A stretch of 64,000 nt of DNA from Gongronella butleri (Eukaryota; Mucoromycota; Mucoromycetes; Mucorales; Cunninghamellaceae): positions 80,491 through 144,490 of the forward strand of contig JAIWZP010000063.1 in NCBI GenBank assembly GCA_025201375.1, written 5' to 3'. The translations under genes were made by a program, and so were the position numbers. A model generated the notes under the pieces. The model was given only the letters and a program-made list of their open reading frames with translations. It was not told the origin of the DNA and searched no databases. Within the stretch, counting starts at the first letter, position 1. Every line of letters starts with the position of its first letter. Below are positions 1-64,000 of the stretch, one piece after another.

Positions 1-2029
1 GCGGGGAAACCCCCTTCTCACGCCAAATGCCCTCTTTGTAAGTTGCATTGCAGCGGGACATGAATTGTCTATTTTCACGCTGACAAAGGGTAATTCTGCT
101 GGAATAATTCTTGTGCGCATGAAACAAGGCAAACACACCCGATGCCGTGCACAAGGAGTACCCATCCCCCATTCAATGGTGCCACCTGTGTCTTGCTGGA
201 CCCATGTATTGAGCTCTTAAATTTATAAAAAAAAAAAGCATGGATTCGCACGGGTCTTGCGCGGTCGCGTCCTAGTTTTCTGCTGCCCATGGATGAACAG
301 AGTCCACAACGACCGCCGGTCACTTGCCCAGGCCCCAGGGGGCAATTGTCACGGTGAATGGCTGCAAAAGGCAATCGAGTTGCCATAATGAGACTTTTTA
401 TGCATTTGGCCCGGTTTTCTGTAACTTTTGCAGCGCAAGCGCGCCCAGAAGCCCTGCAATAGTTGACCGTCGATCTGCGTCTTTTCGTACCTTACAAAGT
501 ATTTTCAACATTTAATGTCTTTTCAAGGACTTTGACTTGAGAGAAAAAGATGACTGCACCTTTAATATGAATCTTTTTATTTTTATTAGCAAGATTGTCA
601 TTTCAAACTTGCCCCATTCTTTCAATGGCCAAGACGCGTATTCGTCCAAAAAAAACTGACGGCGATCGGATCATTGCAATACCAGCAATGTCAAATTTGG
701 CGCATTTTGGCTGATGGATATGATACAATCGCACAACCATACGCGGGGAGTGTCGAGCTTCAAACTTGTTGCAGATTTTTCGTGTCTCTGTTTGTCGTGT
801 GTCGTGCGATAAAGATAAAGAACATCAGGACGTTTCTCGAGAAAATCGTAATTGACATTTTGGCGTGCAGCCGATGCCCTGAGTTGGCAAAATCGTCCAT
901 ATCTTTATTTTCTCGCGAAAACCTGGAGGGATGATGGGTGCCAACGACTGATGACAGCAAGGCAAGTTTCACGAGATTCTACCTAGCAGATTCTGAGAAA
1001 ATAGAAAAAAAGAGAGCTGGAGGCCTCCATTTAAAATGTTCATCCTTCGACGACAAAACGCGCTAGAGCCGATCGGTCAACATTTCCCCAGAGAGAATCC
1101 TCCAAATTCCGTGTACATGCATTGCGCGGCGAGTGACGCTGTACGATCCAGAATTTCGACACGTTCAAAATCATTTACAAAAAGCGCGATTTCGACGCGT
1201 CGCCAGTCAACGCGCAGAGCGCGTTTTTTTGAGATCCCCGACATGAACGTGTGCGCACGAGCCCTGTGCGCGAGATATGTTCATTTCAGGCCGCCAAAAG
1301 CACGCCGTCAGTTCTTGTGATTGAATTGAAAATCGGCTAAATTCGTGCTTCCACGGCTATTTTCTCCTCAACTTGCTATACGATGCTCGATGCTTGCCAG
1401 CATAAGAAATGATGAGGTACGCGCGATCCTGCTATCCTCCAAGCTTCGTGGCGATCTAGCGACCTTTTTTGGTTTTTGAAAATTGGCCAGGGGTTCATCC
1501 AGGATTTTTGGCCATTTTTCATTCTGGCTGCTGATCGCCACTTTATGGCCCTAGAGACACCAAAGTGGGCTCAAATGAAAGCGCTAAGCGGCCTCGACTA
1601 ATTTGGTGCGCGAGACGACCAAATTGATCGACCGATCGTACTTTTAAAAGCAAAATGGATAATTTAATTGTATTGGCTCTTTCCAACGATTTTTCTGATG
1701 TGCAATGAGATGTCGTTTTGGCATTGCGTGAATCCGAGCGTCGGCACGCGTCTGTGCAACGCTGTGGGCGTAGCCCACAGGGCGAGTGTGTGGCGTGAGA
1801 ACGGCGATTTGAGATGCTTGGCACGGCAAGTGGCCAGGTCACGGCCCAGGTTTTGCTCTTTTGACCGGTCTTGTGCGACCACCTGGGAAGGCTTTGCATG
1901 CAAAATGAAAAAAGCAAGCTTGCTTTTGGTGCCTGAGACATAAATAAAAGCGATCCCGGGCGGGCGGAAGCCAAAAGCCAATTTTTTTTTTGTTTCTCTT
2001 CCCGCTTTTTTACTTTTTTCCCCCCAACG
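1..2029. other. Intergenic region at left edge
   Basis: No reading frame here has recognisable protein features; the frames of up to about 220 codons are AT/GC-biased overlaps of one another. The only functional hint is near the right end, where an A/T-rich TAAATAAA element at 1941-1948 lies about 90 bases before the acireductone dioxygenase start codon and is followed by a T-rich tract. It probably belongs to that gene's core promoter. Several ACGCG-containing words occur around 1170-1270. Confidence 0.6.
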
Positions 2030-2899
2030 ATGCGTGCTTATTACTACGAAGAATCTGCTGCTGATCAGCGCGAGGCGCATGATAGTGGCCGTGAGGCGAG
2101 CCTGGATGACCTCAAGGCCGTTGGTGTGCTGTATTGGCGTTTTGAGGGCGAGAAGGGCCTCGAAGAGTTGAACAGCCTGGCCAAGGACCGCAACTACAAG
2201 AACCGCGACCAGGTAAAATTCTCGCGTGGACATGAAAAAAAAAAGTGGCATTGGGGTGCTTACAAAGCATTTGTTCCAGATTGTGGTATCTCCCTCGGCC
2301 ATGGGCGAGGTGTACGAAGACAAGGTCAAGTCGTTCTTTGCCGAGTAAGCTCATTCAAGGGTCCCGTTGAATTGGCGCTGATTTCACTTTTTTTTTTTTC
2401 CCCATGGCTGCTAGGCACCTGCACGAGGACGAGGAAATTCGCTACATTTTGGACGGCAGCGGCTTTTTTGATGTGCGTGACAAGTCGGACGCGTGGATCC
2501 GCATCTACCTGGACAAGGGCGACATGATCATCTTGGTAAAAAAAAAAACAAAAAAAGAAAAAAAATCACCCTCTTGGGTGTTGCAATGGCGCCATTGGGC
2601 CCATGTGTCCAATCAGCTCGGAATAGAACCATTCTCACTCCTTTTCTTTCCCCATTGCAGCCTTCTGGCATCTACCATCGCTTCACGACCGACACCAACA
2701 ACTACATCCATGCGATGCGCTTGTTCAAGGACGACCCTGTGTGGACGCCCATCAATCGTAAGTCACTGCGGCCGCCCTCAATGGCGCCCAATGGCTCATT
2801 TCTCACAATTTTTTTTTTTGTGTTGTGCCAGGTCCCCTCGCTGACGACAATTCTTATCGCACCACGTATGTCTCCACTTTTGGTGTTTCTGCCAACTAA
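2030..2899 (+). CDS. ADI1: Acireductone dioxygenase (methionine salvage)
   Basis: Five exons join in frame: 2030-2212, 2280-2344, 2415-2535, 2661-2757, 2832-2899, giving 177 residues, the normal length for this cupin family (human 179). It oxidises acireductone (1,2-dihydroxy-3-keto-5-methylthiopentene) to the 2-keto acid precursor of methionine and formate when iron is bound. Visible family signatures are GVLYWRF near the N terminus, the metal-binding [16 protein letters not shown] segment (two His and a Glu ligand) and the fourth ligand His in GIYHRFT, followed by AMRLF and PVWTPINRP. All introns are GT-AG, 67-125 bases, with A-rich starts or T-rich ends. The start is the first ATG after a T-rich leader. 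The gene converges with calmodulin; the stop codons are about 175 bases apart. Confidence 0.95.
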
Positions 2900-3074
2900 A
2901 AAAATAAACTTCATACCTGCCAATAAAATGGCTCTTCCGTGTCGCGTGCGTCCCTTTTTTTTTTTTTCTTTTTCTTCTTCTCCCCGCCAACGCGACCACA
3001 AAAGCAAAAAAGGCTGGTTGTTCATTTCAAAAGCATACACAAATCACAAAAGGGATATATCATCGGCGGCAAAA

Positions 3075-4312
<1,238 letters not shown>

Positions 4313-4545
4313 AGTGAAGTGGGAAGCGTTGTTTACGAGATGAAAAAGAAAAAAAGAAAGAGGCTCACTCTGAGACAGTGCGAGTGACAGGTTGGACCGG
4401 TGCAGAAGATGAAGCAAAAAGAGGTCCAGCAAATTGAAGTGCCGCGGTGTCGTACAAGACGCCAAAACGCGTGCAAAATAAAAACAAGCTTCAATGGGAA
4501 AAAAAAAAGCACGAAGCGCGCGTCTTTATTATTTCTAAAAGTAAT

Positions 4546-6958
4546 TTACACGAGCAATGGGCTATCAATGACAGCAAAGCCTGCCGCAACACCCCCTTCT
4601 TTGGTTTCCACCCCCTTGGTGCGTAATAAATGCCCACCCACTTGGTTCACCAGCGTCTGCTTGCCGTCGCTATTAAAAAAAGATGGTGAGCTGCGATCAT
4701 GATCCCTTGCTCTTTTTTTTTTTTTTTTTTTGCGCCCTGTGCCCTTTTTTATTCCTCTCCTCTATTCTGCCCTCCCCCCTTTTTTTTTTATTATGCGCCT
4801 CCTTTTGCACCCTTCATTGGTACCTTCTCCAGATCACCTTTTTACGGTCGTGATCCCCTCGGGTTGAGATCATCCCTCCCTTTTTTTTTTCCCCCTCCCC
4901 TTGTCCCCTCTCCATCCTCCCCCTCGCTTCGTGTCGCTCTCCTAAAAATAAAGGTTAAGAGCGACACGCGCGCCTCCTTTTAGCCCGTCCATTGTCCCTT
5001 ATTTTACCTAAGATAGATGCCGTAGATGCCCAATTCACTGACGACCTGGCCCTGGACAATCTGGCCCTCACGCAGCATGGCATTGTGGACAGGGGGTGTG
5101 CGGATCAAGTCCATGAGGATGTAGGCGAGTCTCTCTTGCTCTGACAGCGGCTGCAACACGCGCACAATGTCGTCTCCATACACATTGTTGCCTCCGCCCT
5201 CGCGCTGCGGCTTGAGCACATAGCGCTCAGGTGTGCTCAGCGCTTGCGCATATGCCTGCTTGCCCGCCTCGGACTGGTCCAAGGGATACAGGCCCGCAAA
5301 CGATTCACGGAGTTGCGCTGCGGTGGCGTCATCCACGTATTTCTCGAGGCGACCAGGCATCGCAAGCACTTGTTGCACCTTTTTGGCTCCCACAAGCTGA
5401 TACGCGACACTTGGGCACTTGACCGCCATGCTGCGCTCCATCATCAGACGTGCCTCCCATTCCTGGAAAAAAAAAAGAGAGAGAGAGAGAGAAAATCAGG
5501 TCACACGGACGTTTTTTTGTTTTTTTTTTTTTTTGCGCGTCCAAAAAGTCCATTGTGGTTCTTTTTGCCCCCTTTTTCGAAGAGAAAGCCTTACCTTGTC
5601 GCCATGGTAGTCCTCTGGGCCATAGCCGGCGCGATAATAGATGACGGCAATCTCGTGTCCATCCCTGTTCCAGAAGAAACATAAAAAAAAAAGGGTAAGC
5701 ACGTCAGTGTGCGCTTAATTTTGCACAAGCGGCGGGTGATTCGGGGTGGGTGTGGGGGGGGGGAGACCGTGACACGCGGAGAAAAAAAAGGGGGGAAGAA
5801 AAAGGGCAAAAGACGGAGGAGGGGGAAAAGATACCGTACACAACGAGGGTTTTTGATTGTTCGTCGAATTGGCCGCGTTCCACCACATCGGCAAGCGAGC
5901 GACGGAGCACACGCGCGCCGTGGCGCTCGAGAAGCGCGTACTCGAGCCATCGCTGATCAAAGGCATTGCGCTCGCCGGGCTGCACAATCATCATCACACG
6001 AGCCGCAGGCTTGTTGTACAGCTTCCATGCACTGGCCAATCCATCTGCAATCGCCGAAATGGCGTCATTCTCGGGCAATTGATCCAACTGGATCGCGTCA
6101 TCGCCGTATTGATCGACCGCAGACAACAGATAGCTACAAAAAAAAAAAAAAATTACAAAAAAATGAAAAAATGAAAAAAAAGTCCATGGGAGTGAGTACT
6201 TTTTTTTTTACCGATGCAATGCGCCCATGCGTGTGCTCAGGCTACCAAAGCTGGATGCAATTGTATTAAACTCAACCTGTTGGATGCGTGCATTGTTGGT
6301 GTCACGGCCGTCGTCCGCGTGGAGCAAGTAATCGCACCGATGGATCCCCAGGGACGCTGACTAATTTTTGGCGGGTGAGTAATCAACCCATTGGCGATTC
6401 ATGCTGAGTTTTTTTTTTTTTTTCATTTTTTTTTCTCGTACCTGCGCAGGCCCTTCGCGTTGGACTATAACATAAATGTCGTACAGGCGCTTCATAAAGT
6501 CATCGACTTGCGAAAGCCTGGAATTGATCCCAAAAAAAAAACAAAAAAAGGGGTGTGTCAGGGAGCAAACGTAAAAAAAGGGGAGGGGACAGGTGTTAAG
6601 GAGGCCCGCCAAGTCGGTAAAAAAAAAAAAAAAAGAAAAAGAAAAAAAGAGAAAAAAAGGGCGAGGGCACAGAGTGGAGGTCTTACGTTTCCATAATTTC
6701 TTGTATCAAAACGGTGTCTTGGCTCATACGGTGGATCAGGTCGTTCCAAGGCGCCTGCAGGGCCTTGGCCTTTTCGAATTCGCGACGTGGGAAGGGTGTG
6801 GGGAACAGGGAAAGCGGCGCGTGGATGACAGCTGCGTTGTTTTCAAAGTGTTTTTGCTTTTCAGCAGTAGGACGCACCACCAAGCCGTGCGCAAGTGCCC
6901 AGTCGACCGCCTCCGTGGTGACCTGCTGAATATCTGTCTTTTTGTGGAAGCTGGTCAT
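4546..6958 (-). CDS. GSH2: Glutathione synthetase
   Basis: Seven exons (6958-6687, 6517-6442, 6360-6212, 6133-5840, 5664-5595, 5462-5008, 4669-4546) give 479 residues, matching eukaryotic glutathione synthetase (about 474). The enzyme joins gamma-glutamylcysteine to glycine using ATP, the second step of glutathione synthesis. Landmarks in order: APLSLFPTPFPR, LYDIYVIVQREGPAQ, LGIHRCDYLLHADDG, QQVEFNTIASSFG, MMIVQPGERNAFDQR, VDGHEIAVIYYRAGY, ERSMAVKCPSVAYQL, the glycine-rich loop LKPQREGGGNN, SELGIYGIYL and the C-terminal GGHLLRTK and GGVAAG. Exon 4 uses the donor GTACGG at 5839; the neighbouring GTATCT would break frame with the next exon. The last intron (5007-4670) is long and T-rich on the plus strand. 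It lies upstream of calmodulin on the same strand. Confidence 0.95.
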
Positions 6959-7542
6959 AGACAATAGCAATATAAAAAAATCAAGGGGGGCGTCTATGCG
7001 TTGCAAAAGCTCGGAACAAGGGGAAAAAAAAAGAGAAAAAAAGAGAGAGACAGGGAAAACAGCCTGCCTCCTTTTTGTCTCCTTTCTGTGTGCGACCCCT
7101 AGATGCAAGCTCCGCGTCAAAAAAAAGAGGACGCCCATCTCTTTGCCCATCCATTGAATTGGCCAAGTCAATAAGCTTTTTTTTTCATCATGATGATCGA
7201 TTTAAAGGCGTGCTCATACACGGCATCCTTGGCCAAGTTTACCCCCCTTTCCCCTGATTTCATGATCGTGTCAAAAGCAAAAGAGGGGCAAGGCCCATAT
7301 GAAAAAGGAGCAACTGGCGTCCCCCTGAGCCTCAAAAAGAAAAGAAGCCATGCAGAAGGTGTCTCCAGAAGGCTTTTTGACGTGCGTGCGCGCGTGAGGG
7401 CGTGTGTGTGCGCAACCCCGTATTAAGGACAGTGTTCTTTGTGAAAAAAAAAAGTTAAAATATGCGTGCATTATCCAAGGAGACGTGCTCCAAAGGGGGG
7501 AGCAAGATCAATGTGGGCAAGAAAAAGGGAGGACAGGGAGTG

Positions 7543-7575
<33 letters not shown>

Positions 7576-8144
7576 GAGGGGTCACGCCTTTGGATCAACC
7601 AAGGGGGGAGGGAGGATGCGCGGCAAATGGATTGGCTTGCCCCAAGAAAAAATAAAGGAGGAGGCAGTGTCGTTGTGCCCGTTTCAGACCAAAGAGATGA
7701 CACTGATCTGCTTCACTCCTGCTACGCAATTCCACACACTCGTCGCGACCCATGGATCACGCTATTTGCTGCCTTCCCCTCCCCCCGCCATCCCTGTAAA
7801 AAAAAAAAAAAAAAAAAAAATAAAGCTCTCTCATCTCTCCCTTTCTCCCCTCATCCCTCCCTTTTTTTGAAATACTTAATAGGAGATGGATAAAATAGAG
7901 GATTTGAAATTGACCTTACATCGGATGAGCCTTCAATATAACCAAAAAGAGGCATCCGTCACATTGATCCAATGGGTTACCTGGGTTGTGCTCTCGCCCG
8001 TATAAAAAGGCCGCCCCCACTTTTTCTTCATCCTTTCGCTCCCCTTGCGAGAACAAAAAAAAAAGACCCCACTTTTTTTTATTTTTTTTCTTTCGATTCC
8101 CATTTTTTTCTTATTCCCCCCCCTCTCGTATCCCCCTTCCCCCG
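6959..8144. other. Divergent intergenic region (GSH2 / C2H2 gene)
   Basis: No gene is visible. The interval separates the minus-strand glutathione synthetase start from the plus-strand zinc-finger start, so it holds both promoters. It contains long pure A runs (about 7545-7574 and 7797-7820) and a T/C-rich leader just before the zinc-finger ATG. Short frames of lysine-rich peptides here come from the A tracts. Confidence 0.6.
8001..8007 (+). promoter_or_regulatory. TATA box of the C2H2 gene
   Basis: TATAAAA preceded by CTCGCCCG and followed by a pyrimidine-rich stretch. At 144 bases before the ATG it is a plausible core promoter; transcription would start near 8030. Confidence 0.6.
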
Positions 8145-9491
8145 ATGGAAAACGGTTATTGCTTCTCGCCACGACGTCAGAATGACGAGTCTGTCCTTTC
8201 GCCGCCATTGACGCCGGCCATGTCGCCATACAAGCGCGACATGGTGTATCGGCGCGCGTCGACCAATGATTACCACGCGCCCTATTGGATGAATGGCAAT
8301 TCCACGGCTGTGGCGCCGCCAGCCCCGCGATCCTTGTCCTTGTCCGACGATGCGACGCCCACATGTTCGCGCAAGCGCCCGGCCAAGCAGAACAAGCACG
8401 TGTGCGAGTATCCACGCTGCGGATGGAGCTTCAAGCGATTCGAGCACCTCAAGCGGCACATGCTTGTTCACTCGGGCGACCGGCCGCATGGATGCCCGTA
8501 TCCCGGCTGCGGAAAACGATTCAGTCGCACCGACAATTTCCACGCGCATTATCGAACACATGCGAAAAAGGCATTGCAGCAGCAACAGCAGCAGCACCAG
8601 CCCTCGCCGCACCAGCAGCAACAAGCTCACCAGCAGCAACAGGCTCACCAGCAGCAGCATCATCAATCGCACTCTCATGCGCACCATGCGCACCTCGTGG
8701 CTTCATCTGCGCCATCCCCGACGGTATCGCAGCAAGCACATCATTTGCCGCCTCCCCCGTCTCTGCCGCCTCCTACACCCTTGTTGACACCCTTGAATTC
8801 GCAAGGTTTGCCATCGCCGTCGTCATCCATGCCCTCATCCTCTACCCCGATGCTCCCAATGACCCCGACCACGCCTACGTCGTCACTGGCATCATCGACC
8901 ATGCCGTCCTTTGCTGATGCGTCGCCACCCAAGCCGTCCATGGTGCATCACCCGCACGCGCACCACCATTCGCCCAACCATCACCATGTGCAGCAACAGC
9001 AACAGCATCACCAATCGCCTTCTGGTGCGCGATACCACCATGCTGCGCCCACGACCACGGCGGTGTCGCGTGGTGGCAGCAGTGAGAACACCAAGCAGCA
9101 TGTGTGTACGCACCACCAATGCCAGAGACGATTCAAGCGACTGGAGCATCTGAAGCGGCACATGCGCATCCACACCCTCGAGCGGCCGTTCCACTGCACA
9201 TACCCTGGGTGCCAAAAGGCGTTCTCGCGCTCCGACAATCTTACCCAGCATATGAAGACCCACGAACGCCGCGGCTCAAGAAACCTCGCAGACTACCCTA
9301 TGCCCCCTCCTTCTACGCACTCCCCCTCCATGGTATTCAACGATTATCTGCGCCCTCTCGCCACAAATTCCTCGCCCACACCCTCGTCCCCGTATAAGCA
9401 TCACCAACAACCCACCAACGCCTCCATCCCCCCTATGCTTCATTGGCAACAACATGCCGGCGACGCCGCCACCGGGAGCATCAATTGCTGA
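8145..9491 (+). CDS. C2H2 zinc-finger transcription factor, two separated finger pairs
   Basis: A single-exon frame of 448 residues. The chosen ATG follows the TATA box and C-rich leader; an in-frame ATG 159 bases upstream lies before the TATA box. Two C2H2 fingers lie at about residues 87-138 ([19 protein letters not shown], then [19 protein letters not shown]) and two more at about 321-373 ([19 protein letters not shown], then [19 protein letters not shown]). The pairs are separated by about 180 residues rich in Gln, His, Pro and Ser. The [14 protein letters not shown] and [14 protein letters not shown] signatures resemble fungal two-finger regulators that bind short GC-rich or stress elements. 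The targets cannot be told from sequence. The similarity of the two pairs suggests internal duplication. An AATAAA occurs about 140 bases after the stop. Confidence 0.85.
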
Positions 9492-9701
9492 TTCTCCCCT
9501 TATTCGCCTTTCAAGCCCCCCTTATTCCCCCTCCCCTTTTTTTTTACTCTTTCATACTTGCACGTTTTTTAATGATTTTACAGCTACGCTACTTTTTCTA
9601 TTTTTTTACACATACAAACTAATGATAGTAATAAAGGCTCTCTCTATACCAAGTAAAGACGCTATTAAAATCGTTCAAAATGAAATCTTGGGCACCAATC
9701 T

Positions 9702-9736
<35 letters not shown>

Positions 9737-10623
9737 CAGCTCTGTGGACATGATCATGCAAAATTTCTGGGCGGCGCCTCATTCTTGCTACAGTAGTTGC
9801 CGCAGCATTTAATTTCACCCGTTACCAGCATGGCATGGCTGATTGTCTTCCTGGTTCACATGCTGCGCAAAAAAAAAAAAGTGCGCATTTGCCATTTGAA
9901 AACGATAAAATCGTTTTCCAAACTTTGCCGGCTTGTCGCTGTCCCTCCAGAGTTGTTTTTAAATACTATATATAGTCTACTTGCTTGCCTGCCGAACATG
10001 GAGCTCATCAGCCCATCGTGAGGCCCATCAATGCGTTTCCCTAGATACCTCCAAGCGCCCAAGGGTTTGGCCGCTCTTAACAATTTACTAAAATGTGCGA
10101 AAAGCAGATTTTTCTAGCGAATTCGCTTGATTAATTATTGTTGCTCTGGTCACTGCTACGAATGCAAATACTGTATTGTTGGAGTTTGAAGGGGAGAACC
10201 CCGCGCGGCAATCTGCAAGAGTTTCTAAGTGATTAAAAAGACAAAATAATATCGAGTAAAATGTAATTTTATTACACGACGCCTATTTCTTACTGTAATT
10301 TACAGTGCACTTCACAAAATTGGTGGCATTGGTTCAGGCATGAAGTATTATACTGTACGTCCTGTATCCGTTACGTAAAAAACATCAGTCAGTACAGCTG
10401 TATCATAAGCAGCCGAGCGAGAAAATGCACTGAAGCGCCCATTTTCTTCCATTTTGGATTTTTGCACACAAATAATAAAGCGTTTGATCTGTCCATGTTT
10501 CAATCTCAGTGAAAAGAAACTGATGCGTGCTATCATTTCAATGCCTGTGTCCCGAGCCAGCCTTGGTTCTCGTAGGTATATCAACGCGTCAGCAAGGCCA
10601 GCGATGCGTGTAGCGCGGCGATG

Positions 10624-10665
10624 GACGCGCTTTGACGCGCTTTGACGCGCTTTAGACGCGCTTTT
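10624..10665. repeat. Short tandem repeat, unit GACGCGCTTT
   Basis: Four near-perfect copies of the ten-base unit GACGCGCTTT; the last copy carries an extra base. The unit embeds the GACGCG word that recurs throughout the intergenic DNA of this window. Confidence 0.8.
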
Positions 10666-11363
10666 ATTCAAAAAAAAGAAAAAAAAGACATAAAAGAATC
10701 AAAATCAAAAAAAGATATGAAGACTATTATTATTACATGATGTGCAGAAAACAAGGCAACTTGCACTAGGCAAAATCACAGTATCTCAGGAATGCAATAT
10801 CACAGGAGTCTGAAACTTGGTCAAAACTAAATCAGAATCAAAGCTACATTTTTCATTAGTAGCTCATCCCGATTAGGCAATTGTAAAGGCCAAAAATCGG
10901 TGGTAGGCGTATAAGGCACTTTAGCCAAAACTTGCCCATTTGCCAGCCATTGACACCCGCTTTGCCCAAACACTGCTACAGTACTGTACCTTCACTGTAC
11001 GGTACAGTGCCCTCCAAAAAAAAAACGTCCCCCTGGCTAATTTTCAGCCGCGCCAGCAGTCAACTTAATCACGTTAATCTGTCCTGTATTGACCAGGAAT
11101 GACTCGAATGACATGAAATTTCGTAGGAACAATGACATAAAGGTATAAAAACGATTCTAAAATTATGAAATGGCTATAGCTTGCGGATTTTGAAATAGAC
11201 CAAAAAGAGGTACCTGACGCGTCACGCGACGCGACGCGTACCTACGCGTATAAAATGGCCTGTGGAGACGAAATGCCATTATGAACATCATCTCCAAATT
11301 TTTCTGAGTCGCGTGTAATGGTGTCTGATTGTATTCTATGAATCAATTTCATGTTACACGCAT

Positions 11364-11647
11364 CACATCGGTGCTGTGATCGATAAATGTAAAATATTAT
11401 GTGACGCGTGCACGTGTCAGACGCGTCAAGAGTCGCGATTTCCTTCGTAACATGGCCGTAGTGCTCTTACTGGTCAATCAATCAATAACAGCTTATTCTA
11501 GTCCTTCAAATTAAATAATTACAATTGTTTCAAGCCAACTAGGGATTAAAATTATATAACAGAGATGAAAATTGTGATTCCGGACGCGCCTGACGCGTGA
11601 CGCGTGTCACATAATATTTTACATTTATCGATCACAGCACCGATGTG
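11364..11647. repeat. 42-bp perfect inverted repeat flanking 200 bp
   Basis: The left arm 11364-11405 begins CACATCGGTGCTGTGATC, and the right arm 11606-11647 is its exact reverse complement, ending GCACCGATGTG. The 200 bases between the arms are AT-rich with several ACGCGT words. The layout (284 bp, perfect terminal inverted repeats, no coding capacity) fits a miniature inverted-repeat element or a large hairpin. No clear target-site duplication is visible just outside the arms, so a transposon origin is not proven. Confidence 0.75.
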
Positions 11648-13845
11648 AAAAAAAAACAAAAACAAAGGATGGAGTGGACAACTGGGTGCTTGGACAGGAC
11701 AGGCAGGTAAAAACAGGCAGAGTTGAGGTTGAGAGAATGAGGGCAGGTGAGAGCAGATGACCCAGGTGAAGGAAAAGGAGGGGATCTTGTTGGGCGTCAA
11801 TGGGTCGTATTTATGCTTTTTCCTTCACCTTGGTCATGGATTGTTGTGCCCGCAAGGGAGCACCGGGACAGCGGGCACGAGCGCACGACGGGGCCATTAT
11901 TGGAAGTATAATGGGCAGACAAGAGCATCGTGGGTTTATTGCAAGTACGGGGAATGGAATGTATGTGATATCAGAGATAAGGGAAAAAGGAAGGACATGC
12001 GCTGTGCGGATGTCCTTTTATACTCAAAGGATCAAGGGAAAATAGGGGGTCGTATCTACAGATGAGTCAAGGTGATGGATCTGAAGGATCCATCAGTAAA
12101 AAGGGGATTTAACGCCATGTTAAGGGTCAATTGCATGTTAGGAAGTTGGGTCATCATGCATTGGTGTCGGCCATCAGGAATTAGGGGCTAAGAGCGGTCG
12201 CGCGAAGGGGACAGCCTTGAGGAGGGATGGCACAGGAGCGCGTAAGAAAAAGGTAACCCAGAAAAAAAATGCATGGCGTGAATCTTGGCTTTGCGGGCAT
12301 AACATGGATGATAAGCGGGATGTCGAGAGCGTGGAGAACGAGGGTATAAATATGGACATGGATGGACGGGAATGGGCGCGCCTCGACAAAGATGGATGTG
12401 GCGTACCCGGAAAAGGACGTGTTGATGTGACAGCGCGTAAATAAATAAAGCACCCAGTGCCAATTGAGGGATCGGATGGCCAAGAGAGGAAGCTGACAGT
12501 CCAAAAACGTTGGCTCATGAGAAGTGCGGCGCTGCTTGTGTCTTGATTCTTGCAATGTTTTTTTTTTTTTTCAAAGCGCGGCCATCATCGGCGCGCTACA
12601 CGCGCCTCAGGAGGCCTTTGCGGGCTGACACGCGCGTGCGATTTGACGCTTTCCCCGTGCATCCAAGTTTGGGCCGTGACATTTTAGGTACGCCATGATA
12701 CACGAGAAAATCATCAGGAGCGATTACAGTAAATGGACCAAACACCAAATACGCGTATTACTGTAGGCACCTATTTAATCCGCAAGAAGAACACAACTTG
12801 TCTTGCCTCTCAAGCTTGGAGAGGGTGTTGTTGCAACGGTGAACACTGCCTTGCCTCTGTTTTGCCAAAAAAATCTTTCAGCGACCGAGAAAATGCACAA
12901 AAGCATTATTTTGTCATCAAATTCTGTAACAATAAATAAATCAACGAACCATCCATTTCACCTTGGGGACAGAATCTACCTATTACAGTATTTACCATAT
13001 ACTGTATTATCGGCAAACGCGTTGCCAAAGCATTAAAGATTGAAATTTTGAAGCCAAGGCGGTCTTGTTTGCAGGATCCACCCACTTGAATGTGTCAGGC
13101 TGCCATGGTGACCTGATTGATCGTGGCAATATTTTCTCAGAAGAGGTGCTGCGGTCAAAAGTGGGCCATTTTGATCTCCCTGCAATATTGAATACGTAAA
13201 GCGCCGCAAACGCTTAAAACAGCCATTCTGGCATTAAACCATTTTATCGCCTGCATCTCACAAACTTGAACTTGACAGGTTCTTTCTTGTGGGCTACTGC
13301 ACAACGTGTGCAGATTCTAGGAAGATCAAATTGACAGATCAAAGAACAACGTAAAAAATGTATAAAAGCACCCATTTTACAAATTGCACGCCAATCTAAC
13401 TTTAGAATGGCACCGCGTCCACTAGGCCGTGGTCCCGTGTAGCCATTTCAATCACTTGTTATGGACATGACTCGCTCTCACTGGTCTCTTGACCTATTCA
13501 TTAGCTGATTTCAAAAAAAAAGAGAGAATGATGCCGTCGCGTTGACAATAAGTAGGCCAATTGCTCCATGCGGTGGTCGTAGCCCACGGGCCATAGAACT
13601 GTGCACGTGTGAGGCCAGCGGTAACAAGACAAGGGGCGCGAGCATAGGTCTTTTGGCTAGCCGACCGCAGCGAAGTGATCAAATTGCAATGAACGCAGGG
13701 TTTCTGTCTCCCTCCCCCTCTCTCTTCCTCCCTGTTTCCACCTCTTTCAGACCGCAGACATGTTTTGTTCAGCCAATGACACGGACGCAGACACGCACAC
13801 ATTGAAACTGCAGCTATTTTTTTTTATTTTGCACTTTTCTCGATT

Positions 13846-14406
13846 TCAATCCTTGACGGAGCCATCGCGTGGCCGATAATCGAGTCCACGACGATCCAAT
13901 TCGTCCTCGACATCCTCGGGGACACGGCCGTACACTCGGATGGCATAGATGCCACGATGGAATTTCTCTAAAAAAAAAAGCAAAAATAGGCGGTGAGTTG
14001 CTACGCCAAGTCTGTTTTGCTCGAATTGGTGTTACTTGTTACTTACCTATCCGTTGCCAGCGAGCGACCCAACTCTCGGCGGGCTGCATGAGCGTGATCA
14101 TACTAGAAAAAGAGCGAGTGAGCTAGACAAACAAGGCGATCGACGCGAATTTTTTACCCGTCAAATTTTGAGCTGGTGCAGTCAGTGACGCGATCGGTGC
14201 TGCCCTTCATGCGCAAGATTTCTTCACAGTTCTCGCATCCGTCTTGCCGAAATTGTGTCGCATTCTGCAGGATGGAGCGAATAAAACAGAAAAAAAAAAA
14301 ACACGTCAATTTCGTCTAAAAGCCCGATGTCACTGCTTACCTTGACAAGCGAGCATAGAAGACAGGCACGTAGCTGCTTCTTTTCTTGAGGTAGAACGTG
14401 GGACAT
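13846..14406 (-). CDS. SPT4: Transcription elongation factor Spt4
   Basis: Four exons (14406-14341, 14264-14158, 14102-14047, 13967-13846) give 116 residues, the usual Spt4 length (human 117). Spt4 pairs with Spt5 (DSIF) to support RNA polymerase II processivity. The N-terminal zinc finger is complete: the RACLLCSLVK pair of cysteines and the later DGCENCEEIL pair. Further family features are VTDCTSSKFDG, PAESWVARWQRI and GIYAIRVYGRVPEDV. The ATG begins MSHVLPQEKKQLRACLLC. The gene follows the Fanzor gene on the same strand, only 244 bases after its stop, so its promoter must overlap the Fanzor 3' region. Confidence 0.95.
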
Positions 14407-14532
14407 GAGAGGTGAGGGGGGTACAGCAAGACGAGGAAAGGAAGGAACCAAGGGCTGAGGTCAAAAGCCCGTTTGATACCTTTTCAATCTCCGCCCTTGT
14501 GCCAAAAAAAAAAGAGCGGCTCACTTCTTGCA

Positions 14533-14633
14533 CTGCAAAAAAAAAAAAAAGCAAAAGTCAGTGACCAACCACATGTCTGCAAAACGACTGCTATGCTCCC
14601 CATTTCACGACTGCCTTTTTTGTCCGTGCTTAC
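14533..14633 (-). other. Intron-like element in the Fanzor 3' region / SPT4 leader
   Basis: On the minus strand, a good donor (TTG then GTAAGC at 14633) 17 bases after the Fanzor stop pairs with a T-tract acceptor ending GCAG at 14533, giving a 101-base intron of the type used by neighbouring genes. It lies outside both reading frames. It could be a Fanzor 3'-UTR intron, an SPT4 5'-UTR intron in a longer transcript, or chance. It sits where Fanzor and TnpB loci usually encode their guide RNA. Confidence 0.4.
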
Positions 14634-14650
14634 CAATAACCTGGCGATCA

Positions 14651-17600
14651 TTATGCAATCATGGTCTGCTTTTTTGGCAGCCAATGGAAGGGGGGTTGTT
14701 GGGGGTCGGGTTCATCGTAAGCCTTTGTGAAGACGGCGGGGCGCGAGTCCTTGTTGTCTGGGTCCAAGGCGGGGAGATTGCGACCATTGATGTTCATGAG
14801 GGCGATGGCACGGATGTTCCGCGCAGCATTGACATCCCGCTGCCAAATCCGCGCGCACCAGGTACAGGTGAGCGCGCCGTGCAGCTTGAAATTGTCAACG
14901 CCGCTGTCACGCTTTGTCACATTCGTGAGGGATCGGCGACCACAAGATGAGCATGTCTTGCTGGTGTATGGCTCTGGTACTTGTACGACGAGCAGTCGAC
15001 ACGCGCGTTGGGCAAGGGCCAGGGCGCGTCGGAGCAGCGCAGGGCGTCCACTTGGCTTGCCGCGCCAATTCATGCGCCGGAATTGCGCGTCGCCAATGCA
15101 AATCAGAGGGCATTTCCCAAATAAGCGCCTGTTGGGTGCTTTGCGCCACCTGGATGGCAAAAAAAAAAAAAAAAAAAAAAAAAAAAGACAATCAATTGAA
15201 TGTTTCTCGTGAATAACCTGGCTCTTGCTCTTGCTCTTGCTTTCTTACTTGAGGTCTTGGTCAACAACCGTGGATGCCGTCTGCCTGCTATGCGTAAAAA
15301 AAATAAAAAATAAAAAAAAGGGGTGGGGATGATGCTTAATGGCAAGATTCTCGGGACAGGGTCGGTCGCTCGTTGTCTCCTCCTTACCTCGCACCGTCTT
15401 GATCTCTGGGCGGCGGCCCCGTGGTGTCTTTGGGCTGATATTTGCTGCCACCGTGGCAAAGGATTCTGACCATTTCTTCTGTTGCTCTTTGCCTGCCTTG
15501 ATAGTTGAGAAATCGCAAGCCTTGATGTGCAAGGGCGTAATGTGCCATGAGGCGAGGCATGGCAGCCAGGACGCTTTCAATATGCTGCGCCATTCTGCTG
15601 GGCATCGACGTCTTGGCGCTGGCCAGCTGGGATTCCAGGTGGGTGATGGTCGAGCCCTCTTGGTCGATATCATTGGCCTTCCAACTCTTGATTTTTGCAT
15701 TGGATCGCTTGATGCCGGCCACATGATCAAATTCGTGAGCAGAAAAACGTCGGACTTGGTGCCGTTGCCCTTTCTCGACGTGGCGGTGGGATTGATGGCG
15801 CGGTATTGACGGCGATCTTGCCTGATTCGACGCCGCATCATGCTTGAGCGGCCGCACTGAGGCAGACCGGACTCGATGGCGAACAGAGGGGGGCCGCGGC
15901 GGCAATGTTGGGTGCGTGGGGCCATAGATGTTGTCGTCCTGGCTAGATCCATCGACTGCCACAAACACTTCAGTCACGCCCGGATCCACGCCCCAAACAT
16001 GGCAGTGTTGGAGATCCTCGGGCTCAATGTCGTCTAGAGTCAGCTGCGTAGGGGCCTTGCCGGTGATTGGGATGCGATAATACAGGGATAGAGCCAAGCC
16101 GTCAGTTGCCAGCGCATTGTCAAACACGGCTTGCTTGGGTCTGGAAAAAAAAAAAAAAAAAAAACGTCAGCCTCATTCTCTTTTTTTTTTTTTTTGCTCT
16201 TTTTTCATCTTTTACTTTCGAATTTTGGTCCAATTGAAGAGTTGGTCGAAGACAGGATGCACCGAGCCGTCGTCAGGCGCTGATTTCGTGCCCTGTTTGT
16301 ACTTTGTGAGGCCCAAAAAGGTCAAAAGGCCCAAAAGGCTTCTATGGGACCAATGGATGTAGCGCAATCTGAAGGAAAGGCTGGGAACCACGGAAAAAAG
16401 ACGGATGGCTGGGCGGGCGATGTAGATTTCGGGCATGAAGGTGTTGTTTTTGATCTTGTGCTTGGTTTCCGTGACAATGTCCTTGATTGCACCTTGGGAT
16501 TCTTGGTCGTCCAATTGCTTTTGGTATGGCAGGCGCGTGATGTCAAGCGAGTGGTCCTTGCCATTGATGATTTTTGTGATGACGCGGGTCAAACGCGATC
16601 GTCGGCGGTAATTGAGGCCTTCCCAGGCTGGCATCTTTTCTTCCAATTGATGCTTGGTCCAAGGAAAGGTTGCCTCGGTGGCGACTTGCGCGGGTCTTGC
16701 AGTATTGTCATCGTTCCAGGCTTCCATCTCCTTGAGGGCGTCGTAGAGAACTTTGAGGAAGAAATGGGGGTATTTTGTCAATGTTGCTGTTGTGACGGAC
16801 GCATTCTGGGAGACGTGGAGTTGTGCCATGGCTGCCGCGCCGACGGTGCTCGTGGACATGGCGTCCGATGCATGCATCATGGAAACGTCGTCGTCGTCCA
16901 AAGGCTCGATTTCCATTGGATGGTCCTCGTCGTCGTCGCCATTGTCGTTGTTGTTGTTGTTGTCATTGGCAGCGGCCATGGCGGCCATGATGCTTGCGAC
17001 TTGAGCGTCTGCGGCTGAGGCATCTGCAGCGGCAGCCTCAGCGTCGGCGTTCTTGGCTGTGGACAAGGCGATCGATGTGGCATGCTTTTGTGCGGCTTGC
17101 TGGGCAAGTTGGTGAGACACGTCTGCGCCACGCCGTGCATTTTCGACGGTGGCCACAAGCACTGCTGAGTAGTCCAATGCGCCACGATATGCTTGGTCTG
17201 CTTGCCGAAAGGATTCTTGTGCAATGGCGGCCATGGCGGCGGGTGCTTGTTCCAAGGCGGCACGTGCAATACTTGCAGCCTCGGCCAACGGTGGGATCAC
17301 AGCCGAATGATGAGCATTTGCGGCATGCGCACATGCATTGTATGCCAAGAGCGCGTTCCGGGCGCCAACATGCATCGTCGCGGCCACGTTGCCGTCAAAT
17401 TCCGTCTCTTGTGCTTGAGCCATGGCGGCGACTTGCGCCTCGGCGGCGGCAGCGTGCAATTCGGCCGCTCGATCGCGTGCGGATTGCAATGCAGCGGCTT
17501 GGAGGGCAGCAGCTTCCGCAATGGCAGCTTCTTGGGCGGCAATGGCAGCTTCCTGGGCGGCAATGGCAGCTTCTTGGGCTGCAGCAGCAGCAGCTTGTGC

Positions 17601-19253
17601 GCCGGCAGACGACTCGGCGGCGACCATCTCTGGTGCAGGCGGCGCCTGGGGAGCGGGCGAGCTGAATGTCAGAGCGGCAATGATCGCATTGCGGTTGGCC
17701 AGGGACATTTCGCGCGCTCGATCATTGGCTTCTTGTCGCTTGCGCGAGGCTTCGGCAATTTGAGCCTTCTCTTCTACGACAGAATCGCCCACCCGCGCCA
17801 ATTTGCTTTCAGCGTGCTGCGCCAGATCGTCCGCGTCGTTCTTCAGCTGCTCTTTTTGCTCCGCCTTCATCTTCTTGTAGTCGGGCAGCTCTGGCGGAAA
17901 CAGCTCGTCTTTGCACACCTTGTCATACGCATACATGGCGTAAGAGCGGCAATGGTGCGGCTTTAGACCCTAAAAGAAAAAAAAAAAGAAAAAAAAGAAA
18001 CCCCCCACACGAAAGTGAGCAATCCTGTGGAGATGCGGCCTGTCCATGAACTTACGGGATGGTCCAACGCAAACTTTGCGGCCAGGTAACGCATGAAGAA
18101 AATCTCAAAGTTTTCGACCACATGGTTCTTCATCATTGTCGCCAATTGCATCGCCGTGTAGTCCGTGACGGTTGCGAATCCATTGGGCTTGCCGTTCACA
18201 CCAACCAGCTTGTTCATGTGGATTTGCGGATGCTCGGTTTTGAATTGATCGAATGCTTGTAAAAAGGCAGTGCGCGTGTCGTTGTCCGCAAAGAGGGCCT
18301 TGTTGGAGACGGGATTACCAAGAATCAGCTGAAACACTGCAATGAAAAACGCCTGTGTAAACAGGGCACGTGGGACGTGGCCACCGCTGTGGAGGATGTC
18401 GATGACGTATTTTTGAGTGAACAGAATGGCATTGATGGCGAGATGTCGATTGAATGTGACGATGTTGTGGATGCCATCCAGGAGGATGCGCTGATCGTCG
18501 TCGGTAATGTCATTGCTCAGTAGAGAGGCCAGACCATGCTTGATTGTCGTTCGACGCGTCTTGCCAAGGCGCTCCTTTGTTTTCACCGACTTGCGCTTGA
18601 TGTAATCTGGGCAGAGCTGATTCGTAGGTCTTGCGTGGGTGTATGCCAATTCAAGACGCGCCTTGGCCTCGGCACGGAGGCGCTCCACGTCGGGATCGTC
18701 TTGAGCAGCAACGGGGTCCGCATGTCCCTCGATCAGTGCCGTCGCCTCGTCATCCAGCCGGGCAGCCGCGCTCTTGCATCGAGGACAAGGATTTTGTACA
18801 GCCGCAGAACTTGCCTTGGTCGCCGCCGCAAATTCTTCCTTGGCGCTGGTCTTTTTTTCCTTCTCATCCTTGTTTTGTCGGCGTTTGGCGGTCATCCGTC
18901 CCTTGCCCTTTTTTTGGCGCTTGGCTAAGATTAAAAAAAAAAAAAAAAGTGAGAGGCTGCTCTTTAGCGACGCGTCTTTCTGCTCTTTTTAGCTTACCAC
19001 TAGTATCGCTGGATGTCCCGGCCTCGGATGCTGCTTGAATTTGCTCTGTTGTCGCTCCAGCGGCGTCGTCCGCCGCGACTTCTCCTTGGCCGTCACTTTG
19101 TTGTCCTCCAATCGGCGCCTCCCCGTCTTGCTGCTCGACGCGAGCCACCGTCGCTGCCGTCTCACCTTCCTCACCTTCCTCGCCCTGTTCTTCCTGTTGT
19201 GCTGCACGTGCCTTTGCGTCAAGTTTCTCCTTTACAATGGAAAAAAACGGCAT
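14651..19253 (-). CDS. Fanzor (eukaryotic TnpB-like RNA-guided endonuclease)
   Basis: Six exons (19253-18998, 18924-18056, 17969-16216, 16140-15388, 15287-15249, 15149-14651) join in consistent phase to 1,389 residues. The C terminus fits the published Fanzor signature D-X(125-275)-[TS][TS]XX-C4 finger-X(5-50)-RD. Asp1012 lies in CHVWGVDPGVTEVFVAVDG (RuvC-I); 273 residues later comes YTSKTCSSC (Thr1286, Ser1287, Cys1290, Cys1293), then TCTWC (Cys1319, Cys1322), then Arg-Asp 1328-1329 in WQRDVNAARNI (RuvC-III). FSAHEFDHVAG and the region before RuvC-I also look Fanzor-like. The N-terminal half is helical with a Lys/Arg cluster (KRQKKGKGRMTAKRRQ) that may be a nuclear signal. Exon 3 carries a long Ala/Gln-rich insertion. 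The family cuts DNA guided by an RNA encoded near its 3' end. Activity is inferred. The stretch just after VDGSSQDD is poorly conserved and could hide an annotation error. Confidence 0.88.
17530..17592. repeat. 21-bp tandem repeat inside Fanzor exon 3
   Basis: About three copies of a 21-base unit (plus strand reads like CTTCTTGGGCGGCAATGGCAG). On the coding strand it encodes a repeated seven-residue unit AAQEAAI within the Ala-rich insertion. It points to recent in-frame expansion. Confidence 0.8.
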
Positions 19254-19713
19254 CGCTGCGTGTAGGGATAAACAAGAAGGTAATGGGGAAGAAAAGGGAA
19301 AACTCAAATCCCCGCTCGCTCCCTTTTTTTTTTTTATCGTCTCATTTTTGATCACCTCCCCCGCCCTTTTTTTTTTCTTTGACAAATCCACAGCTCTCAT
19401 CCACCTCAAAAATGATCCTCAAATATCATGGCTATCTTGGAAGCTTAAATAGAACAGCAGCGCATGTATATCTTCTTCCAAGGATCGTTTTACTGTGCCA
19501 CTGCTTTTTAAACGGAGAAACAAAAGAGAAAACGCGTCGCACATCTTTGTCACAATAGCATCTTCTGGAAATTCGCCCAATCAATTCTTCCTTGGCCCAT
19601 TAAAGGCAACCCTCAGCGAGTTTTTTTTTGCTGTGCTGGACGCTCCCCTTTTTCTGCACGCACCTCTTCCCTGTTTCTTTCTTTCTTTTTTTTTTTATTT
19701 GACAAGGGTTGCG
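19254..19713. promoter_or_regulatory. Shared divergent promoter region (Fanzor / UNC80-like gene)
   Basis: The 460 bases between the two divergent start codons must contain both promoters. It is T-rich on both sides. An in-frame upstream frame precedes the UNC80-like ATG but has no conserved features. An acceptor-like CTACACGCAG just before the Fanzor ATG could end a 5'-UTR intron. No clear TATA box was found. Confidence 0.4.
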
Positions 19714-22700
19714 ATGGCGCAGGCTGAGCATGACACGGTGATCCACATGCCGCATGAGGGCCGTCTGGGCAAGCCTTTGCATCAGGTGCTCACCAAGCTG
19801 GACAAGCGCAAGCGGCCGGCGCCATTTTACGACCTTGACACGCCGTGCGCGCCGCATGACCTTGAAGACACGATTGACCTTGTTCTTGAGCTGCGACGGC
19901 TGCTTGCTGGCGATGTTCTTGACGCTCCGTAGGTTGCAACAAGGAAAAAAAAGAAGGAGGAAAAAATAAAACCTTGGAATTTTTTTTTTTGCGTAGGCCA
20001 CAAGAGCTGCTCGGGCTGCTGCTGCCGTGCTTGGAAGACCTTGTGCTCAACGATTGCCGATACACGGTGGCCAATCCGCGCCCATTCCGGCCACCATGCA
20101 CGCTACAGGCACTGATGATTGACATTGCAACGCTCCTTGCAACGCTAACCAATGATCCGCCCACACTATATCGCATTGGCCTCGCCATGCTCCCTGCATT
20201 CGACGCTTTTCCTCTGCACAGCTTCTCGGCCATCAAGGCCAACCTTGTCGGCTTTTTTGTCAACCATCTGCTGCCCAAGCTCATCCTTTCAGACAAGCTC
20301 CAGCACCCTCCAATACCAAAAGGTACGCTTCTTTTTCCAGTTTTCCATTTTTTTCCATTTTTTTTCTCTTGATGGCATGTTTTGATCCCCTCCCTCCAAT
20401 TTTTTTTAAACAATAGACGCGCCTGTGATCCAGGTGCAAAGCCCGGATGACGGCCGCGGGCGTCCGTCGCTGACCATTGATACGCGTCCACTGTCCGAAT
20501 CGGTTGATCCGCCGTCGCGACACGACATGTACAAGGACGCGTTGCTCGCGCCGCTGCTTGCGCTGTTGCTGCCGTTTCTAGAGACGCCCAGGGAGGGTGG
20601 GTATCACGTGCATCGTGCGCTGCGGTTCATGTTGCAGCAAAAAGCGGATTTGCATCTTGATTTGCTACAGATCATCGCGTGCAATGTGCCGACGCGGTTC
20701 CATGCGTGCCAAATCTTGTTCCAATACTATTTTGTCAGTCTGGGGCACCTCGTCATTGCCAAGCCGCTTCCAAAACTCAATGCACCAAGCGAAACAACGA
20801 CGGCCGCGTCTTCTCGTGCCGGCACGCCTGCATCGGACGGATCCAGGCACGACGATATTGACGACATGAACGACCACGTGTGGTATCCGCATCTCTTTCC
20901 TCCATCACAACGACCATTGCAAGAAAATGGAGCAAACGAGCGGTCCCCTGGCGGCAAAGGGTCCTCGTCGACGCCAAAGCAGCCGCATATACACAAGCAC
21001 CATCGACGTAAGGGATCTGTGCTGGAATTAATGCACGATGAGGTGGACACGTCGTTCTGCGCCGAGTGTTACCAAGGGATTGTTGGGTTTGGGCTGAAAT
21101 GTTACCAATGTCGTCGCAACGTGCACTATTCGTGCTACACGGATTATCTTGGCAACGACGACCTTGACATCATGCTGTACATCAAGGAGAGTGGGATGCA
21201 AAAGGTGGTGAGCCCGCAATTCTGCCACATTCCGCTACAGCCGCGATTTGTGGATCTTGCCGATACAAATCACCATGATCCCACGGGCCCACCACTGCCT
21301 CCGCCGCCGCCAGCCACCATTGCCATGTACGGGCATCAATTCCAGCTGGTGAATCTATTTACATTGCTCCTGTGCGCTTGCTGCCGGTTGCCATTATGGG
21401 GGATCTCGCAACAGGGCTATCGGTGCTATATTTGCAATCGATTTGTTCACCAGGCGTGTCTTTTGGATGTGCACCAGCACCATTGCAAGCCGTATCAGCC
21501 ATTCCTCGAGTCAGAGACGCGTGTATCGATTTCGCGCCTTGCCGAGTCCCTGGAACACCATTTCAAGGATATGATACCTCAATCGCGTGGCGATCTCGAG
21601 GGCCGCAGCTACGACCACGTAGCCGCCATCACGCACGTGCTCACGCTGCAGCGGCATTTGCTCTATTATGGCGTCACGTCCGGATGCTTGCTTTTAGACG
21701 ATGATCAGGATGTATTTGCTCGTGAAAGTGCCGATCATCCGCTCATCTCCCCGCGTATGATGCTCAATGACGGGTACACGGACGAAACGCCTCTTGGCCT
21801 TGGCCTGTTTGCGCCTGCACTCGCACACTGCCACGATGTGCTTGAAAACAAGCTGTACACACCTTCCGCCTTTTTTGCCGACGAGAACCACGCGCCCGTG
21901 GTAGTGCCGACGCGCGGCCACTATTTACTCAGCTTTGACGCGTATCTGAGCCACGTGTGCGCGTGCATGAAGGCTCGCAAGTCGAGCCACGCGCCGTATC
22001 AGGCGTACGATGTGGATCATGCGCAGCAACAGACAATGACAACGACGGCCATGCGCGACTGGCTCATGGCGCATTGGCGCATTGAGACTCCGACGCTCGC
22101 CGAAATTGTATTGCAGCACATGCGGAATATGGGCCTGTTTGAGCGGTTTGACGCGTCGCCTGTGCTTTTTTCACCATTGGGGACGCCCGCAACATGCATT
22201 TTCCCTGTGCCGTATGCGATTGACGCGTCGTGTCACGTGGACACGCTGCTCAACGCGATTGACGCGTGCCTGGATGACATTGACGTGTCGGTCAATGAGT
22301 GTGCGCTGCTGTTGCTTACGCGACGATGCTGGCCAGACCCATCGATGCCGTCACACGTATGCCAGCAGCTCATGGCCACGCTACTTGGCTGGATCCTCAC
22401 CGAGGACGACAAACTCGCAACAATTTATGCCACGTTTGCTCAATCGCAGCAATTGCATCTGCCTGGTGTGCGCCAACAAGAAAAATCCTCCACATATGGC
22501 GCCGCAGCAAGCTCTTCGCGCCTCAATGGCGCCTCTACGCCCCACGTCGTGGGCGCAGGCAATGCACACCAGTATGTTGTTGCGAGGCAAAGGCTACGCG
22601 ACCGATATGTCGCGCCTTGGCTTGCCAAAGTACACAAATTGGACCAAATCGCGTTTGCCACGCACCTTCGTCAAGGCATTGACGCCGTCGTCGACCGTAT

Positions 22701-25700
22701 GTTGCCCGATCACGCCTTGGACATGGACGACGAGGTTAGGGGGAAAAAAAAAACGGAGGGACAGAGCAAGGAGAGGAAAAATCAAAAATCTAGGGCGGAT
22801 TTATCAATTTTTTCATTTTCATTTATTTTATTCTTTTTTTTTCCCTTTTTCAGTCCGAGTCGCCGTTGCTGCAATTTGATCTGTTTTTTGGATGTCTTGC
22901 CAAGCTAAAGGGGATGGGCCTGACGTTTAGTGCATTGGACACGGTGCTGGAATGGCAATTGTCGCGTGCGTGGGATGAGCCGCGGATCAAGACGATGCTC
23001 AAGATGGACCAGCTTGTGGAGCTGCGTGTGCTTGCCAAATTGTTTTCGGGCAAGCCTGCGTCGGGACGGTCGAATCTTCACGACATCACGTCATCATTTG
23101 ATATTATTGCCAACATGCTTGGCCAGAGCGCGTCACTCGAGCGCGCCATTGCCATGCTCGAATTGATTGTGCACATGGGCACCGGCATCCCCTCGGTCTA
23201 TCTCGCCAAATTTGCCCGTGCCCTTGTCCAGGCAGAGGCTCCCATCAGCGTCACAGGCGATTTTGTCGCTCTCATCTGGTTCCAGCTCGTCCATGGTCTG
23301 ATCCTCACCCCGCGCGCCGTCATCCTTGACGTCATTGGCTACCTCAACGAGACCGCTTTTGACACCCTCAAAAACAACAATGAAACTAGAAACCTGTCTT
23401 TGCCACGCCTACGAAGGTAACAACAATTTTTCCTTTTTTTTGCGGTCCTTTTTTTATCTTCCCCCGCTTTTTTAAATTTCAGTGCGCAAAAGCTGATTAG
23501 ATACTCAATTGTTCTCACCGGTTACGCGTATGGGTGCCCTGTGGCCAACCTCAAGGAGCTAGCCATTGTGCCCATCCACACATATGACGTGTAAGTGCGA
23601 AATGTATCCAATTTGTTGAAAGAATTGTTTTGTTTTACGCCTGTTTTCTTTAGCCAAGACAAGGTCAGTGCGGTGGAGCCAGAACTGCAAGCAGACGACA
23701 AGACGGCGGTCCTCCGGTGCATGCTTGCCTATCTGCAATGGGACCAGCTCAATGTGCGCCAAGAGATTGTCAAGTTGTTTTATGGCCTAGCGACATGGGG
23801 CTCGGCCACCGTCAAAAGCACCAATTTGATCCTCAACTGCATGCCGCGCCTCATCGAGTCGTAAGTTGGTGCCGCCATGGATGTCATTGTCAGGGCCCAT
23901 TGATTCATTTTTTTTGTTTTTTTTTTTTTTTTGTATTTTTAGGGTGTGGGAGCTGCTTTCGCCTCGCTATGACGATTCGTCAGACTATGTGCTCCAATTG
24001 CTCATGAAGTTGTTGCAGATGGACGCCATGCCGTTCCATGCGTGCGTGTACAAAGTGATGAACGACGCCAACTGGGAAATCCGCTACCAAGGGCTCGACC
24101 ACCTGTACGGCCTGTTCACCAAGATGGATGCTGCCTTCCAGAGCAAGTGGCTGCCCCTGCTTTCGCGCCTCGGCCCCGTCTTTAGCTCGCTCGTCGTCTG
24201 TTTGTGGGACAATGACGTAAAAAAACAAGAAAAACGCGAAAAAAGCGCGTTCTAATTCTCCATGTTTCCATTTTAGGAAAACGTGCGCAGCAAGGCGCTT
24301 GCGCTCTTGCGCTCGTTTGGCACGTTGCACCTGAATTCGGCGTTTCGGTGTTGGGAAGCGCATTTTTATAGCGCGAGTGACGCAGAGCTGCGTCCCCTGA
24401 TCCACATGATGATCCGTCTGCACGCACTGTTCCCCGACTGGCAAGTGTTACAATGGGAGTGCCTGCTGGAGACGCTAGAGACCAAGATCACGCTGTCAGC
24501 GTCGCGAGAAGCATCGGATACCAAGCTTTCGGGCACACAACAGGCCGAATCGGAGAATGTCACGGTATTGATGATGACGCTGGCGTTGCAGATGCTCAGC
24601 CACCACGTGCGGATCGACATGGTGCAGATTTCGCGGCTCAAGCTGCTCCTTGTGTCGATGATGGGCTTCAAAAACCCGCATCGCGTGCTGGATGGCGGCG
24701 AATGGAAGGTGTTGTATGGCCCGATAGAGCACCACTACCAGGATACCTCTGACCCCGCGCAATCCGCCATCCTCACAAGCTGTTCGCGCGGCCTCAAGCT
24801 CATCATGGACAGCTTCGCACCATTGCCCGCAGAAACAGTCGCAAAAATGGCTCCCGAGGATCTCCAGCGAAATCGGCTCAAGCTTGCAGAAAACAGCAGC
24901 CCGGGCGTCCACTTTATTGACGTCGTCCTAAAGTTTTTCCATGCAGACCTCACACGCCTTAATCCCATTGTGCTGCACGCATGGCTCGAAGCCATCCTGA
25001 TCGTCATTTACAAGGTAAAAAAAAAAAAAAGTTGGGCTTCCAATGGGCGTCGCTTCTCATGTTCCCTTTTTTTTTTTTTTGTAGCACAACATCCTCGACC
25101 GTGCGTATGAGCAGGATCTCGTGTTTGCCATGAAACAAGTCATTGACCTGATTTCACACGACATTGGTGAGGAAAACAAGCTGCTGATCCTCGAAATCTT
25201 GCACTGCCTACTGCGCCAGTCCGACCACCTGACCGCCATGGTCCTCTCCAAGCAAATTGTTGTCCTTGGCAAGCTCATGACACAGGCACAGACAAAGCGA
25301 TCTACCGATCCTGTTTTTTTGCGTGCAAAGCAATTCCTCAAGAGCGCTTTTTCCCGCTTTGCTGCCGCTGGCCTCTTTGTCCTGATCTTCAAGGTAACGA
25401 GGGGAGAAAGAAAAACGGGGTCACATGCGTGCAATTGACATGGAACGCGTAAAAAAAAAAGGCGTGGGTACGTGAAACAACGTGAAACGCGTAAAAAAAA
25501 ATGTGCGGATGAGTCGTGTAAAGAAAGGTGAAACGCGTAAAAAAAAAACTGAGTGATACGCGTAAGAACAGGATGAGACGCGTATAAAAAAAGGATGAGA
25601 CGCGTAAATTGACGTGCCAGGACAAGTAAAAAGATGTGCCAGGACGTGTAAAACGTGTCTCACTCTTTTTTTTTTTTTTTTTTTTTTTTTTTACATAGAA

Positions 25701-27236
25701 TCAAACGATCACTGAGAAGCCTCAGCAGACGGACTTGTTTTTTGTGCTGCGTGCGGTCATTGATGCCGACGACAAGGTGCCTGACGAGGATCCTGTGGTG
25801 TATTTGCGCGACCAACCCGTGCGCGATGTCGTGGACAAGCTGATGAAGCAGCACCAGATGGACCGCAAGTCGTTTTCGGCCGTCCTCTTCAACATGAGCC
25901 GCTACGTAGAGACCGTCCACTCGCACCCGTACCCAGAGAATGTCCTGGCCGGTAAGAAAGAAAAAAAAAGAAGCGTCGCGTGCTGCTGCTGACTTGCTTT
26001 TTTTTTTTTTGTTTTTGCTACAGATTACGCCGGTTTCTTGCAATTGCTTGTGAAATATACCCAAACGTGGCGCCGGTCGGATTGGGACATCAACCCGCTA
26101 TTCACCATGTCGGCCATCCTGCTGATGGAGCACCCATACCACTTTCAGGTAACGCCAATTCATGCTACACGACGCGATTTTGTGCCAATGAATTTTTTTC
26201 GTGTTTTTTTATAGACATTGCTGCCGGCGATGCAAGCCTTGTTTGTGCACGGGATCCGCCACTGCACCGTCCAGGTCGAGTGCGTGGTGCACATGATGGC
26301 AGCCTTTGCATCGCTTGCCAATATTCCAGGGATTCCATCCACAAATGTGTTTGCCGACATCATTCTCGACGAAATCCGCCAAGGCCTCACTCAGAGGCAG
26401 AAATTACCAAAGGACACGCTGCTGACGGCGCTACAGGTACCGCTATTTGGGCTTTTTTTTTTTGTCGGGCAGCTCATTTCTTATCATTTTCGATTTTGTA
26501 GCTGGTGCATTGGGATTGCGACGAGCGCTATCACGCTTGGTACATCTCCATTGAGACCGACTATCTGGGCGACTCGTTTGAGGGCAAGCACATGTCATAT
26601 TTTGGCAGCCGCATCGGCACTTTGTTCGAGCCAATGGTCATGTACCTCAAAGCACCGCCCAATGCTGATCAATTCACGAAAAAAGACTTTAAAAGCTTCA
26701 ACACGGTCGCGCACTTGCTTGCTTGGATGTGTCTGTGGAACCAGGACACCATGACCAGGATGTTGTCGTACATCAAGGTAAAAAAAAAAAAGGGGGGGAG
26801 GGGAACAAAGAAAAAAAACGCGCGTTTTCGCGCAATTGACGCCCTTTTTTTTTTTTTATTAGCTCGACGAGACACGGCCGTCATTGCGTTTCCTGTCGTG
26901 GTTTATTCTGTGTCTTTTGAAGCATTCGCATGACGCGCTGCTTGAGCGGATGCAGGCCATGCAAACGACGATCATTGACCTGCTTGTGCAGCTGTTTGAT
27001 GCGGTACAGGTCCCCTATGACCAACCGGACCCTGGCTTCGCGTACGACCAGACCGGCGAGGCCCTGGTCCTCTCGTTTTTGCTTTTGAAAATATGGACGC
27101 TCGTGTCACTGCGCACAAGACATTTGCACGACCCCAACCAGCGCAATGACCACCAGCGCGCCGAAGCATTCTGGCTGCCCATCTGGCCCGCACTGCGCCG
27201 CTTCTTGTGCTCCATCCCCGTCGACACTCTCATCTC

Positions 27237-27272
<36 letters not shown>

Positions 27273-27499
27273 GACCAGCCATTGACACTGGTTCCTTTGT
27301 TTTTTTCGCTTTTCGTCATTTTACCAGGGTTATGCAGGTCTGACGGTGTGGACCTGGTTCCTTTCGTTGGTGCAATTCCTCCACACGTGCCGTAGTGATG
27401 CCGTCATGACCATCGCTTTTGATTGGTGTGGCATGCTGGATCATCTGCTTGTCCACGTAAGATGTCCTTTTTTTTCCCTTGTTGATTGCCCCTGTCTCA

Positions 27500-27531
<32 letters not shown>

Positions 27532-27783
27532 CAGGTGAACGTGTCCAAGACGATTTCAGGCGGAAGCTCCGACGAGCCCGATGGACTCATGGACCAATTC
27601 CAGCAGCAGGTGACGCGTGTGCGGCAAATGTTCACGGTGCCGCCAATCCAGGTGCCTGCACAGACCCTTGTGGACCAATTGTATTTGGAATTGCGCGAGA
27701 TTATGCGCTTGCAATCGACCAGCGGCGCCACGGTCGATGAATGGGACGCGTCAGGCATTGCTGTGGGTCCAGGCGGCAGTTAA
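19714..27783 (+). CDS. Large HEAT-like protein with C1 zinc finger; UNC80-like channel-accessory candidate
   Basis: Sixteen exons join in phase: 19714-19928, 19997-20322, 20417-22734, 22854-23416, 23483-23590, 23654-23860, 23943-24216, 24277-25014, 25085-25393, 25699-25951, 26024-26148, 26215-26436, 26502-26777, 26863-27237, 27328-27456, 27535-27783, giving 2,228 residues. Exon 3 carries two Cys/His-rich modules. The second (about residues 487-537) has the C1 spacing H-X12-C-X2-C-X13-C-X2-C-X4-H-X2-C, as in diacylglycerol/phorbol-ester fingers. The first (FCAECYQGIVGFGLKCYQC) is C1-like but lacks the leading His. The rest is long and alpha-helical with HEAT-type segments such as VRSKALALLRSFGTLHL. 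From overall look (giant helical protein, segments like WLPLLSRLGPVFSSLVVCLW) I suggest the UNC79/UNC80 family that assists NALCN/Cch1-type cation channels, but this is recognition without a search. No transmembrane segments are obvious. Confidence 0.85.
25440..25655 (+). repeat. Degenerate ACGCGTAAAA minisatellite in an intron
   Basis: The 305-base intron 9 of the UNC80-like gene (25394-25698) is much longer than its neighbours. It is filled by imperfect copies of a unit like GTGAAACGCGTAAAAAAAA, at about 25446, 25488, 25533, 25556, 25577 and 25599. Looser copies (ACGTGTAAAACGTGT) run to about 25655. Spacing is 20-45 bases. Confidence 0.75.
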
Positions 27784-28215
27784 AAAGCGTCACCGCAGCT
27801 GCAAATGGAGCCCGCAGCGTTCCATCCCGCAGTGCCGCGCTCCCCGCTCTCCGCTTGACAAATACCCCTCCCATCCCCGCCCGTACGCGCGTCCTACATT
27901 GACTTTTATAGACTTTTTTTTGGTTTGTGTAGCATGATTCCCGCGTAAAAAAGTAAAAAACTCAATTGGCTAAAAAAAGGGCTCCAATTGTGTGACTCGA
28001 GATAAAATGACAGAATTTTGTGCGCGATCATGGTTGCTGTGCCTCCAGATCATATCCCATGGGAGTCCGTGCCGGGCTGGGTTAATTTTTGCCGAAAAAA
28101 CTGCTTGTTTTCTGGAGTCTTCGGCAGGGCACCGAGTGCTGTGGGTCGCCAAACCCTATAAAAGAGCCCCTTGTATTTCTTTTTCTTTGCTTTTTTTTTT
28201 TTTTGCAACTATCCC
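27784..28215. other. Intergenic region between UNC80-like and SDR1 genes
   Basis: About 430 bases without a gene. It contains the 3' region of the upstream gene and the SDR1 promoter, with TATAAAAG at 28157-28164 some 50 bases before the SDR1 ATG. Confidence 0.6.
28157..28164 (+). promoter_or_regulatory. TATA box of SDR1
   Basis: TATAAAAG in the context AAACCCTATAAAAGAGCCCC, 59 bases before the start codon, followed by a T-tract leader. Confidence 0.65.
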
Positions 28216-29607
28216 ATGTTTTTCTCTAGTGAACCCAAGTTTAGCACCAAGGACATCCCTGACCTGACGGGCAAGACGGCCATCATCACAGGCGCATCCA
28301 ATGGCGTGAGTTTGGCGGCCCACTGTGCCATGATCACCATTGGGGGTCCGTGTTGCTGACAAATCCCCTTTTTTTTTGTTTATGCAGATCGGCAAGGTGT
28401 CTGCGCTTGAAATGGCGCGCAAGGGGTGCCATTGTGTGCTTGCATGCCGCTCAGAGGCGCGCACGCGTGTGGCCATTGACGAGATTATCAAGGAGACCGG
28501 CAACGACAAGGTCGAATTCATCCATTTGGATCTCGCATCGTTTAAATCGGTCAATACCTTTGCTGACACGTTCCTCGCGCGCTTTGACAAGCTGGACATC
28601 CTGCTGAATAATGCTGCCTTCTTGTCCGACGAAGGATGGACTGAGACTGAGGATGGTACGAGCCATGATCTCGCTTCATTGCCATGGGAACATGCTGCTC
28701 ATCCTCTTTTTTTGTTTTTTACAACCCTTCTGCAGGTCTCGAGACGATGTTCCAAATCAATTATGTGGCCACCGCGCTTCTGACGCTGCGCCTGCTGCCG
28801 CTCCTCCGAAAGAGCGCGCCGAGCCGCATCGTCAATGTCAGCTCCGACGGCCATAAATTTGTTACGAGCTTGAACACCAAGGATTACACAGACAAGGTTA
28901 AGTATTGGAAGATGATCTCATACGGGCGCACAAAGGTATATGCGAAGCACACGTCTGCCCAGGGGTTTGGGCCGGCGCCGCGCCCTTTTTTTTTTAAATC
29001 ATTTTCTCACTTTTTGTTTTTCTTCTTTTTGACAAGTTTGCCCTTACTGCATTTTCAGTTGAGTTGGTTCGGCGGCTCAAGAAGCAAGGTGTCGAGGTAA
29101 ATCCTACATCAAATGGGAGGGAATATGCGGAGCAAAAGGCGCATCCAAGCTCATTAAAATCAAAAAAATGAATAATCATTAGAATGTCTACGTCAATTGC
29201 GTTCATCCTGGCGCAGTGGAGACGGACATGCTTGAGAAGGCCCTGAGCGGTCCCAGCAAGTGGATTCAGAACATCCTCCGGTATCTCATGGGTATCATTA
29301 CACGCGAAGAAGGTGCTTTGACCCAGCTTTACGTGTCCACGTCGCCCGTCATTGAGGAAAAGCAGATCACCGGTCAATACTATGTAAGCAATCGCTCCAG
29401 AGGGAGACAAAAACAAGAGAAGGAGAACAAGAGAGCGATGATGAGTGCCCACTGACACATTCCAAACGCTACTATTAGGTGCCAATTGCAAAACTGGGCT
29501 CTTCCAATGGCGGTACCCGCAACGAGGCTAATGGCGCCGAGCTCTGGGACTATACGCAAAACCTATTGAGCGAAAAGGTGCCTGGGTACACGCGCTCGTC
29601 ACTCTAA
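28216..29607 (+). CDS. Short-chain dehydrogenase/reductase (retinol-dehydrogenase-like), copy 1
   Basis: Six exons (28216-28305, 28388-28655, 28736-28935, 29037-29096, 29183-29383, 29479-29607) give 315 residues. It is a classical NAD(P)-dependent SDR: the cofactor loop TGASNGIGK crosses exon junction 1, CRSEARTR suggests NADP preference, NNAA is present, the catalytic Ser lies in VNVSSDGHK, and the Tyr-X3-Lys pair is in ISYGRTK. A conserved VHPGAVETDM follows. Family members of this shape (RDH11-14/WWOX-like) reduce or oxidise retinoids, steroids or lipid aldehydes; the substrate here is unknown. It has no obvious signal or transmembrane segment. It is a tandem paralog of the SDR at 31.7-33.2 kb, with the same intron phases and an equal-length second exon (268 bases) and last exon (129 bases). 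Confidence 0.93.
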
Positions 29608-30089
29608 GAACGCCGAGCTTCCGTCTTTTTTTATTTTTTCTCTTCAATTCATGTATGCGCTCCCTCTTGAATCTTGATATAAACTATTAAAGAGCTTATT
29701 TTTAAAGTGTACAATGTCGCGTGTAGCATCTCCGCTGTGAAACCATGGACAAATGCAACGAAAACAATAAAAGAACGCTTATTGAAGTGTTTCTCGACAC
29801 CCACCTATTCGAGTGTTGTTTTTTCTTCAGCAGAAATCAAAGAAAAGGCAGCAACAACAGTGGCGCCACATTGGAAGCAATTTGGTCATGTTCCCCGAAA
29901 GAAATCTGAAAATTATGAATTTATGCAAAAAGTTGCTTCAAAGTCGGCAACCAGGGGATTCTGATCTCCGAAACGCGTGTCAGCGTGTCGTGCCAAGCTG
30001 TAAACCGCGATTGGAGGCTCAGTTGCAGCAGCCGTACATCACTGGGACACCTCACACGCAAATCAAGTTTTTGGCCATTGAGAGCATTC

Positions 30090-30870
30090 GAACCAAAAAA
30101 GAAAAATCAGGTCTCTAAAAGTCTACCAAACTTAAACACGTAAATAGCCGCATGGAGAAACCACGGAAAATGGCAAAAAAGAGCGGGGTCGGCCTGCTGG
30201 CTGGCGAGCAATGAGCGATTTTCGATTAAACTTCAAAGGCGAATGGCACGGGAAAAAACGCGTCCATGGAGCACCACCAAAGCGTCCATCGGCTAGAGGC
30301 GCTCGGTGTGCATAAATTGATTAAGAACAGACGCGTGAAACCTGACGTTTGGCGCGGTTTAATCACGCGTCGAAAAATATACACGAGTTTGAAACCGCGT
30401 CAAAATTGCCAAAAATTACTTTTTTTTGTTGATCACAAATGTCCACATACGTAACGACCCATGCCCTTTCTAATGGTGTGTGTTTCGCGGCTTTGTGGTC
30501 AATTTTGGTCGAGATAGCTTTGAGTTGAAAATTTGGCCCAAAATCCAGTTTTCGCGGAAACCAGTCAGTGGACCTCTGGTTTTTATTGCCTTTTTGTAGG
30601 TTACTGGAGTGGGTTCACCATTTGGTTGAATGGCGTGGCTATCTAAAGACTTTGATTTTCTCATTTTCAAATCCACGACTATACCCCCAGGAAAATTCGC
30701 CATTTTCGAAAATCGGCTTTGCACGCCGTCTAGTGCTTGCATTGGCGCAAGAGTGGGCTCATTCGAACGAGAAGGCTTGGTATTTCGTATTCCAGAGGTC
30801 AGCGGTCCTTTTGATGACGAATTCATTGGAAAACGAGTATAAAATTATAAAAAGGCTTTAATGTCGATTT
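30090..30870 (+). repeat. Dispersed repeat of about 0.8 kb, copy 1
   Basis: This stretch is clearly related to 48836-49600 and 52516-53310 in the same orientation. Shared landmarks in order: AAAAATCAGG, GCGAGCAATGAGCGATTTT, CGCGTCGAAAAAT, TTTCTAATGGTGTG, GCTTTGTGGTCAATTTT, GCGGAAACCAGTCA, CTCTGGTTTTTATTGCC, ATTTTCAAATCCACGACT and GGGCTCATTCGAACGAG. All three copies have one roughly open frame across the last 250 bases (SFSNPRL ... WAHSNE). No transposase, LTR or terminal repeat was recognised. Confidence 0.8.
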
Positions 30871-31603
30871 ATTTTTCTGCCACCTAAATGGACCACTAAA
30901 TTTCAATGCTTAGAATGAGACTAGCGGACGCCCTGAAGAATTTTTATTATAAGCATCGATGCACTTTAATGCAATACATCATTGAGCAACAAGGTGCCAA
31001 AATTCCAAAATGCAACCATTTGATATATTCTGGCACTAGAGTAATTTGAAATGTGCCAAAATTGGCCTGATTGTCCTTCATTGCTCAACCACATCGCGGT
31101 GCAAGTTTGTGGTTGTTTGAAACATTTGTCCCGGAGAAAAGGGCAAATAATGCATTAAATCGCGTTGTGGTCCTTTTACATCAATGACGGCTTCAAGCTA
31201 TGCTTGCTATTTCTTGAATGAATCATTAGCAATGGTGAGGTGATGCAAGTGATCGCGTTTCAAGATGATTCTACTAGAAAGTTGGCGCGCTGGCCGCGAA
31301 AGAGTGTATTTTGCTCTCATTTCATGGCTTTGGTAGGATTGTGTCCTAGAAAACGTGACATTGCTGGACATTTGCAGCAACAATCCATTGGTTCAAATGA
31401 GCAATACTATTAGGTCAAGCTGCGCATGAGCAACCTGGCAAACATATCTTCTTTTTTTCTAAAAAAAGAAAAAAATCACGCGCGGCTGCATAAATGACCC
31501 TGACGGCAATCGGAGTGCGATTACCGTGCAGGGGCGGAACGGTTTGGGATTGACTCAATTGACTCACACGGCCAAAGCGCTGTGTAACCCTTGCCCATTT
31601 GCA

Positions 31604-31610
31604 TATAAAA
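31604..31610 (+). promoter_or_regulatory. TATA box of SDR2
   Basis: TATAAAA in the context TTTGCATATAAAAAGCGAG, 58 bases before the chosen ATG; spacing matches that of SDR1. Confidence 0.65.
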
Positions 31611-31661
31611 AGCGAGCCGTCCAGGTGATGCACGGTGCCTCCCATTTGCCCCTTTTGAACA

Positions 31662-33178
31662 ATGCTTCTTTCTCGCACACGCAGCCGCGGCCTTGCATTT
31701 TATGCACGCACAGCACGCCCTGCATGCACCCACACCCCTATAAGCATGCGATTGGGCCGCACATTTTCGTCCACGGTGCCCACGCGCCTGTTTTTTGCAC
31801 GCCACAAGCCCTTTGACACTAGCCAAATTCCTGACCTCACCGGCAAGACGCATATCGTTACGGGCGCCAGCAACGGCGTATGTTGAGCCGCTTTTTTTTC
31901 GATTTTTCCTTTTTTTTTCTTTTTTTTACTGACGGACCTTTTTTTCAATGACAGATCGGCGTGATCACGGCGCTGGAATTAGCACGCAAAGGGAGTCATG
32001 TGGTTCTTGCATGCCGATCGGAGGCTCGGACGCAAGCGGTGATGGATCGTATTGTCAAAGAAACAGGCAATGAGAACATTGAGTACATGCATCTCGAAAT
32101 GTCGTCATTGGCCTCGATCAAAAATTTCGCCGATGCTGTCTTGGCCCGATTCGACACACTGGACACCCTGCTGCTAAATGCCGCCATCATGCCGCCCGAG
32201 TCGTATACATTGACGGCAGATGGTGGGACAAGAGCTATGAAAACAGATCAATCCCAGGATATTCTGCTCTGACGTCGGCTTTCTCTCTCTCTCTCTCGTT
32301 TTTTTTTTTTCCGCCGCGTGTCGCCGTGCTGTTTAGGTCTTGAATCAGGTTTGGGCGTGAATTGTGTTGCAAATGCATATCTTTCGTTATCATTACTGCC
32401 ACTACTGCAGCAATCCGGACCGAGTCGCATTGTCAGCGTGAGCTCGGAAGCACACAAGCGTTTCCGGTTCAATCTTGCGGCCATGCAGGACCCCGCAAAG
32501 TACAACTATTGGCACAGCTACCAAGGCAGCAAGGTATTGTGGGTGATCACGCGTGTTTTTCCCTTTTTTTGTGAACTGGACCATGTGGCCCCCCTTTTTT
32601 TCCTTTTTACTTTGTAGCTGGCACTGACCCTCTTCACAAACGAGCTTGCGAGGCGATTGGAAGCGCAGGGCAATGTAAGATTTTGGACGAGATTCCTGAT
32701 AAAAACGCGCAGCGGACACGTCAATGAGCGCGTCGCGTCGCGTCGCGTCGTGTCACACCCAATTCTGATCTTTTTGATTTTAGAACCAAGTCTTGGTCAA
32801 CACGATTCATCCAGGCACGGTGCACACGGACATGTTGCGCACTCTATTGAAGAACGCGAGCCCAACTATGCAGCGATTTATTCATCTTATCGCGCGCACG
32901 ATGCCCGTGGAAAAGGGCGCTTTGACGTCCCTGTACACGGCCACGTCGCCAGAAATTGTGGAGAAGCATGTGATCGGCGAGTATATTGTAAGTTTTAACG
33001 GGCATTCTTTTTTTTTTACGCGCTCATTTGATTTTTTTCGCAATTTCAGGTGCCATTGGGCAAGATTGGCAAGTGTTCAGGGGAGGCCAAGAACCAAAAG
33101 CATGCAGCCGAGCTGTGGGAGTTCATCCAGGACACACTTAGCGCCAAGGCGCCAGGTTACACACGTTCCACGCTTTAA
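31662..33178 (+). CDS. Short-chain dehydrogenase/reductase, copy 2, with mitochondrial-type leader
   Basis: Six exons (31662-31877, 31955-32222, 32337-32533, 32618-32674, 32784-32987, 33050-33178) give 356 residues. The SDR core parallels copy 1: TGASNGIGV cofactor loop, CRSEARTQ, catalytic Ser in VSVSSEAHK, Tyr-X3-Lys in SYQGSK, and IHPGTVHTDM. The NNAG-type motif reads LNAA, lacking one Asn. Relative to copy 1 it has about 42 extra N-terminal residues rich in Arg, Ser and Ala with no acidic residue for the first 50 (MLLSRTRSRGLAFYARTARP, then MRLGRTFSSTVPTRLFFARH). This is a typical mitochondrial presequence, so the pair may have split between compartments. The start fits the TATA box. Substrate unknown. 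Confidence 0.92.
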
Positions 33179-33858
33179 AAATAAAAAAAAATTCGCCATT
33201 GCCCATTGCTATTGCCATTGCGAAACTCCCATTCACACGCGCCGCGTGCCATGTGTCTTCCGATGGCATCGGCTTGGTGCTAACTGGTATGAATGACAGG
33301 CAAAGGGTTGTGCTGGCACTCAGCAGCCCAATGTTTTTGTTGCTTTGCGCGTGCACGCGGGTGCGCGTGAGTGGCGCTCAGCCCAGATGGTGTGCTTTCG
33401 TGATCGTGGATGAGCCTCGTCTTGGGGGGGGAGTCGATCGTCCAGCAAGAATTGACAAGCCAATTAAGAATTTTGAAGAGAGAAAAAAAAAAAGGACAAA
33501 TGCGGCCCCAATTGTGGCCATCTGACCTTTTGCCGTGTTTTTCAACACAGAAGGCCAAGAAAGCCAAGCGTGATCGTGCCGGATCGCGCGCTTGCATGCT
33601 GGTTGGGGGGAGGAGAAAGGATGGCCGCTTAGTCAATGGCTTGCCGATTGGCACCATTCGTTTGGAAATTGCTTAGCCAGTGCTTTTTGGCAGTCTTTTG
33701 AGAGGGGCCTGACATCAGCCATGTGTCACGTTTGTCTAAAATTGGTTCCTTCTTTTTTTATTGACATCAACGAGGTCATGAGGTTTCCTCTGTTTTTGAT
33801 GAGAATGAAGCGGAAAAAAGAACCATTTGGGCATTTTTGGGGATTGGGTATACAGGGA
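33179..33858. other. Convergent intergenic region
   Basis: Between the ends of SDR2 (+) and the small acidic protein gene (-). Nothing coding is recognised; it presumably holds the two 3' regions. Confidence 0.6.
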
Positions 33859-34236
33859 TCATGGGGTGGCGGAGAATGGCGATGGTGTTGAGCAGCTGTC
33901 GTCATCGTCGTCGTCGTCAAACAGGGGCGGTGGCGCCTTGTATTGTGTTGTGAGGTTGGTGAAATACAGAGGCGGCTGTGTGATGGCGGTGTTGATGGTC
34001 AATTTCTTTGGTTTGGACGATACGGTGATGCTGGACAGGTCCAATGGCAAGATGCTTGGCCGGGATGCTGGCAGCGGGCTCTTTGCAAACACCGGCTCGT
34101 CAGCTTTGATCATGTCGGCGTGCATGTCATCGTCATGGTCCATATAGGCTGTCGGGAAAAAGGAGCGATCATAATCCATTGCGCTGTATGTAAACCCCAC
34201 TGTTTCGAGCACAGGGTGAAATCGGACGGCCTTCAT
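33859..34236 (-). CDS. Small acidic protein with FTYSAMDYDRS motif, function unknown
   Basis: A single-exon frame of 125 residues. It starts MKAVRFHPVLETVGFTYSAM, followed by DYDRSFFPTAYMDHDDDM. A V-R-F ... F-T-Y-S-x-x-D-Y-D-R pattern of this kind recurs in short fungal proteins of unclear role. The middle has KPKKLTINTAI, and the C terminus has an eight-Asp run followed by Ser/Pro. No signal peptide or transmembrane segment. The ATG is the first one downstream of a TATATAAAAAG element on this strand; a longer in-frame upstream extension is poly-Phe and untrustworthy. I do not recognise the family with certainty. Confidence 0.65.
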   Translation of the reverse strand: MKAVRFHPVLETVGFTYSAMDYDRSFFPTAYMDHDDDMHADMIKADEPVFAKSPLPASRPSILPLDLSSITVSSKPKKLTINTAITQPPLYFTNLTTQYKAPPPLFDDDDDDDSCSTPSPFSATP

Positions 34237-35402
34237 ATTGAAAAAGGAGGATAGAAAGTGTAGAACGACAATGTGAACAAGGAAAGAGTAAAAAAAAAAA
34301 AGAAGAAAACGAAAGAAAACCAGAAAAAAAGGTGCTCTGTGCGAGAAAAAATAAAAAAGCTTCTCGCCCCTCGCACCTTTCTTTTTATATAGTGGAATTG
34401 AGGCGAAAAAAAATAATTTAGGGTTTTCCCCCTGGCAAGCAACACAACACAATGAAATCAATCAATTTGAGGCTCATGATTTCCTTGGGTTCAGGAACAA
34501 CAAGGCTAAAAATAGCCTTCCGCTTCGGCTTCTCAATTCTCCATGTTTTGGCATGCTCATCGCCTCCCCCCCCCCTTCCCGTCCTCCTGCCAATTGAAGA
34601 AAAATAAAATAAAGAGAGAAAAATAAAAGATTTCTCATAAGCATTCCAACAATTCATGCAAAAAAGCACAAAATGTAAACAAGAAAGCAAATGAGCTCAT
34701 TCTTTTTGAAATGAATACGTCGTAGCGTCGTGAAATAGAGCGTCGCTTCAACACTGTCTAAGATTCAAATTGATTTCTGAGGTTTTTTCCCATTTAAAAG
34801 GGCGCGCCATGGCATGGCAAGCATGTCTGCATAGAGCAACTTGTGGGCCAGGGTTGTCACTCCGCTCCAGCAACAAAGGAAAGCCGTGCACATGATGGGC
34901 GTTTCCATGGTGAGCCACAGAATAATCACCTGTATTCCTGAAACCGCCCCCCCCCACTCCCCCTTAATTGTGGCTACGTGATCTCAATCGCTCTTTGATT
35001 GCTTGCTTCCATCTTGGAAACAAGTCATCAATTAAAAAAGAAAAAAAAAAAAAGCAAGGGCGGCTACCAAAGCGGGAGGGAAGTGAGGCGAATTGAGGCG
35101 CATCTTACTTTTTTTTAATTTCGTGAGCCAATGCGCTGAAAGGCTTCAAGAGCAAAGCATTCTTTTATGTATTGCTTTGCATTGTTTCATCGACAAATGA
35201 TATCATTGTCGTGTGGCTCGTCGCGTGTTTCTCTTTTGTTTGGGAGCGCGTTCTTTTTCAATTCTTTTTAAAACTTTTTTTATGAGCTTGTTCAACCAAT
35301 TGGGCCTTTTTTAATTGAGAGAAACCGGTTTAGCAGGAAAGCAAAGAGAGGCAAAAAGGCGATGTGTGATTTGAGAAAACAAAGAAAATAAAGGGGGAGT
35401 CA
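34237..35402. other. Intergenic region with TATA element for the small protein gene
   Basis: About 1.2 kb between two minus-strand genes. Nothing coding recognised. It contains the promoter of the small acidic gene and the 3' region of the Kelch-BTB gene. The sequence is AT-rich with A and T runs. Confidence 0.6.
34381..34391 (-). promoter_or_regulatory. TATA box of the small acidic protein gene
   Basis: On the minus strand this reads TATATAAAAAG, about 150 bases before the ATG at 34236. Confidence 0.5.
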
Positions 35403-38242
35403 TCACACCTCGACGCTTGGGTTGCCCGAGTTTGTGCCATTTGGCAAGGTTGCACGATTTTGTCCCAAAGATGATGGGTATGGATGATGGTGGGAGAGGG
35501 ATTGTAGTACAGAGGAGCCTGCAGATGATGTGGACGACGTCATATAGTGTGGCGGTGTGCCTGAGGCTGTGGATGCATGCGATGAAGCACTTGCGCGGTC
35601 GTCGACGGGGTCATCGTCCATATCCATGTGTTGTGTGGTCTCTTGTGCCATTGAATGATGATGACCATGGCCGCTTCCAGGACGGCTGCTATCCATGGGT
35701 TCGCGCGGGGATGACGATGACGACGACGACATGAGCAATGCGTGTGACGAAAAGACGGTGGGCAGTGCCGTGGATGCCGAAGACGACGATGTGAGCTGGA
35801 TGGGCTGGATCAATGCCGGTGACGCGCCATTGGAGGCGCCATTGGACGAGCGCAGAGCAACAGCCGCAGCTACGGCTGCAGCAGTGGCGGCGACAGAGGT
35901 GGAAGTGGTCGAGGGCGTGGAGGATGTCGAGGAAGAGGACGATGGCGGCATCATGGAGGCCATGGCGGTATGCGCGGCGGTCAAATCGGCGATGGACGCG
36001 GTCGTGGACGCGCTGGACGCTGGTAAGTAGGCAGAAGACGACGCAAGGAAACGCGACCGACCAACTTCAAGCACCGCCTCTTCAGGAACAGCTTCCAGAA
36101 ACGCATGTTGGATGGACAATGGCACTAGAGTGAGCACATTGGATTTGAGCACATAGCCATAATGGCGGAACATGAAATTGAGCGTGAGCAGCTTGAGCCC
36201 AATCTCGTCGGCCAAAATCGCCTTTTCAAAAATAATCATGCAGCTGTCGACCGACATGTGTCTTTGGTATAATCGCTGACAGCACAGCTTTTTCAGACGA
36301 TGTTGCAGATACATGTTGGCAATCACCAGCAGGTCGCACACAATGTGCCATGGCTCATTGTCGTCCAATTGGTCGCTATACAGATATTTGAGAAAAGCAA
36401 GCACCACCTTGTGCGACTCGGGGATGTGGATCCGACGCTCCAGCGCCTCCACCATCCCACTCTTGTACACGTTGCGGAAATGAGGCCATCGCGTCATCAG
36501 AATCACCTGATGCACCTGAATCGCAGGCCCATCCGCAGGCACAATGGTGAAATCCGACAATTCCGGATTGTCGAGCATCTGAGCAAATTCACACAAGTAT
36601 TGCGATGGCGCAATGTCATACAGTCCCAAGGATTCGCCATTGATCATGAGCGCGTCCCTGTGAAAAAAAAGGGGGAAAAAAAAGTGAGAAAACATTATAA
36701 AAAAAAAGCGGGCGCGACCCATCGGTCGGGGTTCTCAATCGCTTTGGGAAGAAAGAAAAAGGACAAAAAATCGCCGAACCTGAAATGATCATAGCCTTGC
36801 GGGCGATAGGGATCGGTGTTTCCCAGAAAAAGCAGATGGTGAGTGATGACGGGCGAATAATCAAGACTAAAGTCTTCATTTTCAATGTGAGATGTTGTGT
36901 GGACCTCGTGGATGATGGTAAAGTAATTCCAGCCACCAACGTCAAAGTACACGTCGCATGCCTGGCGCTGCCACTCGAGCGTGTCGAGATCGAGCATCCA
37001 AAGCGTGTAGCCAATATTGCTGTCATTATTGTTTTGCGGTGCAAGCGCGTTTTGTTGCTGCTGGAGCGGCTGCTGGAGCGCGTTCTTGGTCATGAACCGG
37101 CCAAAGACGAGCAATTTGCCGCACACGGCGTCACAAAAGTGCTGGCTCTTCATCAATGCCATTTGCGTGTTTTGCGCCCCACTGAGCACAAGGTGGCACA
37201 TGAAATGCTGCGCCATGGATTGCAAATTCACGACAAACAGGTCGGACACGGTGTTGCCATGCTCGTCTTTGCCGCCATAAATGTACATTTTGCTGCCAAT
37301 GAGCGTGGCAGAGTGATTGTACCGCGGCTGGACCTCGTGCTGCCTCGACCACGTCATGGTCTTGAGATCGAGGATGTTCATCTCCTCCAGGACGTACGTG
37401 CCTACCCCCCAATAAAAAGAGATGCACGCGTCAATTGGGAAAAACTAAAAAAAAAAAGACGCGTCGCGGTGCAATTGAAGAGAGACATACACTCTGAACT
37501 CTTGGCAAAGCCGCCGTACACAAAGAGTTGGTCATCATGAACGACGGCCGTGTGCAGATAGCGTGCCGACACGCTGCCCGTGATATTGGGCTGCGTCCAT
37601 GTCATGGTGTCAAGATTGAAAATGTGCACGTCGTTGCAATAATCTTGGAATTCATTGCATCCGCCTAGGAAGAAAAAAAAAACGAATGAGGGTGCGTGGC
37701 GCAGGGCTAGGGAGGCAAATTGGCGGGATGTTCGTTGCAAAAGGGGGGCAATTAGGGGGAGGGAGGGATGGTTTATGTGGAAGGCGAGGGGGGAAATCAC
37801 CCTCATTGGCATGATCCCGCTGCTTTTTTTTTTTTTTTTTTACCAAATATGATGAATGAATTATTCCATTTTGTTGCCGTGTGACCATAGCGTTTGCTTG
37901 GGGACTGGCCCTCGACCGCCTATAAGCGCGTAAAATAATAAAAAAAAACCATGCAAAAAAAAAAAAAAAAAAAAAAGACGCGAAACAGAGAGAAGCAATG
38001 ATTGTCAATGAGCTTGTTGGCATGATTCATTTGAATCCTCTTTTTTCTCTACTTGCATGAAGTGTTTCCCAGCGCATGTCTTCAAAGTGGAGGACGTGCA
38101 AATCATGCGTAGCATTGCCACCTCCACCAAAGACGTAGAGTTTATTGTCCGTCTTGACAAAGGAGGGGCGCCATAGACCCGCCAAATTTTTCCCTGTGGT
38201 GTGAATGGGCTGCCCCGACTTTAGAAATGGCAAATAGGTCAT
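35403..38242 (-). CDS. Kelch-BTB-BACK protein (LZTR1-like architecture)
   Basis: Five exons (38242-38057, 37919-37844, 37664-37491, 37401-36780, 36657-35403) give 770 residues. Residues 1 to about 340 hold Kelch blades (KLYVFGGGG, RYGHTATKWNNSFIIFGG, ARYLHTAVVHDDQLFVYGG, RYNHSATLIGSKMYIYGG). A BTB domain follows from about 370 (LSDFTIVPADGPAIQVHQVI, SGMVEALERRIHIPES), then a BACK-like region, then about 190 residues of Ser/Ala/Thr/His low complexity. Such proteins are often substrate adaptors for Cul3 ubiquitin ligases or polarity factors. The first intron has a GC donor (GCAAGT at 38056), needed to keep frame. An extra upstream exon is possible because the blade set looks incomplete. It diverges from the Cla4-type kinase, so the two may share regulation. 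Confidence 0.88.
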
Positions 38243-39010
38243 GGTGAGCAAGCGAAAGGAGAAGAAGCAAAAGGGAAGGAAGGAAAAAAAAAAAAACGAA
38301 AGAACGGCAGGGTGGTGGTGATCCAAGGAAGTAAAAAAAAAATAACCGTGTGCGATGTATGGGCAGCCAGACAGAAATTATCCTGTGTGGGTTTAGGGAT
38401 GGACTCGTGGATGAGGCGAGGGGGTGAGGGGTCAAAGCGGCGCAAAAGTGAGGACACAGAGCAAAAAAGGTGTGATCAGGCGGTGGATTTGCGCGTCTAA
38501 GCGCCCAATTGGCAACCCGCTGGAGACGGCACACAAGAGCCAGGGCAGCGGGCCATGGCACGGGCTTCCGGAACGATTTTGTGCGGGGAGGTTTGACTTT
38601 TTTTCTTTTTTTCATTCCTTGTGGATGATCCTTTACGTAAAATTTTCCGAGGTGGCCTGTCAGGGGGGCCTATCTGTGTGTTGTTGTCAAGCAAATGTAC
38701 GCAAAGACCGGCCGACAAATCCCAAAAAGGGGAAAGGGGATCAACACCCCCTAGAGCCTTGCTCGGTTCTTTTTTTTTTTTTGTGTCACCGCCCATTGAG
38801 TGATTTGCACCACCCTGGAGAAGGGCCCATTGACTTAATTGGGTGCTCGTGAAATGCGGGACCTGAACCAGACTGGATGAAATGTATTTTTGGCAACAAC
38901 ACTAAGAAAAAAAAACAGGGCGCGACCCAATTTTGATATTTTGTTTTGTTTTTTTTCTACCTTTATCACGCCCTTTGTTTGCCGCTTCTACACACCCCCC
39001 TTATTGTTCC
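38243..39010. promoter_or_regulatory. Shared divergent promoter region (Kelch-BTB / Cla4)
   Basis: The 768 bases between two divergent start codons. No gene is recognised and no clear TATA box was seen; it has A/T runs and a T/C-rich leader before the kinase ATG. It could also contain a missed first exon of the Kelch gene. Confidence 0.45.
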
Positions 39011-41704
39011 ATGGCTGAAGTTATCAAAAGGGGCTATTTGTCGGTCAAAGAAGACGGGCTGCGCTCGTGGATATGGTCAAAACGCTATTTTATCCTTCGC
39101 GATCAGGCCTTGACTTTGCACAAGAATGAGGTAACTCTTTTTTTTTTTTGCTTCCCTTTTTGCTCTTAACACATGGAGATGAGCTTGCTCGTCTTGCACC
39201 AATTCCTTGTATACTGACCTTTGTTTGCCCGCAATTTGCTTGTTTTCCTCTCTTTTCTGTTCTTTTTTCGTAACCCCTTAGCAATCGAATCAGTGTGTTG
39301 CCGCCATTTTATTACGAGATGTCACGCAGGTCACTCGCACTGACCTCAAGCCCTATTGTTTCGAAATTGTCACCAAGGACAAGACGTTTTACGTCTCGTG
39401 CAAGAGCGATCAGGAGCTGTACACATGGATGGACGAAATTTACAATGTAAAAACGTGCACGGTCCCTCTCCCTTTTGTTTTTGCATGCTGATCCCTTTTT
39501 TTATTATTAGCGCTCGTCCGTTGGTGCCTCAGGACCCACCAATTTCGTGCACGAGGTGCATGTGGGCTTTGATGCTGTGACAGGCGCCTTCACCGTAAGA
39601 TTTATATGTTTTGATGTGCCATTGGATGCCAACATGTGCCCTCTTTTTTTTTTGTAGGGTTTGCCTGATCAATGGACGCAGTTGCTGAAAGGATCAGCCA
39701 TTACGGCAGAAGATGCGGCAAAGAATCCTCAGGCCGTGTTGGATGTGCTCGAATTCTACACAGAACAAACAAAACGTGAAGAAGAGGACGATTATGCGAT
39801 GCCGCCGCGCCACCGCCGTCCACCGCCACCAAAGGACTTGCAGCCACGCACCGCGCCTCATCGACCGGCACCTCCTCCCCCTCCATCGCCACTTTCGCCC
39901 ACACGTACGCGCGACATGCATCAAATGATGGACGACATGTCCATTTCGCGCCAGCCGCCGTCGCCGTATTCGCCACGATCTCCGTACAGCCCGCCCCAGG
40001 AACCGTTGCCCCGTCTGCCGGTAAATTTTTTAAGAAAAAATCGAAAAAAAATCGAAAAAAGGGGCGCGTGGCAGGCAAAAACATGTTTGAGTAACATTGG
40101 CCATTTTTTTTTCTTTTTTCCTAGTCGTACGCTCGTGAGAATCATGGGCACAGCAAGCCGCCCTCGGGCTATCCTCGCATGGAGCCATCCAGGTCACACG
40201 GACCCACGTCGCCGACCCTGCCGCGCTCGCACACGCACTCGCGCACCAACAGCTCGCACGGCTACGACGACCGCACCGCCGCCATGCAGGAACGCGAGCG
40301 CCGCGAGCGCGAACGTCGCCAACGTGAAAAGGAAAAGGAACGCATGATGCGCGAACGCGAAAAGGCCGCCGCGCAAATGTCCGTCGGCACCCCCGCGCCA
40401 AAGAAAAAGGTCGAACAGCGCATTAGCACCTTGACCGAGGCCCAGGTCATGGAAAAGCTGCGTAAGATGCCACCTCCTCCCCCCCTCAAAAAAAATGGAC
40501 GTTTTCTCATTTTTTCTTGTTGAATCTTGTTTTTGCAGGCTCCGTGGTGAATCGCGGCGATCCCAACACTTCGTACAAGCGAATTAAGCGCGTCGGCCAA
40601 GGGTAAAGAAGCGCGTCTGGAGGGCCAATTGGGCACGTTGCTCACGGAAAATGTATTTTTTTCTTTTATTGTAGTGCGTCCGGCTCCGTGTATGTCGCTG
40701 CGTCGCTCACGTCGAATGCCAAGGTGGCTATCAAGCAGATGGATCTCGCCCAGCAGCCACGCAAGGAATTGATCGTCAACGAGATTCTGGTCATGAAGGA
40801 ATCTCAACATCCCAATATTGTCAACTTTTTGGACTCGTATTTGGTGCGCAACAGCGAGCTCTGGGTGATCATGGAGTATATGGAAGGCGGCGCACTGACA
40901 GACGTCATCGACAACAACACAATGACAGAGCAACAAATTGCCACCGTGTGCCACGAGGTAAGAAATGGCAGAAAAACAAAAAAGCTTGTTTCCCTTGTGC
41001 AACCCTGATCACGTTGTTCTTTCCCCCTCCCGCGCCTTCCGCTCTTTTTTTTAGACCATTGCCGGTCTGCATCATCTTCATCAACAAAACATCATTCATC
41101 GTGATATCAAATCAGACAACATCCTATTGGATTTCCAAGGTCATGTCAAAATCAGTGATTTTGGCTTTTGTGCAAAGCTGAGCGATCAAAAGCGGAAACG
41201 TGCAACGATGGTTGGCACGCCCTATTGGGTAAAGTAGAAAAAAAAGCATCAGGCAGAGCCCTTCGTCAGTCTAAGGCTGGGATGCCCGCATCGCCGATGC
41301 AAAAAAAAAAAAAAAAAAAAAAAAGCCTCTCGCCGCGCTCTCCATTGACCCGTTTTTTTTTTCTTTAGATGGCGCCCGAGGTGGTCAAGCAGACACAATA
41401 TGGCGAAAAGGTGGACTGCTGGAGCATGGGCATTCTCACAATTGAAATGATCGAGGGCGAGCCTCCCTACTTGGACGAAGAGCCGCTCAAGGCGCTTTAC
41501 TTGATTGCCACTAATGGCACGCCCACGCTCAAGCATCCCGAACGCTTGTCGCGCGAACTCAAGAGCTACTTGGCCGTCTGCCTGTGTGTCGACGTCAGGT
41601 CACGAGCAAGCACCCAAGAATTGTTAGAACACGAATTCCTCAGAAAGGCCGGTCCTTTGGAATCCCTGGGTCCCTTGCTAAAGTTCAAAAACCAGAAACA
41701 TTGA
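39011..41704 (+). CDS. CLA4: p21-activated protein kinase, Cla4 type (PH-CRIB-kinase)
   Basis: Nine exons (39011-39130, 39282-39446, 39511-39594, 39658-40020, 40125-40461, 40539-40602, 40675-40957, 41055-41228, 41369-41704) give 641 residues. Order: an N-terminal PH domain (about 5-95; [20 protein letters not shown] ... YTWMDEI), a CRIB motif (about 100-120; [18 protein letters not shown]) that binds GTP-Cdc42/Rac, a Pro-rich linker, an Arg/Glu-rich helical stretch, then a complete Ser/Thr kinase domain from about residue 372. Kinase residues present: glycine loop GQGASGSVY, Lys in [23 protein letters not shown], activation loop VGTPYWMAPE. The PH domain marks the Cla4 rather than the Ste20 branch. 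It acts at the cortex in polarity, septins and morphogenesis. Confidence 0.96.
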
Positions 41705-42437
41705 TCCCCCCACCACTCTTTTTGCCATCCAATTCTCCTCCCTCGTTGATATTTATTGTATTTGGTCCCTTCCACCCACCCATCCTTCTTTATTTTGCCT
41801 CTTGTCACAAATTAAACAAAAAAATTGAACACGTTATTGCGGAATGGCGGTGCGAAAAAACAGGCATTGCAAGTACGACGCGTTCTTTTTGTTTTTTTTT
41901 GCATGCCACCACACGTGTCTCAACGGCGCGAACAATGCAGCCAATGAACGCGCGCAATGCACGCGTTCTTGTATTCCATTGGTTCGGCTAATCGGCCGCC
42001 GAATTGCCGAAAAACACGCGTTTCTTGAACGGCGCCATAAAATTAGCATGTTACGGCCATACGATTCTGAAAGCGCCAGATCCCGTCCGATCTCTGCAGC
42101 GATCCAGAATACGGCCTGGTTAGTACTGCGGTGAGAGATCACGCGGGAATACCAGGTGCTGTAATTTTTTATATAAACTACTTTTTTTTGTGCAATTCTT
42201 ATTTTATTTTGCATGTTGTTCTGTTTTTTTTTTTTTGTTTTTTGTTTTGTGCGTGGTGCGAGGCATGCTGCGCAACAGAGGCCAATCTGAAACGAGCGAT
42301 TTGGGCAAAGAGTGACGGCTTGCGGGGTTCAAATTCCCACTTTTGGTGCCAAACCTTGCATTTTTTTCGTGTTTGCCACTTGCCCCCCTTTTTTTTCTTT
42401 CTTTCGCCCTTTTTTCTTTTTTTTTCGTACCTTACAT
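41705..42437. other. Intergenic region between Cla4 and the first F-box gene
   Basis: No gene seen. It includes the kinase 3' region and a T-rich leader before the F-box ATG. Several ACGCG words occur around 41875-42030. Confidence 0.6.
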
Positions 42438-44276
42438 ATGGTTGACTTGCCGCTGGAGCTAGTGACGCTCATTTTATGCCACATGAGTGAGGACGACTTG
42501 CTAGAAAATGCTCGATTTGTCAATCGTGAATGGTCTCGTATTGCGCTAAAGGAAATCGTCAGGGATAAAATCTTCCATTTCGAAGACCTCGACATCCTCC
42601 GGCGCCACCTGAATTGCTTCCTTGCCAATCCAAACGCGCCCTTGCCGATAAATTACGTGGAATTCAACATGATGGAATTCGATCAGTCTTCACCTTATAT
42701 GTTTTACAACCGAGACAGCTTTGACGCGTACTGCTCGCTTGCCACTGCAGTGGCACGTCACCTGAGCAAAATCGATTGGATGTGGTTGTTTTTCAGAATC
42801 GATACACGCCGCCAGCCATATCAAGGGACCTTCATACAGCAACTCGTCCAAAATTCGACAATGAAAAAGCTTACACTCGACGTTACCATGCCTCCTCCAT
42901 TTCTTCACAATCTCTTGCCCTTTATCACGCCTCACCTATGCAGCCTTGAGCTCCAAACGGGCAATGGTTCTCAAAGCAGGGTTGATTTGGGCTTCATGCT
43001 TTCGTTGCTGCGCCGCTTTCCCAGTCTGAAGACAGTCATGATGGATTTCGTCAGCTGTAAAGTCGATGGCGTCCCTCTGGCAGACTTTGTTTGCACATCG
43101 TTAGCTGAGCATCCGCAGCATTTCAACATGGACACGGTGAATTTGTTATTTTGGAAAGACAGATGGGATCGCACCACGCCCCAGGAACGTCCGTCGGCAC
43201 ATCTTGCAAATGTTGCCTTGTTCTTTTGGCACCTCATGCCACGGCTTCGTCATTTCCTCATCAGTATCCACGACGACATGATCCATCAAAATCTTCCATT
43301 GGACTGCGCAATGCCTCCTCTTCTTGTCAACTACCCCAAGCACGTGCGTGTCTTGTATCGTGACCCGCCCACGGGCAGTCAATTGCCAACTCCCGCTGAT
43401 ACGATGGCGGCGGTCCCACTCATTCCTTGTGTTGACACCGATACCAAGCTCATGGATGTGGAATTGGGATACAACTCCATTTCCGCACTTGCACTTATAC
43501 CTCGATCGCGAATTAACACGCTCGAAATCGGTATAGCGTCTGGAGACCACGACCGGCTCAAAACCTTGCCATTGGCACTGCAAGGTCTAACCTCATTGAC
43601 GCGTCTGGAATTCTATGGCAATGGTCATCTGCCCGACGTGGAATCCATGTTCCCCGTTGAAACGCCAAATTGTAATCTCAAGGAGCTGGAATTCCGACGC
43701 TGCACACTCGATGACCCTGGTGCCCTGGAGAGGATGCTGCTTCGATTGCCGGCCTTGGCGACTCTCAGGCTGTCCAAGCTGAATTTTGCCTCGTGGTCCT
43801 ATGAACCAACCATGTTGTTTGAACATCCGTGGGTGCCCGCGCTGCGCTCTTTCATTGTCCCGCTCCAGTGGATGTCTTTGCCAACGGATGCCGCCGAAAT
43901 CTCCATTGATCACGACTTTGAAAAGTCGCGCGTGTGCTTTGTTCTGGCAAGCGACGCGCCTCCCAAAGAACCCAATGTGCAAGTGTGGACACACCGCAAT
44001 TTAGAATACTACGATACATCCACCAAAAAGGGACCTAGTAGGCTACGTAATGGCTACCTTCCTTGGATTTTCGAGCGCATTGTCTCGAACCGGAAGCTCA
44101 GGAAGACGACCGCGCCGAGACCAGGCTACCATCCGGGCCCCTTGGTGTTGCACGATCTTTATGCGCACCCTGGCGCGATTGTTTACATGTGCAAGTCCCT
44201 CAAGCAGGTGAAAATTTGTGAACGAAAAAAACACGTGTATGATTTATCATCCTATGAAACTGTTCCATTGTTCTAA
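42438..44276 (+). CDS. F-box protein with leucine-rich C-terminal region (copy A)
   Basis: Single exon, 612 residues. The N-terminal F-box (residues 2-45: VDLPLELVTLILCHMSEDDL, then NARFVNREWSRIALKEI) would bind Skp1 and recruit an SCF ubiquitin ligase. The remainder shows irregular leucine-rich segments (LTSLTRLEFYGNGHL, NCNLKELEFRRCTL, LPALATLRLSKLNF) that likely form the substrate-binding surface. It has the same plan and size as the two F-box genes downstream but is much more diverged, suggesting an older duplication. The ATG is the first after a long T-rich leader; the longer upstream frame is poly-Phe. Target unknown. Confidence 0.85.
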   Translation: MVDLPLELVTLILCHMSEDDLLENARFVNREWSRIALKEIVRDKIFHFEDLDILRRHLNCFLANPNAPLPINYVEFNMMEFDQSSPYMFYNRDSFDAYCSLATAVARHLSKIDWMWLFFRIDTRRQPYQGTFIQQLVQNSTMKKLTLDVTMPPPFLHNLLPFITPHLCSLELQTGNGSQSRVDLGFMLSLLRRFPSLKTVMMDFVSCKVDGVPLADFVCTSLAEHPQHFNMDTVNLLFWKDRWDRTTPQERPSAHLANVALFFWHLMPRLRHFLISIHDDMIHQNLPLDCAMPPLLVNYPKHVRVLYRDPPTGSQLPTPADTMAAVPLIPCVDTDTKLMDVELGYNSISALALIPRSRINTLEIGIASGDHDRLKTLPLALQGLTSLTRLEFYGNGHLPDVESMFPVETPNCNLKELEFRRCTLDDPGALERMLLRLPALATLRLSKLNFASWSYEPTMLFEHPWVPALRSFIVPLQWMSLPTDAAEISIDHDFEKSRVCFVLASDAPPKEPNVQVWTHRNLEYYDTSTKKGPSRLRNGYLPWIFERIVSNRKLRKTTAPRPGYHPGPLVLHDLYAHPGAIVYMCKSLKQVKICERKKHVYDLSSYETVPLF

Positions 44277-46657
44277 CTACACCCAGTAATAAACCAGAAA
44301 AATGTAACCACGCCTTTTTATTACTTACATTTGAAACATTTGAAACCTTTACAGCGCTTGGCTACCCATAGCCATCGATGCAAAAGTCCCTGTTTTAACG
44401 AAAATCAAAAGTTTTGTGTGTCATCTCGTGGTCTGCTTCGCGTGAACACATATCCTCACAGAGAGTCCATCGCATGCAACAACTCTGCCGCTCAAAGCAA
44501 GCGCCCAATACACGTGAGAATAGAAAGCCACGCGGGGGGCAATCGCATTTTGTAATCCTTTTGTGAACCAAACACGTCTTTTTACTAGGCTATTCTCCTG
44601 GCAGGGAACAACTTTGCTTCAAGCACACAGTCGGCTGCAATTTTGCCCTTTCATAAAAAAAAAGTTGAATAATGTGCCTTCTTTTTGGTGTTTTTGCATT
44701 TTTTCCCTTTATTTTTTTTTTTTTTTGTCGGACGATCTTCTTAATTTTGTATTACACTCCATTTGATGTAGTGGATTACGTATTACCTACTTGCTTACTG
44801 TAAAACTTTTGCTTATTGCATCAATCTTCCGCGGTGCCTGGGAAAAAAGATTGCTCAAAAAGAAATCACATTTGTACGTTCTGCAAATTTGCATGCCAAT
44901 TCCTCCATGTTATCATGGGCAGTGCTCTTGGAGGCATACCTACTGTAGGTACAGCTTTGCCGATCTGAATAGCGCGCCAGACAAGGCCCAGAAAAAAATT
45001 AATAATGAAGAAAGAAAGATCAATTTTGCCACTTTTGCCCATTTTTTGTCATTTTTCTTAAACAACCGAGTGCAAACTGCAAATACTGTACCTACTGTAA
45101 TTATTGTGAACATGTCGATAATATTTGCATTGGATTCATCTGCACAAGTGTCAGCAGGTCCCCCGGGCATCATTGATGGTGTGGCCGTAGTAGCCAACGT
45201 CACCATGAGATTCAACGGAATTTGCGGGTTCAAATACATCGATCGATTTACTGTAATAATAAAAATTGCAAGAAGGGAAAGGGGATCGGAAGGATGTTTG
45301 GAAGGAAAAGAGGGATGAGAAAAGATCTCGAACAGGGCTCCGGATCATCCTTGATCTGGAAATATTGGCGTGTGCTGTCACAAGATTGACAAAATGTCTA
45401 ATTGGTGATGCTGTGAGGTGATCCGACGCTTATTCAGGTACGTATTTTTTTCAAAAGAGACGCGCTGATGAACCATTCATTGCTTGTGAGATGGTAGCGC
45501 GACAATCTATAGGTGCATTCCCACGCAATGTGACCTGGGCGTACGCAATAAAAGAAGGAAATAATCAAGTGTCCAATTTGGATCATGCCGGTCACCATGC
45601 GTTGTCAATAAAATAAGCTTTGACAGCGTGATTTTCCATCGATCCGAGGATCGCCTGCAAAATCGGCTGATGTCCATAATTGGTGCCTCCGAGGCTTCAA
45701 GGGCGTGCCAGATGGATCGGGTACGCGTGCGCAGGGTTGTTGCAAATGCTTCACTTGCACATTTCGTTGCTTTTCTTTCCGTTTCTTTTTTTTTCAATTT
45801 GTCGCCAATGTCGCGCCTAGCACGCCATTGGCTAGACATTGGTCCGGATGCACGTGATTTTTGGCTGTGCAGACTAATGCTTGGTTTTGACTTGTATTTC
45901 TTGCTTGCTTGTTTCCCTTTCACTTTTTTCTTGATTGGTTCGATTGGCTTGCCTTGCCACGCCATGCGCGTCTTGGCCAGGCACTGATACATACATACAT
46001 GCTTCTTGCTTGGCAAATAATATTGAATACAGTATGATCTTGCCGTGTGTCAATTCGTTTTCTTTTTTTTTTTTAAACGCGCCATTGACGCATCAACGCG
46101 TCAATGGCTCCGAGCGCGTCGGCTCACGTGCTTTTTGCGCACGTTTGCCACTCGACGCGAGCTGGGCCGTGACAACAATGTCTCAATATAAATGGCTGGA
46201 CGCCTGGACCTCTAGCTTTCAGCGCCATGATGTTAAAAAAGACGCTCCGAAATGGCCTAATGAAAGGGATGATTGGTGGCGAGGCGATCCATTCATATCG
46301 TACCTATCATACTCCTCTGAGATGCCAAAAATCAAAACCGGTCAAAATGTCGTACTCTATGATACTTGATAATTGTACCTACAGTATATGTTTTCTGATG
46401 TGAGGGAAAGGAAGAAAATAAGGACGAAGGCTCGAAGGCGAGAGCGGGAATCACGAAAATAGAATAATAGACGAGAAAGAAAAAAAAAGACGCGTTGCCG
46501 CGAACAAACGAAAAGAGACGTGAATGGCGTCAGTTTGAGCTCGCGCCGACCCGCCTGTGCGAGGCGATTGCTATATTTGGATGGCACCCTCGTCACAGTG
46601 TGGACTTTCCTTTTTTTTTTTATGTTTTTGTCCTTCCTTTCACTCTCGTCTTTCTCC

Positions 46658-46689
<32 letters not shown>

Positions 46690-46704
46690 GCCACTCTCAA
46701 ATCA
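44277..46704. other. Intergenic region
   Basis: About 2.4 kb without a convincing gene. Frames of 175 codons (44791-45318, plus) and 169 codons (45507-46016, minus) have no recognisable domain. TACTGTA-type words occur at about 44941, 45087 and 46380. The first copy of the F-box promoter module begins at about 46391. Confidence 0.55.
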
Positions 46705-48513
46705 ATGCCAGACTTGCCCCAGGAGACTATTCTTTTGATTTTGGATCATCTAGAAGTGGAGGAATTGCTACGTGGCGTGTGCTTTGTGAACCGCGCCTGG
46801 TCGCGAGCTGCCAAAGAGGTGTTTTTTAAAAAAAAGATATTTCAATATAATGATCATCGTCCTTTGCGCAAGCTCGTCAACAATGTCACATCCGCGTCGG
46901 ACGTCCATTTCCCCATCAAAAGGATCTATCTTGACATGCATGATTGGAGATCCGTGGCGCCTGATGCAGATTGGTTCATGGTAATAGGCACAGGCTTGCA
47001 TCTGCTTGCTACCCTTGTGCCTCACCTTTGCGCAGTGCAAGACCTGACGCTCCACCTACCCCATACCGATTTCGATCATTGCCAAATGGCCACGCTCAAA
47101 AGTATTGTCGATCTTCCCAACTTGCGCGCCGTTTTTCTGTGTGGGTCAACGCACAGCTGTCTCGTCCTCTCACAGCATTTGGCTTCTCCCCGATTGACGC
47201 ACGTCAAAATTGAATGCTGGAGATCAAATCTCAGAGCGGATCTCCAGCTTTTACTGGCTGCTTTTGACCAGCTTCCGTGTCTTGAAGACCTTGAAGTTTA
47301 TGTTAACACGTTCAAGGTTGAAGGAGTCGTATTACGTGATTTTATCTATGGTGGAGGTCTTGCCAAGCGATCGCCTAGCTTCAATATAAAAAGATTGACC
47401 GTGAACGCTTTGTGCTTCCAGAAAGACGAAGCGCCAGAGTGGCTCTGTCTGCTTGTGTTTTTATTCTACATCGCGCCACGCCTCGACTACCTGCTACTCG
47501 ATATTCACACAAACGCCAGCCATGACGTTTTGCGCCACGTTTTGCCACTAGACAACACGCGGCTGCCCCCGCTTGACTTTGTGTATCCGAAAAAAATGGA
47601 ATTCACAGCCTACCAGCCGGATCCTGCTGCTGAATTCAGTTCCTATCCGCATCTGATGCCTCGATTCGACATCACGCGCCCTCTAATGGACCTGCAACTG
47701 ACCGGACCAGAAGCGATAGCAAAGGCACTTATTCAGCACCTCAATTGCTCTCACATTGGTCGCCTCCAATACATCAGTTCTTCAGAAGATGACCATGAAC
47801 GTCGTGATGATGAAATTGACACCATCGCTCGTCCTTTGAGGCTTGATGCCATGACGTCACTGACATGCCTCGAACTCACAGCACTCCGGATCATTGATTT
47901 GGAAAAAGAATTCCGTGCCGCGATGCCATCGCTGCAGCAATTGAGAAAGCTGAGCATGTTTGAGTGCAGATTTGGCAATCCTTCTCACATTGAACGCCTA
48001 TTGCCTGGATTTCCGAATCTTCAAGAGTTCCAATTGCTCGACTCTGACTATGACACGTATTATTATGAACCCAAGGTGACGCTGGATCATCCATGGTTTC
48101 CAGTGCTGCACTCCATCTTCCTTGGACATCAGCTTGATGTGCACCCTTGGCCAACAGAAAATCCACTACCGTTATGGATTTCTTTGCACACGTCCGCCGA
48201 TAATGTCACACTTTCCGAATATACTCCACAAGGGGTGCTTGTAATCTTACGCAGCCGCCCACCATCTTATGAAACTTGCATCACAATCAAGGTGGAGCGC
48301 AACAAGGTGTTTGAATGTTTGCCTGATCACGACATCCCGCGCTTGTTTGCCCGCGTGCAAGAGCATGAAACACAATTGGCGGCCGGCAACTCTCCCAAGA
48401 AGCCGTCTACACCACTCTCGGCACTTGCAGAAGCTGCCTTTAATTGCATTTGCATTGATCCTAATTTCATGGTGTGGGTGATCAAGCCATTATTGTCATC
48501 GAACACTCCTTAA
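46705..48513 (+). CDS. F-box protein with leucine-rich C-terminal region (copy B)
   Basis: Single exon, 602 residues. F-box at the N terminus (MPDLPQETILLILDHLEVEE, then FVNRAWSRAAKEVFFKKKIF), then leucine-rich segments (MTSLTCLELTALRIIDLEKE, LQQLRKLSMFECRF, FPNLQEFQLLDSDY). It is expected to act as an SCF substrate adaptor. It is nearly collinear with the gene at 50399-52207, which has exactly the same length, and sits at the same place in the 3.7-kb repeat unit. The ATG follows a long T tract; the upstream frame extension is low complexity. Identity with copy C appears high by eye, and the differences include compensating insertions and deletions that leave both frames open. Confidence 0.87.
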   Translation: MPDLPQETILLILDHLEVEELLRGVCFVNRAWSRAAKEVFFKKKIFQYNDHRPLRKLVNNVTSASDVHFPIKRIYLDMHDWRSVAPDADWFMVIGTGLHLLATLVPHLCAVQDLTLHLPHTDFDHCQMATLKSIVDLPNLRAVFLCGSTHSCLVLSQHLASPRLTHVKIECWRSNLRADLQLLLAAFDQLPCLEDLEVYVNTFKVEGVVLRDFIYGGGLAKRSPSFNIKRLTVNALCFQKDEAPEWLCLLVFLFYIAPRLDYLLLDIHTNASHDVLRHVLPLDNTRLPPLDFVYPKKMEFTAYQPDPAAEFSSYPHLMPRFDITRPLMDLQLTGPEAIAKALIQHLNCSHIGRLQYISSSEDDHERRDDEIDTIARPLRLDAMTSLTCLELTALRIIDLEKEFRAAMPSLQQLRKLSMFECRFGNPSHIERLLPGFPNLQEFQLLDSDYDTYYYEPKVTLDHPWFPVLHSIFLGHQLDVHPWPTENPLPLWISLHTSADNVTLSEYTPQGVLVILRSRPPSYETCITIKVERNKVFECLPDHDIPRLFARVQEHETQLAAGNSPKKPSTPLSALAEAAFNCICIDPNFMVWVIKPLLSSNTP

Positions 48514-50398
48514 AACCGATTTATTTCACGAAAATCCAATAAACATGCAGAGTTCGATCGTGGCCAAGTCTGCGTCGTGTTCACGTAAATACAAGTATGA
48601 GCACTGTCGGGCATCCATTGGTGCTCATGCAACGAAAATGACGTATTTGACATTTTAAATCACACAACTTGCCAATTTGGCACTGCAATATATCAAAACG
48701 TGTCTCAATGTGCTGTACGGTAGGTACAGCAGAGAGCTATAAATAACGAGTGGAACTCCTTTTTCAGGCTCTCACACATCATTGTGGTGCCTCGCGTGAA
48801 GATCAACTTTTAGGCGATGGCAGGCGTCCGAACAAAAATTGAAAAATCAGGTATCCAGATATCCGCCAAACTTACACACAAGAGAAGCCTCTTGGAAATG
48901 CCACGAAACATATCAAAAACGAGCTCGATCCATCTGTTGGTTAACGAGCAATGAGCGATTTTGGTTTAAATTTCACACGCGATTCTCATCACAAAGACGC
49001 GTCAATATAGTCGCGCGACGCGTCCACTAGCAAGAGGAGCCCCAGTTACAATGAATAATGAGCAAAAGACGCGTGGAAATCGACGTTTGACGCGGTATTT
49101 CACGCGCCGAAAAATGTCAATGATTTAAAACCGTGTCTAAGAGGCTAAGAAGTCACTTTTTTTTAGTGATCATCGATATCCGCGCACGCAGCAAGCCATG
49201 ATCTTTCTAATGGTGTGAGTTTCGCAGCTTTGTGGTCAATTTTCGTCGAGATGACCTTGGGCTGAAAATTTAGCTCAGAACCCATTTTATGCGGAAACCA
49301 GTCAATGAACCTCTGGTTTTTATTGCCTATTATTGATTATTGGGGTGGCTTTACCATGAGGTTGGGATGGCGTGGCGCTCTGCGGACTTACATTACATCA
49401 TTTTCAAATCCACGACTGTGCCCCTTGGAAAATGCACGATTTTTGAATGTAATCATTGCGCGCCATCCGGGTATCACAGCGCCGCAAGAGCGGGCTCATT
49501 CGAACGAGGGATCATCAAAGGATCGAATCAAAGCAACGAGCCTTGTAGGATGCCTATTTGTTGAAAAGCAATCAAAATACAATGAAAATCGTCTTGTTGC
49601 ATTTTTCTTGAGAAAGGCTCGGTCAGTGTGTATTTTAATGGCCAGGAATGGATTGGAAGACGCCTAGAGCACTTACAAGGCAGTTTTGGCACATCCGGCA
49701 AGCAGCACAAGTTCAAGTAAAAGCGCCGTCAAAATGCGAAATGCATTAAATCGAATACTTCAGGCGCAACAGTGATCCAATCTCTGCCAAGTTTAGATCA
49801 GTTGCCCGTCCTGCACATGGAAGGCACCGTGCAATGTTTTTGGTCTCAATGCCAAGCCTTTGCGGATTATGATCGAAAAAAAAAGAAAAAAATCAAATTG
49901 ACCTTGGCGATCTTGATCATTGTTTCTTCCATGAAAGAGTATCATGGACAAAAGATTTACAGAGGCACGGCCTATTGACCATTAATTTATTATAACGACA
50001 TTTCCAAAAAAAAAAAAAAAAAAAAAAAAAAAGGCGAATGTCAGGTAAAAATGAGCTGACACAATAAACGGGGTCGTTCTTAACAGGTTTTATGATGTGA
50101 GGGAAAGGAAGGAAAGAGAGAGGAATGCACGAAAGCGAGGCAAGGAGAACGATAAAAGAATAGACGAGGAAAAAAAAAAAAGACGCGTTGCCACGAACAA
50201 ACGAAGCGCGCGAACAGACAATCAAATTAAAAGGGGTGGAGCGAAGCGCACTAGGCCTCGCCTAGTCGGAGGCGATTGCCATATTTGGACGGCACTTTCG
50301 TGTTGTTTATCACAGCGCGGACGTTCCTTTTTTTTTTTTGTTTTTGTCCTTCCTTTCACTCTCATATCCCCCCCCCTTTTTTTACCACTCTCAAATCA
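48514..50398. other. Intergenic part of tandem unit 1 and start of unit 2
   Basis: Contains the copy B 3' region (AATAAAC at about 48538), dispersed-repeat copy 2, a long A run (50007-50032) and the second promoter module. No gene recognised. Confidence 0.6.
48836..49600 (+). repeat. Dispersed repeat of about 0.8 kb, copy 2
   Basis: Related to 30090-30870 and to 52516-53310, with the same landmarks in the same order (GAGCAATGAGCGATTTT, GCTTTGTGGTCAATTTT, CTCTGGTTTTTATTGCC, ATTTTCAAATCCACGACT, GGGCTCATTCGAACGAG). As part of the 3.7-kb tandem unit it is closer to copy 3 than to copy 1. Confidence 0.8.
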
Positions 50399-52207
50399 AT
50401 GCCAGACTTGCCCCACGAGACCATTCTTTTGATTTTGGATCATCTAGATGTGAAGGAATTGCTACGTGGCGCGTGGTTTGTGAACCGCGCTTGGTCTCGA
50501 GCTGCCAAAGAGGTGTTTTTAAAAAAAAAGATTTTTCGATTTAATGATCTTCGTCGTTTGCGCAAGCTCGTCAACAATGTCACATCCGCGTCGGACGTCC
50601 ATTTCCCCATCAAAAGGGTCGATCTTGACATGCGTGATTGGAGATCCGTGGCGCCTAATGCAGATTGGTTCGTGGTAATAGGCACAGGGTTGCATCTGCT
50701 TGCTACCCTTGGGCCTCACCTTTACGCAGTGCAAGACCTGACGCTCCACCTACCCAATACCGATTTCGATCATTGTCAAATGGCCACGCTCAAAAGTTTT
50801 GTCCATCTTCCCAACTTGTACACCGTTTCTCTACATGGGTCAAAGCACAGCTGTCTCGCCCTCTCACAACATTTGGCTCCCCAATTGACGTGCGTCAGTG
50901 TTGCCTGCTCGAACAATGGCGACTTGCAGCTTTTGTTGGCAGCTTTTGATCATCTTCCGTGTCTTGAAGACCTTTCAGTTTATGTTTGCAATGTCAAGGT
51001 TGAAGGAGTCGCTTTACGTGATTTTATCTATGGTGGAGGTCTTGCAAAGCGATCGCCTAGCCTCATTATGAAAAGGCTGAGCGTGAGCGCTTCGTGCAGC
51101 CGCAAAGACGAAGCGCCAGAGTGGCTCTGTCTGCTTGTGTTTTTATTCTACATCGCGCCACGTCTCGACCACCTCAGAGTCGACATTTACACAGAAGCCA
51201 GCCAGAAGACTTTGCGCCGCGTTTTGCCACTGGACAGCACGCGGCTGCCCACGCTTGACTTTGTATACCCCAAAAGTATGATTTTCGTAGCTGAGCAGCC
51301 GGATCCTGCTGCAGCACCCAATTCCCATCCGCATCTGATGCCTCGATTCGACATCACGCGCCCTCTGATGGACCTGCAGCTGAATGGAACAGAAGTGACG
51401 GCAATGTTACTTATGCAGCACCTCAATTGCTCTCACATTGGTAGCCTTGATTTCGACAGAACTCTATTGAATGATGACGAAATGGAGGAAGAATACCGTC
51501 GTTTAGAGGAAGGCGACGCCATTTATTGTCCTTTGAAGCTTGACGCCATGACGTCATTGACATGTCTCGAGCTCTCATCACTCCGGATCATTGATTTGGA
51601 AAAAGAATTCCGTGCCGCGATGCCATCACTGCAGCAATTGAGGACGCTGAGAATGGCTGAATGCACACTTCGCAATCCTTCTCAATTGGAACGTCTATTG
51701 CCTGGATTTCCGAATCTTCAAGAATTCGAATTGTTCGACACTAAGTTTGACACGTATTATTATCAACCCAAGGTGAGGCTGGATCATCCATGGTTTCCAG
51801 TGCTGCACTCCATCTTCCTTGGACAACAGCTTGGTGGGCACTCTTTGGCAACACTAAAACCATCACCCTTATGGATTTCTTTGCACACATCTGCCCAAAC
51901 GATCTTACTTTCCGAAAATAATTTACAAGGCGTGCTTATAGACTTACGTAGCCGCCCTCCATCTTGTGAAATTTGCATCACAATCAAGGTGGAGCGCAAC
52001 AAGGTGTATGAATGCTTGCCTGATCACGACGTGCCGCGCTTGCTTGCCCACATACAAGAGCATGAAGAACAATTGGCAAACGGCAACACTCCCAAGAGAC
52101 CGTCTACACCGCTCTCGGCACTTGCGGAAGCTGCCTTTAATCACATTTGCATTTATCCTAATTTCATGGTGCAGGTGATCAAGCCGTTGTCATCAAACAC
52201 TCCTTAG
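50399..52207 (+). CDS. F-box protein with leucine-rich C-terminal region (copy C)
   Basis: Single exon, 602 residues, paralog of copy B. F-box: MPDLPHETILLILDHLDVKE, then FVNRAWSRAAKEVFLKKKIF. Leucine-rich segments follow (MTSLTCLELSSLRIIDLEKE, LQQLRTLRMAECTL, FPNLQEFELFDTKF), and the C terminus is nearly the same as copy B (FMVQVIKPLSSNTP). Most amino-acid differences fall in the leucine-rich region rather than the F-box, as expected if the substrate surface is changing while Skp1 binding is kept. A probable SCF adaptor of unknown target. Confidence 0.87.
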   Translation: MPDLPHETILLILDHLDVKELLRGAWFVNRAWSRAAKEVFLKKKIFRFNDLRRLRKLVNNVTSASDVHFPIKRVDLDMRDWRSVAPNADWFVVIGTGLHLLATLGPHLYAVQDLTLHLPNTDFDHCQMATLKSFVHLPNLYTVSLHGSKHSCLALSQHLAPQLTCVSVACSNNGDLQLLLAAFDHLPCLEDLSVYVCNVKVEGVALRDFIYGGGLAKRSPSLIMKRLSVSASCSRKDEAPEWLCLLVFLFYIAPRLDHLRVDIYTEASQKTLRRVLPLDSTRLPTLDFVYPKSMIFVAEQPDPAAAPNSHPHLMPRFDITRPLMDLQLNGTEVTAMLLMQHLNCSHIGSLDFDRTLLNDDEMEEEYRRLEEGDAIYCPLKLDAMTSLTCLELSSLRIIDLEKEFRAAMPSLQQLRTLRMAECTLRNPSQLERLLPGFPNLQEFELFDTKFDTYYYQPKVRLDHPWFPVLHSIFLGQQLGGHSLATLKPSPLWISLHTSAQTILLSENNLQGVLIDLRSRPPSCEICITIKVERNKVYECLPDHDVPRLLAHIQEHEEQLANGNTPKRPSTPLSALAEAAFNHICIYPNFMVQVIKPLSSNTP

Positions 52208-52515
52208 AACCACCTTATTTTACGAAAATCCAATAAACATGTGGAGCTCGGTCATGACCAATTCTGCGTTGTGTTCACATTAATCCAGTATGAGCACTGT
52301 CAGGACGCCCATTGGTGCTCGCACAACGAAATGACGTATTTGACATTTTAAATCGCACAACTTGCCAACTTGGCACTACAATATTTCAAAACGCGTCTCA
52401 ATGTACAGCGGGGAGCCACAATTAACTAGTGGAACTCCTTTTTTAGGCTTTCGCGCATTACAGTATTGTGGAGCCTCCAGTGAAAATCATATTTTTGGTC
52501 ATGGCGGGCGCATGA

Positions 52516-53310
52516 ACAAAAATTGAAAAATCAGATCACCAGACATCCTCCAAACTTACACACAAGAGAAACCTCATGGAGAAACTACGAAATATATCAA
52601 AAATAAGCGTGATCAATCTGTAAGTTAATGAGCAATGAGCGATTTTGGTTTACATTTCACATGCGATTTTCAGCACAAAAACGCGTCGGTAAAGTCGTAC
52701 TGATGCGTTCACTAGCAACAGGGGACTCGGTTGCAAGGAATGATGAGAAAAAGACGCGTGTAAAACGATGTTTGACGCGGTATTTCACGCGTCGAAAAAT
52801 GTCAATGATTATGAAACCGTGTCAAAGCCACCAAGAAATCACTTTTCTCAGTGATCACGGATGTCCACGTACGCAGCGATCCACGGTCTTTCTAGTGATG
52901 TGTGTTTCGCCAAGATATAGACAATCTTCGTTGAGATGACCTTGGGCTGAAGCCCAAAACCCATTTTACGCGGAAACCAGTCCATGAACTTCTGGTTTTT
53001 ATAGTCTATTTATCGGTGATTGGGGTGGCCTTACCATGTGGTTGGGATGGCGTGGGGTTGTGAGGACCTGCGTTTCATCATTTTCAAATCCACGACTGCA
53101 TGCCTTGGAAAATCCGCAATTTTTGAATATGATCATTGTGCACCATCTAGGCATCACAGCACCGCCAGAGTGGGCTCATTCGAACGAGAAGCCCTCAAAT
53201 GCTCGAATCAAAGAGCAACTGGCCTTGCAGGTTGCCAATCTGTTGAAAAGCGATCAAAATTCAATAAAAGTGGTCTTTTTGCACTTTCTTGACAATTGCT
53301 TGATCAGTGT
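52516..53310 (+). repeat. Dispersed repeat of about 0.8 kb, copy 3
   Basis: Third copy of the family, with GAGCAATGAGCGATTTT, CGCGTCGAAAAATGTCAATG, ATTTTCAAATCCACGACT and GGGCTCATTCGAACGAG. The frame across the last part reads SFSNPRL ... WAHSNEK. Confidence 0.8.
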
Positions 53311-53785
53311 GTACGCATTTTAATGGTCAACGCTGGATTGGCAGACACCTAAATCACCTACAGTGCGGTTTGGGACATCCGACAAGCAGCATGATATCAA
53401 GTAAAAGGACTTTCAAAATGCTAAATTTATTAAATCGAACATTGCAGGTGTCACAGTGATCTGACTTCCGTCAAATTTGGACGTTACCCGTCATATACAT
53501 GGAAGGCATCATGCAATGTTTCTGATCTCAAAGCCAAGCCATTGCTGATGATACGATCGAAAAATCGAAAAAAATAATCAAATTCAAACATATTTGCGAA
53601 TTCGAATTGACCTTGCCGACCTTGATCATTGTTTCGTCCACGAAAGAGTATCTTTGACGAAAGATTTACTGAGGCACGACTCATTGGCCTTTGGCCACTG
53701 AATTTATTATTACGACATTTGTAAAAAAGGCAACCATCAGGTAAAAATGGGTTGACATAAAATAAACGGGGTCATTTTTTATAGG

Positions 53786-53970
53786 TTTTCTGATGTGAGG
53801 GAAAGGAAGGAAAAAGAGAGGAAGGCATGAAGGCGAGAGGGGGGATCACGATAAGAGAATAGACGAGAGAAAAAAAAAAGAAAAAAAAAAGACGCGTTGC
53901 CACGTAAAAAAACGAAGCGTGCGAACAGAGAATCAAACTAAAAAAGGGGGACGGGGTGGAGCGGGCGCAA
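53786..53970 (+). repeat. Truncated third copy of the F-box promoter module
   Basis: Begins with the same TGATGTGAGGGAAAGGAAGG landmark (53791) and continues through AGACGCGTTGCCACG and GCGAACAGAGAATCAAA to GGGGTGGAGCG. It matches the upstream module of copy C, then homology stops and no F-box gene follows. It looks like the right-hand remnant of a tandem array. Confidence 0.75.
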
Positions 53971-54140
53971 AGAGAGATAAAAAGATAAAAAAAAAAGTCT
54001 AACAAATACTGGCGAGTGAGGAAAGAGGGGTGATTGAGTGACAAAAAGAAAAAAAAAAAAAAAAAAAAAAAGAGGCACGCAAGGCGCGGCCGAGGAATCA
54101 AGAGGTGGAGGGGGCTTTTTTTTTTTTTTTTTTGTGTTTT

Positions 54141-57100
54141 TTAGGACCGACGTTTCTGTTGATACAAATCAAAGCGGGTATCTTGATCGGATGAGCCCAG
54201 CGACATCTTGCTCAATAAGCTATCAATGTTGGATTCTTCGATGGGAGAATAGTAGCCCGGGTATTCCATCGCCATGCTCTTTGTGCCAGCTGAATCGATC
54301 AATGCCATGGGTAATGTAGAGTTTGATCCAAGGATGGTGGGGGGAGACGTCATGGGTATCATGGGCGTCGAGGCGGACGATGGCAGCGGCCGAGGCAAAG
54401 GCGATGTTGCATTGTTAGTGGCTGAGGACGACGAGGGCGAGATGGAGAACGTGGTGGTGGATGAAGTGTAGGCCAATGTGGGGGGAGGAGGCGTCACGCG
54501 TTGTTTTTGGGGGTGTTGTTGGCTGTTGTTATTGTTATTGTTAATGTTATTGCTGCTGCTGCTGCTGCCGCTGTTGTTGTTGTTGTTGTTGTTATTGGTG
54601 TTGCGGTGATGGTGGTGATGATGGTGATGATGATGATGGTGGTGAGCGTGTTGGGTGTTGACGAGGCTAGATGAACGCGAAGAACGGATGGGATTGGGCG
54701 GATCTTTACGAATGGCCGAATCATCCTTGAGCTTGGGTACCTTTGGCGCAGCATCCTTTGCGAATTGGTGCATGTCAATCGACTTTTCGGGCATGGATTT
54801 GCTGGAATTCAACGAATTATTGCTATCGCTCGATGTGGACGAGGTCGGCTGCACATACAATCCGTGATAATCCGTGTTTGAGCGCTGCGGCAATCCCGGG
54901 CCGCCCTGGAAATAAAAGGACGCTTGATCTTGCTGGTTGTAAAGGGACAAGGGCTGTGCAGGATCGGCAAATCCATTGACTCCGGACAAGGGCGGGGACG
55001 TGATGTTTGGAAAACCGGCTTGGAACGAGCCACCATAGGAATTGAGCCAAATATTGTCCAAGGGCGGCACAGACGAGTGTGACACGAGACCACCATGGTG
55101 CAGGCTATGCATATAGCCCGAGCCAAATTGCGACGTGGGCGATGTGGGCGACAAGCACGTCTGGAAACGATCTTGTTGCTGTTGCGCCTGTTGTTGGTGC
55201 TGTTGGTGCTGGTGATGGTGCGCCTGTTGGTGCGCCTGCTGATGCTGATGCTGCGCTTGTTGTTGCTGCTGTTGCTGTTGCTGCGCCTGTGTTGCCTCGT
55301 CCAATGGATGATCAAAAATTGAACGCAAATTGTGATTGCTGCTGAAATTGTTCCATTGGCTGCTGGTTGGCGTGCTCGTGGAAGGGTAGTCAAACAAAGA
55401 GTACGTGCCAAACCCATTCTTTTGCTGCTGACCGCCCATTTGCCCAGGAAGCATGCCTGGCGGCGAGGGCAAATCTAAAAATTAATCAGGGTCAGCGTTC
55501 AATTCTTCCAATTTCCTATTTTTCTTTTTCTTACCGGGCGGGATCATTTTGGACAAGAGCGCGCTTTCGAATGGATGATGGAAGTGATTTGTGCCAGTTG
55601 CAGCCATGAACGAGGGAGCAGCGGTGGATGGGGGCATGGTGGACGCTGCAAAATGCATTGGAAGCGGTTTTTGGGCCAAGGGAGGCACGACGTTGCCCAA
55701 ATTGCCTCCGACGGTGCTGGTGCTCGTGTTGTTGCTGTTTGGCTTTGAGGCTGTTTGGCTGGTGGCGGAAGCGGTGGCGGCATTGTTGGTGTGGATGACG
55801 CGTAAATCCATTTCTTTGTACATGGGGACCTGGTGTTGGTGCAAATGCTGGACAAGCGTGTTCAATGCGCCTTGTAGATGTTGGAGCTTTGCCTTTGGCA
55901 GCCGAAGGGCAATGGTGCAGGGCTCGTGGTCGGCGGCGGACACAAGCGCGTCGGAAATCGTGGGCGCGTTCTTGATATCCACATGTGCCTGGTCCCCAAA
56001 GATGGACGACACGTCGACAACGATCTCGCTCTCTTGCTTGAGAGGCATGACGACCTTTTCGTCAAAGTTGGACGTGGCAGGATCAATGGCGGCGACGAGT
56101 TGCGATGAAAAGGGGACGGGCACATAGTAGACGTCGGCAAGTATGTGATTGATCAATTGCGCGGCGTGGTCGAGGTTGGACTGTGGGCCGACGAGCGTAA
56201 CGAGATCCTGAGCAAGCTCGTGGTTTGGCCAAATGACCTTGACACCGGTCTTTTTCGTGATTTCCTGCAGATAAGTCTTGTACTCGGAGAGCAAGATGCG
56301 ATGCTGGCGGAACGGAATGGCGAGCGTCTGGATGACAAAGTCCTTGTCCTTTGGCGTGATCAGATCCATCACGGCGTGCCGCAAATTGTCGAGATTCACC
56401 TGGTTTTTCATGGGTGTGCGTGCAACCACATTGTCCTCGTTGCCATAGTAGCCGCCGAGCGACGCAAACTCCTCGGCGTTGGAGAATTTCACATACACCC
56501 CATATTTCTTCATGATGCGCTGGATGTTTTTGCCGCCAACGCCAATGATGCGCTTGTGATACGTCTCGGGCACGTAAAATGAGATTTCCGCCGGCAATTC
56601 CTTTTGCAGCAAGGTCAGGCCGTCGAGCGCCTTGATGAAGCTCGTGGACTCGACCTCCAGGATGAAATTGTACTCGCTGTACGGCAGGAACTTGATCTTG
56701 GCGCCAGATGTTTTCATGATTTTGTTGATTTTGCCATTCTTCTTGCCGCTGATGAATTCGCGCTGCTCATTGGACAGCTCCACCTTGAAGATCGTCTGCT
56801 TGTGATACATCTGCACAGACACGCACAAAAAAAAAAAAAACGTGGCATCAGGGGTGAGAAATCGGGGTTTTTTCTCTATTTTTTTCGTTTTACCTTGAAA
56901 AAGGGCAATTCACCAAGCTGTTGATAAATGTGGCGGACGGCGAGCTCCGTGCCAAAGACCTGTAGACAGCTTGTGTCCAGGTGGAAGGCAACCTCGGCGC
57001 CAGAGAGCTGGGACAGTGACGTGGTCAGCTGCGTCCAGATGGTGCTGTCGCCACCATAGTCTTGCATGAAGAAGCAGGCTTCATACACGGAGCAAGCCTA

Positions 57101-58367
57101 GTCAAAAAGAGTGAGAAAGAACAAGAAAGAGTGAGAAAATGCGAGAGAAAGCAGGGAAAAGGGCAAAAAAAAAAAAGACGCGTCGCGAGCAAAAAAATAA
57201 ATAAATAAAAAAGCGACGAATTGGGCTTACCAAAAAGTTGATAGAGCGCAGGGTGCGCTCGGCATTGACGCGGTTCTCCGCAAAGACGGTGACAGTGTTG
57301 ATGTTGCTGCCCACGGGTGGGAGCGTGATGAACGAGCCATTGTCGTGCATGACCTGTGCCAATTCGTCGCGACGGTGCAGTTGCATCCAGTCGAGCTTGC
57401 GCGGGTCCATGGTGGCCACCTTTTGAAACATGGATTTGGCCTGAAAAAAAAAAATAAAAAACAAGAATGAGTGCTCCCGGCATGCTTTTTCGCGAATATG
57501 AGAAAAGATTCAGGGGCATACTTTTTGGCTAGCAAGTTTGGTGAGTGTCTCCTTGACGCGGGCGACATCCGCGGCTTGGCGGCCGGTGATATAAATGGGA
57601 TCGGCAGAGGGATCCTCGTCGGTATCTTGGGAAGAGACAAATGGCGACGGTAAATAGAGATTGACCAAGGTGTCTGCGATGATGGGCTGCAACGTGGCGC
57701 GCTTTCGGCCGCAGAGCAGATAATGCAGCTTCTTGGGTATGGAGAGCGTGTCGGCATGCAGGTTGGCCTGAACAAAAAGGCAAAAAAAAAGTGAGATGGG
57801 AATGTCTTTTTTTGGCATTTTTTGCTGTTTTTTTTTTTTTACCAATTCGTCGAGGGCGACAAGAAAGCGGATACGAGCCCATTCGACCTGGTCAGGCAGG
57901 CCAGTGAATGCGACGGCGACCAATTGCTCAGATTCAAAATAGGGCTCAATGGCCGCGTCGGGATGGATGGAGGAGGGGAGGTTGAGGGCCAAGGAGACGT
58001 GGGTATCGGCTTTGAGCTTTTCCAGGAGCGCGTGCGGGTGGTTGCAAAAGGCGGCGGGCAAGGACGAAAGAGGCATATTGAGCACGAGGCGGACGTGCAA
58101 TGGGCATTGCTGCAGCAACGATTGGCGCACCGAAAGCAAATTGTCCTCTGGGCCGTACAAAGTCACCGTGTAGTCCGTCTCGACAAAGTGTGCCGCCGAC
58201 GCCGCAGGCACGGCTGTGCTTGCCACCGTAATATGGCACGAACGATCCTGGTTCATGGCGTTGTTGCACACAAGCTGGATATCCGTAATAGTCTGATCGT
58301 CCTGGCTGCTATCATAGTGACTCGATTTCACCGGAGAGAAGCAGAATGAGAACGCCGTGTTGGTCAT
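54141..58367 (-). CDS. Multi-KH-domain RNA-binding protein (bicaudal-C/Khd4-like)
   Basis: Six exons (58367-57843, 57767-57522, 57440-57231, 57097-56894, 56810-55535, 55474-54141) give 1,264 residues. The clearest KH core is at about residues 475-510 (YHKRIIGVGGKNIQRIMKKY, with a GVGG loop in place of GxxG). Further KH-like units lie before it (LHYLLCGRKRATLQPIIADT; FISGKKNGKINKIMKTSGAK) and after it (FRQHRILLSEYKTYLQEITK). This implies binding of single-stranded RNA, probably in mRNA control. The last 440 residues are Gln/His/Asn/Ser low complexity, typical of granule-forming RNA-binding proteins. An acceptor-like CTATAG lies 7 bases before the ATG, so an upstream exon may be missing. It diverges from the Hsp40 gene. 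Confidence 0.85.
54489..54660. repeat. Trinucleotide microsatellites in the KH gene tail
   Basis: Runs of GTT/GCT/GAT-type triplets on the plus strand encode poly-Asn, poly-Ser and poly-His on the minus strand. A similar CTG/TTG-rich block at about 55170-55300 encodes the Gln/His stretch. Confidence 0.8.
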
Positions 58368-59485
58368 GGAAGTCTATAGACACGCAAAAGGTAATAAAAG
58401 AGGGGATGAAAGGGGATAAAAAGAAGAAAAAAAGGGACAACCGTGGGTTGAAAGGTGCTCGTCCTAAGAGGAGGGGGGATCAATCAAATAAAAGAGTAGA
58501 TATAAAGATAAATAAACAAGGCACTCAGCAAGAGGTATCAAGAAAAAGGAATAAAAAAGAGGAAAAAAAAAGGGTGGGGAAAAAAAAGGTGGAGGCGGGG
58601 TGGAAGAAAGAAAGAAAATGAGCTTTTGAAAATGAGAGAAGAGGTGGACAATACGAGAGTGACTAGCTAGAGCAGGGGAAAAGAAAAAGAGGAAAAAGGC
58701 AAGCGAGGGGTGGAGGGGGACTGAGAAATTTTTTCAAAAAGAGCGGGCGCGCGGCCGTGCCAAAAAAAATTCCACCTGCTCAAAATAATGTGTGTGCCTG
58801 GGCGGCCAAAAAAGGCCGCAAACCCGCTCTTCCTTCGGCCTGCGTCGGCCTGATGAATTTGTCTCCATGCTTTGTGTCATCCAAAATATCCCGCTAAGAT
58901 ACCCCAAGTGCTTTTTTTTTTTTTTTTTCAAATCGCATGACCTTTCCTTCTGTTGCCTTTGGCAAAAAGATCTCCTTTGCTTTGCTTTCCTCCCCTCTTA
59001 TAGATTACGATGCTGCATGCCATCAATTGCATTCATGGCTCCAAAAAAAAAAAAAAATGTGACGCAATGAGGGGCAATGACGTCCTTTGAGCCATGCAAG
59101 GCCATTGGCAGCTAAGCAAGGGGGGGGGCAAAGGGGGAAAGCAAGGTGGAGTGCGTGTGTGTCGCGCCCAATTTGCCATGGCAACCGAGAAAGAATTCAG
59201 GAGGAGAGAGTGGTGACCTTTTTTTTTTGAAATTGGATGGCTTGGGCCCCTCTTTTTTTTTGTTTTTTGTTTTTTTTTTTCTTTCCATCCTCTTCTATGA
59301 ACGGCTTGGTTTCGCCGCCTGCGGCATTTTGATTGGACACGGGCTGACTGTCCGTCCAGCTGGGCCTGTGATCATCCGTCACCCCCCTTTTTTGTCATCC
59401 CCAATTCAGGCACTGGGCTTTTTTTCGATTTCTTTCTCTTTCTTTCTTTTTTTTTTTTTTTTTCCTCTCCTCTCTACAAAACACT
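58368..59485. promoter_or_regulatory. Divergent intergenic region (KH gene / Hsp40)
   Basis: About 1.1 kb. The part next to the KH gene is strongly purine-rich on the plus strand (58380-58720), so it is pyrimidine-rich in the KH transcript leader. The part next to Hsp40 is T/C-rich. No gene or clear TATA box is recognised; CTTATAGATTA at about 58996-59006 is a weak candidate. Confidence 0.45.
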
Positions 59486-60837
59486 ATGGTCCGTGAAACC
59501 AAGCTGTATGATATCTTGGGCGTCGCTCCCACCGCTTCTGAAAACGACTTGAAGAAGGCTTACCGCAAGCTTGCCTTGAAGTATCACCCTGACAAGGTAA
59601 AATTGGGCGCAGCCATTTTTTTTTTTTTTTGGACAGACGGACTCTCGCAGAGATGAGGGCAAAAGGAGGCAAACGGGTGGGCTCTGACTCAGCAATTCAT
59701 TTTTGTTGTTGCTTGACTTTTTTTTCTTAGAACCCCGAGGCTGGCGACAAATTCAAGGAAATCTCGCACGCCTACGAGGTGCTTTCGGACGGCGAAAAGC
59801 GTCAGATTTATGATCAATTCGGCGAAGAAGGATTGAATGGCCAAGGTGGCATGGGCGGCGGCATGGATGCCGAGGATCTGTTCAGCCAATTGTTCGGTGG
59901 TGGTCTGTTTGGTGGTGGTGGCGGCCGCTCGCGTGGCCCCCAGGGTCCTCGCCGCGGCAAGGACATGGTGCACCACCTCAAGGTGTCGCTCGAGGATCTG
60001 TACAAGGGCAAGACGACCAAGCTTGCGCTCCAAAAGCACGTGCTCTGCAGCAAGTGTGAGGGCAAGGGCGGCAAGGAGGGCGCGGTGCGCTCGTGCCACG
60101 GCTGTGGCGGCTCCGGTGTGCGTGTGACCATCCGTCAGATGGGCCCGATGATGCAGCAATTCCAGCAGGCGTGTCCCGAGTGCCGAGGCGAGGGCGAGAT
60201 CATCAACGAGCGTGATCGCTGCAAAGGCTGCTTTGGCAAAAAGATTGTCGGCGAGAAGAAGATTCTCGAAGTCTTCATCGACAAGGGCATGCGCGGTGGC
60301 CAAAAGATCACCTTCACGGGCGAAGGCGACCAGGCGCCCAACATGATCCCCGGCGATATCATCATTGCCCTCGAAGAAAAGCCCCATAGCCATTTCCAAC
60401 GTCAAGGCGACGACCTCGTGTACGAGGCTAAGATCGATCTGCTCACGGCCCTGGCCGGTGGCTCGTTCGCCATCCCACATTTAGACGACCGTGTGTTAAT
60501 GGTCAATGTTCTCCCCGGCGAGGCCATCCAGCCCGGCATGGTCAAGGCCATCCCCAATGAAGGCATGCCCGCCTACCGTCATCATACCCAGGGCCACATG
60601 TTTGTCAAGTTCAATGTCGAGTTCCCCCAGCAGCACTGGACCGACGAAGACACCATTGCCAAGCTCAATGCCATTCTCCCTCCTCGCCCCGAACTCCCTA
60701 CCTTTGGCAATAAGCATGTTGACGACGTCGTCCTTGCCGACGCCTCGGGCTACCAGACCCAGCGCTCCGCCCATGCTGCCTATGATGAAGAGAATGACGA
60801 GGACGCTGGTCCCGGTGTCCAATGCGCCCAACAATAA
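59486..60837 (+). CDS. YDJ1: Hsp40 type I co-chaperone, Ydj1/DnaJA type
   Basis: Two exons (59486-59596, 59731-60837) give 405 residues. J domain: [20 protein letters not shown], then the HPDK tripeptide that stimulates Hsp70 ATPase, at the exon junction. A Gly/Phe-rich linker follows, then a zinc-binding region with [24 protein letters not shown] and a degenerate fourth repeat CKGCFGKK, then the substrate-binding C-terminal domain. The protein ends CAQQ, a CaaX box predicting farnesylation and ER/mitochondrial surface association, as in yeast Ydj1 (CASQ). Length and domain order match Ydj1 (409 residues). The start follows a pyrimidine-rich leader. The coding sequence is rich in GGC/AAG/CTC codons, suggesting high expression. 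Confidence 0.96.
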
Positions 60838-60851
60838 TTCGTCTTTCCCGC

Positions 60852-60874
60852 CACACACACACACACACACACAC
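60852..60874. repeat. CA dinucleotide microsatellite
   Basis: Uninterrupted CA run of about 11.5 units just after the Hsp40 stop codon, inside its 3' region. Confidence 0.9.
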
Positions 60875-62029
60875 TCCCTCTTTTTTTTTGTTTATCTTTA
60901 CATCCCTCTCCTCCTCAACTGCATCTCATTTCGCCAAAAAGTCGATGTTGCTTCTCATCTCACTCTTTTCGCCTCTCCCTCTCTTAAAACCTGTATGCAT
61001 TAACTATTCCATGCGCAAATAAAAAAAAAGTGAATTTAGACTGCCCCTTTCGCTTCCCAATCCAAACAACCCCGACCTTTTTTTTTCATTTGCGCGTGAA
61101 CAAGGTGCTTGGACAATGACACGTGAACCTGCGACATATGTAGCGGTTTCTGTTGTCCATTGGCAAAAATCATGCCACACGCGCGGAATGCCTTGCCTTT
61201 TATGGATACATGGCGCGTCTTTTTTGTATCATACGTACAGTATTTTTCGTCCTTTGTCAATTTTAACGTACCCTCTTCTGAAAATGTACAACAATGAAGT
61301 CCTGATTTTAGGCAAAGTGCGTTTCCTCAGGACTGAGTAATCCGATCTGCCCACTCCCCCCCCAAAAAAAGAGTGATTTTGGGGTCTTGACGGCTATCCG
61401 CTGGTCTACTGGTAAAGTTGATGCGCGGGCTGGCTCACTGGTGAAACGCGTAAAATATTATTTTGACTCTGGATACTGTAGTCACTAGAAAACACGATTC
61501 TCGATACGTATTTCTCAAGACTGAGTGAACCGATTCGCGAAAAAAAAATTACTGTAGCACCGTTGGAGACTCGCAGGGTTCACCATCTTCAATTGGCCCA
61601 AATCTGGGACCAAATGAGATGGTTGCCGTGGGAGCACCAGATAAAATGCAGGCAAAGGTTACCGGCAAAAGGAGGGCAAAATCACGACCATCTGGACGCG
61701 TACGTATGATATGATACAGTACGGCGACATTGGCCCAACATATCGACGCGCGAGTCATCTCAAAACTCAAATGAATCAGCGACCAAAGGCGGTAAAAAAC
61801 TCGCTTCTTGTGTTTTAGAGAAATCGCATTAGGATTTCCGCGATTTGGTGATGTGCGCTGTGCGGTGCGCACGTGCTCAGAATTCGTCGTATGATACAGT
61901 AAACAGTATTTGCCAATTTTCTTTGGCACATTGGCAGACACACTGCTGGCTCGACTCTGCCCTGCCTGTCCATATCTCCATACGATAACCACAAATTCAA
62001 CTATTCAAGCTTCCACAAACGTGAAAAAA

Positions 62030-62230
62030 ATTACTGTAGTCGTCAGTACTGTATCTCGGCATGTTGTGCCCGAGAAATTGCACAACAAAAGCACAAGTTT
62101 CATCCGTGTTGGATTTTACCGTGCGTACACACAAATAAAGCGTATGATCTGTGCATCTGTCCATGTTTCGACCTCATCAGTCGCTCAGTGGACAGAAAAA
62201 ACGGACGCGTGCTACTGTATGTATGATAGC
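62030..62230 (+). repeat. Diverged dispersed repeat related to 10340-10560
   Basis: Both segments contain, in order, CAGTAC ... GTATC, a GAGAAA-TGCAC block, ACACAAATA then AAAGCGT-TGATCTG, TCCATGTTTC, and ACGCGTGCTA or ATGCGTGCTA. Orientation is the same. Both lie in gene-poor DNA. The alignment was made by eye and the ends are uncertain. Confidence 0.55.
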
Positions 62231-64000
62231 TACCTACAGTAGTATCATTATCATAAATTCATTTCAAAACTGTATCTGTACAGTACAGTAGTAGATGAAG
62301 CATCGCGGATCGCGCTACGCGCTACACTGCACAAAATCGTCCACATTTACCATTTAAAGTTTTAAACAACAAATATGATAAATACAGTACAGTACTGTTC
62401 TCTAGTAAAAAGCATGTTTTTCATATACCTTGGCGGCCTGCACGCCTGCTGTACCAGTGTACCTCCAGAATTTTTTTTACAGCCTGCTCGCCCGCCAATA
62501 AAACCCGCGTCCCGGCATAAACTACCGGTACATCCCAGTGCTCAAGAGTCAAGACGGACCCGCCCGATTTTTTTAGACTCAAAAAAGCCAAAAACTTTCT
62601 ACTGTATTTGTACTATTCTGCATTCGCCTCGTCATCTGCGTGGTCGACCCCGCTCAAAAATTGTCGCATCGATTTCACCGCAAATTTTGCAACAAAAAAG
62701 TTTAAACCCCCAAAGCGCTACGACCACTTTTGAAAAATTCAGGGGTCACTCAGGGGTCACACATTTCAATCTCAGAAAATGCCAAATTTGGAAGATTTCG
62801 AACTCCGAGTGATCAATGCATCCCAAACAGGTAACTCCGACCATTTGCTTTTGGCAGACATAAAATGACCGGTCGCCCCAACTTCAAAAAAATGCCCAAA
62901 GAGTGACGCATGAACGGCGATCGACTAAAAAAAGTGCTTACTTTGGTCAAGATTTTTTTGCAAAATTTTAAGGTTTGACACTTCCAAATTAAGGTGCGTG
63001 GATTGCATGGATTTTTTTGTATGATACGGTATTTATTTACAGTATTTTGCCCATTTTTACATACCGGTACTCGCTGATGAGTGGGATGCAGCCTGGTGAA
63101 ATGACCGATCCAAAAAGTTAAAACCCAAGCTAGCGCATCGCAAGTCATCCCATTCGATGCTTTGGACCCCTATTTGTTAGTAAAACTGGAATAAAAATCA
63201 CTGGTTTATTAGACCGTTTTCTAACAAAGAGCGATCAAAGATTTTGATGGAAAAGTGAATTTTCTCTGCGAGTTTTAGCCATCCATCGATGAAACTGGTG
63301 TCATTCGATAGAGATGCAAGAGGCGCCTCCGACACGTTAAAAGCGCCGCGTGTTGTCTAATCCGTTGCTAAGAACAACGACAAGATTGAAATTTTTTGTA
63401 ATGTTTAGACGGCTTTCACAAGCGTACAAAGGTCATCTGGTCATGCATCGGCGAAAAAAAAACATTCCAGAAATGACGTCCGAGCCTGTCTCTCTCGAAT
63501 GGTACCAGTTTTATCCTGATACACAAAATATTTCAAGAGCCCACACCGCTGAATTTGGGAAAATACTGTACGTACAGTATCGATATTTTGAATTATCACC
63601 ATATCATACCTCTCAACCACCGACGACCTCGCATACGTACTGTAACAACGGCACAAGAGACAAGACGCGACAGACAATCGAATTCTGCATCTTTTGTCGC
63701 TGCAAGATTGCCGCGGGTCGACTTGTCCATTTTGAATGATACCGAGAAAATTAGGATTGAAATTTTAAATCTCGCCTTCTCGCGTCGCGAGTGTACAGTA
63801 CTGTACAGTACAAAGGTTGTTACGCATCGGCTTCGTCGGGTTGGGACAAAAAAATGACACCCGTACACGTCTCTTTCCACTTGTAAAGTTTTTTTGGCAT
63901 GATCGAATAAGAGTTTACTACGGTATACTGTAGCGCGCCAGAAGCGAAACTGTGAATATCTGGAGAAATATCGATTTTGTCGCGGATACAGTACGTACGT

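Follow-up and report, generated by a model that had tools for sequence, protein, structure and literature searches.

Fanzors are eukaryotic relatives of CRISPR nucleases. TnpB and Fanzor elements have to fit the end of the reading frame, the scaffold of the guide and their own transposon end into a few dozen bases. A Fanzor1 gene of the fungus Gongronella butleri, found in a 64,000-nt stretch of genomic DNA (the window), raises the question of how these functions are accommodated at the right end of the element that carries it.

A Fanzor1 gene with a predicted intact core

The positions of all features are given in Table 1. Joined in phase, six minus-strand exons with GT-AG splice sites encode 1,389 amino acids, as an earlier sequence-only reading of this DNA had proposed, with exon 5 the weak member. 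Exons 2, 3, 4, and 6 show a third-position excess when compared with the more distant copies L011, L012, L014, and L015, and the reading frame is supported for that reason. The splice sites of exon 5 are retained in closer copies, though our assignment of this exon is weak: it is absent from L014 and L015, showed no codon pattern in the comparison with L011 and L012, and its 39 bp can be skipped without a change of frame. An alternative frame for exon 4 was weaker in relatives and was rejected.

Table 1. Features of the Fanzor element and its flanks, by position in the window.
Feature	Position	Strand	Remarks
Whole Fanzor element, 5.1 kb	14531..19635	−	gene sense is the minus strand; similarity to C75 and C1 stops abruptly at both ends
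Left target-site copy CAG	19636..19638	−	one mismatch to the right copy
Left end CACAGCAAAAAAAAAC...	19614..19635	−	short terminal inverted repeat
Exon 1	18998..19253	−	
Exon 2	18056..18924	−	third-position excess
Exon 3	16216..17969	−	Ala-rich stretch; third-position excess
Exon 4	15388..16140	−	RuvC-I with D1012 (DPG); third-position excess
Exon 5, 39 bp	15249..15287	−	uncertain
Exon 6	14651..15149	−	E1283, zinc ribbon, D1329, stop codon
Stem-loop 1	14662..14684	−	7 bp with bulged A, 7-nt A-rich loop; overlaps last codons
Stem-loop 2, exonic part	14634..14658	−	ends at splice donor
Terminal intron, 101 nt	14533..14633	−	donor GTAAG, then a CTGAC branch site, a poly-T tract and CAG
Final TG of element	14531..14532	−	predicted pairing with the CA in the stem-loop 2 5' arm once spliced
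Right target-site copy CAA	14528..14530	−	
Predicted guide (the 16 nt of host flank next to the element)	14515..14530	−	length from published guides
SPT4 start, downstream host gene	14154..14406	−	ATG at 14406; Pfam Spt4 on 14154-14312

Our comparisons with published work draw on excerpts of PMC10432273, PMC11423790, PMC10711439, PMC3627910, PMC12633428, and PMC4227781. The protein carries the rearranged Fanzor catalytic motifs (D1012, E1283, D1329), and its C terminus reads just as the sequence-only reading described it: the aspartate of VDPG (D1012), 273 residues, TSKT, a zinc ribbon (CSSC...CTWC), five residues, and RD (D1329). This agrees with the Fanzor1 signature D-X(125,275)-[TS][TS]XX-C4 zinc finger-X(5,50)-RD in the excerpt of PMC3627910. 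PMC10711439, as excerpted, describes a DPG in RuvC-I and a glutamate six residues ahead of the zinc finger; here VDPG is present and E1283 is followed by PYTSKT and then CSSC. The profile search that had been suggested matched Pfam Cas12f1-like_TNB (PF07282) at 43.5 bits (cut-off 26.3). A structure model of the homologue P0003, which is 27% identical to the window protein (pLDDT 80, pTM 0.68; TM-score to query 0.46–0.52), had Fanzor1 chains as its first seven PDB matches (E 3e-18 to 2e-15) and a viral Fanzor2 as its eighth (E 8e-5). Motifs, Pfam match, and the fold of this homologue support the original identification of a Fanzor with an apparently intact catalytic core, and RNA-guided DNA cleavage is its predicted activity.

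A dN/dS comparison, also suggested beforehand, gave 0.22–0.35 over the whole gene in eight pairs of family copies, and 0.13–0.58 when split by region and pair. By this measure the family is under purifying selection.

A multicopy transposable element

The claim that the gene lacks recognizable transposon ends did not survive alignment to two copies, 94.7% and 94.6% identical, which placed the ends at 19635 and 14531. The element that the paralogues define has CAC...GTG ends and 3-bp target duplications. Among the nine copies with both ends known, the duplication is exact in six and has one mismatch in two; C55a has none. The left ends of C68 and C39b were placed by exact duplications lying further out. 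On these alignments, the Fanzor1 gene is carried by a transposable element belonging to a multicopy family.

EnSpm/CACTA transposons are marked by CACTR...YAGTG-like ends and a 3-bp target duplication. The present elements resemble them in their CAC...GTG ends (CAC[ATG]... and ...AGTG) and duplication length, but no transposase was recognized here (ORFs of the longer copies C68 and C16 were listed only). The excerpt of PMC3627910 classes Mucorales Fanzors as MuDR-like, with 9-bp duplications, or unclassified. Scans of viral_contigs and genome_contigs found no relatives of the 3' end in other genomes.

A position between housekeeping genes was correctly recognized on the Spt4 side; the neighbour on the other side is a gene for a C1/DEP-domain protein, whose DEP match falls below its cut-off. 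The window element sits between divergent genes. Several other insertions do too, and insertion orientation was dropped as a line of support. Recent activity, the other suggestion made for this copy, is plausible, because close copies with open frames occupy different sites and purifying selection acts on the family.

A predicted terminal intron at the right end

Between the stop codon and the element end lies a predicted intron with its acceptor 2 nt inside the transposon end. A GTAAG or GTAAA donor and a CTNAY branch site are found in all sixteen right ends, and fourteen of these keep a terminal YAG that is the first AG past the branch site. Donor and branch site occurred together in 0.3–3.9% of shuffles of eight representatives (combined p 7e-9). 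Left ends carried a YAG in one of nine cases and had no CTNAY branch site at 18–35 nt in any of the nine. By its sequence signals, then, a canonical spliceosomal intron ends 2 nt short of the element end, and it would probably be spliced in vivo. Two observations count against a spliced guide: remote copies (L048-L052) share no terminal YAG, and the intron carries conserved sequence, GGGGAGCATAGC and ATTGG, that could be an RNA as well as a DNA signal.

Stem-loops and the predicted guide RNA

The sequence-only reading had expected the gene's 3' end to lie close to a guide RNA, and stem-loops are predicted there; both these and the terminal intron had been missed. Stem-loops 1 and 2 (SL1 and SL2) lie in the exon ahead of the intron, and stem-loop 2 is predicted to reach past the splice junction and take in the element's final two bases. 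The copies show compensatory changes in both stem-loops, including two predicted pairs that span the junction. The predicted stem-loops were compared with a 3'-end omega-RNA scaffold in which an SL1 of seven pairs stands beside the guide. Once spliced, the predicted order SL1-SL2-flank (69 nt, including 16 nt of flank) matches the excerpted published layout of Fanzor1 omega-RNAs, SL1-SL2-guide (75–90 nt).

Spliced tails of group 1 (six copies) folded lower than 200 of 200 shuffles, with pairs reaching bases past the junction, while 14/200 and 81/200 shuffles folded as low as the introns or lower. Folding of eleven copies found no conserved structure in the intron, and the idea that the final 100 nt hold an uninterrupted guide scaffold was rejected on this ground. 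The junction-spanning helix has six pairs, five of them changed on both sides, and 96.7% of cells are paired across five distinct tails, compared with 26–43% in slid versions of the whole structure. The spacing from loop 1 to the donor is 36–39 nt in eleven copies, whose introns range from 66 to 126 nt.

Support is uneven across the family. In a dinucleotide test, the TG after the junction was the best of sixteen choices in five copies and helped without being best in three; it was uninformative in two and gave no clear gain in six, which counts against a spliced guide. So do several structural results: the group 2 and 12-copy alignments recover stem-loop 1 and not stem-loop 2 (supported in group 2 by single folds), and C15, C1b, and C47 have a shorter scaffold with stem-loop 2 weak or absent. 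Also unfavourable are the long stem of C23, no better than 14% of random replacements, and the ability of the end of intron 1 in C18 and C23 to pair in its place. Not every arm change between C55a and C39a is compensated, and this too is unfavourable: one inner G-C pair became A-C, leaving it broken in C55a.

A proposed guide joined by splicing

Starting from what the sequence shows (nuclease motifs, element ends, a canonical intron close to the element end, and exonic stem-loops with their compensatory changes), we propose that a single transcript carries both the nuclease and a 3'-end guide scaffold and continues past the element into host DNA. The spliceosome would take out the terminal intron, which holds the right-end DNA of the element, and join the scaffold straight to TG and the host flank, with the flank serving as guide. 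Fanzor would bind the spliced and trimmed RNA and cut DNA matching the flank, as found at sites that lack the element, and the DNA end needed for transposition would stay out of the guide RNA. Judged from the insertion sites of the copies, a C would stand immediately ahead of the target (8/9 copies). The spliced rather than the unspliced RNA would thus be the guide, and an active nuclease may help the element persist or spread. We lean towards a mobile Fanzor1 element in which the spliceosome fuses scaffold to flank-encoded guide. For the fuller description, a eukaryotic RNA-guided nuclease with a spliceosome-assembled guide whose scaffold exon overlaps the ORF and is fused to host-flank RNA over an intron ending at the transposon end, we put the chances just above even.

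Parasitella parasitica, like G. butleri, is a Mucorales fungus. Its PpFz1, as excerpted in PMC11423790, has the Fanzor1 fold that is shown here for a homologue of the window protein, and a short omega-RNA of SL1, one SL2, and guide like the one predicted here. The window protein differs in its 1,389 residues with a long Ala-rich stretch, and in a predicted scaffold and guide parted by an intron, a feature the excerpt of PMC11423790 does not mention. SpuFz1 of Spizellomyces punctatus (excerpts of PMC10432273 and PMC3627910) is also a Fanzor1 nuclease whose multicopy element has inverted repeats, with an omega-RNA at the gene 3' end (PMC10432273) as predicted here, but it has a single-ORF gene, TA duplications, and an omega-RNA contiguous with the right end. 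IStrons (PMC4227781, as excerpted) are TnpB elements carrying a group I intron, and resemble the present case in that a transposon end doubles as a splice site beside a TnpB-type guide region. Here the intron would be spliceosomal and confined to the right end, and its proposed role is to build the guide RNA, not to oppose it. Scanned against Rfam at gathering score, the whole window showed no group I intron ribozyme, only one 5S rRNA. Among the matches listed, which leave subscription papers largely uncovered, we found no published account of a spliced Fanzor guide RNA.

A different account makes the unspliced transcript the guide RNA, with splicing of the terminal intron parting scaffold from guide to give mRNA, such that splicing and guide production compete. 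The two are in competition in bacterial IStrons with TnpB. An acceptor at the scaffold-guide border would suit this account, as would the conserved intron sequence, the contiguous omega-RNA of SpuFz1 (in the excerpt), and the rating of the region beyond SL1 as little constrained in the excerpted text of Xu et al. We nevertheless think it unlikely, given an intron without conserved structure, a stem-loop 2 that pairs over the spliced junction, and exonic spacing that is fixed while intron length varies. The intron might instead serve the mRNA only, by splicing onto host exons for 3'-end formation or by sparing the downstream gene, with the guide made otherwise; several insertions do lie just upstream of sense host genes (e.g. 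Spt4, TCP-1, CTNNBL1). This seems decidedly improbable to us, as it leaves unexplained both the stem-loops in omega-RNA layout and the junction-spanning pairs, and the insertions between divergent genes make orientation uninformative.

That there is no intron, and that poly-T, CAGTG and ATTGG are transposition signals, at or near the terminus, that make the right end look like one, is very doubtful. Part of the acceptor does overlap the terminal repeat, and the left end of C75 also reads GCAGTG outward, but donor, branch site, and acceptor co-occur in 14/16 copies, and left ends lack the branch site and, in 8/9, the YAG. Hardly credible is the lone domesticated Fanzor gene, free of transposon ends, that the sequence-only reading had entertained: an open frame and purifying selection would fit, but the selection is seen across the family rather than at this locus alone, and close copies sit at other sites, with target duplications and with ends and terminal repeats in common. 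Removal of the entire element from host transcripts by splicing was rejected: by eye the leader has no GTAAG, its sole GTAAA is missing in C75, and the window element has divergent neighbours.

If guide assembly by splicing is correct, guide RNA would arise by an unexpected route, with the spliceosome joining scaffold to RNA from neighbouring host DNA. The terminal intron would solve the packing conflict with host machinery, and guide supply would depend on splicing. The prediction of omega-RNAs in eukaryotes would change as well, since scans assuming a contiguous scaffold and guide would miss such omega-RNAs. In nr, the models for the two closest copies stop at exon 3, without the nuclease domain, so such loci are easily overlooked.

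Target duplications and the ends of the transposon

The sequence-only reading had found no recognisable transposon ends, and this proved mistaken. Close copies in the genome break off abruptly at both ends: the window element and two other copies share 94.6–94.7% identity across 5.1 kb and then diverge. There are twenty-two genome matches to the C-terminal exon. We could read the right end in sixteen of these copies; C28 has lost its right end, the remote loci L048–L052 were inspected only, and the copy on C17 is degenerate and carries stops. Both ends are known in nine copies. Their 3-bp duplications are exact in six (C1a CAA, C39a GAT, C23 ATA, C18 AGA, C68 TAG, C39b AAC), read CAG/CAA in the window copy and in C75, and are absent from C55a. 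By eye, a C precedes the duplication in eight of the nine, C55a being the exception. The family resembles EnSpm/CACTA transposons in its ends and duplication length. The window copy is inserted between a divergent gene pair, C1/DEP and SPT4. The C24 copy (L041) resembles an internally deleted C16-type element (L016), with the right end, intron, and stem-loops retained, and looks like a derivative of one.

The Fanzor gene and its relatives

The six exons join in phase, as first read, to give 1,389 aa with all introns GT-AG. The C-terminal Fanzor motif also stands precisely as described, and a profile search matched Pfam PF07282 above its cut-off. E1283 is the glutamate six residues N-terminal to the zinc ribbon, a position given as a Fanzor feature by Yoon et al. 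(PMC10711439). Against four more distant copies, third-position excess backs the frame of exons 2, 3, 4, and 6; exon 5 has the weakest support of the six. Whole-gene dN/dS is 0.22–0.35 across eight pairs. Measured against the two closest copies, dS is about 0.17–0.18 in exon 3 and 0.02–0.05 in the other tested exons, which suggests a mosaic or gene-conversion history near the Ala-rich stretch.

The nr models of L009 (C75) and L010 (C1) are 960 and 956 aa long; they lack the nuclease domain because they read into intron 3 and terminate there. A protein search, with the best 7,990 candidates scored, added five relatives at 24–29% identity, from Absidia, Mucor flavus (two), Syncephalastrum, and a metagenome (P0003). 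When the AlphaFold model of P0003 (pLDDT 80, pTM 0.68, nineteen sequences) was compared with the PDB, the top seven hits were chains of SpuFz1, PpFz1, and GtFz1. On sequence alone, the window protein gives a weak match to GtFz1 (E 0.058).

A predicted intron at the right end

The donor is GTAAG in fourteen of the sixteen right ends and GTAAA in two, and all sixteen have a branch site (CTNAC/CTNAT) 18–35 nt upstream of the acceptor. In every copy except C47 and C1b, the first AG past the branch site is a YAG lying exactly 2 nt from the element end. The final bases are GT in C55a and TG in the others. Donor and branch site occurred jointly in 0.3–3.9% of shuffles of eight representatives; because these are related, the combined P of 7e-9 is a guide only. 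Among the nine left ends, one has a terminal YAG and none has CTNAY at 18–35 nt (C68 and C39b carry it at 36). From these patterns we take the right-end feature to be a real intron rather than a side effect of the terminal repeat.

The analysis covers one genome with few independent lineages, aligned with MAFFT. In a remote Fanzor lineage, L049, L051, and L052 have, by eye, a GTAAG donor next to a hairpin, with different element ends and no shared terminal YAG; neither feature was clearly seen in L048 and L050. The arrangement is therefore not established for every Fanzor of the genome.

Predicted stem-loops, one spanning the splice junction

The predicted scaffold lies in the exon ahead of the terminal intron. 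SL1, its first stem-loop, overlaps the ORF end, and in most copies its loop is A-rich and 7 nt long; SL2 adjoins the donor. From the spliced tails of group 1 (six copies), RNAalifold recovered SL1 and SL2, including pairs to the two post-junction bases, at an energy of −10.5 (0/200 shuffles equally low). SL1 was also recovered in group 2 (four copies; 1/200) and in a twelve-copy alignment (0/200), and SL2 in neither. For introns the corresponding counts were 14/200 (group 1) and 81/200 (group 2, three copies), and an alignment of eleven introns gave no structure.

Helices of the named structure were counted in five distinct tails, leaving out two group 1 copies that share a tail. Of the six pairs in helix 2, five have both sides changed. 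In four of the five measures none of 500 shuffles equalled the observed value; for the number of pair types 158 did. The junction-crossing pairs are C-G and A-U, except in C55a, where they are A-U and U-G. Checked by hand, the ten listed copies of groups 1 and 2 can all form both, with inner pairs broken in C55a, C75, and C55b. In the window dinucleotide test TG was the best of sixteen, gaining 2.5 kcal/mol, and the unspliced GT gained 0.3. Of the sixteen copies tested, five gave a positive result and three (C16, C24, C100) a partly positive one; two (C55a, C55b) were uninformative, and six showed no clear gain. Loop 1 lies 36–39 nt from the donor in eleven copies whose introns span 66–126 nt, and 19–22 nt from it in C15, C1b, and C47 (C23 and C18 were left out).

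In the distant pair C18/C23, a long stem forms after removal of two 3′-UTR introns. The C18 stem has seventeen perfect pairs, two with flank bases, and the C23 stem has a mismatch; random 22-mers equalled them in 46 and 716 of 5,000 trials, respectively. Similar pairing is also possible for the end of the first intron.

SL2 is often lengthened by pairing with flank bases, and in twelve of sixteen right flanks an A occupies the central position of the first trinucleotide. Either target preference or chance could account for these patterns.

A probable route to the guide RNA

At the level of sequence, both the terminal intron and the structure spanning the junction are evident; the pathway as a whole probably runs as follows. 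The element would be transcribed and its coding introns spliced out; splicing of the terminal intron would remove the transposition end and fuse the scaffold to RNA of the host flank. The fused RNA would then be trimmed and loaded onto Fanzor, which would cut matching sites lacking the element. Under the chief rival, the guide is the unspliced RNA, and splicing opposes guide production. The acceptor position suits this rival equally well, but the junction-spanning structure and the spacing do not.

Xu et al. (PMC11423790) give seven base pairs for SL1 in three Fanzor1 structures, one SL2 between SL1 and guide in SpuFz1 and PpFz1, and ωRNA lengths of 150 (GtFz1), 90 (SpuFz1), and 75 nt (PpFz1). 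Saito et al. (PMC10432273) describe a 75-nt scaffold with a 14–15-nt guide for SpuFz1 and an overlap of seventeen codons for the GtFz1 ωRNA. The predicted spliced window RNA, counted from SL1 through TG and a further 16 nt of flank, comes to 69 nt, and its parts follow the published order. Without splicing, its SL2-to-flank interval would grow by 101 nt. PpFz1 also binds cyclophilin, one of a family whose processes include splicing (Xu et al., PMC11423790), a hint only of a link to splicing.

Other features of the window

Three F-box/LRR-type ORFs lie consecutively within 42312–52207 (+), with a 5S rRNA gene immediately upstream of an F-box gene.

Coordinates of features in the window
Feature	Position	Strand	Remarks
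SPT4	14406		ATG
Terminal intron (predicted)	14633–14533	−	
Fanzor exon 3	16216–17969		
C1/DEP gene	19714		ATG
5S rRNA gene	42049–42167	+	99.9 bits
F-box/LRR-type ORF 1	42312–44276	+	Pfam F-box above cut-off, LRR below
F-box/LRR-type ORF 2	46495–48513	+	Pfam F-box above cut-off, LRR below
F-box/LRR-type ORF 3	50276–52207	+	Pfam F-box above cut-off, LRR below
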